Shown: positions 1-64,000 of the stretch, piece by piece
Numbering within the stretch: the first letter of the stretch is position 1
How the letters are laid out: each line of letters starts with the position of its first letter
Source of the DNA: Rhodopirellula sp. P2
GTDB taxonomy: Bacteria > Planctomycetota > Planctomycetia > Pirellulales > Pirellulaceae
NCBI RefSeq assembly: GCF_028768465.1
Contig: NZ_CP118225.1
Coordinates: 6,739,001 to 6,803,000 of the forward strand
Direction of reading: 5' to 3'
DNA length: 64,000 nucleotides
Made by a program: the position numbers and the translations under genes
Notes under the pieces: model-generated
The model's input: only the letters and a program-made list of their open reading frames with translations
The model's database searches: none
What the model was told of the DNA's origin: nothing

Positions 1-1017
1 GGTGACGACGCCCAGCCGCCGGAGACCGCGACCGAGCCAACCACATCGGCCAAGACAGTCACCCATTTGCATGACGGCCGCTTGCTGCTGGCATCCACGC
101 AAGACAACGTGACCGCGATCTGGGAATTGGGTCCACGGACGATCGAAATGACGATGCCGGAATCTCAAACCGTGTTGGCGATTGAGATGACGCACCTGCG
201 GCCGCTTGGAATGGACCCTCGCGTTCCCGGCAACCGGATGCCCATTTACCGAGTCACTGCGGTGCAAGGCACCGTTGAACTGAAGGTCCAAACGTCAACT
301 CAAACCGACGAAGACGCAGAATCAGCCCCCGCGGTCGTGACCTTGGAACCGAACCAGCAATGGCGGGGACGCGGCAACGAGGAAGCCGAGGTCAGCGACG
401 TCGAACGTTTGCCCAACTGGATCGATCCACCTGAAAAAGCCGACTTGCTGGTCACGTCCGCTCGAGAAGGATTGTTGGAATTTGTCAGCCGCGATGGCTC
501 GTTCGATGACAAACAACTGGAAAAAGAGCTGCGGGAAGCGATGGCGTTTCGACGTGTTGAAGTCTCCGCCTTGGCGGCCCAAACGTTGTTGATGATCGGT
601 CGTGCGGACGTTTACTTCGGTGCCACGGGCATCCTCAGCACGCCCCGCCATCGCCTGTACTTCACCGAGCACTTTCAGCAACTGCGCCAACACATGGCGT
701 CCGACGCAGAAGCTGCCAAATCCATCGACGAAGCGATCCAGCAAGCGGAACAAGCCGACGGAAAGACGCTGTTCGAATTGTTGGTGGGATACAACAACGA
801 ACAACTCGAAGCCGGTGCAGATGCCAAGTTGGTGGAGTACCTGAATTCGAGTTCCATGTCGGTCCGCGTGCTCGCGATTGAAAACTTGCGAGACATCGTG
901 GGCGACACCCTGGGGTATCGTCCCGACCAAGAAAACGTGTCGCGTCGAAACAGCGACATCAAGAAGTGGCAAGCACGATTGCGTCGCGGCGACATTCGGT
1001 ACTCCACCGAGAAGTGA
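1..1017 (+). CDS. Hypothetical protein, 3' part (runs off left edge)
   Basis: The reading frame is open from the first base of the window, so the true start lies upstream; the first internal ATG is at 67 but nothing marks it as the start. The visible 338 residues are soluble and acidic. The first half has short beta-rich segments and resembles the FecR-like region of large planctomycete proteins (weak, by look only). The second half, from about residue 150, is helical, with HEAT-like pairs such as RRVEVSALAAQTLLMIG and SVRVLAIENLRDIVG. It ends in a basic stretch. A hairpin-rich repeat array begins 17 bases after its stop. Function is not recognised. Confidence 0.75.
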   Translation, partial: GDDAQPPETATEPTTSAKTVTHLHDGRLLLASTQDNVTAIWELGPRTIEMTMPESQTVLAIEMTHLRPLGMDPRVPGNRMPIYRVTAVQGTVELKVQTSTQTDEDAESAPAVVTLEPNQQWRGRGNEEAEVSDVERLPNWIDPPEKADLLVTSAREGLLEFVSRDGSFDDKQLEKELREAMAFRRVEVSALAAQTLLMIGRADVYFGATGILSTPRHRLYFTEHFQQLRQHMASDAEAAKSIDEAIQQAEQADGKTLFELLVGYNNEQLEAGADAKLVEYLNSSSMSVRVLAIENLRDIVGDTLGYRPDQENVSRRNSDIKKWQARLRRGDIRYSTEK

Positions 1018-1033
1018 CGCCACGACGACACCT

Positions 1034-2131
1034 GTCACCGCTCCGCGGTTGAACCAGGTGGAAACGTTCCCGGCAACAGTCGCAGAGCGACGGCATGGGA
1101 GAGCCTTGGGTTTCAACCCAAGGTGCCCAAGATCGCCATGCATCGGCAAGTCGCGGAGCGACGACAGTTGCCCCTGCATCACGACGCCTGGCACCGCTCC
1201 GCGGCTTTGGTGTGCGGGGCTACGGCCGAGAACTCGGGTTGAAACCCGAGCCTGACAAATGTTACCGCGCCGCGGTTGAATCGGGTGAAAACGTTCCCGG
1301 CAACAGTCGCGGAGCGGCCGCATGGGAGAGCCTTGGGTTTCAACCCAAGGTGCCCAAGATCGCCATGCATCGGCAAGTCGCGGAGCGACGACAGTTGCCC
1401 CTGCATCACGACACCTGTCACCGCTCCGCGGCTTTGGGGCGGAGGGGCTACGGCCGAGAACTCGGGTTGAAACCCGAGCCTGACAAATGTCACCGCTCCG
1501 CGGTTGAACCAGGTGAAAGCGTTCCCGGCAACAGTCGCGGAGCGACGGCATGGGAGAGCCTTGGGTTTCAACCCAAGGTGCCCAAGATCGCCATGCATCG
1601 GCAAGTCGCGGAGCGACGACAGTTGCCCCTGCATCACGACACCTGTCACCGCTCCGCGGCTTTGGGGCGGAGGAGCTACGACTGAGAACTCGGGTTGAAA
1701 CCCGAGCCTGACAAATGTCACCGCGCCGCGGTTGAAACAGGTGGAAGCTTTCCCTTCAACAGTCGCGGAGCGACGGCATGGGAGAGCCTTGGGTTTCAAC
1801 CCAAGGTGCCCAAGATTGCCATGCATCGGCAAGTCGCGGAGCGACGACAGTTGCGGAGCGACGACAGTTGCCCCTGCATCACGACACCTGTCACCGCTCC
1901 GCGGCTTTGGGGGGCGGAACTACGGCCGAGAACTCGGGTTGAAACCCGAGCCTGACAAATGTCACCGCTCCGCGGTTGAATCGGGTGGAAACGTTCCCGG
2001 CAACAGTCGCGGAGCGACGGCATGGGACAGCCTTGGGTTTCAACCCAAGGTGCCCAAGATCGCCATGCATCGGCAAGTCGCGGAGCGACGACAGTTGCCC
2101 CTGCATCACGACACCTGGCACCGCTCCGCGG
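1034..2131. repeat. Tandem array of about 4.7 hairpin-rich units of about 228 bp
   Basis: Units begin with GTCACCG or a close variant at 1034, 1261, 1489, 1717 and 1961, giving lengths of 227, 228, 228 and 244 bp plus a partial fifth copy. The longer fourth unit carries a tandem duplication of GCGGAGCGACGACAGTT near 1847-1880. Each unit holds several short perfect hairpins: ACCGC-TCC-GCGGT, GTCGC-GGA-GCGAC (twice), CCTTGGGTT-TC-AACCCAAGG and CTCGGGTT-GA-AACCCGAG. Several frames are open through the array because the unit length is near a multiple of three, but those frames have no protein-like features. A related array lies at 48541-49190. Function is unknown. Confidence 0.9.
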
Positions 2132-2242
2132 TTGGGACGGGCATGCTGCCCAGGCAGCAAAAATTTGTGTCGTGCTGGCGCGGTGGATAAGATGCTTGGC
2201 CCCACCCTTTCATTCTCGCCCCTCCCCATCGAGACCCCCAGC

Positions 2243-3280
2243 ATGATGTCCTTGCCGCCTGCCTTTGCACGCACCGCCGTGCTCGCCGTTGTTGCCTCCA
2301 CGATTGCCTCTTTCGGAATCGATTCGGCAGCGGTCGCTCAAACACCATCGACCATCGGCCGAGTGGAGCGACTCGACGACTCCCTGGATGACTTCCTTGC
2401 GGCGGATGCCAAGATCGAAGTCTTGGCGGCCGGATTCACTTGGACCGAAGGCCCGGTGTGGGTTCCCGCTCAAGAGGACGGCCAAGAAGACGCGTTGCTG
2501 TTCAGCGACATCCCACGCAACACGATCTATCGCTGGAGCGAAAGCCAAGGCGTGGAGTTGTTCTTGCAACCCAGCGGCTACACCGGCAACACGTACTACG
2601 GTTTGGAACCTGGCAGCAACGGATTGGTGCTGGACGCGAAAGGCCGCTTGGTCATGTGCGAGCATGGCGACCGACGCGTGTCCGTGCTGACGACCGACGG
2701 CGGCAAGCAAACGATTGTTGACAACTACCAAGGCAAACGACTGAACAGCCCCAATGATCTTGTGTTTGATCAAACCGGCAACTTGTACTTCACCGACCCG
2801 CCGTATGGATTGCCTGAGCGTGCCGAAGACAAACGACGCGAACTGGATTTCTGTGGCGTGTACCGCGTCTCCACATCGGGTGAGGTGACGTTGCTGACGG
2901 ATTCCATCGCGCGGCCCAACGGCATCGGTTTGTCACCCGACGAGAAGACGTTGTACGTCGCTCAAAGCGATCCCCAAGACCCCACTTGGATGGCCTACCC
3001 GCTGAAGTCCGACGGCACACTTGGCCAGCGACGAGTGCTCGGCAACGCCAGCGATGCGATGCAAGAATTCCCCGGCCTTCCCGACGGCATGGCCGTTCAT
3101 AGCAAAGGGACCTTGTTCGCCAGCGGCCCCGGCGGAATCTATGTGATGAACCCAGATGGCAAGTTGCTCGGCCGGATCCTCACCGGTGGGCGGACCAGCA
3201 ACTGCACCTTCGACAGCGACGAAAAGTGGCTGTACATGACCGCTGACGACAAACTCTGCCGAATTCAGATTGGGCACTGA
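2243..3280 (+). CDS. Secreted SMP-30/gluconolactonase-like (LRE family) protein
   Basis: A 345-residue beta-propeller hydrolase-like protein of the SMP-30/gluconolactonase family, usually lactonases of sugar acids that need a divalent metal. The start at 2243 gives a signal peptide of about 35 residues ending near SAAVAQ. The next ATG, three bases on, would do equally well, and one at 2192 would add 17 residues. Family signatures are WTEGPVWVP, the NSPNDLVFDQTGNLYFTDPPYG region, RPNGIGLSPDEKTLYVAQS and FPGLPDGMAV. The Glu, Asn and Asp residues in those blocks match the usual metal ligands. It stands alone between two repeat-bearing spacers. The exact substrate cannot be told from sequence. 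Confidence 0.9.
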   Translation: MMSLPPAFARTAVLAVVASTIASFGIDSAAVAQTPSTIGRVERLDDSLDDFLAADAKIEVLAAGFTWTEGPVWVPAQEDGQEDALLFSDIPRNTIYRWSESQGVELFLQPSGYTGNTYYGLEPGSNGLVLDAKGRLVMCEHGDRRVSVLTTDGGKQTIVDNYQGKRLNSPNDLVFDQTGNLYFTDPPYGLPERAEDKRRELDFCGVYRVSTSGEVTLLTDSIARPNGIGLSPDEKTLYVAQSDPQDPTWMAYPLKSDGTLGQRRVLGNASDAMQEFPGLPDGMAVHSKGTLFASGPGGIYVMNPDGKLLGRILTGGRTSNCTFDSDEKWLYMTADDKLCRIQIGH

Positions 3281-3357
3281 ACAGGCACAAGGCACCCGCC
3301 ACCTTCCAAGCCCTTCCGCCCCGAGCCAAGACGGCCTGCTGATTGAATCCTAACCCG

Positions 3358-3555
3358 AAGCGTGAGTTTTGAAGTTGCGCTTTTGCGTTGAATGGCCAAC
3401 GGCCTTTTTCAGCATAGCCAGCGGGCAACGCCCCTGGATCAGGAAAACACGCTCCCATTTTCGCCAACGGCCAAGTTCAATCCCAAACGTGTGGGTTGAT
3501 GATGGCCGTTGGCCAACAAAACCGACTGCAAAAGCGCAACTTCAAAAAGCGTGAG
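3358..3555. mobile_element. MITE-like element with 20-bp terminal inverted repeats
   Basis: TTTTGAAGTTGCGCTTTTGC at 3367-3386 is repeated as its exact reverse complement at 3528-3547. A second inner pair, TGGCCAACGGCC and GGCCGTTGGCCA, is nested inside, so the roughly 181-bp unit could fold into one long imperfect hairpin. The 9-mer AAGCGTGAG occurs just outside both ends (3358-3366 and 3547-3555), as a target-site duplication would, although the right copy overlaps the repeat by one base. No transposase is encoded. That it is a miniature transposable element is inferred from this structure. Confidence 0.65.
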
Positions 3556-3935
3556 CGAGGGATCGCGTGCCATTGCAACGAGCCTGTACGCCCCTCGCTC
3601 ACGCGCCGGGTTGTGAACTCGGGTTGAAGGACGCCTCCCTCTCCGTGGGGAACAATGCGAAGCGACAGCGGGTGGCTCCGCGTCCGATTGTGACGCCCCC
3701 CGCAGAATTCTCCTTCCCCACAATCCGTCTTGGATTGGTGGCAGCGGCCCAGATTGGACTAAAATGGAGTTTGGTTGTCGGAGGATGCTCAGCCCCCAAC
3801 GGGTACATTTCCCGCCGGTGGTCGTTCTATTCTTGTCTCGCGTCGCTTCCAGCCCGCCTGCTCATTCTTTTCTGATGATGAGTGACGAAAGGCTTTTGCT
3901 TCGCACTTCTCGTCTAACTTCGCCGAGCGTTTTTC
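3556..3935. other. Spacer before the DUF1549 gene
   Basis: No gene is supported in these 380 bases. A short fragment near 3617 (ACTCGGGTTGAA) matches half of a hairpin of the tandem array at 1034-2131, as if a piece of that family were left here. The promoter of the downstream DUF1549/DUF1553 gene should lie in the last part, but no clear -35/-10 pair was found. Confidence 0.5.
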
Positions 3936-5606
3936 ATGAAATCGATCGTTCTGTCCCTTTCCGGGCTGTTGATCGCGGGATCTCTCGCTTGTTCTTCCAT
4001 GGCTTCCACCGCCGTGGCGGCCGGACCTGCCGTTCCACCTCAAGTGGTGATGATCAACGAAGCGATCGAGCAAGTCTGGCGAGACTTTTCGATTCGTCCT
4101 GCCGCGGAAGTCGACGATGCGACGTGGTGCCGACGCGTGTACTTGGACGTGATCGGACGGATCCCTTCGTTCGAAGAATTGTCGGAATTCGTGGGTGACC
4201 GCGACTCGGGCAAACGAGCCGCGCTCGTCGATCGACTGCTCAACGACGACCGTTACACCGAAGAGTATGCCAACCATTGGTCGACCGTTTGGACCAACCA
4301 ACTGATCGGCCGCAGCGGCGGCACCGATCGCCGTGACTTGACCAACCGCACCGGTATGCAGAAATACCTCCGCGATAGCTTCGCAGGCAACAAGACCTAC
4401 GACCAACTGGTGTTTGAACTGGTCACCGCCGAGGGATCCACCACCCCGGGTGAACCGAACTTCAATGGCGCGGTCAACTTCTTGGTCGACAAAGTCAATC
4501 AAGAAAAAGGCACGCTCGCGACCAGCAGCGTTTCGCGGATTTTCTTGGGACAACAGGTCCAGTGCACTCAGTGTCACAATCACCCGTTCAACCAATGGAA
4601 ACAACAGAAGTTTTGGGAGTTCAACGCCTTCTTCCGTCAGACCCGCTCGCTGCGTCGGTTTGTAGAAGGAACACGGGACATCAAGTCAGCCGAATTGGTC
4701 AGCCAAGACTTCGCTGGCGAAGCCAACGACCCCGAAGACGCACTGGTGTTTTATGAGCTGCGAAATGGCCTGCAAAAGGTTGCTTACCCTGTCTTCACCG
4801 ATGGGACCGAGATCGAAAAAAGTGGCTTTGTCGAAGACGTCAATCGCCGCGAAGAACTCGGACGCCTGATGCTGCAGAGCGAGTACCTGGACAAGATGAT
4901 CGTCAACCGAATGTGGTCGATGTTCCTTGGCTACGGCTTCACTCGCCCCATCGATGACCTGGGGCCACACAACCCCTCATCGCACCCCGAGTTGCTCGAC
5001 AACCTCGGCAAAGAATTCCGCAGCAGCAGTTACGACCTGAAAAAACTGATCACCTGGATCACGCTCAGCCGTCCGTACCAATTGGCATCGACGATGAGTT
5101 CCAGCAACGAGATCGACGACCCCACGATCGGTGAATCCCCCAAGTTTTCCCGGTTCTACTTGCGTCAAATGAGTGCCGAACAGCTGTACGCGTCGATGGT
5201 CACCGCCAGCAATGCCCAGTCCAAAGGCAGCTACGAACAACAAGAAGCAGAACGTCGTCGTTGGTTGTCGCAATTCGTCGTCGCCTTTGGGAACGACGAA
5301 GGAACCGAAACGACCACCTTCAACGGTTCGATTCCACAAGCCTTGATGTTGTTCAATGGTGACTTGACCAAGAACGCGATCAGCCTGGAAGCCGGTTCGT
5401 TCCTGGACCAACTCAGCCAATCGGGACGCTCGCCCAAAGACCGTGTGACGCGATTGTTCCTCAGTGGTTTGGCACGGCGTCCAACCAAAAACGAAGTGAC
5501 GATTGCCAGCAAGTTGTTGGTCGCTCGCAAAGGCGATGAGCCTGAAATGTTGCAAGACATGTGGTGGGCGATTCTCAACAGCAACGAATTCATCATGCAG
5601 CACTGA
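3936..5606 (+). CDS. DUF1549/DUF1553 planctomycete cytochrome-like exported protein
   Basis: A 556-residue exported protein typical of Planctomycetes. A signal peptide covers about the first 31 residues and ends at AVAAG. A DUF1549 domain follows at about 35-260, with WCRRVYLDVIGRIPS and LVDRLLNDDRYTEEYANHWS. A CTQCHNHPFNQW motif (CxxCH) may bind haem c or be structural. The DUF1553 domain covers about 300-550, with NRMWSMFLGYGF and DLKKLITWITLSRPYQLAS. This is the short form without an extra cytochrome c domain. Such genes are almost always followed by a DUF1501 gene, as here. The biochemical role is not established; a part in polysaccharide breakdown has been suggested for the family. Confidence 0.93.
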   Translation: MKSIVLSLSGLLIAGSLACSSMASTAVAAGPAVPPQVVMINEAIEQVWRDFSIRPAAEVDDATWCRRVYLDVIGRIPSFEELSEFVGDRDSGKRAALVDRLLNDDRYTEEYANHWSTVWTNQLIGRSGGTDRRDLTNRTGMQKYLRDSFAGNKTYDQLVFELVTAEGSTTPGEPNFNGAVNFLVDKVNQEKGTLATSSVSRIFLGQQVQCTQCHNHPFNQWKQQKFWEFNAFFRQTRSLRRFVEGTRDIKSAELVSQDFAGEANDPEDALVFYELRNGLQKVAYPVFTDGTEIEKSGFVEDVNRREELGRLMLQSEYLDKMIVNRMWSMFLGYGFTRPIDDLGPHNPSSHPELLDNLGKEFRSSSYDLKKLITWITLSRPYQLASTMSSSNEIDDPTIGESPKFSRFYLRQMSAEQLYASMVTASNAQSKGSYEQQEAERRRWLSQFVVAFGNDEGTETTTFNGSIPQALMLFNGDLTKNAISLEAGSFLDQLSQSGRSPKDRVTRLFLSGLARRPTKNEVTIASKLLVARKGDEPEMLQDMWWAILNSNEFIMQH

Positions 5607-5609
5607 GCT

Positions 5610-5658
5610 GCCTGATTCCACCTCAAGCCTGATTCCACCTCAAGCCTGATTCCACCTC
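5610..5658 (+). repeat. Three tandem copies of a 17-bp repeat
   Basis: GCCTGATTCCACCTCAA occurs three times in a row just after the stop of the DUF1549 gene; the third copy is cut to 15 bases. It lies in the spacer between two genes expected to be co-transcribed. No hairpin forms from it. It is a likely replication-slippage product. Confidence 0.85.
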
Positions 5659-5760
5659 CAGACGGATCGCCGGCAGCGAGCCATCACTGCCAGCGTCCCC
5701 ATCCGACGGCGGCTCTCACACCGCCTCGAACCGATCACCTTTTCTTTCCCGGAGTTCACC

Positions 5761-7029
5761 ATGGATCTTTCCACCCCCAACGGCATGACGCGTCGTCACT
5801 TCATGAGCCACTTGGCTGGGTCATCCGCAGCGGCCGCTGCCGCGTGGACTTTGGGCGGCAACATCGCTGCGCAAGCCGACGAAATGCGACGCAATCGCAA
5901 GTCCGCGATTTTGCTTTGGATGGGTGGCGGCCCGCCCACCATCGACATGTGGGACCTGAAACCAGGTGCTCCCACCGGCGGTCCCTTCCGCCCGATCTCG
6001 ACCACCGGCAACGCTCAAATCTGTGAGCACATGCCGATGATCGCCCAACAGATGAAACACCTGTCCGTCGTTCGCAGCATGTCGACACGAGAGGCCGACC
6101 ACAGCCGCGGCAGTTACTACATGCACACGGGCTACGTTCCCAACCCCAACATCGAACACCCCAGCTACGGTAGCGTGATCGCTCATGAATTGATCGACCA
6201 ACGTCCTGAACTGGAAATCCCTCCATTCGTATCAGTCGGTGGTGCCGGTGCTGGCCCTGGTTTCCTGGGGATGGCTTGGTCGCCGTTTTCCGTGACCAGC
6301 AACGGTCGTGTCCGCAACCTCAAGATGAACCTGGATGACGATCGACTGCTGCAACGCATGGCAGCCCTCAACCTGATCGAAAATGGGTTCGCCAAACGCA
6401 CGCGTGACACGCCCGCCGCCGAACACGCCAAAGTGCTGGGCAAAACGTTGGATCTGATGACCAGCGAACAAATGGAAGCGTTCCGCGTTGAGAAAGAACC
6501 CGATGAGGTCAAAGAACGCTACGGCACGGACAACTTCGGCCAAGGCTGCTTGCTGGCCCGACGTTTGGTCGAAGCCGGTGTGCCATTCATCGAAGTCGAC
6601 CTGGGCGGCTGGGACACGCACAACGACAACTTCACGACCCTGAAAGACAACAAATTGCCAACTTTGGACCGAGCCATGAGTGCTTTGGTGGAAGATTTGG
6701 CCCAGCGTGAATTGCTCCAGGACACGGTCGTGATGTGGATGGGCGAGTTCGGCCGAACACCTCGAATCAACGCCAATGCCGGCCGTGACCACTTCGCTCG
6801 GGCGTGGTCCTGCGTCGTGGGCGGGGCGGGAATCAAGGGCGGGCTGGCCGTCGGCGAGACCAATTCCGACGGAACCACGGTTGAGACGGAACCCTATAGC
6901 AGCGAAGATCTGATGACGACGGTCTGCAAAGGCCTGGGAATTTCAACCGAAACCACCTTCACCAGCAACAACGGACGACCGATGAAAATTGCTGGTGGCG
7001 GAAAGCTCATTCGTGAATTGGTGGCCTGA
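5761..7029 (+). CDS. DUF1501 domain protein with Tat signal
   Basis: A 422-residue exported protein of the DUF1501 family, related to the alkaline phosphatase/sulfatase fold. The N-terminus has a twin-arginine motif (MTRRHFMSHLAGSSA) and a hydrophobic stretch ending near AAQA, so export by the Tat system is expected. Conserved blocks include AILLWMGGGPPTIDMWDLKP, READHSRGSYYMHTGY, DLGGWDTHNDNF and WMGEFGRTPRINANAGRDHF, all rich in Asp and His as in metal sites of that superfamily. GGAG sits 8 bases before the ATG and acts as a plausible ribosome binding site. It pairs with the DUF1549/DUF1553 gene upstream, and its end lies 19 bases before the sigma factor start. Confidence 0.94.
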   Translation: MDLSTPNGMTRRHFMSHLAGSSAAAAAAWTLGGNIAAQADEMRRNRKSAILLWMGGGPPTIDMWDLKPGAPTGGPFRPISTTGNAQICEHMPMIAQQMKHLSVVRSMSTREADHSRGSYYMHTGYVPNPNIEHPSYGSVIAHELIDQRPELEIPPFVSVGGAGAGPGFLGMAWSPFSVTSNGRVRNLKMNLDDDRLLQRMAALNLIENGFAKRTRDTPAAEHAKVLGKTLDLMTSEQMEAFRVEKEPDEVKERYGTDNFGQGCLLARRLVEAGVPFIEVDLGGWDTHNDNFTTLKDNKLPTLDRAMSALVEDLAQRELLQDTVVMWMGEFGRTPRINANAGRDHFARAWSCVVGGAGIKGGLAVGETNSDGTTVETEPYSSEDLMTTVCKGLGISTETTFTSNNGRPMKIAGGGKLIRELVA

Positions 7030-7048
7030 GACCCAGGCCAATGGATGC

Positions 7049-7570
7049 GTGAGTGAACTTTCACCAGCTGAATTGGTTGTCCGCCACCAAGATGGAATTT
7101 GGCGGTATTTGCGACTGCTCGGATGTGACTCCGCCACGGCGGACGATTTGACGCAGGAGACGTTTCTGCGTGTACTTCGACGAGACAACTTCGTTCAACA
7201 TTCAGACGAAGCCACTTCAGAATACCTGCGCCGTACGGCGTACAACCTCCTCGTTTCATACCACCGAAAGTTCGGACGGATCCGACTTTCTGATTCACCT
7301 GAGTTGCTGGACGAAAGCTGGCAACGATGGGCGGGCAAGGATTTGACGGGCAATGAAACCGTCGAGGCCCTCCGAGAATGCATGGAGGGACTGACCGAAC
7401 GTGCTCGCGACGCCTTGGCAATGCGTTTCGTTCACAACACACCGCGCGTGCAAATTGGTGAAAACCTGGGCATTTCCGACCACGGAGCCCGAAACCTGAT
7501 GCAGCGAGCGAAAGCACAACTTCGAGAGTGCGTGGAAGAAAAACTCCGCGCCGTGACTCAACCATCATGA
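7049..7570 (+). CDS. ECF-type RNA polymerase sigma factor
   Basis: A 173-residue extracytoplasmic-function sigma factor. Region 2 covers about residues 5-70, with DDLTQETFLRVLRR and TAYNLLVSYHRK. Region 4 covers about 105-165, with LTERARDALAMRFVHNTPR and a helix-turn-helix ending in GARNLMQRAKAQLREC. The GTG start at 7049 gives the normal family length and avoids overlap with the DUF1501 gene; a TTG at 6989 would run 41 bases into it. The stop overlaps the start of the next gene (ATGA), so the two are likely translated together, as sigma factors and their anti-sigma factors often are. Confidence 0.88.
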   Translation: MSELSPAELVVRHQDGIWRYLRLLGCDSATADDLTQETFLRVLRRDNFVQHSDEATSEYLRRTAYNLLVSYHRKFGRIRLSDSPELLDESWQRWAGKDLTGNETVEALRECMEGLTERARDALAMRFVHNTPRVQIGENLGISDHGARNLMQRAKAQLRECVEEKLRAVTQPS

Positions 7571-9576
7571 ATACAAACCCTTCCCACGCGGAACCGCACG
7601 AGGATCCCCCTCGGAACAATGGCCCTGACTCTCAGGGACCGGAGTCGCTGCGCGAAGACGCCATGCTGGACCTGCTGATCCAGGAAGCGCTCGGTGGTCC
7701 CACACCGTCCGATCAAACCGGACTCATCCTGCGACGATTGGCGGACGAACACGCCGGGTCAGATTCCAAACTCGCAGGTTCCAAGAACCAATCCTCCCGT
7801 GACGCTTCTCGGGTTGCCAAGCACTCATCCAAACTTTCGCTGGCCACGATCCTGATCGGCACCGCCGCCGGATTGCTGCTGTGCGTGGGTGTCGCAGTGG
7901 GTGTGAAGTACCGATCCGATGTGGCTCTGCAGGCAATCGCCGACGCGGCCGCCGACCGCGCCGCGCCATCCGTGCCCAACCCGGCTCCCGTGGTGGACAG
8001 CGAAGACGCGTCCCCACAACCCAAGTCCGCTCCGCGAAAACGCGCTCAACCGATCGAGTTGGCAGGTGACCCATCGACCACCGTCGCTGGCGATCCAGGC
8101 TCGCTCTCGACCGACTCACCGGAGTTACCAGGTCAGCAAGACGTTCAGCCTGCTTCACCATCCGCCGCGGTCCCGTCGATCACCTTGGTTTCGCAGAACA
8201 TCGACGCGAGTTGGCAGTCGCACTGGAAACGCCTGGGCGTCCGCCCCACGCCTTCGCGTGAAAAGGAATCCATTCAACAGGAACTCGCTGACCGCTTGGG
8301 TCTGGTGATTCCCGTCGAGGCGATCGGCGACGCCCAAGCCATTCGAACGGCGATCGCCAGCCCCTCGAACCGCCAAGCGATCTCGAATCGGTTGCTGACC
8401 GCTTTCTTGGGGAAGAAATCCAAGCACCAAGATGCCTCGGAGAGTCTCAGCGAAGTGCTGAACAGCGGGGCGGGTGCCGATCGCCTGATCGCCGCTTGGA
8501 TGCTCCCTTCGAAGGCCGGTTCGAAACCCAACGCCGACGTAAAACCGGACACGCAAAAGTCGGCCGCAACGCCTTGGATTCGGATGTTGCAACCAGCCGA
8601 CTTGCACGAAGTCACGGTCAAGACCGCGGCCCTGACCCGTCACCAGGACCTGCGTTGTCAACGCTGTCATGATGTTCCCAACTCCGGTGATGAGATTCCC
8701 ACTCAAGCCGATTACTGGACCGTCGCGGCCGAACTGGCTCCGCTGCTGAATCCGTCGCGTGCCGACAAGGACATCTTCTACGACACGCCGGACGGACGTC
8801 GGCAGTTGGCCAAGCGTCCTTCGCAGGCAGAAACACAGGCCAGGTCCAACAACCTGATTGGCTCACGGGATTTAGCGGAAGGCATCGTCTCGACCTTGTT
8901 CGCGATGGTTCACGATTCGCCGTCAACGACCAGCCCGTTTGATCTGTCGGCTGCCTCCGTCCCGCCCGAGACGCTGCGGCCGCTGGTGGACGACTTGATC
9001 GCCAGTGATTTCGATGTGCTTCGCAGCCTGTCGATTTTGTTGTCCGACACCGTGATGACTCGCTCGGTTCCCGATGCGATGTCGCCACAAGGAATCTTGA
9101 TCGCCGACGACCAGCAGTGGTCCAGTGCCGTGTCCGCCGTCCACGCGATGGCGGCTCGATCGCCGTTTCGGCGTCCTGGCTCCGCTCAGCGTCGATTGCA
9201 AGTCGCTTTGCAGGATGCCAAACCAAACTGGCCGGGCGACAGCGGTCGCGACACGTTGCTGGCTCAGCCCCTGGGCAGCGAATTGTCCGCCGATGGCACG
9301 CCGTCGAACTCGGAGAAACGCCGTCCTGAAAAGAACGGGGATCGCAAAGCCGCGGTCGCCTCGACCGGGTATCCCATGCGATCGTCGATGATCGTCCCTG
9401 CGTGGATTTCGCAGTTGCCGGATTTTGACAGCCGCTTGGATCACGTCGCGCATTTAGCCGGTCAGCTGAAACTCAACACTCCCGAACGCGAATTGGCACA
9501 CCAAGCCCTGGCATCGGGCGACGACGAGGCGTTGATCTTCGAACGGTTATGGTGGATCATCCGGCCCAACAGTTGA
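7567..9576 (+). CDS. Membrane-anchored DUF1549/DUF1553-like protein, candidate anti-sigma partner
   Basis: A 669-residue protein. Residues 1-90 are a charged, probably cytoplasmic segment containing DLLIQEALGGPTPSDQTG. One membrane helix follows at about 92-115. The rest should lie outside the membrane: an Ala/Pro-rich linker to about 205, then a diverged DUF1549/DUF1553-like region. It contains SHWKRLGVRPTPS, a CQRCH motif at Cys364-His368 followed by ADYWTVAAELAPLLNP, and DFDVLRSLSILLSDTVMTRS, which lines up with the DUF1553 block of the protein at 3936. The layout (cytoplasmic N-terminus, one helix, external domain, 4-nt overlap with an ECF sigma gene) suits an anti-sigma factor. No zinc anti-sigma motif was seen, so the role is inferred. 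Confidence 0.8.
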   Translation: MNTNPSHAEPHEDPPRNNGPDSQGPESLREDAMLDLLIQEALGGPTPSDQTGLILRRLADEHAGSDSKLAGSKNQSSRDASRVAKHSSKLSLATILIGTAAGLLLCVGVAVGVKYRSDVALQAIADAAADRAAPSVPNPAPVVDSEDASPQPKSAPRKRAQPIELAGDPSTTVAGDPGSLSTDSPELPGQQDVQPASPSAAVPSITLVSQNIDASWQSHWKRLGVRPTPSREKESIQQELADRLGLVIPVEAIGDAQAIRTAIASPSNRQAISNRLLTAFLGKKSKHQDASESLSEVLNSGAGADRLIAAWMLPSKAGSKPNADVKPDTQKSAATPWIRMLQPADLHEVTVKTAALTRHQDLRCQRCHDVPNSGDEIPTQADYWTVAAELAPLLNPSRADKDIFYDTPDGRRQLAKRPSQAETQARSNNLIGSRDLAEGIVSTLFAMVHDSPSTTSPFDLSAASVPPETLRPLVDDLIASDFDVLRSLSILLSDTVMTRSVPDAMSPQGILIADDQQWSSAVSAVHAMAARSPFRRPGSAQRRLQVALQDAKPNWPGDSGRDTLLAQPLGSELSADGTPSNSEKRRPEKNGDRKAAVASTGYPMRSSMIVPAWISQLPDFDSRLDHVAHLAGQLKLNTPERELAHQALASGDDEALIFERLWWIIRPNS

Positions 9577-9610
9577 TTGTTTGTGGCCCTTGAACGGATC
9601 CGAAGTTTGT

Positions 9611-11401
9611 ATGACCTCTCCAGCCTTCGGACAAGTTCACGTTTCAGATTGCGTCGAGGGCATGGCAAAACTGCCAGCCGGCTGCATCGATTTGGTTTTT
9701 GCCGACCCACCGTTCAACATCGGATACACCTACGACGTCTACGACGACTCGCTGGAATCCGATGAATACATCCAGTGGTCGGAGAGCTGGATTCGCGGCG
9801 TGCATCGCGTCCTCGCGGATGACGGAGCCTTCTGGTTGGCAATCGGAGACGAATACGCGGCCGAACTGAAGGTGCTGTCGCAGCAGATCGGCTTCCAGTG
9901 TCGCAGCTGGGTCATCTGGTACTACACCTTTGGTGTGCACTGCAAATACAAATTCACGCGGTCGCACGCCCATTTGTTTCATTTCGTCAAAGACGAGAAA
10001 CACTTCAAATTCAACGCCGACGATCCCTCCGTTCGCGTGCCTTCGGCCCGGCAATTGGTCTACAACGACCGCCGTGCCAACAGCAAAGGCCGGATGCCCG
10101 ATGACACTTGGATCCTGCGCCCCCAGGACCTGCCGTACGGCTTCACGGCCGATGAGGACATCTGGTACTTCCCCCGAGTCGCGGGCACGTTCAAGGAGCG
10201 TGCTGGGTTCCATGGCTGCCAAATGCCCGAACAGTTGCTCGGCCGCATCATCCGGGCCTGCAGTGACCCCGGTGACAAAGTGCTGGATCCCTTCAGCGGC
10301 AGTGCCACCACGGTCGCCGTTGCCAAAAAGCTCGGCCGTGAGTTCGTTAGTTTTGAGATGAGCGAAGAATATGTTTCGCTCGGAAACGAACGTCTCGAAC
10401 AGATTCGTGTTGGCGACCCGCTCACTGGTGCCGCAGACCCGCTTCGCAGCGCCCCCGCCACCAACGGCAAGAAGAACGAATCCAAGGCGGAAAAGCTAGC
10501 TCGCGAGGAGGAGGAACGACAACGCTGGGCAACCCAGCAGGTCGGGCCTCAGTTGGAATTCCAATTTGAAACCATGCGTGCCATGACCGATGGCGAACTG
10601 ATCAACGCCTTCCGAGACATCCATGACGGCCACTCCGTCGATCGGGTGCTGCTCGACCCGGTGCTGAGCGATCGTCTGGAAATCGCTTGCCGCCGCGTCT
10701 CCGAACGCGAGCCCTCTGCGTCCCGACGCCAGCGTCTGATCGAACTTCGCGCGTCCGGTGCGCTGACCGCGGAAGGCATTCACACGGAACGCCCCACAAC
10801 GATCCCAACCAGCACTCTCGAACGATTCAGCTACGCCGCTGAACTGGCGTGGGCCAACCTCGCACAGCGTTACCCCGAACACAGCTTGGACGATCTTTTC
10901 ACCGATCCAAAGTTGCTGGAAGAGTTTGATCGCGAAGCGTTGCTGCACGCGTTTGACTCGGATCGCTTGACTCTTCGTTGGTGTGCGACGCAACTCCGAT
11001 CATGGGCGACCACCGCCCGAGAGCACCAACCCGGTGAAGACGCGTTGGAGCAATCGCCGCCGAAGTTTTCAACAGCTAAAAACTGGACCGCCAACTCTGG
11101 GCCGAGTTCGAAAAGCGGCTCCGCCAAAGGCGGTCTGTACCAAGTGCTCGCCCAGGACGGTTCCGTGTTGTTCGTGGGCGAAACCTCCGACTTCAGCGTT
11201 CGGTTTGGCGACCACCTCGCCAGCGAATCGGCAGAACGCTTCTGGCGAACCGAGGCCGGCGGCCAACCCAAGGCACGCACTGCGTTGCTCCCAGACGCGA
11301 CGGGCCCGGAACGACGCCTCGTGCTTTGCCAATGGCTGCAAGAGAACCCAGCGACCACACGAAACCTCGTTGCCTTGTGGAAGGATCTTATCGAAATTTA
11401 G
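9611..11401 (+). CDS. DNA methyltransferase (beta-type) with C-terminal GIY-YIG-like domain
   Basis: A 596-residue protein. The N-terminal 270 residues form an N4/N6 amino-methyltransferase of beta order: catalytic motif IV DPPF at 32-35 comes first, and the SAM-binding motif DPFSGSATTVAVAKKLG starts at 226. A charged linker (about 285-320) and a helical region of unknown kind (about 320-480) follow. The last 90 residues look like a GIY-YIG nuclease: GLY at 508-510, FVGET at 521-525, Arg531 in SVRFGDHL, Glu567 in PERRLVLCQWL and Asn585. These match the spacing of the usual catalytic Tyr, Arg, Glu and Asn, though the second Tyr is Phe521. ATG 9611 was chosen over TTG 9581. No separate restriction gene is next to it. 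Confidence 0.88.
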   Translation: MTSPAFGQVHVSDCVEGMAKLPAGCIDLVFADPPFNIGYTYDVYDDSLESDEYIQWSESWIRGVHRVLADDGAFWLAIGDEYAAELKVLSQQIGFQCRSWVIWYYTFGVHCKYKFTRSHAHLFHFVKDEKHFKFNADDPSVRVPSARQLVYNDRRANSKGRMPDDTWILRPQDLPYGFTADEDIWYFPRVAGTFKERAGFHGCQMPEQLLGRIIRACSDPGDKVLDPFSGSATTVAVAKKLGREFVSFEMSEEYVSLGNERLEQIRVGDPLTGAADPLRSAPATNGKKNESKAEKLAREEEERQRWATQQVGPQLEFQFETMRAMTDGELINAFRDIHDGHSVDRVLLDPVLSDRLEIACRRVSEREPSASRRQRLIELRASGALTAEGIHTERPTTIPTSTLERFSYAAELAWANLAQRYPEHSLDDLFTDPKLLEEFDREALLHAFDSDRLTLRWCATQLRSWATTAREHQPGEDALEQSPPKFSTAKNWTANSGPSSKSGSAKGGLYQVLAQDGSVLFVGETSDFSVRFGDHLASESAERFWRTEAGGQPKARTALLPDATGPERRLVLCQWLQENPATTRNLVALWKDLIEI

Positions 11402-11402
11402 G

Positions 11403-11704
11403 GCTCATCCGACGGAAGGGTGCGCCCGAGGTTTTCAAGGCATGCACCGATGTCCGAATGTTCAATGATGGACGGCGTCCGTGTTGAAAACAACCCACCG
11501 GCATGCCGGTGGGCCGCGAAGCACCTTCGGCGCATCGGAGACCAAGCTATTCCTTGGCAAGTTGCTCCTCAGCAGAGCTTGCTTCCGCTTCATTTGGCAA
11601 CTCAATTCGAACGCCTCGAAATGGTCCGTTCAAACTTCGGGCATCGGAGAAATCCCTCCAAAAACCTGAAGTCAGGGTACCGCGCACGCTTCCGTCGGAT
11701 GAGC
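11403..11704. mobile_element. 302-bp non-coding element bounded by 23-bp inverted repeats
   Basis: The left end (11403-11425, beginning GCTCATCCGACGGAAG) and the right end (11682-11704, ending CTTCCGTCGGATGAGC) are reverse complements with one mismatch in 23 bases. The interior holds a perfect 20-bp palindrome, CCCACCGGCATGCCGGTGGG, at 11494-11513. The element starts one base after the methyltransferase stop codon. No target duplication is visible and no protein is encoded. It could be a miniature mobile element or a large structured 3' region; the first is favoured because two other elements of this build occur in the window. Confidence 0.6.
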
Positions 11705-11775
11705 GTTAAAACCTCGTTGACGACTCAATCGACAAGCGGTAACGCTTCGGGTTAAGATCAAATCAACAGGCCGCT

Positions 11776-11902
11776 AAGCAGGTCGGCAGGAATGATCGGG
11801 CATAATCATGTGAGCCGTTTGGGCGTTAGCCCCGGTTGTACGTGGGAGCAACGACGCTTACCAAAACAGTCCAAATGCCGAAAGGCTCCTGCCGACCTGC
11901 TT
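11776..11902. mobile_element. 127-bp non-coding element bounded by 16-bp perfect inverted repeats
   Basis: AAGCAGGTCGGCAGGA at 11776-11791 reappears as its exact reverse complement at 11887-11902. The interior contains GGGCGTTAGCCCC, itself a short hairpin. There is no open frame of interest and no obvious target duplication. It lies 72 bases after the preceding inverted-repeat element and upstream of a broken gene, so this stretch seems to be a collecting point for small elements. Confidence 0.55.
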
Positions 11903-12130
11903 CAACGCAAGCGTTCGCAGTGTCTCAAATGCAATCGGCGTAGCGCAGTCGGCTTTGATAGCTCAGCCCACAAATCGACATCAGATTCAGTGGTTCAATC
12001 GAAGCAAGAGGTGCGCCGGGCTGGCACCTCTTCCTGTGAAAACGAGAGCGTCAAACCAAGCCTCTGTTCATTGCGGCCCGTTACTTTTGACTTGGAGATC
12101 GCACCCCACTTAGGTTGCGATAACGAACGA

Positions 12131-12526
12131 ATGAAAAATGTCACAATAGCTTTCCTTCTAGCTATCGCTACGATTGCCACCGCTTTTCTTGTTCGATCGC
12201 ATCGTGAAAACCTCTTGTTGAAATCGGAGGCTGCTAAATTAGCGGAAACCGTCGAGTCCTACGAATGTTTAGTTGAAAGTCGAAATGAGAACTTGGCTCA
12301 TTCCCGGCTCGGTACTAGCGTGCTTTGTCGACTGGCTTTGTCGGGAACCAACAACGACGTTTTCAATTTTCTTGACATGACACCGGTTGGATCACTGAAT
12401 TGCAAGGCGATTGATTTGGCTGGATCGCCAGAAACAAAACTGCTCTGGTATAGTCAAAAGCGGGAATACGAAGAGGGCAAACCGATTCTTCTCAAGAAAA
12501 CCAAAGCTCTCTTAGAAGAAGCCTAA
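12131..12526 (+). CDS. Small hypothetical membrane-anchored protein (possibly cut short)
   Basis: A 131-residue product with an N-terminal hydrophobic segment (about residues 4-18, TIAFLLAIATIATAFLV), followed by a helical, charged region with LKSEAAKLAETVESYECLV. No family is recognised. The ATG at 12131 was chosen because the hydrophobic segment begins there; the frame further upstream runs through repeat-element DNA. The base composition is visibly richer in A and T than the flanking genes. After the TAA stop the same frame stays open for another 66 codons, so this may be the first part of a longer protein. Confidence 0.5.
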   Translation: MKNVTIAFLLAIATIATAFLVRSHRENLLLKSEAAKLAETVESYECLVESRNENLAHSRLGTSVLCRLALSGTNNDVFNFLDMTPVGSLNCKAIDLAGSPETKLLWYSQKREYEEGKPILLKKTKALLEEA

Positions 12527-12727
12527 TCAGTCTTGTTTGTTATTGACTTGAAATCATTTGAGATTGTCGACCACGTGACGATCAAAAATTTCACTGGGGT
12601 ATCAATACTCAGTGAGGTACTAATACAAGATCCCTCTCCCTATCAATGTCGAGTGAGCTGCAATCTGCCGAATGGAACGCCGGCAGAATACAAGGTTTTA
12701 CCGACCGGGTTTGAACGAATTCAGTAG
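12527..12727 (+). pseudogene. In-frame continuation of the preceding gene beyond a TAA stop
   Basis: This stretch is in the same frame as the gene at 12131 and reads SVLFVIDLKSFEIVDHVTIK and onward to a TAG at 12725-12727. The sequence alternates hydrophobic and polar residues as a folded domain would, and the only start codon near its beginning is a TTG at 12533 without a ribosome binding site. The simplest reading is one gene of about 198 codons broken by a nonsense change at 12524-12526. A separate short gene is the alternative. Confidence 0.4.
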
Positions 12728-13115
12728 CGACCACGGAGTCATTGCGGAGCGATCAAAGGGATGGAGATAGTTCTGCCCAGGTGATGCGATCGAGAGCGTG
12801 ACATGGGACCTTGCGGCATGGCCATAGTTGGGTGTCAGGCTTCGATCAATCCTGGATCCATCGCTTGCGCAAGCGACGGCCGAAAAGGTGTCAGGTACGA
12901 ATGGCACGGGCGTAAGCCTAAGCCGCTGTGGCGAGACGGTTTCGATTCGGGAAGCGACATCCTTGCGCTAAGTTGTATTGCTTTGGCCTGCGTTCGAGTT
13001 CACGTGGTTCCATTCTTCCTGGTCGATTTTCCGATGGTCCGTTCGGAGATCGTTTTCAATCCCGAACACCACTGGAGTTCGATTTGACCATCGCCAAACC
13101 GCACAGGCGTCTTTG
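12728..13115. other. Spacer without a recognised gene
   Basis: A 16-bp perfect palindrome, TCGCTTGCGCAAGCGA, lies at 12861-12876. The words GGTGTCAGG occur on both sides of it. No coding region, promoter or RNA gene could be supported. It separates the broken gene from the convergent GYF_2 gene. Confidence 0.5.
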
Positions 13116-14756
13116 TCAGTGTCGACGCCGAAGCGATTGAACGAAGCTCAAATAGTCTCGCGTCTCAACTGGAAGGTCCTTTTCGGAGTAAACGCTCGCC
13201 ATCTTCGGCAGCAAACGATTGATCGGATTGAACAAGCCCCGCTGCGAGAATGGGCTGTTCACGCTGAACAAAACTTGCCCGCGAATTGTCGACTCATTCT
13301 GACTCAGCACGTCTTGCAACCCGTTTTGTGTATTTTCAACAAAGGCGGAAAACCTCTCGTACTCGGTTTGGGTTTGGACATTCATCGCGGCGAGCAAGAC
13401 TTCTCGTTGCGCAAAAACAATCTTCTGCTCGACGCGTTCTAAATCCGATTCTGGTTCGGGAACTGGATGCCAAAGCTCATTGATTGCGTGCGTGAGACTC
13501 ATAGCGAGAAGTTCATTCTCCTGGATCACACGGAACGTCTGATCCCAGGTCTCCCGACTGGCCTTCAAGTACTCCCGAATCTCATCTTCCGTCCGTTTTC
13601 TCGACGGCACATTTCGGTTGGGAACTTCTATCTTTGGAAGTGCATGATCTGCGACTTGTTTGCTCGATTCACGGGCTAGAGAAAGTTCGTTCGACCTTTC
13701 TCTGATCGACTCCGACAATTCTTTAGCAGCACGCATTTGGTTGTCCCGGTGCATTTGCAACCGTTGGCGAAAACGCGACATGCGTGCTTCGTACTCCTCC
13801 AAACTCATTGGACCGAGCTGCACCGCTCGGTTCAGCAGGCGTCTAAGCTCATGCTTGCGATCCTGCATCGCGTCAACAGGTGATTGACGGGCATCTACGA
13901 TAGTGACTACAGCGGGCTGATGAAGGAGAAGGTTTTCGTAGTCATCCAACACCTTTTGGTGCGAGTCGAAACCTGGAAGCTTAGCCATCAGGCCGTTGAT
14001 TGCTGGACGATACTGAACAAACAAAACAATGAAACCGAGAAGAAATCCCGCTGCGACCAACCAACCGAACATCGCCAAACTTCCAGGACGCCGGCGGCGG
14101 CTGGGATGGGGCGAGTGAGGTTGATTGAAGACGGAATGATTCATCGGCGGAAGGTTGACCGATGCGGATTCCCTCTCTCTGGCGACAGCGACTCCCGGTT
14201 CATGAAAGACTTCCCGCACCAATTCGACTTCAACGGGGGTTTCGATCATTTCGACAACGATCGCGTCCATTACGGGTGAGACTTCCTCACCGGTCGAAAG
14301 TCTCGGTATGACTGGACGATTTTCTGGCCGGGTGGATTGAGTCGGTGTTTCGGTGGCGGTCCGAGCACGGTGGATCTCTCCCAGCCTCGCAATCTCGGCG
14401 ATCGCAACCTGCTTCCCTTCCAAAGCCCCGACTCCATCCACCGCTCGCATCCATTTGGCCGTTGTCCCCTGCCGCATCATGGCGTCAGAGGGAAGACGCC
14501 CCATCTCGTGCAAATGAAGAACCTTGCTCGCGAGAAAGGGGCCCACGATCTTGCCTTGAGTTTTGATGTACCACCCGATGCGATACACCTGCACGAACAT
14601 TTCCTTCACGTCCGACGCCCGTCGCCACTCGCTATTACCCTGCTTCACTTCGGCTTGGGATGCGAACGCATCTGCCAATAGTCGAGCGCGAATCTCGGGT
14701 TCGGAAAACGGTCCCTCCACCTCTTCTGCGTCTCTTAGATACCACGATGAACTCAT
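13116..14756 (-). CDS. GYF_2 (DUF4339) domain membrane protein with coiled coil
   Basis: A 546-residue protein. Two GYF_2 domains lie at the N-terminus: WYLRDAEEVEGPFSEPEI near residues 5-22 and WYIKTQGKIVGPFLASKV near 61-78, each with the W-Y...GPF pattern that binds proline-rich partners or acts as an adaptor. A long Pro/Thr/Glu-rich linker follows. A single membrane helix is at about 230-250 (MFGWLVAAGFLLGFIVLFV). The last 280 residues are helical and highly charged (RQRLQMHRDNQMRAAKELS), probably coiled coil. Such proteins are common in Planctomycetes and their role is unknown. There is no close co-directional partner; the UbiA gene lies 245 bases upstream. Confidence 0.85.
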   Translation of the reverse strand: MSSSWYLRDAEEVEGPFSEPEIRARLLADAFASQAEVKQGNSEWRRASDVKEMFVQVYRIGWYIKTQGKIVGPFLASKVLHLHEMGRLPSDAMMRQGTTAKWMRAVDGVGALEGKQVAIAEIARLGEIHRARTATETPTQSTRPENRPVIPRLSTGEEVSPVMDAIVVEMIETPVEVELVREVFHEPGVAVARERESASVNLPPMNHSVFNQPHSPHPSRRRRPGSLAMFGWLVAAGFLLGFIVLFVQYRPAINGLMAKLPGFDSHQKVLDDYENLLLHQPAVVTIVDARQSPVDAMQDRKHELRRLLNRAVQLGPMSLEEYEARMSRFRQRLQMHRDNQMRAAKELSESIRERSNELSLARESSKQVADHALPKIEVPNRNVPSRKRTEDEIREYLKASRETWDQTFRVIQENELLAMSLTHAINELWHPVPEPESDLERVEQKIVFAQREVLLAAMNVQTQTEYERFSAFVENTQNGLQDVLSQNESTIRGQVLFSVNSPFSQRGLFNPINRLLPKMASVYSEKDLPVETRDYLSFVQSLRRRH

Positions 14757-15000
14757 AGTTTCAGAAGATTCGACGACGTGAATGCTGGCTATGATGCATA
14801 GTGATTGCGCGAGGGTGTTGTCCGCAAGTATTTCCTGACTTGCCGAGCAGAGGCCATAGCACAGAAACCATCAAATGCCTCTGCGATCGGCAGCAGAGTT
14901 TACCACATCTGGTTGGCAACCGAGCGATTCGGCCCCTGACTGTCCATAGCACGTCCGCGAGTGTTTGTCGGATGCAAGTCGGTCCGAGAGAACCAATTCA

Positions 15001-16068
15001 TTAGGTCACTCGGAAGCGGCGGGCGAGCCATGTGGAGGGGATCACCAGGGCGAAGACGCAGAGCGATGGGATGGCTCCGGCTCCGAGCATGGTGATCGCG
15101 GCCATCAAGGGAATGATGGCCATGATCGCGGACTTGATCGTCAACTGAATGCGTTGGGGCGACGGTGAATGCCACGCTGTCCAACCTCTCGCCAGCGTTG
15201 GTACGATCATCAAGGCAATCGTGGCGGGAAAGATCAGCACGGGGTCAATTTGCCAACCTCGCGTCCAATCAACAGGCACGTCGGCGTTGGAAAAGAGACC
15301 GGCAACGCGAGGGGCGAGGGCCAGCACCACGCCGCCCAATGTCATCCCGAACCAGCCCCAAGGCAGGTGCAGGCTGCGATCACCGATCGCTTCTCGACGT
15401 GCGAAGGTGGTGACCCCGGTGATGTACAGCCCCATCCCAATTGCAAACGCGAACGAGACGGGTGTGATGTGCATCCAAACGGGCTCGCCGAGGACGGACA
15501 CACGTCCCTGCCATTGCTCCGCGGGGATCACAGAATGAGCCGCTGTCGATCCCAGCAAGAAGCTCAACACGCGGCACCCACCCATCAACACGGAGGCGAT
15601 GGGAGTGCGTTTGAAGGGGCCGTCGTAAGCGACAATGCAGATGCTCAACAGCAACGCGATCACACCTGGGACCGCGCCAATCAACGCGGCCAAAACCATT
15701 CCCACGACGAGCAATGCCCAGCCGACGCGTCGAGCATCCGCCAACCGAATCTCGCGGCGAGGGAGCGGTCGCTCGCTGCGTGCTCGGCGATCGGCTCGGA
15801 TGTCAAAGACATCGTTGAGCACCATGCCGCCCCAGTACAACGCAACACCTGAGGCAACGACCAACGCGAGGAATGGCCAAACTGAACCCGCACTGTCATC
15901 GCCCGATCGCAACCAACCGCTGGCGCCCAGCACCAACAAGAATGCGGCCGACACATCGGCGACCACCGTGAATCCATTGGGCAGTCGAACAAGTTTCGCC
16001 CAGGAGAACAAACGCGTTCGGAACGTGGCGTTGGCAGGAAGCGAAGAACGAGATGAATGGGGGTTCAT
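15001..16068 (-). CDS. UbiA-family prenyltransferase
   Basis: A 355-residue polytopic membrane protein of the UbiA superfamily, which joins isoprenoid chains to aromatic or other acceptors. The first Asp-rich motif is NDVFDIRAD at 85-93 (NDxxDxxxD), which binds the magnesium diphosphate of the donor. The second conserved loop is YDGPFKRTP near residue 150, where DxxxD is expected, so the second motif is atypical. About nine hydrophobic helices are visible. Its start overlaps the stop of the gene upstream by one base (TAATG), which suggests coupling. The acceptor (quinone ring, haem, chlorin or tetraether head group) cannot be named from sequence. Confidence 0.85.
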   Translation of the reverse strand: MNPHSSRSSLPANATFRTRLFSWAKLVRLPNGFTVVADVSAAFLLVLGASGWLRSGDDSAGSVWPFLALVVASGVALYWGGMVLNDVFDIRADRRARSERPLPRREIRLADARRVGWALLVVGMVLAALIGAVPGVIALLLSICIVAYDGPFKRTPIASVLMGGCRVLSFLLGSTAAHSVIPAEQWQGRVSVLGEPVWMHITPVSFAFAIGMGLYITGVTTFARREAIGDRSLHLPWGWFGMTLGGVVLALAPRVAGLFSNADVPVDWTRGWQIDPVLIFPATIALMIVPTLARGWTAWHSPSPQRIQLTIKSAIMAIIPLMAAITMLGAGAIPSLCVFALVIPSTWLARRFRVT

Positions 16069-17273
16069 TAGCGACGTAGCATTCGACTTTGACGTTCCGT
16101 GATCGCAATTCCGTAACGAGACAAGTAGCGATCGGTTTCGTTGGTGAATTCGACGTCAAGGTCTTGGTTTTCAAATCGAAAGCGACCGATCGGCGGTGGC
16201 GAGATCGGACGCAGCGAATACAGCTCAATCAAACTGATCAAAGGGCAATTCAGCATTCGCTGGCTGGATGTTCGCGGGACCGACGTGGAATCGTCAACCA
16301 CACTGGTTTCGCTCGCAAGGGAATCTTGTTGGCTGGAAGGGTGTTCGCTCGGGCCTTGGTCTCCCGCCGCGGAAGACTCCTCTTCGTTTTGGACGGCTGG
16401 CAGATGGGCTGGATCGCCCCAGTATTCGATTCGCAGCGGCAGGCCTTTGCCGAAATCCGTTTCAGGATCGTTGTTCCGCGCGATCAACACCACAACTTGT
16501 GTGGGGCAGAGTTCAGGCCAAGTCGTCGTGCCGAACTCTTCCAAGCGTTGTGCCCGCAGATCGTCACGCAACGTTCCCTTCACAATCCAAACGTCACGGC
16601 CTTCGAGCTGGCCGGATTGCAACGTCAGGTCATGTTCCGATGCGATGGTGTCCATCATTTCCGTCCATCCACCGACTCGCACGCTGGGTTTCAAGGTGCT
16701 CGGAGCGGCTGAACCTTGCGAGCCGCGTCCCAACAGCGAAGCGAGTGAGTCGTTGACCCATTGGTCCAAACGTCCCACATCAACGCGTCGCAAGGAAACT
16801 TGTTCCCCGATCTGCTCGCGGGTCCAAGCCAATCGCCCGTCGCTGACTTGTTGGAGCGTGTGTTTGCCCTCGCCGTCGAGCATCGTGACCTGCAGATTGA
16901 ACTGGCCGGTTCCCTGGCCGGCTTGTTCGTAAGTCCCCACCCCTAAAATTTCGCGACCGCTGACCCAAACCCGCTGGCGAACCTTCGCGTCGAAAGCGGG
17001 CCCGTGAGCGATTCGTTGGACCGTCTGAGCGATCAATCGGTCGGCGGGGCCATTTGTTTTGGGCTCAATCGAATCCGCACCGGAAGCCTGAATTTCATTG
17101 CAAACCGCCGTCGCGAGGCCGCCCAAAAGGAAGCAGGCGAAAAGGCATCCCGCCGTTATTCCCAGTGTTTTCCGGGGTATCAGGCGACTTACCAAGCTCC
17201 GTCGACTGACATCAGCAGCACCGTCGCTGTGCGGGTTCAGACAGTCAAAGCAGTCGTGCGGGTGAATCTTCAT
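16068..17273 (-). CDS. Exported LolA-like hypothetical protein
   Basis: A 401-residue protein with a hydrophobic segment at about 37-58 (LGITAGCLFACFLLGGLATAV) after a basic stretch. It is therefore exported or anchored by its N-terminus. The body, with VSDGRLAWTREQIGEQVSLRRVDV and LEGRDVWIVKGTLRDDLR, has the strand pattern of outer-membrane lipoprotein carrier-like folds seen in planctomycete proteins (family assignment is weak). The middle-to-end region has a Ser/Glu-rich low-complexity insert near 295-335. It is coupled by TAATG overlap to the UbiA-type gene that follows, so the two products may act together. Confidence 0.7.
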   Translation of the reverse strand: MKIHPHDCFDCLNPHSDGAADVSRRSLVSRLIPRKTLGITAGCLFACFLLGGLATAVCNEIQASGADSIEPKTNGPADRLIAQTVQRIAHGPAFDAKVRQRVWVSGREILGVGTYEQAGQGTGQFNLQVTMLDGEGKHTLQQVSDGRLAWTREQIGEQVSLRRVDVGRLDQWVNDSLASLLGRGSQGSAAPSTLKPSVRVGGWTEMMDTIASEHDLTLQSGQLEGRDVWIVKGTLRDDLRAQRLEEFGTTTWPELCPTQVVVLIARNNDPETDFGKGLPLRIEYWGDPAHLPAVQNEEESSAAGDQGPSEHPSSQQDSLASETSVVDDSTSVPRTSSQRMLNCPLISLIELYSLRPISPPPIGRFRFENQDLDVEFTNETDRYLSRYGIAITERQSRMLRR

Positions 17274-17449
17274 GGGGAGGTTATGACGATTTTGCCAAAG
17301 AAATGCCCCCTCGCGTGCCGATGAGCTGAGCAGTGACTGATCCTGACAGAACAGTTGCGGGGAAGAAGGGCCGATCCTAGGTCGTTTTCCCGCTTCGCGT
17401 CCAGCCAGATCTGGTCACAACTGAACACCACTGACTTTCCATTTTGATT

Positions 17450-17468
17450 TGATTCAACGATTGAATCA
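17450..17468. promoter_or_regulatory. Palindrome in the divergent spacer, possible operator
   Basis: TGATTCAA-CGA-TTGAATCA is a perfect 8-bp inverted repeat with a 3-base centre. It lies about 110 bases before the lipoprotein start at 17580, within the 306-base region that separates that gene from the divergent LolA-like gene. The size suits a dimeric repressor site. No promoter boxes could be fixed next to it. The rest of the spacer shows nothing notable. Confidence 0.35.
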
Positions 17469-17579
17469 CAACCAGTTCTTGTTCCACGCTGCGTGAAACC
17501 CGAACGAGTCGCTTGTCGACTCGTCCGATTCATGGCAAGTGTTGGGGGAAGAACCCAGCGACCCAAGACGGGGGAAAAG

Positions 17580-18935
17580 ATGAAACGAATCGTCACTCAT
17601 TTGGCGCTTGCGGCGGCCACGGCGATCCTCGCCACCGGATGTGTGCCGGTTCGCCACAACCTGCCTCCAGAACAGCGGATGATGCAACCAGGTCCAGGCG
17701 TCGGAGGCCCCGGCCCCGGTGTCTTGGGCCCACAGGCCTACGGCATGATGGGAGCCAACGCTCCTGCGGCTGCAACGGGCACAGAAGGCATGATCACAGA
17801 GGGAGCCATCGACGGCGTCCTCGGTGAAGTGCCTTCGAGCATCGTCCAGGCAGGACAGAACAACCCCGAAATTCAGCAAGTCGGTTTCCGTCAAGTCGCC
17901 GGTGGCGATTGCGGATGTGGCGGCAGCTGTGGTGGCGGCGGATGTCTCAGTGGCGGATCGAACATTCCTCCTGGCGGCGGGGTGGCAATGATGCCACCAC
18001 CCGGCATGATGCCTGGCATGGTTTCGACCGCCCAGGTCACTTTTGGCAACCCAGATGGCATGCAAGTTCGCTATGACCAATCGGGTGCCGGCATGTTCGA
18101 CAGCGAACCCATGGTGGTTCCCGCTCGTCAGAACTTCCCACAAGGCGGTCTGTATCGCCTGAAGTTGACCAACATTCCTAGCCGTCCTGGTGTGGAATTG
18201 TACCCCACCGTTGAATTGGCCCACGCCAACCCACGGACCGGTGCGTACTTGGCTCACAACTCGGTGCCAATCCAGTTCACCGAAGAAGACTTCGACCAAG
18301 TCTTGACCGGGAACTTCGTCACCAAAGTCATCTACCTACCAGATCCCGAGTTCCAAGGCCCTGCTTTGGCCGGTATCGACACGCTTGTCAGCACTCGCCT
18401 CGATCCAGGCATCGACCCAATCGTCGAAGCCGACCGTCGCGGTAGCATCTTGGCGATCATCCGTTTGGGTGACAAAGACATCGAGATGGCTGGCGGCAAC
18501 GGTGGCATGGCAATGGGCGGCATGATGGGTCCTCCGATCGCTGGCTTGCCCGCTCCTTTCGCTCCGGCGATGACTGACGGATGCGGCGGACCAGGTGCTG
18601 GCAAATCGGGCACACCGATGGGACTGCCCGGCATGATCGCTGGTGTCAACGCTCCTCAGTACGGAATGCCACACACCGGCACGCCGATTGGGTTGCCGGG
18701 ACCACCTCACATTCCATTGGGTGCTCCCGCTGGTTTGAAGAAGCATGTGATTCGCAACCACACTCACATGAACATTCCACGACCTGTTGAGAAGATGCGA
18801 ATCGATGTTCGCCAGCAACCTGGCATGAGCTACCCCAACCCGGTCAGCCGTGTTCGGATCACCGAGCAGAACATCAACCCAGGCGTTCCAAACGGTCGGC
18901 CTCTCTACGACAAGGCCAGCCAAGGCGTTTACTAG
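17580..18935 (+). CDS. Gly/Cys/Met-rich lipoprotein, first gene of envelope cassette
   Basis: A 451-residue lipoprotein. The signal peptide ends in the lipobox LATGC (Cys21). After it comes a Pro/Gly/Met-rich stretch, then the motif QVGFRQVAGGDCGCGGSCGG with a cluster of cysteines near 100-125. A globular module follows at about 175-300 (GLYRLKLTNIPSRPGVELYP to GSILAIIRLGD), and the end is Met/Gly/Pro-rich. The globular module is repeated in the next gene, and the QVGFR-Cys motif in the third. ATG 17580 gives a clean lipoprotein signal; ATG 17532 would add a non-hydrophobic leader. Function is unknown; cell-surface structural work is plausible. Confidence 0.82.
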   Translation: MKRIVTHLALAAATAILATGCVPVRHNLPPEQRMMQPGPGVGGPGPGVLGPQAYGMMGANAPAAATGTEGMITEGAIDGVLGEVPSSIVQAGQNNPEIQQVGFRQVAGGDCGCGGSCGGGGCLSGGSNIPPGGGVAMMPPPGMMPGMVSTAQVTFGNPDGMQVRYDQSGAGMFDSEPMVVPARQNFPQGGLYRLKLTNIPSRPGVELYPTVELAHANPRTGAYLAHNSVPIQFTEEDFDQVLTGNFVTKVIYLPDPEFQGPALAGIDTLVSTRLDPGIDPIVEADRRGSILAIIRLGDKDIEMAGGNGGMAMGGMMGPPIAGLPAPFAPAMTDGCGGPGAGKSGTPMGLPGMIAGVNAPQYGMPHTGTPIGLPGPPHIPLGAPAGLKKHVIRNHTHMNIPRPVEKMRIDVRQQPGMSYPNPVSRVRITEQNINPGVPNGRPLYDKASQGVY

Positions 18936-18975
18936 TCAGTCACGTCTGAATTGGAAAGCCGGTGACAACCGAATG

Positions 18976-18999
18976 CAGTCAGGCTCACGGGCCTGACTG
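18976..18999 (+). terminator. Hairpin between first and second cassette genes
   Basis: CAGTCAGGC-TCACGG-GCCTGACTG forms a perfect 9-bp stem with a 6-base loop 40 bases after the stop codon. There is no T-run, so it may be an attenuator or a transcript-stabilising hairpin rather than a true intrinsic terminator. Confidence 0.4.
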
Positions 19000-19136
19000 C
19001 TCAGAACCACGACGCGGTGTTTTGCTTCGGCAACGCACCGCATCGTCACTGCCCAGCGCAAGTGGCGTTCCAGCAACGATCAAGCGACTGCCCTGGGCGA
19101 GTTACCGCTCAGGGCAAGTATCGCAGCTGCCCGAGA

Positions 19137-19949
19137 ATGAACATCGCAACCGGATTGAGACTCATGGCAATCGCACGCATTACTCCGCCCAGCAACTTGC
19201 TGAACGCCGGATGGGCTCTGCCGTCGCTCGCGATCGCCTGCGTGTTGGCAACCAGCCTCTCTTCCTCGGCTGCTGACCCATCCCAGTACCTCTCGTCCAA
19301 CGGACAACATCGATTGTTCAACGGTGCAATGCCACCGGGAGTGATCGCGGCCACGCGACAGATGGCGGGGCCAGGCGGCACGGCGGCAATGGGAGTGCAA
19401 GCTCCCTACTATCAACCCGTTCAAATCCGAGGCCCACAAGGCGTTCGATTTGCACTGCCTCAGATGGGCAGCTTTGTAGATCCCGAACCGGGGTTGATGG
19501 CGGGTTTGTTGGTCGGCCAAGTCTACCGCTTTCAAATCACCGGGATCCGTGGTGCCGAAGGCGTGGAGTTGTTTCCAACCTTGGAAATGGTCGACCGAAC
19601 CTATCCACCACCGGGACTGGCAACGCGTTATCCAGTGATCGTCACCCTCGACGAAGAAGACCTGCAAGCCGCGTTGGATGGTCAATTGGTCACGCGAGTG
19701 ATCTACCTCGAAGACCCACAAACCGCCGTGCCACTCGCTCAAGCCCCCACAACGGGCAGCGACACCGGCGGCGAAACTCCGATCGATGTGTCGCAGTTCC
19801 AAGACCCACTGCAAGTTGCCGATCGCCTCGGCCGAGTCGTCGCGATCCTGCGAATCGGCTCGCTCGCCCCGCCACGTTCCCACGAACTGGCACCCCAGTT
19901 TTTCTTTGGCTATCCCACTTGGGCACCCATCTTCAAGCCGGAATCATGA
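19137..19949 (+). CDS. Exported protein sharing a module with the preceding lipoprotein
   Basis: A 270-residue exported protein with a signal peptide ending near SSSAA at about residue 46 and no lipobox. The region from about 120 to 260 (LLVGQVYRFQITGIRGAEGV, DEEDLQAALDGQLVTRVIYL, VADRLGRVVAILRIG) lines up with the module of the gene at 17580. Shared are the VELxPTxE core, the EEDxxxxLxGxxVTxVIYLxDP block and the ADRxGxxxAIxRxG block. The ATG at 19137 was taken; an in-frame ATG 27 bases later would also keep the signal peptide. Its stop overlaps the next start (ATGA), so the last two cassette genes are coupled. Confidence 0.78.
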   Translation: MNIATGLRLMAIARITPPSNLLNAGWALPSLAIACVLATSLSSSAADPSQYLSSNGQHRLFNGAMPPGVIAATRQMAGPGGTAAMGVQAPYYQPVQIRGPQGVRFALPQMGSFVDPEPGLMAGLLVGQVYRFQITGIRGAEGVELFPTLEMVDRTYPPPGLATRYPVIVTLDEEDLQAALDGQLVTRVIYLEDPQTAVPLAQAPTTGSDTGGETPIDVSQFQDPLQVADRLGRVVAILRIGSLAPPRSHELAPQFFFGYPTWAPIFKPES

Positions 19950-21337
19950 TGCATCCAGCTCGCCTATCCGAGATCGCGATCCTGTCGCCGCCAACGAACA
20001 TCGCTCGATCAAGCAGTGCACCGATGTGCTTGGCTTGGTTGGCCGTTGGTGCTGCCGCGATGTTGATCAGTGGTTGCGCCACGCCGGTCGCCTCGCCCAG
20101 CGTGCCGCCGACCGCCTCGCTCACTCAGCATCCAGTCCAACCGACTCAACCCACCCCGCCCTTCGCGCAGGCTGCTGCAACTCCCACTCCACCTGCGTTG
20201 GATGTGGCATCGTTGTATGGATCGACTTCCGTGACGTCCGACGTTCCTGGGGCCAACCTCACGATCGGTCCACCAGCGATCGCTCAAGTTGGTTTTCGAA
20301 ATCAAACCGCGTGCGGATGCGGAAGCACTGCCTGCGCCGGCGAATGTGGTTCCACCAACGGCATGATGGGTGACTGTGTTGCCTGTCAGCCGATGCCTGC
20401 CATGCCCATGATGCGCGCTCCGTGGGGCGTCGACCCACAAGAGTTCCTGTGCGACGGCGGCGACCAGAATCCACAAGCTCGATTGACTCGAGGCGGATTG
20501 ATCAACGGCCTGCAGCCCGAAGACACCGTCACCCACTACACCACCGAGGCAGGCGACATTGAATTCTCTGCCTCCAATCGGGTCTGCGTTTACTCGCCCC
20601 GATTTGCATCGGTGCGCCGGATCACGGGAGCGATTGTGAATGATCGTTCGATCACCGTTGGCGGCACGTTCCAACCCGTGGGACCGCGTGGCATTGACTT
20701 GGATCAGCCCGGGTTGGTGATGACCGACACCACCAAGATTGCTCACAGCGAATTGACGCGACGCGTCGATGCGATGCGAGATCGCAATCGTGGCGTTCCC
20801 GTCGACAACGTTCAACAAATCGAAGTCGCCGAAGATGTCCTCGCCTTGTTGACCAACATTCGCCAACTCAGCTTGTCCGAACTGGACGAGTCCCAACTGG
20901 CTCTTGTCGAACGCTTCGCCAACGCCGCCATCGCCTGGTCGATCGACGAATCGGTCGAAGTCGAAATCCAAGACTTGAAACCACCTACGTTGACCCGCGA
21001 CCAAAAGGTCGATGCCGTGGTCGTGTATGACTTCCCTGAGGCGGGACGCGTCAACCTGATCAAGTTGGCTGACAAACAACACGCACCGGTCGGTGACACG
21101 GTGACCTTCGCGCTGCGATTGCAGAATGTGGGTGACTCACCAGTCAACGGGGTCGTCGTGACGGACAACCTGACCACACGTCTGGAATACATCGCCGAAT
21201 CGGAATCCGCGACCATCAACGCCGACTTCAGCATCCAACCGAACCAAGCCGGCTCGGATCAATTGATCTGGAAACTGACCGAGGAACTCGATGTCGGTGA
21301 AACCGTCACGATCGAATTCCAATGCAAGGTGCGTTGA
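19946..21337 (+). CDS. Lipoprotein with C-terminal DUF11 domain, third gene of envelope cassette
   Basis: A 463-residue lipoprotein: a hydrophobic segment ends in ISGC, which supplies the lipid-bearing cysteine near residue 46. A Pro/Thr-rich spacer follows, then QVGFRNQTACGCGS with several cysteines near 110-140, which echoes the first cassette gene. The body carries NDRSITVGGTFQPVGPRGID. The last 100 residues are a DUF11 domain (NLIKLADKQHAPVGDTVTFALRLQNVG), an Ig-like module found in bacterial surface proteins. The start overlaps the previous stop by 4 nt. A role in the outer wall or surface layer is inferred from the domain and lipid anchor. Confidence 0.82.
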   Translation: MMHPARLSEIAILSPPTNIARSSSAPMCLAWLAVGAAAMLISGCATPVASPSVPPTASLTQHPVQPTQPTPPFAQAAATPTPPALDVASLYGSTSVTSDVPGANLTIGPPAIAQVGFRNQTACGCGSTACAGECGSTNGMMGDCVACQPMPAMPMMRAPWGVDPQEFLCDGGDQNPQARLTRGGLINGLQPEDTVTHYTTEAGDIEFSASNRVCVYSPRFASVRRITGAIVNDRSITVGGTFQPVGPRGIDLDQPGLVMTDTTKIAHSELTRRVDAMRDRNRGVPVDNVQQIEVAEDVLALLTNIRQLSLSELDESQLALVERFANAAIAWSIDESVEVEIQDLKPPTLTRDQKVDAVVVYDFPEAGRVNLIKLADKQHAPVGDTVTFALRLQNVGDSPVNGVVVTDNLTTRLEYIAESESATINADFSIQPNQAGSDQLIWKLTEELDVGETVTIEFQCKVR

Positions 21338-21381
21338 GCAGGGTGCCTTGAGCAAGTTGCTTTGAGTTCGACCAGTCAACA

Positions 21382-21419
21382 AAAAAGCGTGACAAAGCCA
21401 TTGCTTCGCCACGCTTTTT
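21382..21419. terminator. Bidirectional intrinsic terminator
   Basis: AAAAAGCGTG at 21382-21391 pairs with CACGCTTTTT at 21410-21419 around an 18-base loop. The stem has an A-run on one side and a T-run on the other, so it can stop transcription from both the plus-strand lipoprotein and the minus-strand dockerin protein, whose genes converge here. Confidence 0.8.
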
Positions 21420-21446
21420 GATTGGGTGTTGAACTTCCGGTCTGGG

Positions 21447-24400
21447 TTAGCCCCACAAACCAGCGACATCGTCGGCCAACAGGTCGAGCAGATCGTCGTC
21501 GTCCGAATCCGCCGTGGAGTTGTCGACCACCACCGCACCGTTGGACGATGCATTGGTTGCCGAGGCGGCTCCACCAGTGACCTTTGATTCTGCGGCCAAG
21601 TCACCGATCGCTTGATCCGAGGCTTCGCTGGAGAGCGTTTGAATGCCCGTTGAGATCGATTCGCCCGCTGCCGCAATCGATTCGCCGGCCGAGACCTCGT
21701 TCAGATAATTGATGACTCGCAAAGCGTCGATGGCACTGACACGACGGTCACCGTTGACGTCGTGGTAGTACAGGCTCGAATTCGCTGATCCGGGTTCGCC
21801 AGCAACGGCGGAATCCAGACGCGAGAGTTCATTGATGACCAACAAGGCGTCAATGGCGGTGACCAAATTGTCACCGTTCACATCCGCTGGCAGGTTCGTG
21901 TTCTGCAGTGGCTCACCGCTTCCGGTGATCGTGAAGGACAGCGAATCATAGACGATCTGGGAAGGATCGACTCGTTCGTCGCGGTCATCCAACAACGTGT
22001 CTTGGAATGGGAACCGGTCGGCTGGCGAACCAGTGATCGTTGCCGTTCCTGGTGCAACCGCTTCGAAGTACAGCGTGGCCAACAAAGGACTGACGCCCGT
22101 TGCTGGTTGTCCGGTGTCACTGCGGAGCGAACCGAATTCGTCAATCAAACCGGCACGTGTGTTGACGCCGACCGCTGCCGAGGAGTTGAACTCGTCTGCG
22201 AATTCGACATCAAATCCAAAGTCATCGACAGAAATCGTGTCAGACGGGACGATGCGTCCGGCGTCGTACAAGACATCGAGGAAGCCAGCGAAGACAGGAT
22301 AGGGATCCCGTTGCGTCAGGTCATCCGCGATAATACGAACACCAAAACGTTGGCCAACCGCGACGGTGGAAATCGGGTTGCCCGATTCGTCCACCAACTC
22401 GAAGTCAAACTCGGCCAAGGGGTCCTGATTGGCTCCCACGACCAAGGTCACTTCCGCAATGCTGGTGACAATCCCGAACGTTGGGCTGGAAACCGTGGTC
22501 ACATAAGTGAACGAATCGAAACCGCTGAATCCAATGTCAGCGGTGTACCCGATGTAGTCATCCGTTGGATCGTTGGGAGTGCCATTGTCGCGAACGAGTG
22601 CGACGCCATTGGCAGCACCTTGGTTGATTTCGAAGGAGATAACTTCGCCACTGGTTCCCAACAAGTCATTGTCGAGCACGTCCAGTTTGGATTCGGAAAC
22701 ACTGGTGATCAGCGATCCATTGCTATCGAGACCTTGAGGGAAGGAATCATCCAACGCCGAAGGGAAGTTCGGCCCCGCCGGTGCGATCGCAACCTCGACC
22801 GAACCGTAGCGAATTTCGCCAAAGCCCAAAGCGGAGGACTGTTCGATCAAAATCGTTTCGCTGACAGCGGCATCGGAGGGGTCAGCTTGGAAGACGGCAA
22901 TCCCGGAACCAATTGCCTGCAGCGTGACAGTGAACAGTTCCGCCGGTCCGGTGTGCGAAGCGACATCGTCACCAGGTCCATTGACGGACGACAGGTTCGA
23001 GATGGACTGGGCGGCACCGATTTCATCGAGCAGACCAGGTGTCAGCGAGTTGCCGAGTTGGAAACTGCCGGGAGTTTCAAACTTAGGTCCAAACGTGATG
23101 TCAAAGGGGAACGCGTCGCTGGCGTTTGTATCAACGGTCGTCACCAACTCGCTGGAGTACAACACGTCCAAGAATGCGGAGGCCAAACCTTGTGGCGTTT
23201 GCCCAGGCAGGTTCCGCAAATCATCCACGCTGACTCGCAAGCGGAAGATGTCGCCTTGTTGCAAGGTTGGACGTGGCGTGTCGTTGACTTCGTCCAAGAT
23301 TTCCAACGTGAACGATGCCAAGTCATCGGCATCGGCGTCCGGGTTGATCGAGACGGTCACGGTCGCAGTCGAGAAATTGTTCTCGCTGTCTTGAACCGTG
23401 TACATGAACTGTTCCGACCCGGTGAAACCAGCGGCAGGCGTGTACCGGACCGATTGGTTGTTCTGGGTCAACACCACGGTTCCACCCGCGGTTCCGTTGG
23501 TGACTGACGCCAAGGTCAGTCCACCGGGAGCGTTCGAAGCGATGTCGTTGTCGAGAACATTCAGCGGGAATCCGCCGCTGCTGTTCGCATTCGCTGGGAT
23601 GCGATAAATGTCATCCAAAGCGATCGGGTCTTCGGTTTGGAACGTCACGTTGACGCTGACGGTGGCGGTCGCCACGTTGCCTTGCGTGTCAGTGACTCGG
23701 TACTGGATCGTGTCCTGTCCGACGAAGTTGTTTGGTGGCGTGTAGAGCAATTGCTGCTGGCCAGCGGCACCGGCACTGATGGTCACAACCCCTTGGGTCG
23801 CGGCGGTGCCCTGGGTGGTGATCGTCAGCGGATTGGACGCCGAGTTGAAGTCATTGGCCAGGACATCGATCGGGAAGCCTTGGCTGTTGCGAGGCACCGA
23901 GACGCTGTCGTCGTTGGCCAAGTCGCCGTTGTTCAGAAGTCGAACGGCATAGTCTTCGACTTCACCCGTATCAACAAAACCTGTGGCCGAGATGTTGGTG
24001 TCTTGGCTCAGACGGAACCGAGCGAACGTGTCGAGCAGGCCACTCGCCGGCAAAGTGAAGCTGGGCAGAGTCAAGGGAACCGAGCTGACACCAGTTGCCA
24101 GGGCTTGGTTCGTGATGAAGCGTTCATCCGAATCAAAGGTGCCGCTGCCATCGACGTCGATCCAACCTTGCAGGTAAGCCTGGCCACCAGTGGTGTTGTT
24201 GACCGTCACCTGGATGGAACTGGTCGTTCCAGGAACCAAGGGGCCCGTGAACTGGATGCCATCTTCGTCGGCACCATCCCCCGTGGCATCGGCAGTTGGC
24301 TGCCCATCGCTCTCGCGATCCACCGTGGCACCGAGAGTCAGACCACTGAGGATCCCGTGACTGGCACCATTGGATGCACTCAAGGTTCCGTACGAGTCCG

Positions 24401-26618
24401 GAGCATCACCAAAATCGCGAGACGACCGGCCACCGAAGTTGAAACCATCTGCTGGTCCGCTACCGGGCGTGACGATGTATTCGCCGGACAACGGAACGGT
24501 TGCTTCGAACCCAGCCTCTGCGACTTCGCGAATCGCGTAGGAATAATTCACCTCGGGCAAGTCGAGCGTATACAAACCGTCCTCGTCGGTGAGCGCGAAT
24601 GGCTCACCCAGGTCAGGACGATTGTCGCCGTCCAAGTCAGCATAAATGTAGGCGCCTTCGACACCAGGTTCACCTGGATCATAGACGCCGTTTTCGTTCA
24701 CATCTTCAAACTTCCGTCCGGTCACATCCGACAGCACCTGACGGAAACCAAAGCTCGGCAGGGTGCTGCTGCTTCCCAGAGTCACCGAACGACTGACAGG
24801 AGTCGTGGCCACGAAGTTGGAAGGTGTCATCGCGATGACGTTGTAACTGCCCGAAGCACCGAACAAGCTGTAGGTGCCATCCGCAGCGGTGACCGTCGAA
24901 GGATCGGATGGGCTCAAGACGCCATCGCCATTGACGTCCAAGAAAACCGTCACGCCACCGAGTCCCGAGTCGCCGGTGAAGGTGCCGTTGCCATTGACGT
25001 CATTGAAAATCCGTCCGGTCGCACCCGAACCCACAGTGCCTGTGGACAAGGAAAATGCCGCCGCGTGCCCGGTGTAATTCACACCGAAGATTCCTTCAGC
25101 AGGAGCGAAGATATCTGTGGCAAACTTCACCTGCACATCGTCGGTGGTCCCCAAAATCTGGTCAGGCCCTGTACCAACTCGGCTGTCCAGTATCGTTTGC
25201 AGGTTACCACCGGAATCCATCAGGTTGGCCGTGAGGTTCGCATTGTCGGTGTGACGCAAACCAAACAGGTGACCAGCTTCGTGGCTCGCAGTAGCAGCAA
25301 TCGATGCTGCAAACGCATCGAACTCGCTGAGTGCAGGACTACGCTGGAACGAATTGGCCGTCGCTCGCAAGTTGTCTAGCAACAAGACGCCCGTCTCTCG
25401 AAGGTCAAAGTTGCCGATGTCGACCGATTCTGCCACCCCGTTCACGGGAAGCACAAAGTTGAAGATGGCTTCAGTACCGCCGATCGCCAACCGGGTCACG
25501 TTTGGATCACTCCCCGGATCGTTGTCGTCCAGGCTGTTGAGGATCTCGATTCCAAAATCACCTGGCGTCCCGGTTGAGTCGTAGTCGCCATTGAATCCAT
25601 CGGCACCGACCGCGTTGAAGTGCGACTCAACGTTGGCGACGATGCTTCGGATTAGGTTCTCATATTCCGTTGCGTTAACCTGGATCCCTTGGCCGAACAG
25701 CGTTTGCTGCAGACTTGGAACACGATACACACCGCCGATTGGAAGGTTGCCGTCACCGCCAGCAATGATATTGAAACGGTCGATGTTGAACGAACCGCCA
25801 TCAAAGTCCAGGTACAGTTTCTGAGATTGCCCAACTGGCAAACTTTCTGTCACGGGACGATAGGTGCGAAGTCCCAATGTGTAATCGACATTGGTCGACT
25901 GGGCCGCAACTTCAACGTAGTAGGTACCGGTCTGCGGAATCACTTGTGCAAAGTGTGCATTCCCGAGCGTCTGCAGAGGCGAGTTCGCTGGGTAAGTGTC
26001 CTCCGGTGTGTCAGCTCCATACCAGATGCTGGCTCGACTACCGAACACCGGGACTTCGCCCGGATAGGTGATCGCGTTGCCACTCGAATCCAGACGAGCT
26101 TGACCGTAGACGGTGAATGAAGTTGTTCCACCGAGTGAGGCGATGTCGAGGATGTCTCCCGCTTCGAGATCAAAACGGTAGACATCGATGTCCGTCTCGA
26201 AGCTAGTCGATGACGCAGACGTGAATCCGGCTGTTCCGGTGACGTCAATCGTATCCCGCTTCCCTGCCGCATTTCCAAGAGGCAAGAATTGAGAGTCGTT
26301 TGCGTTGGTAAAGTCGTTCTCGCCAAACTCACCGCGAGATTCCACTTCCGCAACCGGGAAGGCGGCGACGGTTCCGACGTTGCGTGGACCTTCGTATTCG
26401 TCCAAGGCCGGGCTGCTTGGAATGATCCCACCGGCCGCCAAGAGTTGGCGATTTTCCAACCCTTCCATCATCAAACGGCGTTTCTGGGTTCGTTTACTTC
26501 GCCGGTCGCTGCGGCGTTTCGAGCGTCCTTTGCCCGCGTTGGAATCGGATGGATTTCGCTCCGTAGCGGTTTGAGAAGTCCAATCCGACGACGGTTGAGA
26601 AGGCTGACGATGAATCAT
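21447..26618 (-). CDS. Giant exported metzincin-like protein with SdrD-like, GEVED and dockerin domains
   Basis: A 1,723-residue protein. A basic N-terminus (SKRRSDRRSKRTQKRR) leads to the LENRQLLA motif near residues 52-59, a LEPR-XLL-type signature of planctomycete surface proteins. A metzincin zinc site, HEAGHLFGLRH (HExxHxxGxxH), is at 446-456. SdrD B-like repeats (GRIFNDVNGNG, GRKFEDVNENGVYDPGEPG) cover about 530-690. A GEVED domain (FGDAPDSYG to TGEVEDYAVRLL) covers about 730-895. Cadherin-like modules with VLANDF/VLDNDI and two cohesin-like segments (SAFLDVLYSSELV, AGFLDVLYDAGRIV) follow. A dockerin pair (DVNGDNLVTAIDALLVINEL, DVNGDRRVSAIDALRVINYL) is at about 1577-1645. The start at 26618 was chosen over an upstream ATG at 26726, whose added 36 residues look like non-coding sequence. 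Confidence 0.88.
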   Translation of the reverse strand: MIHRQPSQPSSDWTSQTATERNPSDSNAGKGRSKRRSDRRSKRTQKRRLMMEGLENRQLLAAGGIIPSSPALDEYEGPRNVGTVAAFPVAEVESRGEFGENDFTNANDSQFLPLGNAAGKRDTIDVTGTAGFTSASSTSFETDIDVYRFDLEAGDILDIASLGGTTSFTVYGQARLDSSGNAITYPGEVPVFGSRASIWYGADTPEDTYPANSPLQTLGNAHFAQVIPQTGTYYVEVAAQSTNVDYTLGLRTYRPVTESLPVGQSQKLYLDFDGGSFNIDRFNIIAGGDGNLPIGGVYRVPSLQQTLFGQGIQVNATEYENLIRSIVANVESHFNAVGADGFNGDYDSTGTPGDFGIEILNSLDDNDPGSDPNVTRLAIGGTEAIFNFVLPVNGVAESVDIGNFDLRETGVLLLDNLRATANSFQRSPALSEFDAFAASIAATASHEAGHLFGLRHTDNANLTANLMDSGGNLQTILDSRVGTGPDQILGTTDDVQVKFATDIFAPAEGIFGVNYTGHAAAFSLSTGTVGSGATGRIFNDVNGNGTFTGDSGLGGVTVFLDVNGDGVLSPSDPSTVTAADGTYSLFGASGSYNVIAMTPSNFVATTPVSRSVTLGSSSTLPSFGFRQVLSDVTGRKFEDVNENGVYDPGEPGVEGAYIYADLDGDNRPDLGEPFALTDEDGLYTLDLPEVNYSYAIREVAEAGFEATVPLSGEYIVTPGSGPADGFNFGGRSSRDFGDAPDSYGTLSASNGASHGILSGLTLGATVDRESDGQPTADATGDGADEDGIQFTGPLVPGTTSSIQVTVNNTTGGQAYLQGWIDVDGSGTFDSDERFITNQALATGVSSVPLTLPSFTLPASGLLDTFARFRLSQDTNISATGFVDTGEVEDYAVRLLNNGDLANDDSVSVPRNSQGFPIDVLANDFNSASNPLTITTQGTAATQGVVTISAGAAGQQQLLYTPPNNFVGQDTIQYRVTDTQGNVATATVSVNVTFQTEDPIALDDIYRIPANANSSGGFPLNVLDNDIASNAPGGLTLASVTNGTAGGTVVLTQNNQSVRYTPAAGFTGSEQFMYTVQDSENNFSTATVTVSINPDADADDLASFTLEILDEVNDTPRPTLQQGDIFRLRVSVDDLRNLPGQTPQGLASAFLDVLYSSELVTTVDTNASDAFPFDITFGPKFETPGSFQLGNSLTPGLLDEIGAAQSISNLSSVNGPGDDVASHTGPAELFTVTLQAIGSGIAVFQADPSDAAVSETILIEQSSALGFGEIRYGSVEVAIAPAGPNFPSALDDSFPQGLDSNGSLITSVSESKLDVLDNDLLGTSGEVISFEINQGAANGVALVRDNGTPNDPTDDYIGYTADIGFSGFDSFTYVTTVSSPTFGIVTSIAEVTLVVGANQDPLAEFDFELVDESGNPISTVAVGQRFGVRIIADDLTQRDPYPVFAGFLDVLYDAGRIVPSDTISVDDFGFDVEFADEFNSSAAVGVNTRAGLIDEFGSLRSDTGQPATGVSPLLATLYFEAVAPGTATITGSPADRFPFQDTLLDDRDERVDPSQIVYDSLSFTITGSGEPLQNTNLPADVNGDNLVTAIDALLVINELSRLDSAVAGEPGSANSSLYYHDVNGDRRVSAIDALRVINYLNEVSAGESIAAAGESISTGIQTLSSEASDQAIGDLAAESKVTGGAASATNASSNGAVVVDNSTADSDDDDLLDLLADDVAGLWG

Positions 26619-27026
26619 CGAGGGTCTCTGGCAGGATGGGCCCCTGGGGACCAGAAAAGGGGAAGCAGTGCTGTCACACACCTGACGGCGTTTCCGTGAC
26701 GATGCGGAAGTGGCCACAAACAGCAAACCGCGACAGCGAGTCTAGTTAGGGGCGATGCGGTGTCAACGAAATGCATACTTTGTGACGTCAACACGATCGA
26801 CAAAGTTCCCCGAATGAATCGTCCACCTCCTACAACCCGCACAACCAGCCCCCATTGGACCCGCTGAAACCAGCGATTGGGGCGACAATCATGCCGAATT
26901 GGCGGACTTTTCCGGTCGCCAGGAGTCGATTCGACCGGAACCATCGACCGAGTCGATGTCACTCTCGGTTCCGGACCAATCCGTTTGTCCGCTCCCAGAC
27001 CTCTTCGCCTCCTGTTTGGATCGCTC
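26619..27026. other. Divergent promoter region
   Basis: These 408 bases separate the minus-strand giant protein from the plus-strand kinase, and must hold both promoters. The part near 26740-26790 is A/T-richer (GCATACTTTGTGACGTCAACA). No consensus boxes were clear. Reading frames extend into it from both sides but carry no domain signals. Confidence 0.4.
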
Positions 27027-27908
27027 ATGTTTGGCAAATCCCGCGCGTCATCAACATCGACTTCTGCCGCCGAGACGCCCACCTGCTCCATGAACAGCCC
27101 GTTTTCCCAACGAATTCTGGGGATTTGGCGGCTCGGCAGATCGATTGCCCAGGGCCAGGGGACGGAGTTGTTTCTCGCTCAACCCGCCGATGCCGCCGAC
27201 AGCCCCCGCTGGGACTACGTCCTGAAAACGGCCGCTTTGACAGGCAACGCAAGCGTCCCGGCCATCCAACCAGCTCGACGTTTCGCTCAAATCATCGCCT
27301 CCGCAGGGATCACACACCCCAATCTGATGCCGATCCTGGACGAATCCGCCCATGGCACATCCCCCTACGTGGTGATGCCACGTTTGGACGCCATGGATTT
27401 GACGGATCGAATTTCAGAAATCCGACAATTTGCGTTGCCGGTCGCCCTGTGGTGGACCAGGCAACTCGCACAGGCCACGCAGGCCCTGCACCAAAATGGC
27501 TGGATCCATGGCGACATCAGCCCCGCCAATGTGCTGGTCGATTCACAGGGACATGTGACTCTGATCGATCTGGGACATGCCGCGAGAATTCATTCGCCGA
27601 TGCCGCCTCTGTTCCGCGGAACCCCGGGATACGCCGCCCCAGAACTCGCCGCCGGAAACACGGCTGCCCTGCCAGCCATGGACGTGCACTCCCTCGGCCA
27701 GATTCTGCTGCAAACGCTGGCGTTGACCGAACCCACTCAGTCCCGCAGCATCGAACCCGTCGCTGAGTTGATTGAACAAATGGTGTCCCCCGATCCGCTG
27801 GAACGCCCCTCGACGAGCAACGTCGTCACCCGACTGCTCCAACTCGAAATCGAAACGTTGGGATGTCACATCGTTCCCGAACGAAGCACGTTCCGCCGAG
27901 CCGCCTAG
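27027..27908 (+). CDS. Soluble Ser/Thr protein kinase-like protein
   Basis: A 293-residue protein kinase fold without a membrane helix or extra domain. The glycine loop is loose (AQGQGTELFLA), Lys67 sits in YVLKTA, the catalytic loop reads HGDISPANVLV with Asp163, the metal motif is DLG at 181-183, and TPGYAAPELAAGN marks the APE segment. The catalytic loop has HGD in place of HRD and the metal motif DLG in place of DFG. All three catalytic essentials (Lys, Asp, Asp) remain, so activity is possible. The start at 27027 follows the first ATG that makes sense for the N-terminus; an upstream ATG at 26877 is in the promoter region. It converges with the permease gene. Confidence 0.8.
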   Translation: MFGKSRASSTSTSAAETPTCSMNSPFSQRILGIWRLGRSIAQGQGTELFLAQPADAADSPRWDYVLKTAALTGNASVPAIQPARRFAQIIASAGITHPNLMPILDESAHGTSPYVVMPRLDAMDLTDRISEIRQFALPVALWWTRQLAQATQALHQNGWIHGDISPANVLVDSQGHVTLIDLGHAARIHSPMPPLFRGTPGYAAPELAAGNTAALPAMDVHSLGQILLQTLALTEPTQSRSIEPVAELIEQMVSPDPLERPSTSNVVTRLLQLEIETLGCHIVPERSTFRRAA

Positions 27909-27927
27909 TGCGACTCCGACGTGCCCC

Positions 27928-29634
27928 TCAGGATGACGGCTTGATCTCGGATTGGCCGGCCGGTTCATGACCGCTCATTTCCGAATTGTCCGCGGTCGAA
28001 ATCCCCGGCAGGAACCATGACCAGGCGATCAAGAATCCACCTGTGATCGCATAACCCGCCACGTATTCCATCACCTTGGCAACATGCTCGCCCGGCAAGC
28101 CCAACGAGCTTGATTCGCCAAACAGAAACGGGACGAACAAGCGATTGCCCTCGATCGGCGAATGCATCACGCCAAAGCAGGTCAACACCGCGGCCCCCAG
28201 CATCACGACGCCGGCCCGAATCAGCTTGCGGTCGATCATCGACGCGAGCGTCCAAGACCAGAGCAACCCGGTCACGATGAAACCGTTGCTGAGCATTCGC
28301 AAGGTCTGCAGGTCATGCTTCAACGGACCACCCACCAGCGAATCCATCGTGTGCCCGCCTGCGAGCATCAACGAATCCCCAAAGATTCGATCTGGCAAAC
28401 TCATCGCTAAATACGCCAGCGCTGGCAAGCAAGCGATCACGACCGCCGCGTAGTGTTTGCGTGGCGTTGCGGTAAACGTCTGCGCCGTGATCTCCAACCC
28501 GACGAACACCAAAATCGGATACACCGCCGGCGCGGGGATCCAAGCATTCAACAACGCAAAGTAACCCACAATTCCCGCTGACCCGACCAGCAACGCGGTG
28601 GCCAACGTGTAGGCCGCCCGGCCTCCCATCGCTTTGTAAGCCGGGTGACCGATGTACGGTGTGGTTTGAATCACGCCACCTGAAAGCCCTGCCAAGAAGG
28701 TCGCCGCGGCCTCCACGCCCAACACCGTGCGTGCATCGTATTCATCGCCCGCCGAGGCAGCGGATTCCGTGCAATCAATCCCGCCAACGACGGTGGCCAG
28801 CGCGAACGGCAACACAAACGGCAAGAACGGAACCGCATCGGGAAACGCGCCCCACCATGTCCCCTGCCACGATTCCATCCACTGGATCGGAAACCAAACG
28901 GTCGGCTGAGTCGTCGGGAATTCATACCCAGCCACTCCTAGCAAACACAACAAGTAGTAAACACTTCCGGCAACGATCAATGCCCCCAGCGTCCCCGGGG
29001 TTCGACCGGGCAAAGGCAGGTGAGCGATCAACGTCCCCAGCACCATCACCAACGCCAACAAACCCGGCAGGGGCGAACCCAAAATATGAGTCAGCGGGAA
29101 AAAGCTGATCAACACCAGGGCGATCGCAGCCAACGAACCCAGCAAGCCGGCGCGGGGAATCGCATCCCGAACGACCTGGCCGAATGGAGCCAAGATGAGC
29201 TTCAACACCCCACACATCACCGTGCACCAAATCCCGATGTGCCAGGTGTGACGGGCCGCTTCCAACTCCGTCATTCCACCCGCCCGCGCTGCCAAGAAAG
29301 CGGGCCCCAACACCAACAGAATCATCCCAAACGTCGACGGTGTGTCCAAACCCAGCGGCATCGCCGTCACATCGTCTCGGTTCTGTTGGCGTCCCATCCG
29401 CAAGGCAATGAAGAAGAACGCGATGTCACCCAGCATCACACCCAGCGCCGTGCCGGGAACCATGTGCGTGACCGTGAACTCCGCTGGCAACCCGAACCCC
29501 GCCAGCAACGCGGTCATCAACAACAACCCCGCCACGTTGTCGAGCATCAATCCAAAGAAGGCATTGATGTCGCCCGTCGTCGCCCACCACATCGCAGGAG
29601 ATTTCTGGCCTGTTGTTTGCTCTGCACCAGACAT
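27928..29634 (-). CDS. Polytopic permease, NCS2/AzgA-like
   Basis: A 568-residue integral membrane protein with about 12-14 hydrophobic helices. Blocks such as WATTGDINAFFGLMLDNVAG and MPLGLDTPSTFGMILLVLGP resemble the repeat signatures of the nucleobase permease (NCS2/AzgA) and SulP superfamily. The length is somewhat above the usual 430-500. No soluble STAS domain is present; the C-terminus is a short polar tail. The substrate is not clear, and purine, uracil or small anion transport are all possible. Its gene is divergent from kdsB and only 19 bases from the kinase end. Confidence 0.75.
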   Translation of the reverse strand: MSGAEQTTGQKSPAMWWATTGDINAFFGLMLDNVAGLLLMTALLAGFGLPAEFTVTHMVPGTALGVMLGDIAFFFIALRMGRQQNRDDVTAMPLGLDTPSTFGMILLVLGPAFLAARAGGMTELEAARHTWHIGIWCTVMCGVLKLILAPFGQVVRDAIPRAGLLGSLAAIALVLISFFPLTHILGSPLPGLLALVMVLGTLIAHLPLPGRTPGTLGALIVAGSVYYLLCLLGVAGYEFPTTQPTVWFPIQWMESWQGTWWGAFPDAVPFLPFVLPFALATVVGGIDCTESAASAGDEYDARTVLGVEAAATFLAGLSGGVIQTTPYIGHPAYKAMGGRAAYTLATALLVGSAGIVGYFALLNAWIPAPAVYPILVFVGLEITAQTFTATPRKHYAAVVIACLPALAYLAMSLPDRIFGDSLMLAGGHTMDSLVGGPLKHDLQTLRMLSNGFIVTGLLWSWTLASMIDRKLIRAGVVMLGAAVLTCFGVMHSPIEGNRLFVPFLFGESSSLGLPGEHVAKVMEYVAGYAITGGFLIAWSWFLPGISTADNSEMSGHEPAGQSEIKPSS

Positions 29635-29905
29635 GAAAAACCTGTTGTTGACGAATCGAGCGGGTTGCGATCAGCACGGCCTCATCCGAGGTGCTCTAGT
29701 TCTAACCGGATTCAACCTCCGATGGAGGCAACTCGCGAGATTCATCCCGGAGCGTTTCCGAATCGAGCCTTGTGCGTCGAACAACGGCGTTTGCATCTCA
29801 AATCCGCTTCGATTCCACTGATGCCACCCCGGATTGCCCTCGTTCCGCTCCACCGATCAATTGACTCGTTTGTCCACAACCGTTCCCCAAGCCATCGGAA
29901 CCACC

Positions 29906-30658
29906 ATGAAGTGCATGATCGTCATTCCCGCTCGCTTGGCATCCTCCCGCCTCAGCCAGAAATTGCTGTTGCAAGCGGGTGGCAAATCCGTGCTGCAACA
30001 CACCTACGAAGCCGCAATGAAATCCTTCGTCAGCGAGGAAGTCATCGTCGCAGTGGACGACCCTCGCTTGGCCGCAGAAGTCGATTCCTTTGGCGGACAA
30101 GCCCGACTGACCAGCGTCGAATGCCAAAGCGGAACCGACCGGATCGCAGAGGTCGCCCTGCTGCATGAAGACATCGATATCTTCATCAACGTTCAAGGCG
30201 ACGAACCGGAGATCGATCCCAAGACAATCGATGCGGTCGCGCAATTGCTGATGCAACATCCCGAGGCAGACATTGCCACCGCTGCCTGCCCCATTCGCGA
30301 TCGCGAACGCGTGGAAGATCCCAATTGTGTCAAAGCGGTCCTGGGAGCCGACCAGCGAGCGATCACATTCAGCCGTGCCGCTGTTCCCCATCCTCGCGAT
30401 GGATTGACGGATGCCCTGCTGAACGCGGAACCAGCGAACTACTGGCAGCACATCGGGCTGTATGCCTACCGCCGAGACTTCTTGCTGTGGTTCGCGATGC
30501 AGCCGCCAGGAAGGCTCGAGCAAATCGAAAAACTCGAGCAACTGCGGGCCATCGAAGCGGGCAAAACGATCGTCGTCGCTCCCGTCGAGGCGACCGCTCC
30601 TGGGATCGACACCCTGGAAGATTTTCGCGAATTCACCGCACGAATCGAATCGGTGTGA
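29906..30658 (+). CDS. kdsB: 3-deoxy-manno-octulosonate cytidylyltransferase
   Basis: A 250-residue enzyme that makes CMP-KDO from CTP and KDO, the activated sugar for the lipopolysaccharide inner core; it acts in the cytosol. The N-terminal nucleotide site reads MIVIPARLASSRLSQKLLL, and VNVQGDEPEIDP carries the metal-binding Asp. CPIRDRERVEDPNCVKAVLG and HIGLYAYRRDFL are further family blocks. The length is normal. The start is the ATG immediately before CMIVIPARL; an earlier one at 29834 adds an unrelated leader. Its presence supports a Gram-negative-type outer membrane in this organism. Confidence 0.95.
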   Translation: MKCMIVIPARLASSRLSQKLLLQAGGKSVLQHTYEAAMKSFVSEEVIVAVDDPRLAAEVDSFGGQARLTSVECQSGTDRIAEVALLHEDIDIFINVQGDEPEIDPKTIDAVAQLLMQHPEADIATAACPIRDRERVEDPNCVKAVLGADQRAITFSRAAVPHPRDGLTDALLNAEPANYWQHIGLYAYRRDFLLWFAMQPPGRLEQIEKLEQLRAIEAGKTIVVAPVEATAPGIDTLEDFREFTARIESV

Positions 30659-30674
30659 CCAACCGTTGAGAAGA

Positions 30675-30699
30675 TCAGCGAGTGTCAAACACTCGCTGA
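30675..30699. terminator. Hairpin between convergent genes
   Basis: TCAGCGAGTGT-CAA-ACACTCGCTGA forms a perfect 11-bp stem with a 3-base loop, 17 bases after the kdsB stop and ahead of the end of the convergent small gene. There is no T-run on either side, so its strength as a terminator is uncertain. Confidence 0.55.
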
Positions 30700-30734
30700 A
30701 TCACCCGCGACAAAAGCCGGCAAGACGGCTCGTA

Positions 30735-31055
30735 CTAGCGACGACCAAAGGGGCGGCTGGCCCCACGTCCGGATTGCACCCCATCGGTACCGATCACGAC
30801 GCGTCGAAGAGGACGGTAGGTCAACGGGGTTTGCTCGGCGCTCTCTACCCAGCGAACGGTGTTGCCATACACGTGGAACAATCGTCCCGGCCGCTCGGCA
30901 ATCGGCGTCGCCTGAATTTGAGCTCGGTATTCACCAGTCGGCACAACGACCGGGCTCCATTCTTCCGCAACAACTCTTGCGGGGCTGCTCGCCAAAGAGG
31001 TTCCCAAACTCACTGCCGCCAACAAAGCCAACACAGAACCGGACAAAGAACGCAT
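30735..31055 (-). CDS. Small exported hypothetical protein
   Basis: A 106-residue protein with a signal peptide (MRSLSGSVLALLAAVSLG, cleavage near ARVVAEE). The mature part is about 75 residues, has WSPVVVPTGEYRAQIQATPI and ends in a basic tail GRGASRPFGRR. No family is recognised. The start is the ATG that opens the signal peptide; a TTG 48 bases upstream would add a basic leader. It sits between kdsB and the terminator of the oxidase operon, and seems to be transcribed alone. Confidence 0.6.
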   Translation of the reverse strand: MRSLSGSVLALLAAVSLGTSLASSPARVVAEEWSPVVVPTGEYRAQIQATPIAERPGRLFHVYGNTVRWVESAEQTPLTYRPLRRVVIGTDGVQSGRGASRPFGRR

Positions 31056-31246
31056 CGCTGATTTTCTCCTGAAGAAATGTCTGAACCTGCAAACATACGT
31101 CAAGAAAACAGCTTAGGCAATTTCGGTCAACCTTTCCGGATAAAAAACACCACGCAGTCCGGTCACCTGGAAAAAAGGAGGTGCATCCACCCACTCCCCA
31201 AGCGGGAATCCGGTCCAGCCCGTCGCGTGAAAGATGCCTCGACATG

Positions 31247-31273
31247 AAAAAGCCCGGTCACAAAGTGCCGGGC
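31247..31273 (-). terminator. Intrinsic terminator of the respiratory operon
   Basis: Read on the minus strand, GCCCGGCAC-TTT-GTGACCGGGC forms a GC-rich hairpin with one bulged A, followed at once by TTTTT. It stands about 50 bases after the stop of the last oxidase gene, so it should end the ActA-to-subunit-IV transcript. Confidence 0.85.
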
Positions 31274-31324
31274 AAATTTCAGATCCGTGCCCAGCGGAAT
31301 TCACATCCGCTGAACAGGGTTTCA

Positions 31325-31723
31325 CTACAGATCGACGGAAACCGCAACAGGCACTTCGTCCACTTTGTTTTCGGCTGCAGAAGACGTCATCTTCGCATCA
31401 CTCAGCGTGATGGTCACGAACAACCCGACAAACACAAACGACGACAGAAACACGATCAGGTTGAACGGTTTGTCGAACGCCAAGTGCATGAAGAACAAAC
31501 CGACCAAGACAGCCTTGATGGTGGCGATGAACATCACAATCGCAATGTCGATGCTGCCCAAGTCAAAATTGGCCTGAGCGACGGTCACGATCGTCAGAAA
31601 CACCAACGCGATGAACACACCGAACAGCAGCGGCAACGGAATGGGGTGCGCGAAATCGCCCTCGGCATGGCCGTCGTGCGAGTGTGCCGAATCGGTGTTC
31701 GCGGAATGTCCGTGGTCAGACAT
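31325..31723 (-). CDS. Cytochrome c oxidase subunit IV-type protein (COX4_pro)
   Basis: A 132-residue membrane protein with three helices at about 33-52, 58-80 and 87-108. KAVLVGLFFMHLAFDKPFN is the signature of the small prokaryotic subunit IV of caa3-type oxidases. The N-terminal 28 residues are rich in histidine (SDHGHSANTDSAHSHDGHAE). It is the last gene of the run, 63 bases after subunit III, and is followed by an intrinsic terminator. It helps assembly or stability of the oxidase in known systems. Confidence 0.9.
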   Translation of the reverse strand: MSDHGHSANTDSAHSHDGHAEGDFAHPIPLPLLFGVFIALVFLTIVTVAQANFDLGSIDIAIVMFIATIKAVLVGLFFMHLAFDKPFNLIVFLSSFVFVGLFVTITLSDAKMTSSAAENKVDEVPVAVSVDL

Positions 31724-31786
31724 ATTGCAACTTTCGAGAGGTCGTTTGAGTGAGGAGGAATGCGAATGAACTGCTCAGCGGCTGAA

Positions 31787-33058
31787 CTAGCGAATCAGGT
31801 ACAGCAGCGGGAACAAGTAGATCCAGATCAAGTCGACGATGTGCCAGTACAGGCCGACATAATCCACCGGGCCAAAGTAGTGTCGATTGAAATCCTGGCG
31901 GATCGCACGGATCAACAGCCAAACCAGCACACCGATCCCAGCCAAAATGTGAATCGCGTGAACACCGGTCATGCAGTAGTAAATGCCAAAGAACACACCG
32001 GCTTGTCGTGGTGTGTTGACGTCACCTGGGATGGTGGAGATCCCCGCGTCACTGGTGGACGAATCCTTCAGAATCTTGCCTTCAGCCATGGTTTGCTGAG
32101 TCTGTTCTGCCACCACCAAGTCCTTCAGACCGGTGTTGGTTTCGTTTTCAGCCAGCAACTTCACCGCCGCGTAGTCGTCGCCCAAAGGCGTTTGGACCAT
32201 GTTGGCGTCGGATTCGTCCGCGACTTCTTCTGCATGATCGACAGTTGCCACGGCGTGCGAATGATCTGCGTCGCCGTGTTCCGCGTCGGCATGGTCGCCG
32301 GCTGCCGCGACATGCTCATCACCATGATGCTCGCCACCGGACTCCAAGATCGTGCCCAGGCCAACGCCCCCGAAGAAGCTCAAAGCGACGACGAACAGTG
32401 GCTTTGCACAAGCGTACTGGAACGCATTGCCCGAGATTTTCGAGACAACCAACCAAATGAACACGCCTGCTGCGATCAACGCGAACGGAGCGCACAGGAA
32501 ATACAAACTGTTCGTCAGGAAGAACGCCGTCGACTCCGAGAAACCGTGCAACTCAACCATCTGAGCGGCGGTCGGGTGCTCGTTGGCAGCACTGTAAAAG
32601 TACGTTCCCGGCGGCAGCAATCCCATGCCCCATTTGTGCGAGTACTCGATCGACTTCACACCCAAGAAGACCATCGCACAGGAAAGCGTGGTCGCAATCA
32701 ACGCGACCAACTTCTTGTGCTCTTCCGTCTGGGAGCAGCGAACGGCCCATGCCATCGTCAGCGAACTGAACAGCAGCACGCCGGTGTTGATCGCACCCAG
32801 TTTCGTGTTCAGGAACTGGCTGCAACCCTCGAAGACTTCCGGTCGAAGCATTCGGAGGATGGCGTACGCACAGAACATTCCACTGAAGAACAAAATCTCC
32901 GTGACCAGGAACAACCAAATGCCCAGCTTGCCGCTGTCAAATTGCTGTTCGGGGGTCTCGAAATGGTGCGCCAACCAAGATGGATGATCGTGATCGTGCC
33001 CATGCGAATCATCCGCGTGAGCATCGGTTGGTGAAGATACGGAGTCGATCGTTGCCAT
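31787..33058 (-). CDS. ctaE: Cytochrome c oxidase subunit III with large insertion
   Basis: A 423-residue member of the haem-copper oxidase subunit III family, far longer than the usual 200-290. The start is His-rich (SHGHDHDHPSWLAHHFE). SGKLGIWLFLVTEILFFSGM and the closing YVGLYWHIVDLIWIYLFPLL are typical. Between the normal middle and last helices lies extra sequence from about residue 145 to 345. It holds two added hydrophobic helices and then a soluble loop rich in His, Asp and Glu (residues about 238-270, GEHHGDEHVAAAGDHADAEH). The rest of the fold is intact, so the insertion is probably a lineage feature, not damage. Confidence 0.9.
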   Translation of the reverse strand: MATIDSVSSPTDAHADDSHGHDHDHPSWLAHHFETPEQQFDSGKLGIWLFLVTEILFFSGMFCAYAILRMLRPEVFEGCSQFLNTKLGAINTGVLLFSSLTMAWAVRCSQTEEHKKLVALIATTLSCAMVFLGVKSIEYSHKWGMGLLPPGTYFYSAANEHPTAAQMVELHGFSESTAFFLTNSLYFLCAPFALIAAGVFIWLVVSKISGNAFQYACAKPLFVVALSFFGGVGLGTILESGGEHHGDEHVAAAGDHADAEHGDADHSHAVATVDHAEEVADESDANMVQTPLGDDYAAVKLLAENETNTGLKDLVVAEQTQQTMAEGKILKDSSTSDAGISTIPGDVNTPRQAGVFFGIYYCMTGVHAIHILAGIGVLVWLLIRAIRQDFNRHYFGPVDYVGLYWHIVDLIWIYLFPLLYLIR

Positions 33059-33192
33059 GAGCGGTGGGCCGACGTGTGAACTGATTCAAAACGGAAAGCG
33101 GCACCAATCCGATGCCGCGGGATTTATAACAAGTGCCCCCGAACGTCGCACGATCCATCAAGACGGACAATTCGACGCAGGGCAGGTCTGAA

Positions 33193-34935
33193 CTACTCTT
33201 GGCCGCCAGCATGGGCGGGAACTTCATCGGGCGTGGACTCGGGAACCAGTTTGCGTTCTGGCTCCGTCATGACGTAACGCTCGTTCTCCGCGTCCCATTC
33301 CAAATTGTGGAAATCGTATGGATCGCCAACAACGGGTGGACGTTCAAAGTTGTAATACGGCGGTGGGCTGGTGCATTGCCATTCCAAGGTCACGCCACCC
33401 CAGGGGTTGGCAGGGGCACGACGGCCTTTGGCCAGCGAAACCATCAGCACGATGAACGCATACAGCAAACCAATTCCGAGCAACAAAGCGCCAAACGTGC
33501 TGAGCTGATGCAAGAACGCGAATTCGGGATCGTACGTCGCGTAACGACGAGGCATCCCGCGGCTCCCCAAGACGAACTGTGGCAGGAACGTGCCATTGAA
33601 TCCGAGGAAGACCAACAGCGAGGCGATTCGCCCGTGAGTTTCGTTGTAGAGCTTCCCGACCATCTTCGGCCACCAGTGGAACACGCCACCCAGGAAGGCG
33701 ATCAACGTTCCACCGACCATCACATAGTGAAAGTGAGCGACCACAAAGTAAGTGTCGTGAAGGTGCAAGTCCGTTGCCAAGGTTCCGAGGAACAACCCGG
33801 TCAAACCACCGATGGTGAACAAGAAAATGAACGAGATCGCGTAGCACATCGGGGTCGTCAGGCTGATCGAGCCTCGGTACATCGTCGCCAACCAGTTGAA
33901 CACCTTGATCGCTGACGGCACCGAGACCGTGAACGTCAACGCGGAAAACACGATGGTGGTCAACGAGCTCATGCCCGCGGTGAACATGTGGTGTCCCCAG
34001 ACCAAGAAGCCCAGCAGAGCAATCGCGATCGAGGAGTAGGCGATGAAGCGATAGCCGAAGATGTGCTTGTGACTGTGAACGCTGATCAGTTCGCTGATGA
34101 TGCCGAAGGCCGGCAAAATCATGATGTACACAGCGGGGTGGCTGTAGAACCAGAAAAAGTGCTGGTAGGTCACCGGGTCGCCGTTGAATTCAGGATCAAA
34201 GATCCCGATGTGCATCGTGCGTTCTGCGATCAGCAGCAACAACGTGATCCCCAGGACGGGCGTTGCCAACACCTGAATGATGCTGGTCGCGTAAGTCGCC
34301 CACAGGAACAAAGGCATCTTGAACCAGGTCATGCCCGGTGGACGCATCGTGTTGATCGTGACAATGAAGTTCAGACCGGTGAAGATCGAGCTGAATCCCA
34401 GAATGAAGGCACCCAAGGTGGCCAAAATCACCGAGGTGTCGGTCGTTGTGCTGTAGGGCGTGTAAAACGTCCAACCGGTGTCCAACCCACTGCTGAACAA
34501 GGCGCTCACGAAGAACAACGCCCCAAACACCCACAGATAGAAACTACTGAGGTTCAATCGCGGGAAACCAACGTCCTTCGCACCCAGCATGACAGGCACA
34601 AGGAAGTTCCCCAGTGCCGCCGGGATACTCGGGATGATGAACAAGAACACCATGATCGCCCCGTGCAGGGTGAACACTTGGTTGTAAATGTTGTTGCCTT
34701 CGGCGCCCGTGAACAGCAATCCATCGGGTTTCAACAGGTGCAAACGAATGGCAAGGGCGAGCAAACCACCGATTGCAAAGGCGCTCACCACGCCGATCAA
34801 ATACATCATCCCGATGCGTTTGTGATCCAGCGTGAACATCCAGCTGAGGATGCCCGAGGAGTTGGTCAGGTAGTTTTCGCGTTCGGTTGGATAACCGGGG
34901 TCGCGAGCGCCCGCAGGGAGTGTTGCATTGGACAT
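33193..34935 (-). CDS. ctaD: Cytochrome c oxidase subunit I (A2-type)
   Basis: A 580-residue catalytic subunit with 12 main helices, carrying haem a, haem a3 and CuB. It reduces oxygen to water and pumps protons. [19 protein letters not shown] holds the low-spin haem ligand. [15 protein letters not shown] carries the YS pair and lacks the Glu of A1 enzymes, which places it in the A2 group, as in Rhodothermus and Thermus caa3. WGHHMFTAG holds CuB histidines and [16 protein letters not shown] the later haem ligands. It lies between subunit II upstream and subunit III downstream in the run. Confidence 0.96.
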
Positions 34936-35034
34936 ATTGGCGTCCCTTCTGGAGACCGTAAAACGTGTCGGTGATGGGTGTGCTTTGAAAAGGCTTCAGT
35001 CAGTTTACCGAATCAGCCTGAATCTCTAAACGAA

Positions 35035-36216
35035 TTATTCGGCGGATTCTGCTTCCGGTTCAGCCTGGGCTGCCGCCGGTTGAGACGGTGCGTTGGCACT
35101 GATCGACTTCAAGTAAGCGATGATCGAGGCAATGTCGTCGTCGCTGAGTTGCCCCTTGTAGCTCGGCATGACAGGTTGATAACCCGCGACCACCTTGGCC
35201 TTGGGTGCGAGAATCGATTCGCGAACGTAGTTTTCGTCGACGATTTGGTTCTCACCAGTGGTCAAACCGTGCTGGCTGCCGTAAACGTCCTTGAAGGTCG
35301 GGCCAACCAGTTTCGAACCGTCAACCGAGTGGCAACCGGAACAACCGCGACGGCCGTAGAGCAATTCGCCCCACTCTTCCATCGAGACTTCACCGCGACT
35401 GCTGTTCGCCTTGATCCAGGCGTCCAAGTCGGCTTGCGTTTCGTGAACCACGACCACCGTTTGCATTTCGGAGTGGTTCGTGCCGCAATACTCGGCACAG
35501 TACAGGTCGAAGAACGTGTAACCCTCGGGCGTGACTTGCACTTCCTTCTCACCATCTTCTGTTTCGATGGTGTGGACTTTGTCGTAGTCCCAAGTGGTGC
35601 CTTCGTTTTGCTTTTTCAGCTTGGCAAGTTGCTCGGCACTGATCTGTTCGCTCGCAATGGTCGGTTTGAACCACATGTAGTTGTACCGACCCGGCACAAC
35701 ATCCTTTTTCACGCGGAAGGCCGGGATGAACACACTGTGAATCACATCGGTGCTGCGCATCGACAGTTTGGTTGGCTCATCTTTGACGATGTGCAACTCA
35801 GGATGGAACGTGCCGTTCCCATAATCCATCGTCCATCCCCACTTGAAGGCCTGGAGACCGATGTCGTAGGAACCCTCTGGCGGGCTCCGCATGTCGAGGA
35901 ACGAAATCGAACCTTGGACAAACATCCAAACCAACAGCACCGAGGGCCCGATTGACCAAGTCAATTCCAGGGTCGTGTGGTGCGACAATTGGCTTTCCGC
36001 CTTGGTACCGCGAGCCTTGATGTATTTGAACAGGCACCAAACCATGAACACCATCATGGGCACGAAAAATGCCAAGCTGATGTACAGGATCAGGTCATAA
36101 ACCCAATCAACTTCTTCGGCGAACGATGAACCTTGGATGGGAAACCAAAAGTCCGCGTTTTTGTCAGCCAACAAAGTTGGAAACGTCATGGCGAGCGATT
36201 CGATTGCAGGAAACAT
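35035..36216 (-). CDS. ctaC: Cytochrome c oxidase subunit II with cytochrome c domain (caa3)
   Basis: A 393-residue protein. Two N-terminal helices (LILYISLAFFVPMMVFMVWC and SIGPSVLLVWMFVQG) anchor a periplasmic cupredoxin domain. The CuA site is CAEYCGTNHSEM. A C-terminal class I cytochrome c domain with CSGCH and the probable axial Met in PVMPSYKG makes it a caa3-type subunit. The final 20 residues are Ala/Glu-rich. The ATG at 36216 was kept; an ATG nine codons on would also fit since there is no signal peptide. It takes electrons directly from the alternative complex III encoded upstream. Confidence 0.94.
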   Translation of the reverse strand: MFPAIESLAMTFPTLLADKNADFWFPIQGSSFAEEVDWVYDLILYISLAFFVPMMVFMVWCLFKYIKARGTKAESQLSHHTTLELTWSIGPSVLLVWMFVQGSISFLDMRSPPEGSYDIGLQAFKWGWTMDYGNGTFHPELHIVKDEPTKLSMRSTDVIHSVFIPAFRVKKDVVPGRYNYMWFKPTIASEQISAEQLAKLKKQNEGTTWDYDKVHTIETEDGEKEVQVTPEGYTFFDLYCAEYCGTNHSEMQTVVVVHETQADLDAWIKANSSRGEVSMEEWGELLYGRRGCSGCHSVDGSKLVGPTFKDVYGSQHGLTTGENQIVDENYVRESILAPKAKVVAGYQPVMPSYKGQLSDDDIASIIAYLKSISANAPSQPAAAQAEPEAESAE

Positions 36217-36283
36217 TTGAGTGAATGATTTTCAGGTCGCAGTGGATTCGGTTGTCTGGTCTTGCTGAGTTCGCAAGCGATCG

Positions 36284-37300
36284 TCAGTCGGCATTCCCGT
36301 GCAAATGCCACTGCGTTGGTTTCAAAGGTGCCGGTTCCGATGTGCCATCGGGTCCAGCGGTTGTGCTGACGTCGCCGTCAGGTGTTTCGTCGTCCGTGGC
36401 ATTGGCTGGCGAACCTTTGCGGCCTCGCCAATACGGCAGCAACGCCAACCCGAGCAACGTGATGGTCATCCCACCGCCCAGTCGCATCAGCTTCCAAGCC
36501 TGGGGGACATAACTGTTTTCGTTTGGATCGTAGCTGTAGCACCACAGCACAAACTGATCGACGATCCCGCCCACATTGCCTTGGCCCGCCTCGACCAATG
36601 CCAACTTCATTTGGTCCGGGGGGAAAGCAACGCCCAGCGAATAACGCGTGATCACACCATCGGGTGAGACAAACGCCAGCATCGCTGGGTGAGCGTACTC
36701 TTTGGTGCGAGGGTTGTACTTGTAGGAGAAGCCCACTTCCTTGGCCAAGCGTTCCACATTGGCTTTCGTCGTTCGCGTGAACGACCATCCCTCTTCGGCT
36801 TTGGGATGCGAAGGAACTTGTTCGACGTATCGTTTCTTTGTGTCTCGAAGTCGTTGGTCGGTTTCCGTCGGGTCGATGCTAACGCTGAGCAACTGAAAGT
36901 CTTCACCGATCTTCAAGTCACCCATTTGGTCGAGCGATTGAGCGAGCTGGTTCAATTGCACGTTGCAAAGCATCGGGCAGTTGCTGTAGTTCAGCGTCAA
37001 AATCAGCGAACGTTCACCATCGAGGTAATGACTCAACGTGAACTTGCGGCCCTTCGAATCGATCAGCTTCATGTCACCGGGCAACTGGTTGCCCAAACGT
37101 TGCTCGACGGTGACGTTTTCAACGCCCTTGGGAATGCCGTCATTCAGAAGGACAGGCGCCCCCTGTTCCATCGCTCCCGTGCTGGGCTGAGCCGACGCGG
37201 GTGAACCGACACCGGCCATGAACGCGAGCATTCCAGCCACGAACGCCCAACTTGCCAGTGGCAAGCGGTTGGTCATTCGGCGGGAAACGAGCGTATTCAT
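36284..37300 (-). CDS. SCO1/SenC-family copper chaperone
   Basis: A 338-residue protein of the SCO family that loads copper into the CuA site of subunit II. After a signal/anchor segment, the thioredoxin-like domain carries the copper-binding CPMLC motif (CxxxC) and the distal His in EYAHPAMLAF. Unlike most members it has a second membrane segment near the C-terminus (LGGGMTITLLGLALLPYW), followed by a cytosolic-looking polar tail. It lies between the alternative complex III genes and subunit II, which fits a job in assembling the oxidase next door. Confidence 0.93.
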   Translation of the reverse strand: MNTLVSRRMTNRLPLASWAFVAGMLAFMAGVGSPASAQPSTGAMEQGAPVLLNDGIPKGVENVTVEQRLGNQLPGDMKLIDSKGRKFTLSHYLDGERSLILTLNYSNCPMLCNVQLNQLAQSLDQMGDLKIGEDFQLLSVSIDPTETDQRLRDTKKRYVEQVPSHPKAEEGWSFTRTTKANVERLAKEVGFSYKYNPRTKEYAHPAMLAFVSPDGVITRYSLGVAFPPDQMKLALVEAGQGNVGGIVDQFVLWCYSYDPNENSYVPQAWKLMRLGGGMTITLLGLALLPYWRGRKGSPANATDDETPDGDVSTTAGPDGTSEPAPLKPTQWHLHGNAD

Positions 37301-37341
37301 GGGGGATCGCTAGGGAGTGATTGGTTGTACGGGTCGCGGTC

Positions 37342-37638
37342 TCAGGCTTCGTCTTGCGAGTCAGCCTTCTTGACCATCTTCTTCATCGCGTCTTCGACCG
37401 GAATCGTCACATTGCCGGTTTCTGGATCCACGCCGTAACGCGAAATCTCAGCGGATTGGTCCGCCAGCACTGCGTTTTGACGGGAATACGAAGCCGATTG
37501 AACCTTGCGTTCATCGACAATGTCCGCCATCGCGAAATACAGGACCTGGACCGCTAACACGGTAACCGCAGTGACCAAGATCGAGATCACGCTGATGACC
37601 GCGATTCGTTTGACATTGAGGTCGTCGTAGGCTGCCAT
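37342..37638 (-). CDS. Small single-helix membrane protein of the ACIII-oxidase run
   Basis: A 98-residue protein with one N-terminal helix (IAVISVISILVTAVTVLAVQVLYFAM) and a polar tail containing ISRYGVDPETGNVTIPVEDAMKKMVKK. Comparable small proteins occur at this place in alternative complex III clusters of Planctomycetes, and their role is unknown. It lies 41 bases before the SCO gene and 72 bases after the ActF gene. It may be an accessory subunit of either complex. Confidence 0.8.
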   Translation of the reverse strand: MAAYDDLNVKRIAVISVISILVTAVTVLAVQVLYFAMADIVDERKVQSASYSRQNAVLADQSAEISRYGVDPETGNVTIPVEDAMKKMVKKADSQDEA

Positions 37639-37710
37639 GAGTAAGGATTCAGTAGAAAGGAGATGGGTGGGGTCCGAACAGCGGCAAATTGCCGCAAAAC
37701 ACAGATCGGT

Positions 37711-38952
37711 TTAGAAATTCTCGAATGCCAGCGACTCACCCAATCGAGGGTCGCGAACCGGCACCACGCGAGTTCCAGCGGCCAATTTGAGCATCAAACC
37801 CAACATCAGAGCGATCATTCCAATCACGCAAACCAGGGTCGCAATGATTCCGGCTGCACCCCCCAAGCCCATTCCGGCTTCCGGGATGATGATCCAGTAC
37901 AGATCAACGAGGTGCAAAACCAAGATGTAAGCCGCCCAGCAGGTGATCAGCCAAGGGCGACGCCGAACGTGGCGACTCATTGTCCCAGCAAACGGCAATC
38001 CCCAGTGAAGGATCATCAGCACCAACGAAACGTTGAACCACCCGTTTGTCGAGCGTGTGTAGAACCAGTGTGTTTCCTCAGGAATGTTGGCGTACCAGAT
38101 CAGCATGTATTGGCTGAACGAGATGTATCCCCAGAAACAAATGAACCCGAAGATCAACTTGCCCAAATCGTGGTAGTGCTCCACCGTGACTTCGTCTCGC
38201 ATCGCACCCGCTCGCTGCAGCAAAAAACTGAACAAGCAAATCGCACAGTGCGCCGACAGAATGCTGCCGGTGAAGAGGTACACACCAAACATGGTCGAGA
38301 ACCACATCGGAGCCAGACTCATCACCCAATCGAATGCCGCAAATGAGGTGCAGAAGGAGAACGCGATGACGGCGGGGCCACTCCGAGCCTGCAGCTTTTC
38401 GGTGATCGTGATCTCGCCGGTTTCGTCTTGGCGTTGGCTACCGCGGTAGTACCACGCGGCGATGCCGCACCAAACGGTCAAGTAAATGAGCGACCGGGCG
38501 ACGAACCAATTGGGGTTCAACCAACGTTCTTTTTGCTCCCAGATCGCACTCGGAATACCGTGCTCGGCTTGGTAACCCTCGGCCGACCAAACGTAGAGCG
38601 ATCCGGTGTAAGCCGAGACAGCGATGGGGATGAACAGCAATGCCAATGGAATGACCATGATCATCATCAGCTCCGCGACGCGCCGGACCACGACACTCCA
38701 ACCCGCCCGCGACAGGTGCTGGATCAACACGAAGAACAAGGACCCAATCGCAAGGGTCAGGCAGTACATGTAAGCCACCAAGTACGATGACATCCCAAAG
38801 CGACCGCCCACGGCCGAGTTGGAAAAGAACGCACCGCCGACCAGTGCCACGATGCCCCCGATGATCATGGGCAACGACAACCCGGCCAAGGAGGCGGGAA
38901 GTTGGAATGCCGGGTCATCGGCAGGCTTGATAGCGACCGCTTTGTGTGACAT
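37711..38952 (-). CDS. actF: Alternative complex III subunit ActF (NrfD-like quinol-binding)
   Basis: A 413-residue membrane protein with about ten helices, member of the PsrC/NrfD family and the second quinol-site subunit of alternative complex III. Typical blocks are FSFCTSFAAFDWVMSLAPMW, the helix with AHCAICLFSFLLQRAG, and GKLIFGFICFWGYISFSQYM. The N-terminal helix region (LAGLSLPMIIGGIVALVGGAFF) fits ActF and not ActC. It follows the ActD-ActE fusion gene by 121 bases. Confidence 0.92.
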   Translation of the reverse strand: MSHKAVAIKPADDPAFQLPASLAGLSLPMIIGGIVALVGGAFFSNSAVGGRFGMSSYLVAYMYCLTLAIGSLFFVLIQHLSRAGWSVVVRRVAELMMIMVIPLALLFIPIAVSAYTGSLYVWSAEGYQAEHGIPSAIWEQKERWLNPNWFVARSLIYLTVWCGIAAWYYRGSQRQDETGEITITEKLQARSGPAVIAFSFCTSFAAFDWVMSLAPMWFSTMFGVYLFTGSILSAHCAICLFSFLLQRAGAMRDEVTVEHYHDLGKLIFGFICFWGYISFSQYMLIWYANIPEETHWFYTRSTNGWFNVSLVLMILHWGLPFAGTMSRHVRRRPWLITCWAAYILVLHLVDLYWIIIPEAGMGLGGAAGIIATLVCVIGMIALMLGLMLKLAAGTRVVPVRDPRLGESLAFENF

Positions 38953-39073
38953 GGGAGATGTGAGGGCTGAGACTAAGTGATGTGATGACTGGTTTCGGTG
39001 CCGGGTTGTCCGGCGTCGGACGATTTCGTTTCTCGGCTACGGCGGTTGCCCGTCGGCCGATGACAAAATCGAC

Positions 39074-40621
39074 CTACTCGGCCTCGGCGGCTTCTGCCGC
39101 CTTGGCTGCTTCGGCTTCGGCGGCGGCTTTCAATTTGGCTTGAACGTCGGCCTGTTCTTTTTCAATTTCCGAACGCTGCGGTCCAGGAACGTCTTCCAAG
39201 GTCGCGTCCTGGCTGGCTTGCAACGCTCGCACATAGGCCACGATCGCCCAGCGATCCTTGGCTTTGATCTGCGAGGCGTAACCTGGCATCTTGCGGACAC
39301 CGTTGGTGATCGTGCTGAACAACTTGCCGTCGGGGTAAACGTCCGAGTACAGCGTTGGATCATGCATGTTCGACGGTGGCGTCCACGTGGTTGCCAGAAT
39401 CTGTTGAGCTCGGCGATTGACCAAGCCGTTTCCGCGTCCGTTCACGCCGTGGCAAACGGAGCAGTAAATGTTGAATTGTTGTTGACCGCGAGCCAGAGCT
39501 TCTTCGCTCAGCTCGAGTGGGTTCTCGGTCAACCAAGGCGTGTTGTCCGCGGCCGCTGCGACAGGAGTGTTTTCTGGCGCGTCGCTGGTTTCGGCAGCAG
39601 GATCTGATTTCTCAGTCGTCGCTTCGTCAGCGGTCTTCTCCTCAGCGGCAGGCTCTTCAGCTGCCACCTTGTCTTCATCATCCACGGCAACGTCTGATTG
39701 CAGAGCAACCAACTGAGCAGCACGTGGTGCATCGATGCTGGCCAATTCGTCCATATCGATGCCGGTCTTGAAGTTCAAATCCCAATCCATTTCGCCGCGA
39801 CGAACGGTTCCGGGAACATCAGGACGCATGGCCCGACCATCCGCAAACAAACTGGTCGTTTGCTGAGCGTCTTTGGAAGGCGAAAAGTCCATGTCGGGGA
39901 AGATGTGGAAACGTGGCGAACCACTTTTGGTCACTCGCATCCGCAACACAGCCAAAGCTGGAATCGAAGACAGGCAAATCACGGTCGCGAGTGTGATCAG
40001 CAGTCCCTTAGGAATGACTTTGGAAGAGTCATCCTCGAGCACAGGCTCCACAAATTCACCGCCGAGTTCGCCCAACAAGGCCTTCGCACCGGCTTCGTCA
40101 AATCGAGAGTCCTTGGCATCCAAGAACAAGAAGAACGTGTCATCCGTTGCCCGATCGAATCGTGGGCTGGTGAACATCGGGTTGCTGAACCGGGGCAGAC
40201 CATTCAAGGCCCACATGCCAAAGAACGTTCCGAACGAAGCCAGCAAAATCGTCAACTCAAACGTCACCGGAATGAACGCCGGCAAGGAGATGAAGGGTTT
40301 GCCCGAGATGATGTAAGGGTACTGAATGCCTTCGAACAGGTCCGTTTGACCGTTCAAGCTGATCTGCATCAAGAGTGCGATCGTGGTCCCCGTCAAACCC
40401 GCCGCCAAAGAGATCCAAGGCAAAATGGTGGGTTTGATTCCCAGGGCCGTGTCGATCCCGTGCACCGGGAATGGCGTGAACGCATCCGCTTTGGTGTAGC
40501 CCGCGTCGCGAACCCGACGACAAGCTGCCAGCAGCGAATCGACATCCGTGAATTCGGCGACGACACCGTGGACTTTTTTGTCGTCCGCGACTGTCTTCGG
40601 TTTGGGTTGGGATTCAGTCAT
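39074..40621 (-). CDS. actD: Fused ActD (DUF3341) and ActE (cytochrome c) subunit of alternative complex III
   Basis: A 515-residue protein. Residues about 15-180 are ActD: VVAEFTDVDSLLAACRRVRD, PFPVHGIDTALGI and two helices (ISLAAGLTGTTIALLMQISL and FELTILLASFGTFFGMWAL). A further helix is near 205-225. A linker rich in Ala, Glu and Asp spans about 310-360. The end is an ActE-type monohaem cytochrome c domain with CSVCHGVNGRGNG and a Met in RKMPGYASQI, followed by an Ala/Glu helix tail. In Rhodothermus these are two proteins; here one chain joins the membrane subunit to the haem domain. Confidence 0.9.
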   Translation of the reverse strand: MTESQPKPKTVADDKKVHGVVAEFTDVDSLLAACRRVRDAGYTKADAFTPFPVHGIDTALGIKPTILPWISLAAGLTGTTIALLMQISLNGQTDLFEGIQYPYIISGKPFISLPAFIPVTFELTILLASFGTFFGMWALNGLPRFSNPMFTSPRFDRATDDTFFLFLDAKDSRFDEAGAKALLGELGGEFVEPVLEDDSSKVIPKGLLITLATVICLSSIPALAVLRMRVTKSGSPRFHIFPDMDFSPSKDAQQTTSLFADGRAMRPDVPGTVRRGEMDWDLNFKTGIDMDELASIDAPRAAQLVALQSDVAVDDEDKVAAEEPAAEEKTADEATTEKSDPAAETSDAPENTPVAAAADNTPWLTENPLELSEEALARGQQQFNIYCSVCHGVNGRGNGLVNRRAQQILATTWTPPSNMHDPTLYSDVYPDGKLFSTITNGVRKMPGYASQIKAKDRWAIVAYVRALQASQDATLEDVPGPQRSEIEKEQADVQAKLKAAAEAEAAKAAEAAEAE

Positions 40622-40707
40622 GAGAAAGATTTCAATGAACGGTTTTCAGTGATCAGGATTCAGCACGTCAATGAGGCGTCAGTCGCAAACCATTGCGACC
40701 AACCAAC

Positions 40708-42129
40708 TCAGTGGTCGTCCTCGTGCGAATGGTTGGCGTGAGCCATGTGCAATTCTTTGGCGAGTGTCGCCTTCGTTTCCGCCATGTTGACGATCGGCAT
40801 CAAACGGCAGAACAACAGGAACAGAGTGAAGAACAATCCGAACGAACCGATCAACATGCACCAATCGACCCACGTTGGGCTGAAGTAAGCCCAAGCACTT
40901 GGCAAGTAATCTCGCGAAAGACTGGTGATCGTGATCACGAAGCGTTCAAACCACATTCCGATGTTCACAAAGATCGAAACGACAAACATGATCCAAGGTG
41001 TCGTCCGAGCCTTCTTCGACCAGAAGATATTGGGCGAGACCACGTTGCAGGTGATCATCGTCCAGTACGCCCACCAGTAAGGACCGAAGGCCCGGTTGAT
41101 GAAGGCAAATTTCTCTTCGGGGACCTGGCCGAACCAAGCGATGAAGAACTCCGTTCCGTACGCCAAACCGACGATCAAGCCGGTCGTCAGGATGATCTTG
41201 CACATGTTTTCCAAGTGCCGGATCGTGATCAGTTTTTCGATGTTGAAGATCTTCCGAGCAGGGACCATCAACGTGATCACCATCGCGAAACCGGAGAAGA
41301 TAGCCCCCGCAACAAAGTAAGGCGGGAAGATCGTGGTGTGCCAACCGGGAACCTGCGAAACCGCGAAGTCAAAGGACACGATCGTGTGCACCGACAAAAC
41401 CAGCGGGGCAGCGAACGCAGCCAACAGAGCGTAAGCCTTTTCGTATCGCATCCAGTGCCGTGAAGAACCGCTCCAGCCCAGTGCCAAGACGCCATAAGCG
41501 GCACGCCGGATCGGATTCTTGCTGCGGTCACGGAAGGTCGCCAAATCGGGAACCATGCCCATGTACCAAAACAACAACGAGACCGTCGCGTAGGTCGAAA
41601 CCGCGAACACGTCCCACAGCAGTGGGCTGCGGAATTGTGGCCACATCCAAAGGTTCAGACTGGGGTAGGGTGCCAGCCAAAAAGCGAGCCAAGCCCGACC
41701 GACGTGAATCCCCGGGAACGTTCCTGCACAGACCACGGCGAAGATCGTCATCGCCTCGGCCGTCCGGTTGATACTTGTTCGCCACTCTTGGCGGAACAGA
41801 TACAAAATGGCACTGATCAGCGTTCCAGCGTGACCGATCCCGACCCAGAACACAAAGTTGACAATCGGCCAACCCCAGAAAATCGGTGCTCGGTTCCCCC
41901 ACACACCGACCCCGGTGTAAATCAGGTAAGCGATGCACAAACCCAACATGGTCGCCAAGTGAACGGAAACCAAAAACCCGATCACCCACGCACGAGACGG
42001 CGGTTGCTCGGCGATCTTGCAGACCGCTTCGGTGATCGAGTGATAATTCGTGTCGCCAAGAACCAGCGGTGCGCGCTGACCGGGCCGATCGTTCGAATTA
42101 TCCAGTCCGTTTGGGATTGCGAGAGACAT
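40708..42129 (-). CDS. actC: Alternative complex III subunit ActC (NrfD-like quinol-binding)
   Basis: A 473-residue polytopic protein of the PsrC/NrfD family that provides the quinol site next to the iron-sulfur end of ActB. Typical blocks are [20 protein letters not shown] near the second helix, [13 protein letters not shown], and [20 protein letters not shown] with the quinol-pocket His and Asp. [19 protein letters not shown] marks a late helix. The C-terminus is His-rich ([13 protein letters not shown]). It lies 62 bases after ActB and 86 bases before the ActD-ActE fusion. Confidence 0.94.
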
Positions 42130-42191
42130 GGAAAGGGCTGAGAAAGGAGGGTTGATTTCGGAGTATGAATGCGGGGGCGGGAGGCGAGTCC

Positions 42192-45100
42192 CTAGACGAT
42201 CGGCAACTGGAACGGACGAGTCAGGTTCCGAGTGTGCTCTTCTTCACCATGAGCGTGATCGTCGTGACCGTGGTCGCCTTCGTCATGACCATGGTCATCG
42301 TGCCCGTGTTCTTCGTGACCATGATGAGGTGCCTCGAGTGACAGATCCTCGATCTGCTTGCGAGTCATCAAGGCGAACGGCGTGTTGCGAATGCGAGCCT
42401 TGTAGGACGTTCGTGGCTTGACGTTGAGTTGCCCCAACATGCCATAGCTGCGAATGTCTGCCTTGGCTTTTGAAACAGCCGATTCCGGATCCGCAATGTT
42501 ACCAAAGTCGATCGCGTTGGTCGGACAAGCGGCTTGGCAAGCGGTGACGATATCGCCATCGCGAACCGCGTTCCTTCCGTCCTTGCGAGCGTCAATCTTG
42601 GCGTGCTCGATGCGTTGGACGCAGTAAGTGCATTTCTCCATGACACCCCGTCCGCGAACGGTGACATCCGGGTTGAGCACCAATTGCTGAAGCTTGCGAT
42701 TGGCGGTTTCGATCGAGCCTGGGTAAGCATCGATGCCGTAACCAACTCCAACGTCTTTGTTGTAGTTGAAGTAGTTGAACCGGCGAACTTTGAATGGGCA
42801 GTTGTTACCGCAGTACCGTGTGCCGATGCAGCGGTTGTAGGTCATCGCGTTGAGACCTTCATCGGTGTGAACCGTGGCCGCAACCGGACAAACCTGCTCG
42901 CAGGGTGCCGTTTCGCAGTGCATGCAAGCAACCGGCTCTTGAACGATGTCCGCGACGTCAGAATCGCCTTGGAAGTAACGGTCAATCCGCAGCCAGTGCA
43001 TTTCACGGCTGTTGCCGACCTGTTCTTTGCCCACGATCGGCACGTTGTTTTCGCTTTGACAAGCGACCACGCAGGCGTTGCAGCCCAGGCACTTGGTCAA
43101 GTCAATCGACATGCCCCACTGAGGAATGTGTTCCTTGCTTTCTTCGATTTGGTTGATCGGCTCTTTCCAAAGCGAACCTTCTTCACCCACCGACGGGACG
43201 TGAGGCCCCTTGGCTTCGGTGAATTCAGGCAGCTTCTTGAGTAACTCAAGCGTGCCTTCACGAATCAGGCTGAAACTGCGGCTCTCAGCTTCGTCGCGTC
43301 CAAGCTCATCGATCGCCCAGTGATCCTGAGTCGTGACCAGATCGTATTCGGTGTATCGCGGACGAGCTTCGACGGGATGAGCGTACAACATCGAGTCGCT
43401 GAACCGGATCGGCGAAACGTTGACGCCAACCGGATCGACATCCATTTCGATGGATCCGCCAACGGCACCGACGCGAGTTCGGCCGTACCCAATTTGCGTG
43501 GTGATCACGCCAGGTGCACAACCGGGCATTTCGTAAACCGGCAATTCAACAGTCGTGTCGCCGCGACGAATCGCAACCATCAGACCGTGCTTGATCCCCA
43601 ACGCTTCCGCGGTGCGAGGGCTCATGACCGCGGCGTTGTCCCAGACCAATTTCGTCAGGGCTTGCGGCAATTCTTGCAACCAACCGTTGTTGGCAAAGCG
43701 ACCGTCGTAGAGACTTTCCGAAGCGGTGAAGATGACTTCGATGTCATCTTGATCGACATCCATCGTGATCTCAGGCAGTTCGGCTGGCAGCTCAACCGCG
43801 GTTTCGCCCGCGGCCACTTCTTCTGCCGACACGACAACCTCTTCCGAGAAACCATCGTGCAGCAGTTTTCGCCATTGGCGATCGCTGATCGCAGATCCAG
43901 AAACCGAATCCGCGGTGCGACGGACCAGCGTCTCTCCCTCGGTGACATCTTCGGCCAGCATCAACGCCAAGACTTCTGCAGCGGAGCGACCACCGAGAAG
44001 CGGCATGATTTGCGGCTGGCAAATGCCGTAATGACCGTCGATCCCGACGCAGTCACCCCAAGATTCAAGTGGGTGGCTCATGGGCAACGACCAACTGCAT
44101 TTTTCAGCCGTTTCGTCGTCGTAGATGCCCAAGTAGATCGAGTGCTCGACGCGTTCGAGAGCCTTTGTGAAATCCAGATCGCCCGGTGCGGTGTGGACCA
44201 CGTTGGTGTCGACAAACAGCACCGTGCTCAGGTCGCCCTTGTTGATCCGATCGAATGCGTCTTGGAGCGTGAGTTGGTTCTTCAGATCCGCACCCGCAAC
44301 AGGGCGGAAGGTTTGAATGGAACTGAGCGAACCCAGTTTTGCATTCATGTCGATGCCAGCGACGATCGCATCCGCACCGAGCGTTTCGCCAACGACGACC
44401 ACACCCTTGTCACCAGCGGCGGCCAAGTCAGCAGCAGCGGCGTTCAAGAATCGATCCAATCGAGCGGCCGCATCCAGTTCGCTGTACGCGGCACCTTCGC
44501 CGGGCAAGTTTTCCAAACCGAACTCTTCGCCGAGTGTTTCACCCGCTTTGATTTTTTCAACGCGGCGACCAAGTTCGGCCAAGACGGCCTTCATCTGGCT
44601 GGGGCGAATCGCGATGCGAACGTCGGCCGCGGCACCTGTGGACGTGTACCCGCCTTCGGCGACGTACAGACGACTCATCTGGCCTTTCGTCTCTGCTTGC
44701 ATCGGATCGCGTTTTGCCGCGAACGTGCGTGAGTTGGCTTGGCTGCCCGTGTCGCTGCCCAGGAAATCAGACTGGAACGAAACGATGACTTCCGCTTCGG
44801 TGAAGTCAAATTTCTGAGTGGCTGGTTTGCCGAAGACCCGCTGGGTGCCTTCGTTCATCAAGCCGCCATCGATCGGGTTGTAAACGCAGACGGACGCGGC
44901 GGGCAGTTTCTTCTGCAGTTCGCCGATCATTCGCAACGTGGTGGGCGACGTCGTCGGCGACATCATCACAGCAACCGATTCGCCATCTCCAACCGATCGC
45001 AGCAACGCCTGGCCATAATTGGCGAAGGCGTCCCAGTCGGACTCAATGCGTCGTTTTTCGCTGTCGTCGAAACGGATCGGAACACCGGCTTCACCGCGAG

Positions 45101-45575
45101 CCCGGTCAGGATCGTAAAGCCCCAGCACGCAAGCCTGGGCGTGCGTGCCCGCTCCCCCACCCGCTGGGTGAGTCGTGTTGGGCTCGGCTTTGATCGGACG
45201 ACCATCGACGCAGGTGATCAGCAAATGCTGGACTTCACCGGCGAGTTCAAAGTTGGTTGCCGCTTGGTAGGTTTCACCGGGCACACGATCGGCGGGTCGC
45301 AGCACGAACGGTGCGATCAGTTCCTCGGGGTAACGACACCCCGCGGCACCCGCCATGGCCAGCGACGCACCCATGATTTGCATCCATCGACGACGCGAAA
45401 CGCCTTCGGGGAATTCCGATGCTGCGACCGGAAATTCACGATGCAAAAATTCGCTGACGAACGCGTCGTCTTGACGAAATTCCGACAAGCTACGCCAGTA
45501 CTGCGGTTTGCCTGCAGCGGACGAAGAGGAGGTTTCGGAAGAATCGAAACCGGCGTCTTGGGTCGAAGTGGTCAT
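42192..45575 (-). CDS. actB: Alternative complex III subunit ActB (molybdopterin-family and iron-sulfur)
   Basis: A 1,127-residue periplasmic subunit. The N-terminus has a Tat-type motif ([20 protein letters not shown]). Residues about 90-750 resemble the molybdopterin oxidoreductase fold, although in known ActB no cofactor is bound. The last 300 residues are a ferredoxin-like domain with cysteine sets [40 protein letters not shown] and [11 protein letters not shown] plus CQAACP, enough for four clusters. The C-terminal 45 residues are packed with His, Asp and Glu. The start at 45575 gives the Tat leader; an ATG at 45737 reaches into the ActA gene. Confidence 0.94.
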
Positions 45576-45645
45576 GGAGTGAAATCTTCTCAGTTCAGTT
45601 TGCGGTGAGTCAGCCGAATACAGCGGGCCGGTTGGTCTTGATGGA

Positions 45646-46350
45646 CTATCGGTGACAAACCGCACAATGGACTTGTGGATTGATGTTGTGTTCTTCTCGG
45701 TGGGCCTTCGCGAATTCTTCTTGGCTGGCGAATTCACCCCAATCGTGGTCGTCCGCTTTCCAATCCAGCTTGGTCACCAGCTCGACGGGGCGAAGGTGTT
45801 CATTTGGGTTGCGGTGACAGGTGATGCACCAGGCCATCGACAACTGCTCGTGTTGGTACACGACTTCCATTTGATCGATGCGTCCGTGGCAGGAGACGCA
45901 ACTGACGCCTGAATTCACGTGCGCGGCGTGGTTGAAGTACACGAACTCCGGCAGGTTGTGAATTCGCTTCCAAGCCACACTCCGACCCGTTTTCCAACTC
46001 TCGTGGATCGGTGCCAACTTGGCACTTTCCGTTCGAACTGCACCCAATGGTGTTTGCCCGTTCTCGGCGGCAGGTGAGTGGCAGTTCACGCAAGTCGCGG
46101 TGGGAGGCACCGCCGCGTGAGCCGCATCAAACACAGTGTTGTGGCAATACCGACAATCCATTTTCAACTGTCCCGCGTGAAGCGCGTGACTGAAGGGGAC
46201 CGGTTGCGTCGGTTGATAGCCCACGTTGAGAGTCTGAGGGTCCGTCACCAGTCCACCCATGGCAGCGGCGTACACGCCCCCGCCAACAAGGGCCAGTCCC
46301 AGAACGCCCAAGAAGGGATTGACCCAACGTGGAAACAAAAAACGTTTCAT
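45646..46350 (-). CDS. actA: Alternative complex III subunit ActA (pentahaem cytochrome c)
   Basis: A 234-residue protein with an N-terminal membrane anchor (FLGVLGLALVGGGVYAAAMGG) and five CxxCH haem motifs: CRYCH, CVNCH, CVSCH, CITCH and CAVCH. This is the haem count reported for ActA of alternative complex III. It passes electrons to the monohaem cytochrome domain. It is the first gene of the eleven-gene minus-strand run, with a 352-base spacer upstream, so the operon promoter should be there. Confidence 0.95.
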   Translation of the reverse strand: MKRFLFPRWVNPFLGVLGLALVGGGVYAAAMGGLVTDPQTLNVGYQPTQPVPFSHALHAGQLKMDCRYCHNTVFDAAHAAVPPTATCVNCHSPAAENGQTPLGAVRTESAKLAPIHESWKTGRSVAWKRIHNLPEFVYFNHAAHVNSGVSCVSCHGRIDQMEVVYQHEQLSMAWCITCHRNPNEHLRPVELVTKLDWKADDHDWGEFASQEEFAKAHREEHNINPQVHCAVCHR

Positions 46351-46702
46351 GATCGATCCAAATCACTCGCCAACGGAAACCAAATCTCAACCGCAGTTTG
46401 CACCCGAGGGATCACCTCGATGTGCAACACGCCCGAGCAACGTTGACGAGACAAGAAAAAGTAATAGAGCATCCGCGCAACTCTTGCCGACGCGGGCCGG
46501 GATTATCAGTCGGAAACACCTGCGAGGGCAAGGCCAGCGAACGATCAGCGACATTGTGTCGCACAAAAAACCGAAGCTTGGCCGACAATACCGGCTCTTG
46601 ACTCGCGAGAGAGGCCCTCTACGCGTCTGCGCAGCGGAACTCGCCCCACGAAATCGGGGCCCAAAACGCGAACAACGAAAAAAACAGACGAACTTGCCGG
46701 GC
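46351..46702. other. Spacer upstream of the respiratory operon
   Basis: These 352 bases lie between the end of pyrF and the start of ActA, both on the minus strand, and should contain the promoter of the operon. The part near 46440-46480 (GAGACAAGAAAAAGTAATAG) is A-rich and the most promoter-like. No regulatory palindrome or riboswitch was recognised. Confidence 0.4.
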
Positions 46703-47611
46703 TCAGCCCTTGAGCTGCTCGTTCATCTGCACGGTCGCGGCCCGCACCGCGTCCTGCCAATTGCTCTCATCCGCAGCGACCGAAAACTCTGCTCGCTGGT
46801 GCGCAAAGATGATGTGCCGGGAACTGTTCACCACCGCTCCAGTCCCATTGGCATCCAGTGCCGCCCGCACATCGTCGGCCGATCCACCCTGGGCCCCAAA
46901 ACCGGGCACCAACAGGATGCTGTGCGGCATCGCCTTCCTCAGCTCGACCAATTGCTCGGGGTAAGTTGCCCCCACCACCGCGCCCACGGGCCCGTACCCG
47001 TCCGCGTCCAGCCGCGATTGATTCAGCTCCGTGACCAACTCAGCCACCGACTGATAGATGGTTTTGCCGTCCACGCTGAGATCCTGGAGGTACCCGCCAC
47101 CGGGATTGGACGTCTTCACCAGCACAAAAATCCCTGCCGCTCGGCGATCGCAAACCTCGACAAACGGCTCCAGGCTGTCGCGTCCCAAATAGGGACTGAC
47201 GGTCAAGGAATCACTGCCCCAAGGCGAACGATTCGGCTCGGAACTGCCCAGGTAAGCGTCCGCGTAAGCCGTCGCGGTGCTGCCGATGTCATTCCGTTTG
47301 CCATCCGTGATGACGATCAACCCCGCTCGATTGGCGTGCGAGATGACTTCGCCGAGCGAAACCATGCCGGCCGGGCCAAGTTGCTCGAAGAATGCCGCCT
47401 GAGGCTTCACGCACGGTACCAAGTCCGCCACCACATCGATGATTTCACAGCAAAACTGCGTGTAAGCGGCCGCAGCCAGATCCATTCGATCCCCCGTCAC
47501 GAGGTCCCGAAGCGGCTTGGGCAACTGTGCCAATCGCGGGTCCAACCCCACGCAAGTCACTGATCCGGTCCGCAAAATTGCCGCATTGAGCCGCGTGGCA
47601 AAGGTCATCAA
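46703..47611 (-). CDS. pyrF: Orotidine 5'-phosphate decarboxylase (type 2)
   Basis: A 302-residue enzyme that converts OMP to UMP, the last step of pyrimidine synthesis, in the cytosol. The length and the order of motifs fit the longer type 2 subfamily: TCVGLDPRLAQLP near residue 20, CVKPQAAFFEQLG near 67, and VITDGKRNDIGSTA near 100 with the catalytic Lys-Asp pair. VLVPGFGAQGG near 240 binds phosphate. Two neighbouring ATGs give a start at 47611 or 47608. It is a single gene between the respiratory operon and an unrelated membrane protein. Confidence 0.95.
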   Translation of the reverse strand: MMTFATRLNAAILRTGSVTCVGLDPRLAQLPKPLRDLVTGDRMDLAAAAYTQFCCEIIDVVADLVPCVKPQAAFFEQLGPAGMVSLGEVISHANRAGLIVITDGKRNDIGSTATAYADAYLGSSEPNRSPWGSDSLTVSPYLGRDSLEPFVEVCDRRAAGIFVLVKTSNPGGGYLQDLSVDGKTIYQSVAELVTELNQSRLDADGYGPVGAVVGATYPEQLVELRKAMPHSILLVPGFGAQGGSADDVRAALDANGTGAVVNSSRHIIFAHQRAEFSVAADESNWQDAVRAATVQMNEQLKG

Positions 47612-47717
47612 TCACACCCCGTTGAAGTCTGGTTCGAAACAGACGGAATGCTATCGGATCGCAGCCAAATTGTCGGCCCAGCCTCCTGTACTTTTCATCC
47701 GTGGCGAACAAACTCGC

Positions 47718-48308
47718 TCACGCCGCGGCCAAACCAGACTGCTCGGTCGTTCGCTGCAGCAACCGCCCGTCGTCCAACCATTCGCTCACGAAGACCTGCC
47801 CCTGCAGAGCCTCCAATTCGATTCGCACTGGCACCGACTCCGGCAACGCATCCCCCGCAGCACACTCTCGTTCACGAAAACCGCCCGAGACATCGCCCTC
47901 CCATTCGGTCGCTAGCGTGAGCTTCATCCCCGCCGTGGTCAGAGGGTCGATATTCTGCGGGAACAAATCCGCCTCCGGGTCGGCGGAAGCAACGTCCATC
48001 GCGTGCCAACGGCCATCGGTGAATTTCATCCAAACCTTGATTCCCAGCAGCGCGTTGGGCAACGAACTGTTGTTCACCACCGCCAGGTTCAACCAATACT
48101 TCAGCACGATCTGATTGTCGCCTGGCGCGACCCGCCGGTAGGTCGCGGTGTCCTCCATCGCCATCAGCATCGTGCCACGCAACCCCGTGACGGTGCAGGC
48201 AGCCAACTTGGCTCGCTCACGATTGGCTCGCACCAACCAGAAATAAAACGTTGACACGACAGCAAAAAACGACGCTGAGAGCGACAACCCCTCTCGCGCG
48301 AACTCCAT
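47718..48308 (-). CDS. Hypothetical single-helix membrane protein
   Basis: A 196-residue protein. The N-terminal MEFAREGLSLSASFFAVVSTFYFWLV contains one helix with a short leader, then a soluble domain with strands (YWLNLAVVNNSSLPNALLGIKVWMKF) and an Asp/Glu-rich middle. An ATG at 48434 would add 42 residues with a second hydrophobic segment; the shorter form is preferred because the helix leader looks natural from that Met. No family is recognised. It lies 107 bases upstream of pyrF on the same strand. Confidence 0.6.
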   Translation of the reverse strand: MEFAREGLSLSASFFAVVSTFYFWLVRANRERAKLAACTVTGLRGTMLMAMEDTATYRRVAPGDNQIVLKYWLNLAVVNNSSLPNALLGIKVWMKFTDGRWHAMDVASADPEADLFPQNIDPLTTAGMKLTLATEWEGDVSGGFRERECAAGDALPESVPVRIELEALQGQVFVSEWLDDGRLLQRTTEQSGLAAA

Positions 48309-48471
48309 CTCTGACCAAGCCACTTGCGTTCTCCTGCGTTTCGAAACCCAACCCATCCGGTCTAACCCAGCAGCACCGAGGGCCGAAAGAGCGAAACCAG
48401 CCCCAGCCAAGAAACTCACGGCAATCCGCCCCACCCCAACAAAGCGTCAGATGGAACGTAAGGAGTGAGAA

Positions 48472-48490
48472 AGGGCCTCAGTGAGGCCCT
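48472..48490. repeat. Hairpin beside the second repeat array
   Basis: AGGGCCTCA-G-TGAGGCCCT is a nearly perfect palindrome (9-bp arms around one base). It has no T-run and lies between a minus-strand gene start and the hairpin-rich array that follows. It may belong to the same repeat family or be the terminator remains of an older gene. Confidence 0.4.
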
Positions 48491-48540
48491 GCTTCTAGCT
48501 CGTGCTCTCCGATGGGCTTCCAAGCCCGCGGAATAAACAT

Positions 48541-49190
48541 GAACCCGAACCGCGAGCGAGGAACTGCACCTGTCGCCGCTCCGCGGCTTCAGCGCAAGGG
48601 TTTTGCGGCCGAGACCTCGGGTTGAAACCCGAGGCTGACGACTGCCACCGCTCCGCGGTTGGGTGAGCCGGATGCATTCGCGGCAACCACCTCGGAGCGA
48701 CGGCAGGGAATCCACAAGGTAGCTGGCACCTTACGGAACGAACATGAACCCGAATCGCGAGCGAGGAACCGCACCTGTCGCCGCTCCGCGGCTTCAGGGC
48801 GAGGATTTGCGGCCGAGACCTCGGGTTGAAACCCGAGGCTGACGACTGCCACCGCTCCGCGGTTGGGTGAGCCGGATGCATTCGCGGCAACAGCCGCGGA
48901 GCGACCGCAGGGAATCCACAAGGTGGCTGGCACCTTACGGAACAATCATGAACCCGAAACGCGAGCGAGGAACCACACCTGTCGCCGCTCCGCGGCTTCA
49001 GGGCGAGGGTTTGCGGCCGAGACCTCGGGTTGAAACCCGAGGCTGACGGCTGCCACCGCTCCGCGGTTGGGTGAGCCGGATGCATTCGCGGCAACAGCCG
49101 CGGAGCGACCGCAGGGGAGAACATTGGGTTTCAACCCAAGGTTGGGACTGCACTCACGCGCACAACATTCAGGAACCGTGACCCCCGAAA
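48541..49190. repeat. Second hairpin-rich tandem array, three units of about 205 bp
   Basis: Units start at GAACCCGAA near 48541, 48746 and 48950 (periods 205 and 204). Each contains CGCTCCGCGG, the perfect hairpin CCTCGGGTT-GA-AACCCGAGG, ACCGC-TCC-GCGGT and CGCGGAGCGAC-type arms. The end carries TTGGGTTTCAACCCAA. The modules are the same as in the array at 1034-2131, but the order and the linking sequence differ. It fills the spacer between the membrane protein and leuD. The minus-strand frames open through it have no protein features. Confidence 0.88.
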
Positions 49191-49191
49191 C

Positions 49192-49782
49192 TTAGCCACG
49201 AGCCTCTTCAAACGCGGTGATTTTGTCTTCGTGCTTCAGCGTGAGGGCGATGTCGTCGAGACCATGCAACATATTGTGCCGGCGACTTTCATCGACTTCG
49301 AACGAACGCTCAAAGCCTTGGCCGTCCGTGACGACTTGGTTTTCCAAATCGACGGTCAACTGATAAGGGTTTCCCTTCTCGGCTCGCTGAAACAATTCTT
49401 CCACGTCTTCTTCTGACAACGCGATCGGCAAAACGCCGTTCTTGAAGCAGTTGTTGAAGAAAATGTCGGCGAACGAAGGAGCGATCACGGCACGAAAGCC
49501 GTAATCGTCGAGCGCCCAAACCGCGTGCTCGCGACTGCTGCCGCTGCCGAAGTTCTGACGCGTGAGCAAGATCGACGCCCCTTTGACATTGATGCGGTTC
49601 AGCTCAAAGTCAGGGTTCTCGGTCTCGCCGTCTTCCAAGAAACGCCAGTCAAAGAACAAGAACTGGCCGAAACCGGTTCGCTCAATGCGTTTCAGGAATT
49701 GCTTGGGGATGATTTGATCGGTGTCGACGTTGGCACGATCCAGCGTTGCCACAACGCCTTGATGTACGGTGAAGTTTTGCAT
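49192..49782 (-). CDS. leuD: 3-isopropylmalate dehydratase small subunit
   Basis: A 196-residue subunit that pairs with LeuC to turn 2-isopropylmalate into 3-isopropylmalate in leucine synthesis. [19 protein letters not shown] near residue 16, the swivel-domain loop [19 protein letters not shown] near 75, and [11 protein letters not shown] near 110 are the family signatures. Length is normal. It follows leuC by 173 bases, a spacer with the hairpin GGGGGC-TC-GCCCCC at 49859-49872, so the pair may be co-transcribed with some attenuation. Confidence 0.96.
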
Positions 49783-49955
49783 GATGGAAGCCTGCAGCTT
49801 CAGCCATTCGCTCTTCGCGTCTGGCTGTTAGCTTTTGAGGGGTGGTTTGTTAGCCGATGGGGGCTCGCCCCCGCTGTCGGCGTGAAGACAGAAAACAAAG
49901 CAGCTAGCGGCAATGGCTCGCCGCTCGCAGCCGAGCAGAATTGCCGTCAGGCAAC

Positions 49956-51413
49956 TCAGCGATAATCCCAGTCGCGAATGTCGACGAAGTGACCCTTGAT
50001 CGCGGCAGCAGCGGCCATCGCGGGGCTGACCAAGTGCGTTCGGCCGCCCTTGCCTTGGCGTCCTTCGAAGTTGCGATTGCTGGTGCTGGCACAACGCTCG
50101 CCCGGAGCCAACTTGTCCGGGTTCATCGCCAAACACATGCTGCAACCGGCTTCTCGCCAATCGAAACCAGCGTCCGTGAAGATCTTGTCCAGACCTTCTT
50201 CCTCGGCTTGCAACTTCACCTTGCCACTGCCGGGGACGATCATCGCGCTGACTTTGTCGCTGCAATGATGGCCCTTGATCACGGCCGCAGCGGCTCGCAA
50301 ATCTTCGATTCGTGCGTTGGTGCAGGATCCGATGAAGACACGATTGATTTCGATCTCTGTGATCGGCGTGCCGGCCTTCAGATCCATGTACTGCAGTGCC
50401 GAAGCGGTCGACTTTTGCACGTTCACGTCGGTGCTGTCACCGGGCGAAGGCACCAACGAATCGATGCTGCAAACCTGACCGGGGTTGGTTCCCCAGGTCA
50501 CTTGTGGGCGAATGTCCTGGCCCTTGTACACGTTGCTTCGGTCATAGGACGCACCGGGGTCCGATGGCAATTTCTTCCATTCTTCCACCGCAGCATCGAA
50601 ATCAGCTGGGCATTCCGGACGACCACGCAAGTAATCGAACGTGGTTTGGTCAGGCGCGATCATGCCGGCGCGAGCCCCGGCTTCGATCGACATGTTGCAG
50701 ACCGTCATTCGCTCTTCCATCGTCAGGTTGCGAACCGCGTCCCCGGTGAATTCGAGCACGTAGCCTGTTCCGCCGGCGGTTCCGAGCTCACCGATCAGAT
50801 ACAGGATCATGTCCTTCGCCGTGACTCCGCGAGCCAGCTCGCCATCGACGCGAAGCTCGAACGTCTTGGGCTTGAACTGCAACAGCGTTTGCGTGGCCAG
50901 AACGTGCTCGACTTCGCTGGTCCCGATTCCAAACGCGAGCGAACCGAAGGCGCCGTGCGTGGCGGTGTGGGAGTCGCCACAGACAATCGTCATGCCGGGC
51001 TGGGTGTAGCCATTTTCGGGGCCGATCACGTGCACAATGCCTTGCCGCACATCATCGATGTCGAACAACTGAACGCCGAATTCTTTGCAGTTCTCACGCA
51101 GCGTTTGAATCTGCTTGGAACTGATCGGGTCCGCGATGGGCAGGCTGCGATCGGACGTGGGGACGTTGTGATCGGGAGTCGCGATGGTCCGCTCGGGACG
51201 ACGAACGGGGCGGTTGTTGATCCGCAACCCTTCGAACGCCTGGGGGCTGGTCACTTCGTGAACCAGGTGCAGATCGATGTAGATGATCGCAGGCCCGGAC
51301 TCGGGAGCGTGAACCAGATGCTGGTCCCAAATTTTGTCCAGCAACGTTTGTTTGCCGGCGGATTGAGGAGTGGCCCCCGCTTGGCTGGGGGCAGTCGAAG
51401 AAGCGTCAGACAT
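49956..51413 (-). CDS. leuC: 3-isopropylmalate dehydratase large subunit
   Basis: A 485-residue aconitase-family subunit with a 4Fe-4S cluster. The cluster cysteines are in [16 protein letters not shown] and in [13 protein letters not shown] (two Cys three apart). [20 protein letters not shown] and [20 protein letters not shown] are further hallmarks. The start is the ATG before [10 protein letters not shown]; the frame upstream adds 26 residues without family match. It stands upstream of leuD. Other leucine genes are not in the window. Confidence 0.96.
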
Positions 51414-51595
51414 GGATCGTGAGACGAGCGTAGGTGGGGAAAACTGGGATTTTAATCCCGGGAACCCGACACTGTCGACACTCTGGGGCAACCTGTCAAC
51501 TCAAAGCAGTGACAGAAGTTGTGTTCGACAACGCCAGCGGCGCGGCTCCCAATCACCTCCCCAAACGGACCCGCATCACCCGATCCAAGCTGCCA

Positions 51596-51793
51596 TCAAA
51601 CCGGTTCTTCGATGAATTCGTGAACGGGTTGTTGGCCTGGAACAATCCGGGTGATGCTGACCTTGGTGCGGCGGAGTTCCTCCACCTCTTCCAACAGGTT
51701 GTTCAGCAAATCAGCGATCTCGGCTCCTGCCGTTTCGCCAATGTGGACCATGAGTGCTTTGCGTGAGTTGTAGCTCAAACCCCGATCGTTCAT
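51596..51793 (-). CDS. Small hypothetical protein, 65 residues
   Basis: The product reads as one folded helical unit: SRKALMVHIGETAGAEIADL followed by a Leu/Glu-rich amphipathic helix (NNLLEEVEELRR), then a short strand TKVSITRIVPG and an acidic end. The helix pattern, the lack of low complexity and codon use like the neighbours argue for a real gene. It stands alone in the 516-base region between leuC and glmS, on the same strand, with no recognised family. The remainder of that spacer shows nothing else. Confidence 0.55.
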   Translation of the reverse strand: MNDRGLSYNSRKALMVHIGETAGAEIADLLNNLLEEVEELRRTKVSITRIVPGQQPVHEFIEEPV

Positions 51794-51929
51794 CTCAGGA
51801 GAACTCCACTGCAGGTGTATTCGAAAAGAAATGGAAAAGGCCCCTCGGCTTGATCAACCAACCTTGGACGATCAAGTGGAAAGGTAGGACAGACCCTAAT
51901 TGACGACCAGCCTTGCCCAACCGTGAAAT

Positions 51930-53783
51930 TCACTCCACCGTCACACTTTTCGCCAAGTTGCGAGGCTTATCAACGTCACAACCCCTCAAAACGGCAATAT
52001 GGTAGGACAGCAATTGCAGCGGGATCGCCGAGACTATCGGCTGCAAAAACTCAGGGACTTCCGGGATCATGATGACTTCATCAGCGATTCGGCGAATCTG
52101 AGCCTCTTCGTGGCTGGCGACCGCAATCACGGGCCCGCCGCGAGCCTTGACCTCTTCCATGTTCGACATGACTTTGTCGTAAGTCGTCCCGCGAGGCATG
52201 ATGAACACGCTCGGGGTGTGTGCGTCCACCAGCGCGATCGGGCCGTGCTTCATCTCTGCCGCAGGGTAGCCCTCCGCGTGGATGTAGCTGATTTCTTTCA
52301 GCTTCAGAGCCCCCTCGAGAGCGGTCGGGAAGTTGTAGCGACGACCGAGGTACAGGAAATTCGACGCTTCGGCGTACTTCGCTGCAATCCGGCGGACTTC
52401 CGAGTCACACGTCAACGCTTGCTCCACCGCGGCGGGCAGTCGCCGCAGCTCTTCGATGATTCGGCCGCCTGATTCGAAACTCATGTGCCGCATGCGGCCA
52501 AAGTACAGCGACAACATCGCCAGCACACAGCACTGACTGGAATACGCCTTGGTGCTGGCCACACCGATTTCCGGCCCGGCGTGCAGGTAAACCCCACCGT
52601 CGGCCGCTTGTGCGATCGAACTGCCCACCACATTGCAAAGCGCGAGCGTTCGGTGCCCCTTGCGTTTGGTCTCGTTCAGTGCCGCCAGCGTGTCGGCCGT
52701 CTCACCACTTTGAGTGATCCCGAAAACCAGGGTATTGTTTTCAATCGGCGGGTTTCGATACCGCAGCTCGCTGGCGTATTCGACACAAACGGGAATTCGA
52801 GCGAACTCCTCGATCATGTATTCCCCGACCAAGGCCGAGTGCCAACTGGTCCCGCAACCGGTCAAGATGATGCGTTCCACCCCTCGCAGCTGCTGAGGCG
52901 TGAGGTTCAACCCGCCAAAGACCGCCGTCGCGTCTTCGTCGTTCAAACGGCCTCGCATCGCGTTGCGAAGCGAATCAGGCTGCTCATGGATCTCCTTGAG
53001 CATGTAGTGCTCATAGCCATTCAGGCTGACTTCGCCGGTGTCTTCGGCCAACGGCTGAATGTTGACTCGCACCTTGCCACTGTCGCGATGCAGCACGGTG
53101 AAGCCGTCGGCTGTCAGGACCGCGATTTGGTGGTCGGCCAGGTAGACGATGCGATCGGTTCGCCCCGCGATGGGAGAGGCGTCGCTGGCAATGAAGTACT
53201 CGCCGCGACCAACGCCCAACACCAATGGACTGCCAAATCGGGCAGCAATGAGCAGCCCCGGTTTTTCTCGAAATGCGACGGCCAAACCATAGGTGCCGCG
53301 AAGCTGCGCGATCGCCCACTGCACCGCGGTCACGTACCGCATGTTGGGTTGAGACGGATCAACCGGTGTGTTTTTCAGGCCTTCGGCGACCAAGTGCGCA
53401 ATCACTTCGCTATCGGTCGCGGATTTGAACGCGTAGCCCTTGGTGATCAGCTCGTCCTTGAGGACCTGAAAGTTCTCGATCACGCCGTTGTGAGCCAGAA
53501 CGACTTCGCCCTCCCCACCAAGATGCGGGTGAGCGTTCTCTTCAGTCGCCGGCCCGTGGGTGGCCCAACGCGTGTGCCCCAGCCCCAAAGTGCCTTTCGG
53601 CGGGGTGCCCAACCGATCGGCCAAGGCCTGAATCCGACCAACGGACCGCGTGATGGCGATCTCGTTTCCGCCGTGAATGGCCACCCCAGCGCTGTCGTAG
53701 CCGCGGTACTCCAATCGCCGAAGCCCATCGACCAAAAACTCAGCCGCTTGGTCCGCACCAACGTATCCAACAATTCCGCACAT
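51930..53783 (-). CDS. glmS: Glutamine-fructose-6-phosphate aminotransferase (isomerising)
   Basis: A 617-residue cytosolic enzyme that makes glucosamine-6-phosphate, the first step toward UDP-GlcNAc for wall and LPS. The start is the ATG of MCGIVGYVG, whose Cys2 becomes the N-terminal nucleophile of the glutaminase domain; the frame further upstream is an artefact. LEYRGYDSAGVAIHGG and HTRWATHGPATEENAHPHLG are glutaminase motifs. Two SIS domains follow, with GCGTSWHSALVGEYMIE and ITQSGETADTLAAL, and the C-terminus LAKSVTVE is typical. There is no sign of a glmS ribozyme upstream. Confidence 0.97.
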   Translation of the reverse strand: MCGIVGYVGADQAAEFLVDGLRRLEYRGYDSAGVAIHGGNEIAITRSVGRIQALADRLGTPPKGTLGLGHTRWATHGPATEENAHPHLGGEGEVVLAHNGVIENFQVLKDELITKGYAFKSATDSEVIAHLVAEGLKNTPVDPSQPNMRYVTAVQWAIAQLRGTYGLAVAFREKPGLLIAARFGSPLVLGVGRGEYFIASDASPIAGRTDRIVYLADHQIAVLTADGFTVLHRDSGKVRVNIQPLAEDTGEVSLNGYEHYMLKEIHEQPDSLRNAMRGRLNDEDATAVFGGLNLTPQQLRGVERIILTGCGTSWHSALVGEYMIEEFARIPVCVEYASELRYRNPPIENNTLVFGITQSGETADTLAALNETKRKGHRTLALCNVVGSSIAQAADGGVYLHAGPEIGVASTKAYSSQCCVLAMLSLYFGRMRHMSFESGGRIIEELRRLPAAVEQALTCDSEVRRIAAKYAEASNFLYLGRRYNFPTALEGALKLKEISYIHAEGYPAAEMKHGPIALVDAHTPSVFIMPRGTTYDKVMSNMEEVKARGGPVIAVASHEEAQIRRIADEVIMIPEVPEFLQPIVSAIPLQLLSYHIAVLRGCDVDKPRNLAKSVTVE

Positions 53784-54300
53784 GGCTCTCGCCGCTCTCG
53801 AATGACAAAGAATGAGTTCGCGATGGTTGCTATGTCCCACGCGAGCGTGACCGACGTCAAGAGACGACTGCCAGGTCACCCCGGCCAACCTTCCCCATTT
53901 GCATCCAATCAAACGCGTCTAGGCAGTCCAATCCGTGACCCACGAGCGTTCTATCGGCATTTGCGTTGCATTCGATCCAACCCTTTGATGCCGCCGAATT
54001 CGGATGATTCCGTCAAACGCTCAAAACCGGTGCGACCGGTTCAACTCCCCAAATCCGCCGAACCAATGCTGCTGGCAAAACAGCATTTTTCAAGGCAACG
54101 CCCCTCTGCGGGACAACATCGGTCGATGAAGTATTCGTTGCTGCAATTGGTTTCACATTGAAGCGTGCGATCAAATCGACGGGCCGTCAGTGGCATTTTG
54201 TCGATGGCATCTCCGTCCGCGTTTTCCCCAACGCCCAGAGAAAGACGCCCCGCCAAGCGGCAACGACACGCCTGCCCCGTCGTGAACGAAAGCCCCTAAC
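53784..54300. other. Divergent spacer between glmS and the histidine kinase
   Basis: This 517-base region must hold the promoters of both genes. No gene, terminator or riboswitch could be supported. A few short frames cross it, but they have no signals. The sequence near 54120-54160 is somewhat richer in A and T and could hold the plus-strand promoter. Confidence 0.4.
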
Positions 54301-55782
54301 ATGCCCCCGTCCAGCCACCAATCCACCGGCCTGCGTCCCAGCCGCCGCATCCGTCGCCACACCGCCTCCCCCACCAAGGAAACGGCCCCCGATCCACTCG
54401 GCGCGGCCGTGCGACTGCTGAGCGAAACCGCGCACGATCTCAAATCGCCCCTGGCGGGGATCGCGGCCACCATGGAAGTCATCCGCGATGGCAGCCTCGG
54501 CGACGTGACCCCCTCGCAGGCAGAATTTTTACGAGGGGCGATGAACCAGTGTCGCTACATCGATTCCCTGATCGGTGAACTGGCGCGAGCCGAACGACTG
54601 AGATCGGGAACGCCTCGTGTTCGCCGGGTCGCAACCAAGCGTTCCGCGATTCGCGAATCGGTTGAATTGGCCACCCGCTCGATCCTCAACCACAAGCAAA
54701 TCGACTTGCTCTGGGACGGCGCGGATCCGAACTCAGCCGATGTGTTGATCGACCCGACGATCCTGACGCGATTGCTGACCAACCTGATCATCAATGCCGA
54801 ACGCGCCAGCCAAGCCGGTTCGCCGATCCTGATTCGGGTGGAAGACGACCTGACTCGCGGAGTCGCGGTTTGGTCCGTGGTCGATCGCGGACGAGGCATC
54901 GCCCCTCAACGACTGCAGCAAATCAGCGGAACGAGCTCAATCGAGTCGGACTTGGGCGGCGAAGGCCTGGGGCTCATGATCGCTCGACAAATGGCCTCGC
55001 TCCACTATTCGCGTCTGACGTTGCGGAGCCGGGTAGGCAGCGGCACCGATGCGATGTTCGAAACCCCTCTGGCCACCCCCGCCGGAATCGCGACCACCTT
55101 CGCTCGGTTCCGCTCCCAGAAACGCGGAGGACGCTCTCGCCCCAAGACGATCCAACAGTGGAAGTCAGCCGCCCCCGACGTGGCGGAACGCGAGCTCCTG
55201 GGCGGCAAACGGGTGCGGATCGAAACCGTTCAGCACCCATCGTCCTGGCATGAAATCCAGTTGCAATCCGATGACAGCCGCCCCACCCGTCCCGATCGGC
55301 TGGCGCTCGGGCGAGTGACCGCTGACGAGGAGTGCTCGATGGAAATGGCGGATCTTTTCGACGAAACGCTGCAATACGACCTCAGCCAATTTGAGCTGGC
55401 CTATCGCACTTCGCGACGCAGCTGGGTGTGTGCACTCGACGCCGACCATCACAGCATGCCCGCCCGGATGCAGCAGATCGAATCGCTCTCTCGCCGTGCC
55501 ACCCCCGCCATGCACCTGCACTGGAGCGAACCCTCGATCGTGCCCGTTCACGAGCGCAGCCTTCAGTGCTTGCTGCTCGATGCAATGACCACCCGATCGC
55601 TGGCCGAAGCCCCGGGGACCATCCCCGATGTCGACTCCGTTCGACTGGGAACGCCCGAGATTAGCTTTTCTCCCGTCGCCTCCGCTCGACTTGACGAAGA
55701 GCTTCGCCGCATGAACCAGCGAATGAAAACGCAATCGGAGCGACTGCAACAACAATCCGCTGCCCTCCGGCCGCAAGGCTGA
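54301..55782 (+). CDS. Orphan soluble histidine kinase with unknown C-terminal region
   Basis: A 493-residue cytosolic kinase with no membrane helix and no recognisable sensor domain. The phospho-acceptor is His45 in SETAHDLKSPLAG. The ATP-binding core has the N box NLIINAERAS at 161-170, the G1 box DRGRGIAP at 195-202 and the G2 box GEGLGLMIA at 220-228. From about residue 265 to the end, 230 residues match no domain I know; the last 35 form a charged helix (LDEELRRMNQRMKTQSERLQ), probably coiled coil. No response regulator is near. It may take signals through the C-terminal part or act through a distant partner. Confidence 0.85.
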   Translation: MPPSSHQSTGLRPSRRIRRHTASPTKETAPDPLGAAVRLLSETAHDLKSPLAGIAATMEVIRDGSLGDVTPSQAEFLRGAMNQCRYIDSLIGELARAERLRSGTPRVRRVATKRSAIRESVELATRSILNHKQIDLLWDGADPNSADVLIDPTILTRLLTNLIINAERASQAGSPILIRVEDDLTRGVAVWSVVDRGRGIAPQRLQQISGTSSIESDLGGEGLGLMIARQMASLHYSRLTLRSRVGSGTDAMFETPLATPAGIATTFARFRSQKRGGRSRPKTIQQWKSAAPDVAERELLGGKRVRIETVQHPSSWHEIQLQSDDSRPTRPDRLALGRVTADEECSMEMADLFDETLQYDLSQFELAYRTSRRSWVCALDADHHSMPARMQQIESLSRRATPAMHLHWSEPSIVPVHERSLQCLLLDAMTTRSLAEAPGTIPDVDSVRLGTPEISFSPVASARLDEELRRMNQRMKTQSERLQQQSAALRPQG

Positions 55783-55936
55783 GCACCGCCGCCCAAAGAC
55801 ACTTGGGATTTCAGACGTTTGGGTTTAGGACCTTTAGCGGTTTGCGATCAACGTTTACACTTCGCCGCTGTGATTGCTTCGGTCCGTTTTCGACCGAACA
55901 GACGATTTTGCGAGAAACATGCGGGCGAGTAGCGAG

Positions 55937-56308
55937 ATGAGTGATTCAACAGTTCGAGGCGTGGTCCACGTGATCGAAGAAACCAAGACTTACGGTCAAA
56001 AAGGGTTTCGCAAACGGATGGTGGTACTCGAACAAGACAAAGGCAGCTTCAGCAACTACATCCCCATCGAATTCACTCGCGACGCTTGCGACAGCGTCGA
56101 CGAAATGAACATGGGCGACGAAGTTGAAGTCGCTTACCGTCTGAACGGCCGGAAATGGCAGCGTGACCCGCAAAGCGAAGTCAAATACTTCGTCAGCGTC
56201 GAGGCACTTTCCTACAAAGTGGTCGGTGCGTCAGGCGGAACCGGCGGCGGAGGCACCGAAGCTGCCAACGACGCGTTCAACGAAGTGGACGACGAAGCTC
56301 CCTTCTGA
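55937..56308 (+). CDS. DUF3127 OB-fold-like protein with SSB-type acidic tip
   Basis: A 123-residue protein. The core (RGVVHVIEETKTYGQKGFRK, VVLEQDKGSFSNYIPIEF, MGDEVEVAYRLNGRKWQRD) has the five-strand pattern of DUF3127, related to single-stranded-DNA-binding OB folds. A glycine-rich linker (GASGGTGGGGTEAAND) leads to an acidic end, EVDDEAPF, which resembles the DDDIPF tip by which SSB recruits repair and replication proteins. The start is the Met before SDSTVRG; an earlier frame start at 55874 adds a doubtful leader. Bacteroidetes members end in a similar way, as far as I recall. Confidence 0.82.
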   Translation: MSDSTVRGVVHVIEETKTYGQKGFRKRMVVLEQDKGSFSNYIPIEFTRDACDSVDEMNMGDEVEVAYRLNGRKWQRDPQSEVKYFVSVEALSYKVVGASGGTGGGGTEAANDAFNEVDDEAPF

Positions 56309-56653
56309 TCGAGGCCAGCCTGGCAGACCGGAAACCCACCCAACAGAAGCTGTTGGGCAGGGCGACACGGAGTCACCCGCAGGAGCAAACGCACTCCTGA
56401 ATGGGAGGCAAATCGTTTCGAGGGCACTGTCCTCAACTTGGCACCAGCCATCTGGGGGACTACAAAGGTCCTCCAGACAACTCAGATTGCCTCGCCATCG
56501 CTGCACACAGCGGCCCGATCTCGGCCTCCCTCGTGTTCCGCCTCGGACGCCAAATGCATCCGCCTCCCCGCGCACTGGATTCGCGACGAGCGAAGGATGC
56601 TGAGAACATTCTGAGCTGATTGGCCCATTCCGACCGAAGGGAGCCCGCTCACC
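56309..56653. other. Spacer with a hairpin after the DUF3127 gene
   Basis: CCCAACA-GAAGC-TGTTGGG at 56339-56357 forms a 7-bp stem about 30 bases after the stop; with no T-run its use as a terminator is uncertain. The remaining 300 bases lead to the GH3 gene and hold GGGAG shortly before its ATG. No other gene is supported. Confidence 0.45.
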
Positions 56654-58333
56654 ATGTCCCCCGATCCGATGACGCTCCTGCGGCGTTCGATGCTGCGATA
56701 CAAGATCGGCCGCTTGGACCGGTACCTCGCCACAGCGGAGCGTGCGCGCGAGATCCAGCGAGAAAACTTGCTTCAGCGAATCCGGCAAAACGCGGACACC
56801 GGCTTCGGCCGCGACCACGGTTTTTCTGAAATCCGCACGCTCGAAGATTACCGCCGACGCGTTCCGATTGCAGGCTACGACGAAGCACGCCCGTACGTTG
56901 ACCGCGTGATCCAAGGCGAAACCACGGCTCTGTTCCCCGAGAACACCAAAGTCGTCATGTTCGCGACGACTTCGGGGACCACCGATCACCCCAAAATGAT
57001 CCCGGTCACAGAAGACTTCTACCGACACTACAAAGCCGGCTGGCAATACTGGGGCACGGGGGTTTACCGCGACTACCCGCAACTGCTGCAAATGAAATCG
57101 CTCCAGTTCTCGAGCCACTGGAACGTTACCCAAACTCCTTCGGGTGCTCCCTGTGGGAACATCAGCGGGCTGGCCGCGGAAACGCGACCATTCTACATCG
57201 GATCGCTGTTTGTCCTGCCCTCCTGTGTCATCCAAATCACGGAACACCTGGCAAAACACTACACCGCGCTCCGCCTCAGCCTCGCGTGCGACCGCGTTGG
57301 AAAAATCGTCACCGCCAATCCAAGCACGCTGGTGGAAGTCGCCAAGTTTGCCGACTCCATGAAAGACACACTGATTCGGGACATCCACGACGGCACGCTC
57401 ACCGGCGACCAACCGATCCCCGATACGATCCGGCAACGACTGCGATCTCGCCTCCGGCCCAACCCTCGCCGAGCGAGGCAACTGCAACAAATTGTCGATC
57501 GAACCGGTCACCTGTACCCCAAAGACGCCTGGCCTGACCTCACGCTACTGGCCGTGTGGACTGGTGGCTCCGTTGGCATCTACCTGAACCAATTGCCCGC
57601 GTACTACGGCGATGTTGCGATCCGTGACCACGGACTCTCGGCCAGCGAAGGTCGGATGACCGTGCCGCTGCAAAATGGCTCGCCGTCAGGCATGCTCGAC
57701 TACAGCAGCCACCACTTTGAATTCATCCCTGAATCCGAACGCGACAGCAGCCAGCCAAACGTGCTGGAAGCTTCCGAACTGACCGAGGGCGAGAACTACT
57801 TCATCGTGCTGACAACTGCCAGCGGCTTGTATCGCTACGACATTCACGATCTCGTGCGATGCGATGGCTACTGCGGCCAAACCCCCATGTTGTCGTTCCT
57901 CAACAAAGGCAAAAACTTCTGCAGCTTCACAGGTGAAAAACTCAGCGAACATCAAGTCATGCAGGCGATGCAGCAAACCCTGCAAACCCTCAACGTTCCA
58001 TCCTGCACCTTCACCCTGGCACCGACGCTGGGCGAACGCCCGCGTTACCACTTGATCCTGGACGATGCCTCGCTGCCCAACCTCTGTGAGCAAATTGGCA
58101 ACGAACTGCAGCACCAATTGTCACAAGTCAACTGCGAGTACGCCGACAAGTGCGCCAGTGGACGCATCGAACCGATCCAGGTCACTCGCGTCCCCGCTGG
58201 CACCTGGGAAAAGCTGAGACTCAACAAGACCTCGAAACGAGGCAACTTCGAAGAGTACAAACACCCGTGTCTCACAAACGATCCTGAGTTTGTGCAAAAC
58301 CTCCGTCAACTGGATTCCCCTCCATCCCACTGA
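56654..58333 (+). CDS. GH3-family acyl-acid amido synthetase
   Basis: A 559-residue adenylate-forming enzyme of the GH3 family, which activates a carboxylic acid with ATP and joins it to an amino acid. The phosphate loop reads MFATTSGTTDHPKMIPVT near residue 97. Further adenylation motifs are SEGRMTVPLQNG near residue 330 and LYRYDIHDLVRCDGYCGQTP near 393, with Tyr and Asp that bind ATP. LNKGKNFCSFTGEKLSEHQV near 415 is the hinge. ATG 56654 follows a GGGAG site. In plants these enzymes act on jasmonate or auxin; the bacterial substrate is unknown. The next two genes may act in the same pathway. Confidence 0.92.
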   Translation: MSPDPMTLLRRSMLRYKIGRLDRYLATAERAREIQRENLLQRIRQNADTGFGRDHGFSEIRTLEDYRRRVPIAGYDEARPYVDRVIQGETTALFPENTKVVMFATTSGTTDHPKMIPVTEDFYRHYKAGWQYWGTGVYRDYPQLLQMKSLQFSSHWNVTQTPSGAPCGNISGLAAETRPFYIGSLFVLPSCVIQITEHLAKHYTALRLSLACDRVGKIVTANPSTLVEVAKFADSMKDTLIRDIHDGTLTGDQPIPDTIRQRLRSRLRPNPRRARQLQQIVDRTGHLYPKDAWPDLTLLAVWTGGSVGIYLNQLPAYYGDVAIRDHGLSASEGRMTVPLQNGSPSGMLDYSSHHFEFIPESERDSSQPNVLEASELTEGENYFIVLTTASGLYRYDIHDLVRCDGYCGQTPMLSFLNKGKNFCSFTGEKLSEHQVMQAMQQTLQTLNVPSCTFTLAPTLGERPRYHLILDDASLPNLCEQIGNELQHQLSQVNCEYADKCASGRIEPIQVTRVPAGTWEKLRLNKTSKRGNFEEYKHPCLTNDPEFVQNLRQLDSPPSH

Positions 58334-58489
58334 GCAGCCCAACCGGGATCGGCGCCTCGCGTGAACGCACACTCTGCATGTGCTTCAATTCGGCGAGCGT
58401 CACTTAAAGAGCCATCGCCGGACCGTTATCATGCCTCATCGAAATTCTGTGCGCCGGCCTTTTCTATCTCTCATGACCGACATCCTGCT

Positions 58490-59536
58490 ATGAAAATCAG
58501 TGTTCTGGGGGCCGGCGCGATCGGCACCATGCTCGGCGGTTTGATCCGCGACAACGATCCGTCTTGCCAAGTCGTCTTGCTCGGACGCGGGCCACACATT
58601 CAAACCATTCGCGACACGGGCCGTGTCCAACTGCAGGGTCCCTGGCCGACTCGCGAAGTCCCCGTCCAAGGCACCGACAACCCAGCCGACATCGCGGACT
58701 CAGACCTGGTCCTGGTGACGGTCAAGTCTCAGGCCACCGCCGAAGCCATCGCCACAGTCGCCCCCTACCTTGGTTCTGCCATCGTGGTGTCCGTCCAAAA
58801 CGGATTCAATGACGAAGCCTTGCTGCAACACGTCGACGCAGACCGCTTGGTCATGGGGATCACCGCAACCAACGTGACCGTTCCTGAACCCGGCACCGCC
58901 AGCCTGCAGTTCAAAGGCACGATCGTGCTCGGCCCGAATGCCCAAGGCACCAACGCCGCCTCCGCGACGGCCGCGACCAAGACGCTTGAGAAGACTGGCT
59001 TTCGCGTTTTCGAAGAACGCAATGTCGAAGGCGTCCGGTACAACAAACTGGCCATCAACTCCCCCGGATACGCAGCCTCGCTCTCGCAGTCCAACTTCAT
59101 CACCGAAGCCGTCTGCCACCGGGGATGGCGGACCGCCGTGGGGAAACCGCTGGCCGATGAATGCTTGCGAGTTTTCGAGACCGCGGGCGTCCAGCTTGCC
59201 AACATCCCCAAGCTTCCCGACATCCGAAAACTGCGAGGCTTCTTCGGAAAACTCGACTCTCGATTGCTTGGCCCGATCGTGGGCACGGGTGCCAAGCTGA
59301 TCTTCAACCGCCGCCCGATTCAGTTTTCTCTGTACCAGGACCTGCTCAAAGGCAAAGGCACCGAAGTCGACCACACCCTCGGTGAAATCGTTCGCTTGGC
59401 TGAACGGCACGGCACGACGGCTCCCTGCAACCAGATGGTGATCGACTTGGCCCACGAGATCGAACAACGCGGAGCCGGTGAGTTCTTCACCCGCGAAGAA
59501 GTCATCGAACGCTTCCAGACGATCCAATCGCGATGA
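58490..59536 (+). CDS. Ketopantoate reductase-like (ApbA/PanE family) dehydrogenase
   Basis: A 348-residue NADPH-dependent reductase. The Rossmann start is MKISVLGAGAIGTMLGGLI with GxGxxG. Next come DLVLVTVKSQATAEA near residue 66, the NGF motif in VVSVQNGFNDEALL near 100, and GITATNVTVPEPG near 123. The catalytic Lys-Asn region is VEGVRYNKLAINSPGYAA near 180. It is about 40 residues longer than PanE of E. coli because of an insert near 220-270. The start is the ATG before KISVLG. It overlaps the ATP-grasp gene by 4 nt (ATGA), so the product may act on the same intermediate and not in pantothenate synthesis. Confidence 0.88.
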   Translation: MKISVLGAGAIGTMLGGLIRDNDPSCQVVLLGRGPHIQTIRDTGRVQLQGPWPTREVPVQGTDNPADIADSDLVLVTVKSQATAEAIATVAPYLGSAIVVSVQNGFNDEALLQHVDADRLVMGITATNVTVPEPGTASLQFKGTIVLGPNAQGTNAASATAATKTLEKTGFRVFEERNVEGVRYNKLAINSPGYAASLSQSNFITEAVCHRGWRTAVGKPLADECLRVFETAGVQLANIPKLPDIRKLRGFFGKLDSRLLGPIVGTGAKLIFNRRPIQFSLYQDLLKGKGTEVDHTLGEIVRLAERHGTTAPCNQMVIDLAHEIEQRGAGEFFTREEVIERFQTIQSR

Positions 59537-60819
59537 GCAAAACGCGGCGAATCCTGTTGACGGAAGGATCGAGCACGTCGGCTCGCCAAACATTGCACTG
59601 CCTTGGCGGCCGACACACGATCGACGTGATGGATTCGGCCGCACTCAGCCAAGGCCGCTTCAGCACGTTCGTGAGACACTGGCACCGATGCCCGCTCTCT
59701 TCCGTGGATCCGATCGCGTACTTGCGAAGACTGAAAGAACTGATCGACGCTCACGGTTACGATGTGGTCATCGCCACGCACGAGCAAGCCTACCTGCTCA
59801 GTCGCGTGCGTGACCAACTTCAAAACCATGTTGGCGTGGCCTTGCCAACGTTTGATGCGATCGACCGATTGCAAAACAAAGCCAATTTCGCACGGGTGAT
59901 GAAAGAACAAGGCTTGCCTCAACCCGAGACTCGCATCGTTGACGGAACTTCGCTCGAAACACTCCGCGAAGGCTGCCTGGCACAATCCAACTTCCCCTGC
60001 TTCCTCAAAACGGCACACGGAACCGCGGGACGAGGTGTGATCGCGATTCAGGACTCCACGGAGATGCTTGAATGGGTCCAAGAGCAAACGGCCAACAGCG
60101 ACTCGCTTCCCAACCAAGAAATTGTCCTGCAATCAGCAGCCCCCGGTGAACTGTCGATCCTGCAAGCCATCTTCGATCGCGGTCGCCTCGTCGCTTGGCA
60201 CGATGCGATGGCACTGCGACGCGGTGTCGGCGGGGCTCCGATTGTTCGCGTCAGCACGCACCGCGAAAACGTCGCCGACGATGTCCGAAGACTGGGTGAG
60301 TCGCTGGACTGGCACGGAGCCCTCTTCGTCGAATACTTCTACGACCAGTCATCCCGTCGCCATCAATTCATCGAGGCCAACCCGCGCATCGGCGAAACCG
60401 TCAATGCGATGCTAGCCGGCGTCAATTTGTGCGAACTCTTGGTGCACATTTCGCTCCAAGAGATCCCGCCGTCGTCGCCCGTCGCCTCAGGAATCGCGGG
60501 AGTCAAATCTCACCAATTCCTCACCGCGCTGCTCGACCAAGCCATGCAGACCAACTCGCGAGCGGCGGTGTGGCATGAATGCATGAACCGACTCCGTCAC
60601 CGTCATGGCTACCGCGATTCCCAGCCCGAAATGATGCGTCTGAGGCAGGATCCACTCAGCGGCATCCCGCCACTCGCCGTCGCAATCGAACTGCTGCTGT
60701 CGCCCAAACGCTCACACAAGATGGTTCGCTCGACGGTCGCCAATTATGGGCTGAACGCCGACGCAGTGGCAAACATCGCCCGCCTCCCCCAGCAGGAACT
60801 TTTGGCAATCTTTGAGTGA
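59533..60819 (+). CDS. ATP-grasp domain protein
   Basis: A 428-residue protein with an N-terminal pre-ATP-grasp region (MSKTRRILLTEGSSTSARQT) and an ATP-grasp core. The core shows LQNKANFARVMKEQGLPQPE, the lysine block FPCFLKTAHGTAGRGVIAI and the acidic metal block QFIEANPRIGETVNAMLAGVN with Glu and Asn. Such enzymes form an amide or thioester bond through an acyl phosphate. A helical C-terminal region of about 130 residues follows. Its start overlaps the stop of the reductase gene. The substrate is unknown, but the neighbours point to a small-molecule ligase. Confidence 0.88.
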   Translation: MSKTRRILLTEGSSTSARQTLHCLGGRHTIDVMDSAALSQGRFSTFVRHWHRCPLSSVDPIAYLRRLKELIDAHGYDVVIATHEQAYLLSRVRDQLQNHVGVALPTFDAIDRLQNKANFARVMKEQGLPQPETRIVDGTSLETLREGCLAQSNFPCFLKTAHGTAGRGVIAIQDSTEMLEWVQEQTANSDSLPNQEIVLQSAAPGELSILQAIFDRGRLVAWHDAMALRRGVGGAPIVRVSTHRENVADDVRRLGESLDWHGALFVEYFYDQSSRRHQFIEANPRIGETVNAMLAGVNLCELLVHISLQEIPPSSPVASGIAGVKSHQFLTALLDQAMQTNSRAAVWHECMNRLRHRHGYRDSQPEMMRLRQDPLSGIPPLAVAIELLLSPKRSHKMVRSTVANYGLNADAVANIARLPQQELLAIFE

Positions 60820-60937
60820 GACGAAGCTCACGCCGCACCGGCAGAAGAAGTCGGTACAATTGGAAGGCGGTGCAAGTCGATTTGCGCCCATTGGATCGTC
60901 ATGCTCTTTCACTCCAATCCCCCCACTGGACCACAAT

Positions 60938-61396
60938 ATGAATCGCTTGTTTGCCTCGACCATCCTGACACTCGTGTTTGCCACCATCGCTTCGGCTCAC
61001 TGCCAAGTTCCTTGCGGTATCTATGGCGACCAACGTCGCTTTGAAGAAATGCTGGAGGACGAGCACACGATTTCGAAAGCCCAAACCGAAATCAACTCGT
61101 TGGCCGGCAAGGCCGATGCCCAATCGGTCAACCAAGCCGTCCGCTGGGTCACCACCAAAGAAGACCACGCCACCCGCATCCAAAACACGATCGCGGCCTA
61201 CTTCATGGCTCAGCGGATCAAAACGGACGACCCTGCCTATGGCAAGAAACTGATGGCCGCTCACAAGGTGATCGTCAACGCGATGAAAGCCAAGCAGTCC
61301 GCCGATCCCGCGACGGCGAAAGCCCTGGAAGAATCGATCTTCGCCTTCTACGAAGCTTACGAAGGCAAGAAACCAGACTTCGATCACGAACATTGA
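60938..61396 (+). CDS. sodN: Nickel superoxide dismutase, exported precursor
   Basis: A 152-residue protein that turns superoxide into peroxide and oxygen. The nickel hook HCQVPCGIY carries His1, Cys2 and Cys6 as in other NiSODs. It is preceded by a 20-residue Sec-type signal peptide (MNRLFASTILTLVFATIASA) whose likely cut site, ASA before His21, would leave exactly that His as the N-terminus, as nickel binding needs. The mature 132-residue four-helix body (HTISKAQTEINSLAG, VRWVTTKEDHATRIQ) is slightly longer than usual. The ATG at 60938 was chosen for this signal. No sodX-type peptidase gene is near. Confidence 0.93.
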   Translation: MNRLFASTILTLVFATIASAHCQVPCGIYGDQRRFEEMLEDEHTISKAQTEINSLAGKADAQSVNQAVRWVTTKEDHATRIQNTIAAYFMAQRIKTDDPAYGKKLMAAHKVIVNAMKAKQSADPATAKALEESIFAFYEAYEGKKPDFDHEH

Positions 61397-61451
61397 TCGA
61401 CCGGGCGAGCAGCCCAACCCGCTCGGCCCAGTTCAGCACGAAAACCCAACC

Positions 61452-62381
61452 TCAGGCCGCCTTTTGGGCGGCCTGACTCGTTTGCAGCAAACCGCTGAGA
61501 ATCTTCTTTCCCTTCATCACCGTCCGGGCTTTTCGAATCAAGGTGGGAATCGCCAAGATCACCATCGGACTGCGGACCACCTCCTTCGCCACGCGACTCA
61601 AACCGCGCCCCACAGAAACCTCTTGCGTCAGCGTGTTCAGCGCCGGTTCACCCGCGCCCGCGAAATTATCAAGCATCCATTTGACGCCCGACGGCATCAC
61701 CACCCTCGTCTTCTGAAGCAGCCACAGGATCTCTGATTCACGCGCTGCAATCTTGGTTGCGGCAGGCTGCTGCTTGGGCATCAGAACCCAGTTCACGTTG
61801 ACATTGAGTTCGCCAATCGAGTGCACGTGATGGAACCAATACCGAGGCAAAAACACCATGTCGCCCTCGTTCAGATCAAACTCATAGACACGCTTGCCTT
61901 TCAAGGAGTTGTCCTCGAACAAACAAGTCTTCGAGAATGGCATGTTGGGAAGCGGCGTTTCTGGGGCGACGATCGTCCAGTGCTTTTTGCCTTTGAGCTG
62001 CAAATTAAAAACGTGCAACGAGTGTCCGTCGTAGTGCCACGGCGTGGTGTGCCCACCCGAGTTGAACCAAACGCGAACGCAGTTGTCCCGCAGGAAGGCG
62101 GTGTCCGGATTCATTGATTTCGTCACGACGGGCGGCGTCGTGCAAGCATCATCAATGATCTCCTGCCGGACGTCATACCAAAGCAATCGCTCGGTCACGG
62201 ACGTATCAACCGCGATCTTGTCACACAGAGATCGGCAAACCTCTTCCGCACCACCGTCCGCGTGCGTCACACCCCGAAAAATCACAGGCTGTTCGGTCGC
62301 GTAATGATCGCGAAAAAAGGCTTCGACATCATTGGCGTCCAACGATGGAATCTCGCGAGCGGCCGGAAGGGACGTGGTCAT
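61452..62381 (-). CDS. Cupin-like JmjC-type Fe(II)/2-oxoglutarate oxygenase
   Basis: A 309-residue soluble protein of the cupin_8/JmjC group. The iron site HxD is in TTPWHYDGHSLHVFNLQLKG, and the distal His is in LPRYWFHHVHSIGE. LFEDNSLKGKRVYEFDLNEG and VIFRGVTHADGG are typical surroundings. The C-terminal 100 residues are helical and less conserved. Family members hydroxylate proteins, tRNA or small molecules. The start follows the usual short leader. It is separated by only 18 bases from the amidohydrolase gene upstream, so both may be co-transcribed. Confidence 0.88.
   Translation of the reverse strand: MTTSLPAAREIPSLDANDVEAFFRDHYATEQPVIFRGVTHADGGAEEVCRSLCDKIAVDTSVTERLLWYDVRQEIIDDACTTPPVVTKSMNPDTAFLRDNCVRVWFNSGGHTTPWHYDGHSLHVFNLQLKGKKHWTIVAPETPLPNMPFSKTCLFEDNSLKGKRVYEFDLNEGDMVFLPRYWFHHVHSIGELNVNVNWVLMPKQQPAATKIAARESEILWLLQKTRVVMPSGVKWMLDNFAGAGEPALNTLTQEVSVGRGLSRVAKEVVRSPMVILAIPTLIRKARTVMKGKKILSGLLQTSQAAQKAA
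61453..61475. terminator. Hairpin between convergent sodN and cupin genes
   Basis: CAGGCCGCC-TTTTG-GGCGGCCTG forms a strong 9-bp stem. It overlaps the last codons of the cupin gene on the minus strand and lies about 55 bases past the sodN stop on the plus strand. It lacks a downstream T-run on the plus strand. It may block read-through from sodN. Confidence 0.45.
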
Positions 62382-62399
62382 GATGCTGTCTCGTTGAGA

Positions 62400-63758
62400 T
62401 CAATCCGAGGAATGCTGCTCGGCAAATGCTTCCACCCGTTCCCGAACGCCGGGGATCAGTTTGATGGCGTTCTCATAATACAGCTTCCGGAGCACCTGGG
62501 GAGGAAGCTCCACCCCATCGATCTGCCACAACCCCTGCGGCGGTGGCTCCTTTTCGCTGTACGGAAACGCCTCGTCATTGGTTTCAAAGAATCGCCAATA
62601 GTACTTCAGGCGTTTCTTCGGCCACGGACCATCCGTCCCGAACAAAATCCGGTCCTGGTACCGAATCAAAAACTCTCGTGCTGCACGAGGCTGACGCCCA
62701 AGCTCGTTGATTCGTGACGCAGGCTCGATCCACAAATTGGGATACCGATCCATCCACTCGCTGACCAACGCCAGGTCCTCGGGACTGTTGGCGATGTGGG
62801 CGCCGATGAACTGCGTCTTGGGATGCTTTGCAATCATCCGATTCCGAGCCTCGAACAGCTCTTCGCGAGAAGGGTACTCCTCACCATGAAAACTCCAATC
62901 GGGATGCCGCGACAACTCTTCCCAGCGTTCGTTGCGTTCATCAATTGGATCAAAGAAGGCCGCCGGATCGGCCGTGTGAATGATGATTGGTATCTGAAGC
63001 TCCCCGCATGCAGCCCAAATCGGATCCCATCGCGGATCATCAATCTTGACCAGCGAGCCATCCGGATTGCGATGGCCCAAACCAAAACGCTTGAACAACT
63101 TCAATCCCGAGGCCCCTTGCTTGACCGCCTCCCGCAATTGCTCGGCAGTCCGCTCTGAAAACCCAGGACGGTGACACGCCCAGGTGGAAGGGTCGTCCAC
63201 CGCACCGTCGCCACGCCAATCCACGTTGGCATACAACACGAAACGATCGCGATGCTCCTTCCACAAGAACTCCTTTTGCTCCTGAAACTGCGAGCCAAGC
63301 TTGCCGTCCAGAGACACGCACAACGCGATGCGATTGCAATCCATGGCCGCGACAAAATCTTCGAGAGCCTCGCGGTTCATTCGCAATCGGTAAAAGAAGT
63401 GCGTGTGCACGTCGACCACCGGAAACGCCGCCCGACTCACCTTCGTGACTTTTGTTTTCAACTGCGACTTAGGGTTGTATCGATGCACGGACAAATCACG
63501 TCCGTCCCTGCCGTCCAGCTTGTCGGATTCCGCCGCCCCGGAGCCCATTTCGGTTGACTCGGTGCTTTCTGAATCCACCTCTTCCGTGGCAACCTGCTTC
63601 GCCCCGCAGTCCGCGGTGCCGGGCCCGGCGGCATCAGCGGCGTGCACCCGTTTCGACGCTACGTCGCGATCACTCGGCGATTCCGCCAACACGGGGCAAC
63701 ACCACACCGCGGCAGTGGTCCAACCGACCAAACCAAACAACGCACGTCGAACAGTCAT
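62400..63758 (-). CDS. Exported amidohydrolase (amidohydrolase_2 family)
   Basis: A 452-residue protein. The signal peptide (MTVRRALFGLVGWTTAAVWC, cut near VLAES) is followed by a low-complexity Ser/Glu/Asp linker. A TIM-barrel metal-dependent hydrolase comes next, starting with VVDVHTHFFYRL near residue 110. It has IIIHTADPAAFFDPIDERNE with a further His, TQFIGAHIANSPEDL and ILFGTDGPWPKKR with the catalytic Asp. The metal ligands of the family are therefore complete. The ATG at 63758 opens the signal peptide; the frame upstream reaches into the spacer. The substrate is unknown; decarboxylases and lactonases share this fold. Confidence 0.88.
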   Translation of the reverse strand: MTVRRALFGLVGWTTAAVWCCPVLAESPSDRDVASKRVHAADAAGPGTADCGAKQVATEEVDSESTESTEMGSGAAESDKLDGRDGRDLSVHRYNPKSQLKTKVTKVSRAAFPVVDVHTHFFYRLRMNREALEDFVAAMDCNRIALCVSLDGKLGSQFQEQKEFLWKEHRDRFVLYANVDWRGDGAVDDPSTWACHRPGFSERTAEQLREAVKQGASGLKLFKRFGLGHRNPDGSLVKIDDPRWDPIWAACGELQIPIIIHTADPAAFFDPIDERNERWEELSRHPDWSFHGEEYPSREELFEARNRMIAKHPKTQFIGAHIANSPEDLALVSEWMDRYPNLWIEPASRINELGRQPRAAREFLIRYQDRILFGTDGPWPKKRLKYYWRFFETNDEAFPYSEKEPPPQGLWQIDGVELPPQVLRKLYYENAIKLIPGVRERVEAFAEQHSSD

Positions 63759-63891
63759 ACAACTCACATACCAAGGGAAGAAAGACTCGTCGCGAATTGT
63801 AGCGTTCAACCATCCGCACTCGTTTGAAGATTCGACGAGGACGAACGAACAACGTCGCCCCCCCATTTCGCGTCGATCCATTGCCGGAAGA

Positions 63892-64000
63892 TCAGTCCAG
63901 CTTGACCTGAGCAACATAAATCGCAGTTGTGAAGTCAGTCTCGACTTCCGCATCCAGTGACTCGTGTTGCGAGTAATAACTCACCCACAGCAAACCGTCG
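63892..64000 (-). CDS. C-terminal end of a possible sialidase/BNR-like exported protein (runs off right edge)
   Basis: On the minus strand the last 35 codons before a TGA at 63892-63894 read DGLLWVSYYSQHESLDAEVE and then a strand ending IYVAQVKLD. The pattern, a DG-x-LWVSYYS strand and a final IYxAxVKL strand, resembles the closing blade of planctomycete sialidase-like beta-propellers. With so few residues this is only a resemblance. The gene continues beyond the window and lies 133 bases upstream of the amidohydrolase on the same strand. Confidence 0.45.
   Translation of the reverse strand, partial: DGLLWVSYYSQHESLDAEVETDFTTAIYVAQVKLD

What the first reader, a model, noticed from the sequence alone, without database searches (positions are those of the whole stretch)
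7049..9576. ECF sigma factor coupled to a membrane-anchored DUF1549/DUF1553-like protein
The sigma factor overlaps by 4 nt the gene of a one-helix protein whose outer part looks like a diverged copy of the DUF1549/DUF1553 protein encoded three genes earlier. It keeps a CQRCH motif and a DUF1553-like FDVLRSLSILLSDTVMTRS block. This suggests an anti-sigma factor whose sensing domain was derived from the very system it sits next to. The DUF1549-DUF1501 pair, the sigma factor and the sensor would then form one self-regulating unit. I know of no such described sensor.
Basis: partly seen in the sequence, partly recalled or inferred. Interest (0 to 1): 0.75.

Follow-up and report, generated by a model that had tools for sequence, protein, structure and literature searches.

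The report
Membrane anti-sigma with DUF1549-derived sensing domain
A planctomycete gene switch appears to watch its own product: a membrane protein that probably holds a sigma factor in check carries, outside the cell membrane, a worn-down relative of the very secreted protein that the sigma factor seems to switch on.

Summary
Sigma gene (7049-7570) and one-helix gene (7567-9576) overlap by ATGA. The outer part has no Pfam hit alone, but profile-profile comparison aligns it end to end with the operon's DUF1549/DUF1553 protein (Prob 98.2, E 5.5e-14), and relatives bridge the gap. It keeps 11 of 61 family core residues; CxxCH is kept in 61 of 62 complete relatives.

The proposed origin is probably reversed: tethered form older, secreted copy derived. 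Two alternative trees are only marginally disfavoured (AU p 0.052, 0.058), and the window's own sensor is too diverged to be in the trees. Sigma binding and the signal are inferred. Closest precedent: RsgI6 of Clostridium thermocellum, an anti-sigma with a near-inactive GH10 sensing module. The library searches showed no description of this system. New variant of a known kind.

The parts
3799..3827 (+). candidate ECF promoter of the operon: ACGGGTACA-14-TCGTTC
   Evidence: PWM score 18.5, best hit on either strand of the 64 kb window; equivalent site in 67 of 77 upstream regions
3936..5606 (+). secreted DUF1549/DUF1553 protein (556 aa)
   Evidence: Pfam PSCyt2 E 2.4e-48, PSD1 E 1.4e-29; AlphaFold pLDDT 85
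5761..7029 (+). DUF1501 protein (422 aa)
   Evidence: Pfam DUF1501 E 2.9e-107
7049..7570 (+). ECF sigma factor (173 aa, GTG start)
   Evidence: Sigma70_r2 and r4 above Pfam cut-offs
7567..9576 (+). sensor gene (669 aa): putative transmembrane anti-sigma factor
   Evidence: 4-nt ATGA overlap with the sigma gene; one copy in each of 13 genus genomes (in G008 matched in two pieces of one frame)
7645..7752 (+). putative sigma-binding segment, residues 27-62 (two predicted helices around GGxxPxD)
   Evidence: HMM of this segment finds 43 ORFs at E up to 5.9e-5 (39 after removing loci held twice), 40 of 43 directly behind an ECF sigma gene by the script's rule; seven of them have a vWA/YfbK instead of a DUF1549 outer part
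7837..7905 (+). transmembrane helix, residues about 91-113
   Evidence: hydropathy; AlphaFold helix 91-131
8179..9570 (+). outer domain, residues about 205-668, diverged DUF1549/DUF1553
   Evidence: hhalign Prob 98.2; model pLDDT mostly 85-98 over 201-550, lower at 311-340, 371-380, 451-470 and 551-610
8656..8670 (+). CQRCH (CxxCH) motif, residues 364-368
   Evidence: CxxCH in 61 of 62 complete relatives; C364, C367, H368 and W220 are the invariant residues of 50 aligned sensors (L249, which lacks CxxCH, was among those I left out of that alignment)

Best explanation
The four genes form one feedback circuit. The membrane protein holds the ECF sigma factor with its short cytoplasmic N-terminus (inferred). 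Its outer domain is a degenerate DUF1549/DUF1553 domain that has kept the overall fold (predicted) and the CxxCH (heme c- or metal-type) site but lost most of the family's conserved residues. It most likely reads the state of the secreted DUF1549-DUF1501 system, by binding the same partner or ligand or through the redox/heme state of CxxCH (inferred), and releases sigma when the system is needed (inferred; conformational change or intramembrane proteolysis). Freed sigma reads TGAGTACA-N14/15-CGYT in front of the DUF1549-DUF1501 genes and of its own gene or operon, so the circuit controls itself (promoter shown by sequence, recognition inferred). In history the tethered protein was probably a complete DUF1549/DUF1553 protein; a secreted copy took over the work and the tethered copy became a pure sensor (favoured, not proven).
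For: End-to-end profile match; Pfam hits in 26 of 36 relatives; graded series of outer parts from E 7e-196 (L276, profile of the operon DUF1549 proteins) to undetectable by direct comparison; of 61 core residues, mean kept 0.99 secreted, 0.92 tethered layout A, 0.80 layout B, 0.28 window type; corresponding helix order in both models, read by eye. Purifying selection on the sensor, dN/dS 0.14-0.19 against 0.02-0.05 for the secreted protein in five pairs. N-terminal segment shared with vWA-type proteins behind related sigma genes. Promoter: 67 of 77 against 6.5% of 154 shuffles (in sample); PWM over 16 gives 62 sites in 31 kb upstream of the DUF1549 gene, 7 upstream of sigma, 15 in the remaining about 2.24 Mb of both strands; upstream of sigma in 12 of 13 tethered-only loci and 0 of 7 vWA loci; upstream of unlinked secreted DUF1549 genes in 7 of 10 genomes. 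The sites were not used to build the matrix.
Against: No binding or transcription data. The predicted cytoplasmic part has two helices, not the four that define class I anti-sigma domains (PMC7406223, passages). In strain CA13 the sigma-sensor pair has no good promoter site although its separate DUF1549 gene has one. Three of 10 unlinked DUF1549 genes lack the site, and so does an eleventh, less certain one, L337. In the own genome the core pattern is not enriched (46 hits against 58 for the reversed pattern) and four other sites score above the operon's, so specificity in vivo is open. CxxCH may bind heme, a metal or nothing. L248's sensor has no detectable similarity and L249 lacks CxxCH.
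Confidence: 0.72

Rival explanations
1. One reading: an ordinary anti-sigma factor acquired its sensing domain by copying the secreted DUF1549 gene of the operon.
For: Both proteins belong to one subfamily: intact sensors mostly match the operon protein at 1e-119 to 1e-190 (some weaker, near 1e-90, as in G016 and G100), while the best other paralogue examined reaches 5e-68. AU tests do not firmly reject all tethered forms as one clade (p 0.052).
Against: Secreted proteins are one nested group inside tethered ones (SH-aLRT 100; 100/99; 96/80 with one tethered row unresolved among them). Another sigma, tethered DUF1549, DUF1501 operon exists in the same genome (L195).
Confidence: 0.2
2. The protein is a membrane-anchored helper of the DUF1549-DUF1501 system that merely shares the operon; the N-terminus does not hold sigma.
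For: No binding data; cytoplasmic part short, two helices.
Against: The N-terminal segment is the part kept when the outer domain is swapped for vWA/YfbK, again behind an ECF sigma gene (L188 lies about 870 nt behind); in CA13 the sigma-sensor pair stands apart from the DUF1549-DUF1501 pair.
Confidence: 0.15
3. The outer domain is a heme c redox or gas sensor and its kinship with DUF1549 is incidental to the signal.
For: CxxCH is nearly the only thing the sensors share: 61 of 62 complete ones; C, C, H and W220 invariant in 50 aligned (L249 not among them).
Against: Other positions (L357, W544 of the secreted protein, 16 of 16) and the helix order are kept too (the set was trimmed on CxxCH). 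Compatible with the best explanation rather than exclusive.
Confidence: 0.3
4. The resemblance to DUF1549 is a chance likeness around CxxCH.
For: Direct BLASTP sees little but CxxCH.
Confidence: 0.01

Closest known systems
RsgI6/SigI6 of Clostridium thermocellum (PMC4711584, passages; PMC6056542, passages)
   Same: Transmembrane anti-sigma whose outer sensing module is homologous to an enzyme of the regulon (GH10, 57% identical to Xyn10D), with very low activity; sigma recognises its own promoter and those of enzymes.
   Different: Different sigma class and unrelated domains. There the substrate is known (xylan, cellulose); here the DUF1549-DUF1501 function is unknown. Here a graded series from intact to degenerate sensor is visible.
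BlaR1 (PMC5957439, passages)
   Different: Not an anti-sigma factor; signals through a cytoplasmic-facing metalloprotease domain with a role in BlaI derepression (abstract of PMC9834060 in the listing).
PSCyt2/PSD1 (DUF1549/DUF1553) proteins of Planctomycetes and Verrucomicrobia (PMC5615132, passages; PMC2754498, passages)
   Same: Same outer domain family.
   Different: Those passages suggest roles in carbohydrate metabolism and in redox reactions; they do not mention anti-sigma factors.
RB10049 and RB10051 of Rhodopirellula baltica (PMC2754498, passages)
   Same: An ECF factor suggested (Studholme 2004, cited there) to regulate a PSD1+PSC2 protein.
   Different: By gene number and position it seems to be another locus than this one (my inference from recall of the numbering); no anti-sigma role is mentioned in the passages.
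vWF_A/VWA/YfbK_C proteins behind ECF sigma genes in the same order
   Same: Same N-terminal segment and place behind sigma.
   Different: Unrelated outer domain; promoter motif absent (0 of 7).

Membership tests
DUF1549 (PF07583) / DUF1553 (PF07587) | window sensor over Pfam gathering score | tested here: not met
   no family at E up to 1
DUF1549 (PF07583) / DUF1553 (PF07587) | homology by profile and intermediates | tested here: met
DUF1549 (PF07583) / DUF1553 (PF07587) | conserved core residues | tested here: not met
   window sensor keeps 11 of 61; CxxCH kept, second His of CxxCHxHP lost
DUF1549 (PF07583) / DUF1553 (PF07587) | same predicted fold | tested here: inconclusive
   order of helices corresponds, read by eye; no direct superposition was possible; no solved relative found
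ECF sigma factors | sigma2 and sigma4 regions | tested here: met
Sig-70_gvs1 (TIGR02989) | score over curated cut-off | tested here: not met
   84.1 against 124.55 bits
Transmembrane anti-sigma factor, class I | adjacent, overlapping gene and single membrane helix | tested here: met
Transmembrane anti-sigma factor, class I | four-helix N-terminal domain | tested here: not met
   two helices predicted, 25-41 and 51-65 (moderate confidence there); definition from PMC7406223
Transmembrane anti-sigma factor, class I | binding to the sigma factor | not testable with these tools
   needs experiment
RsgI-type anti-sigma with regulon-derived sensor | outer module homologous to a likely regulon member | tested here: met
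   homology; shared promoter (recognition by this sigma not shown)
RsgI-type anti-sigma with regulon-derived sensor | RsgI N-terminal domain | tested here: not met
   no Pfam match at all

The most novel reading that the evidence does not exclude
The ancestral protein was a complete DUF1549/DUF1553 protein that was at once effector and anti-sigma factor; present genomes record the steps of its split into a secreted worker and a tethered pseudo-copy that senses through a retained CxxCH cofactor site, with the sigma factor's own promoter linking the two even when they are unlinked.
Probability: 0.45. Interest if true: 0.75.

Novelty: new variant of a known kind. Interest (0 to 1): 0.62.

Why it matters
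[quoted passage not shown] A dedicated sensor and a defined promoter give a handle: the inducer of this circuit should be what the pair works on or what binds CxxCH. The series from intact to degenerate sensor is also a clear natural record of a protein turning into a receptor.

Tried and rejected
Direct BLASTP, Pfam and NCBIfam on the window sensor: no answer. Solved structures by sequence and fold for DUF1549 and the sensor: nothing at E 0.001 by fold, nothing by sequence for DUF1549; the sensor's sequence hits to designed helical proteins (best E 0.001) and the weak phycobilisome-linker matches were set aside. A simple tale that tethered-only genomes lack a secreted copy and that the window layout arose by tandem duplication: dropped when one search found a separate secreted DUF1549 in at least 10 of 13 such genomes. 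A large regulon in the own genome: pattern not enriched; 45 other sites scored, none followed further. The promoter matrix was built on the same 77 upstream regions, so 67 of 77 is an in-sample figure; searches are out of sample. Core-residue counts for window-type sensors used 16 sensors (15 of the 70, chosen by me for spread, plus the window) and were trimmed on CxxCH. The alignment holds the window sensor and 49 of the 53 strongest relatives; I left out L245, L249, L267 and L275. The first tree has long branches; later trees leave most long rows out, FB_L265 too. Of window-type sensors only three intermediates (L069, L070, L083) were in any tree, and the window's own sensor in none. Stretches cut by contig ends were not counted as absence: seven of 80 loci (L210, L215, L224, L234, L243, L258, L274); the exceptions with room are L211, L261, L263. 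L249 has no DUF1501 detected.

Full report
What is there. The window lies in a 7.29 Mb planctomycete genome (equal contig lengths suggest that genus members G004 and G011 are Rhodopirellula europaea 6C and R. sallentina SM41). Four genes follow each other on the + strand: DUF1549/DUF1553 (3936-5606), DUF1501 (5761-7029), ECF sigma (7049-7570) and the 669-aa sensor (7567-9576), the last two overlapping by ATGA.

Homology of the outer part. The window sensor alone has no Pfam or NCBIfam match and BLASTP against the upstream protein sees little but CxxCH, E 0.062. Profile against profile, 40 sensors against 48 operon DUF1549 proteins, gives Prob 98.2, E 5.5e-14 over 440 columns. Five sensors that phmmer links to DUF1549 (L069, L070, L083, L084, L085) were left out; five with weaker links (E 3e-6 to 3e-11) stayed in. 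In 36 relatives Pfam DUF1549 is found in 26 and DUF1553 in 10, at E up to 0.01. A scan with the DUF1549 protein gave a capped list of the best 80 of 433 named loci; 70 of them show a gene directly behind sigma, whose likeness to the DUF1549 family runs from E 7e-196 (L276) through 3e-25 (L229) to nothing detectable by direct comparison in many others, the window's nearest relatives among them. Of 62 complete ones 61 have CxxCH and 61 have detectable kinship; L249 and L248 are the exceptions. AlphaFold models (sensor pLDDT 76, pTM 0.68; secreted protein pLDDT 85, pTM 0.85) have helices in corresponding order, with one short helix and the 236-256 strands missing in the sensor (compared by eye). 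I found no solved relative of either.

Decay with a kept core. On 61 columns conserved in the secreted proteins and in six other paralogues, secreted forms keep 99%, tethered forms of layout A 92%, of layout B 80%, window-type sensors 28%; CxxCH, L357 and W544 are kept in 16 of 16 of the last (set trimmed on CxxCH). The sensor gene is under purifying selection: dN/dS 0.14-0.19 in five genus pairs, against 0.02-0.05 for the secreted protein (dS is above 1 in three of the sensor pairs, so these are rough).

Neighbourhood. The window sensor as query finds a relative in 57 of 199 sampled family genomes, an underestimate given its divergence. In 47 of 50 loci with such a sensor the order is DUF1549-DUF1501-sigma-sensor (exceptions L057, L084, L085). 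In the named set, 70 of the 73 loci that are long enough have sigma and sensor; L211, L261 and L263 do not. L211 is strain CA13, where DUF1549-DUF1501 lie at 443 kb and sigma-sensor at 23 kb of the same contig. Layouts: A, sigma-tethered intact DUF1549, in five loci followed by DUF1501 (L167, L174, L178, L183, L190, the last cut by the contig end); B, DUF1549-DUF1501-sigma-tethered intact DUF1549; C, the same with a degenerate sensor, as in the window. In 10 of 13 genomes with tethered-only loci a separate secreted DUF1549 gene lies elsewhere (L325-L334), with DUF1501 behind it in 8 of 10. An eleventh, L337 in G319, is matched only in part but also has DUF1501 behind it.

N-terminal segment. 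An HMM of residues 27-62 finds 43 ORFs at E up to 5.9e-5 among 2353 ORFs of 49 stretches; four loci were held twice, so 39 distinct. By the script's rule 40 of 43 lie directly behind an ECF sigma gene; L173 and L186 do too if the start is taken at the segment, L188 lies about 870 nt behind. Most of these stretches were fetched because they hold a related sigma gene. Seven of these proteins carry vWF_A, VWA or YfbK_C instead of DUF1549. The conserved part is thus the one next to sigma, which supports sigma binding; it is not proof. The prediction has two helices, short of the class I definition.

Promoter. Upstream of the operon's DUF1549 gene a two-part element TTG(A/G)GTACA, spacer 14 or 15, (T/G)CG(T/C)T(T/C) scores over 10 in 67 of 77 regions (76 of the 80 loci plus the window) and in 6.5% of 154 shuffles. 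With score over 16 there are 62 sites in the 31 kb upstream of that gene, 7 upstream of sigma, 15 in all the rest, about 2.24 Mb of both strands. Out of sample: it stands before sigma in 12 of 13 tethered-only loci, 11 of them at 15.7 or more (L164 weak at 11.6; L180 none, with 164 nt available; in L175 inside the called start), in 6 of 6 layout-B loci of that call, and in 0 of 7 vWA loci; and before the unlinked secreted DUF1549 gene in 7 of 10 genomes at 14.7 or more, none in L331, L333, L334, nor in the uncertain L337. In the named set, sigma has its own copy of the promoter in 8 of 10 loci with an intact sensor and in 1 of 64 others; that one, L274, ends before the sensor. So the second promoter is lost where the sensor is degenerate, and the genes mostly lie closer. 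This is the best evidence that the sigma factor serves DUF1549-DUF1501 and itself. In the own genome the core pattern is not enriched (46 against 58 control); four of the other 45 sites score above the operon's and were not tested.

Direction of change. Trees rooted on other DUF1549 paralogues put the secreted proteins in one group inside tethered ones (91 rows, SH-aLRT 100; 40 rows, 100/99; 49 rows with the unlinked ones, 96/80 with tethered L174 unresolved among them). AU tests against 'all tethered forms one clade' and against 'secreted and tethered copies of the own family one clade' give p 0.052 and 0.058: disfavoured, not excluded. The window's sensor is in none of these trees; its place rests on the graded series. 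The same genome has another sigma, tethered DUF1549, DUF1501 operon (L195).

How it works. Shown by sequence: architecture, homology, conservation, shared promoter. Inferred: sigma binding; sensing by the outer domain, probably of the secreted pair's partner or ligand or of a CxxCH-bound cofactor; release by conformational change or proteolysis; autoregulation. RsgI6 of C. thermocellum works on the same plan with a GH10 module, and BlaR1 uses a domain structurally homologous to class D beta-lactamases; neither is a relative.

Literature. Searches for DUF1549, PSCyt, PSD1, DUF1501 with sigma, anti-sigma or planctomycete terms (listings, only 15 of 445) show no paper that describes an anti-sigma factor with this domain. 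One paper cites Studholme 2004 for an ECF factor regulating a PSD1+PSC2 protein (PMC2754498, passages). Two papers on planctomycete ECF factors are not held, so absence from print is not claimed beyond these searches.

Noticed in passing
window 1033-2131: Array of about 4.8 copies of a 228-bp unit, 91% matches, upstream of the operon.
   Followed up: no
window 5610-5658: Perfect 17-bp repeat, 2.9 copies, just behind the DUF1549 stop codon, between DUF1549 and DUF1501.
   Followed up: no
window 9602-11401: DNA methylase (N6_N4_Mtase, E 3.3e-50) with a C-terminal stretch resembling GIY-YIG (21.6 bits, cut-off 22.6).
   Followed up: no
L195 2855-7514 (G000:C1 6259854-6264513): A second sigma, tethered DUF1549/DUF1553 (868 aa, hydrophobic helix near 94), DUF1501 operon in the same genome; L192 holds a sigma gene, a 1224-aa DUF1549 protein with a hydrophobic helix near 81, and DUF1501.
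   Followed up: partly
L193, L194: Two further sigma genes of the same genome are followed by a separate one-helix protein and then (in L194 after one more ORF) a DUF1549 protein: the unfused form of the same coupling.
   Followed up: no
secreted DUF1549 model m34a0c97f503b: Weak fold likeness to phycobilisome linker domains (best prob 0.54 at E 1.2), and one sensor relative hits DUF4214 at 9e-4: a possible distant link of DUF1549 to that group.
   Followed up: no
L184-L189, L191: vWA/YfbK proteins behind ECF sigma genes share the N-terminal segment: perhaps a modular anti-sigma family of the order.
   Followed up: partly
L211 and L057 (strain CA13): The operon is split, DUF1549-DUF1501 with the promoter far from sigma-sensor without it: a natural test of control in trans.
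   Followed up: partly
L322 near 968, - strand: Promoter-like site scoring 22.0, better than the operon's own, before a 324-aa ORF in the same genome; possible further target.
   Followed up: no
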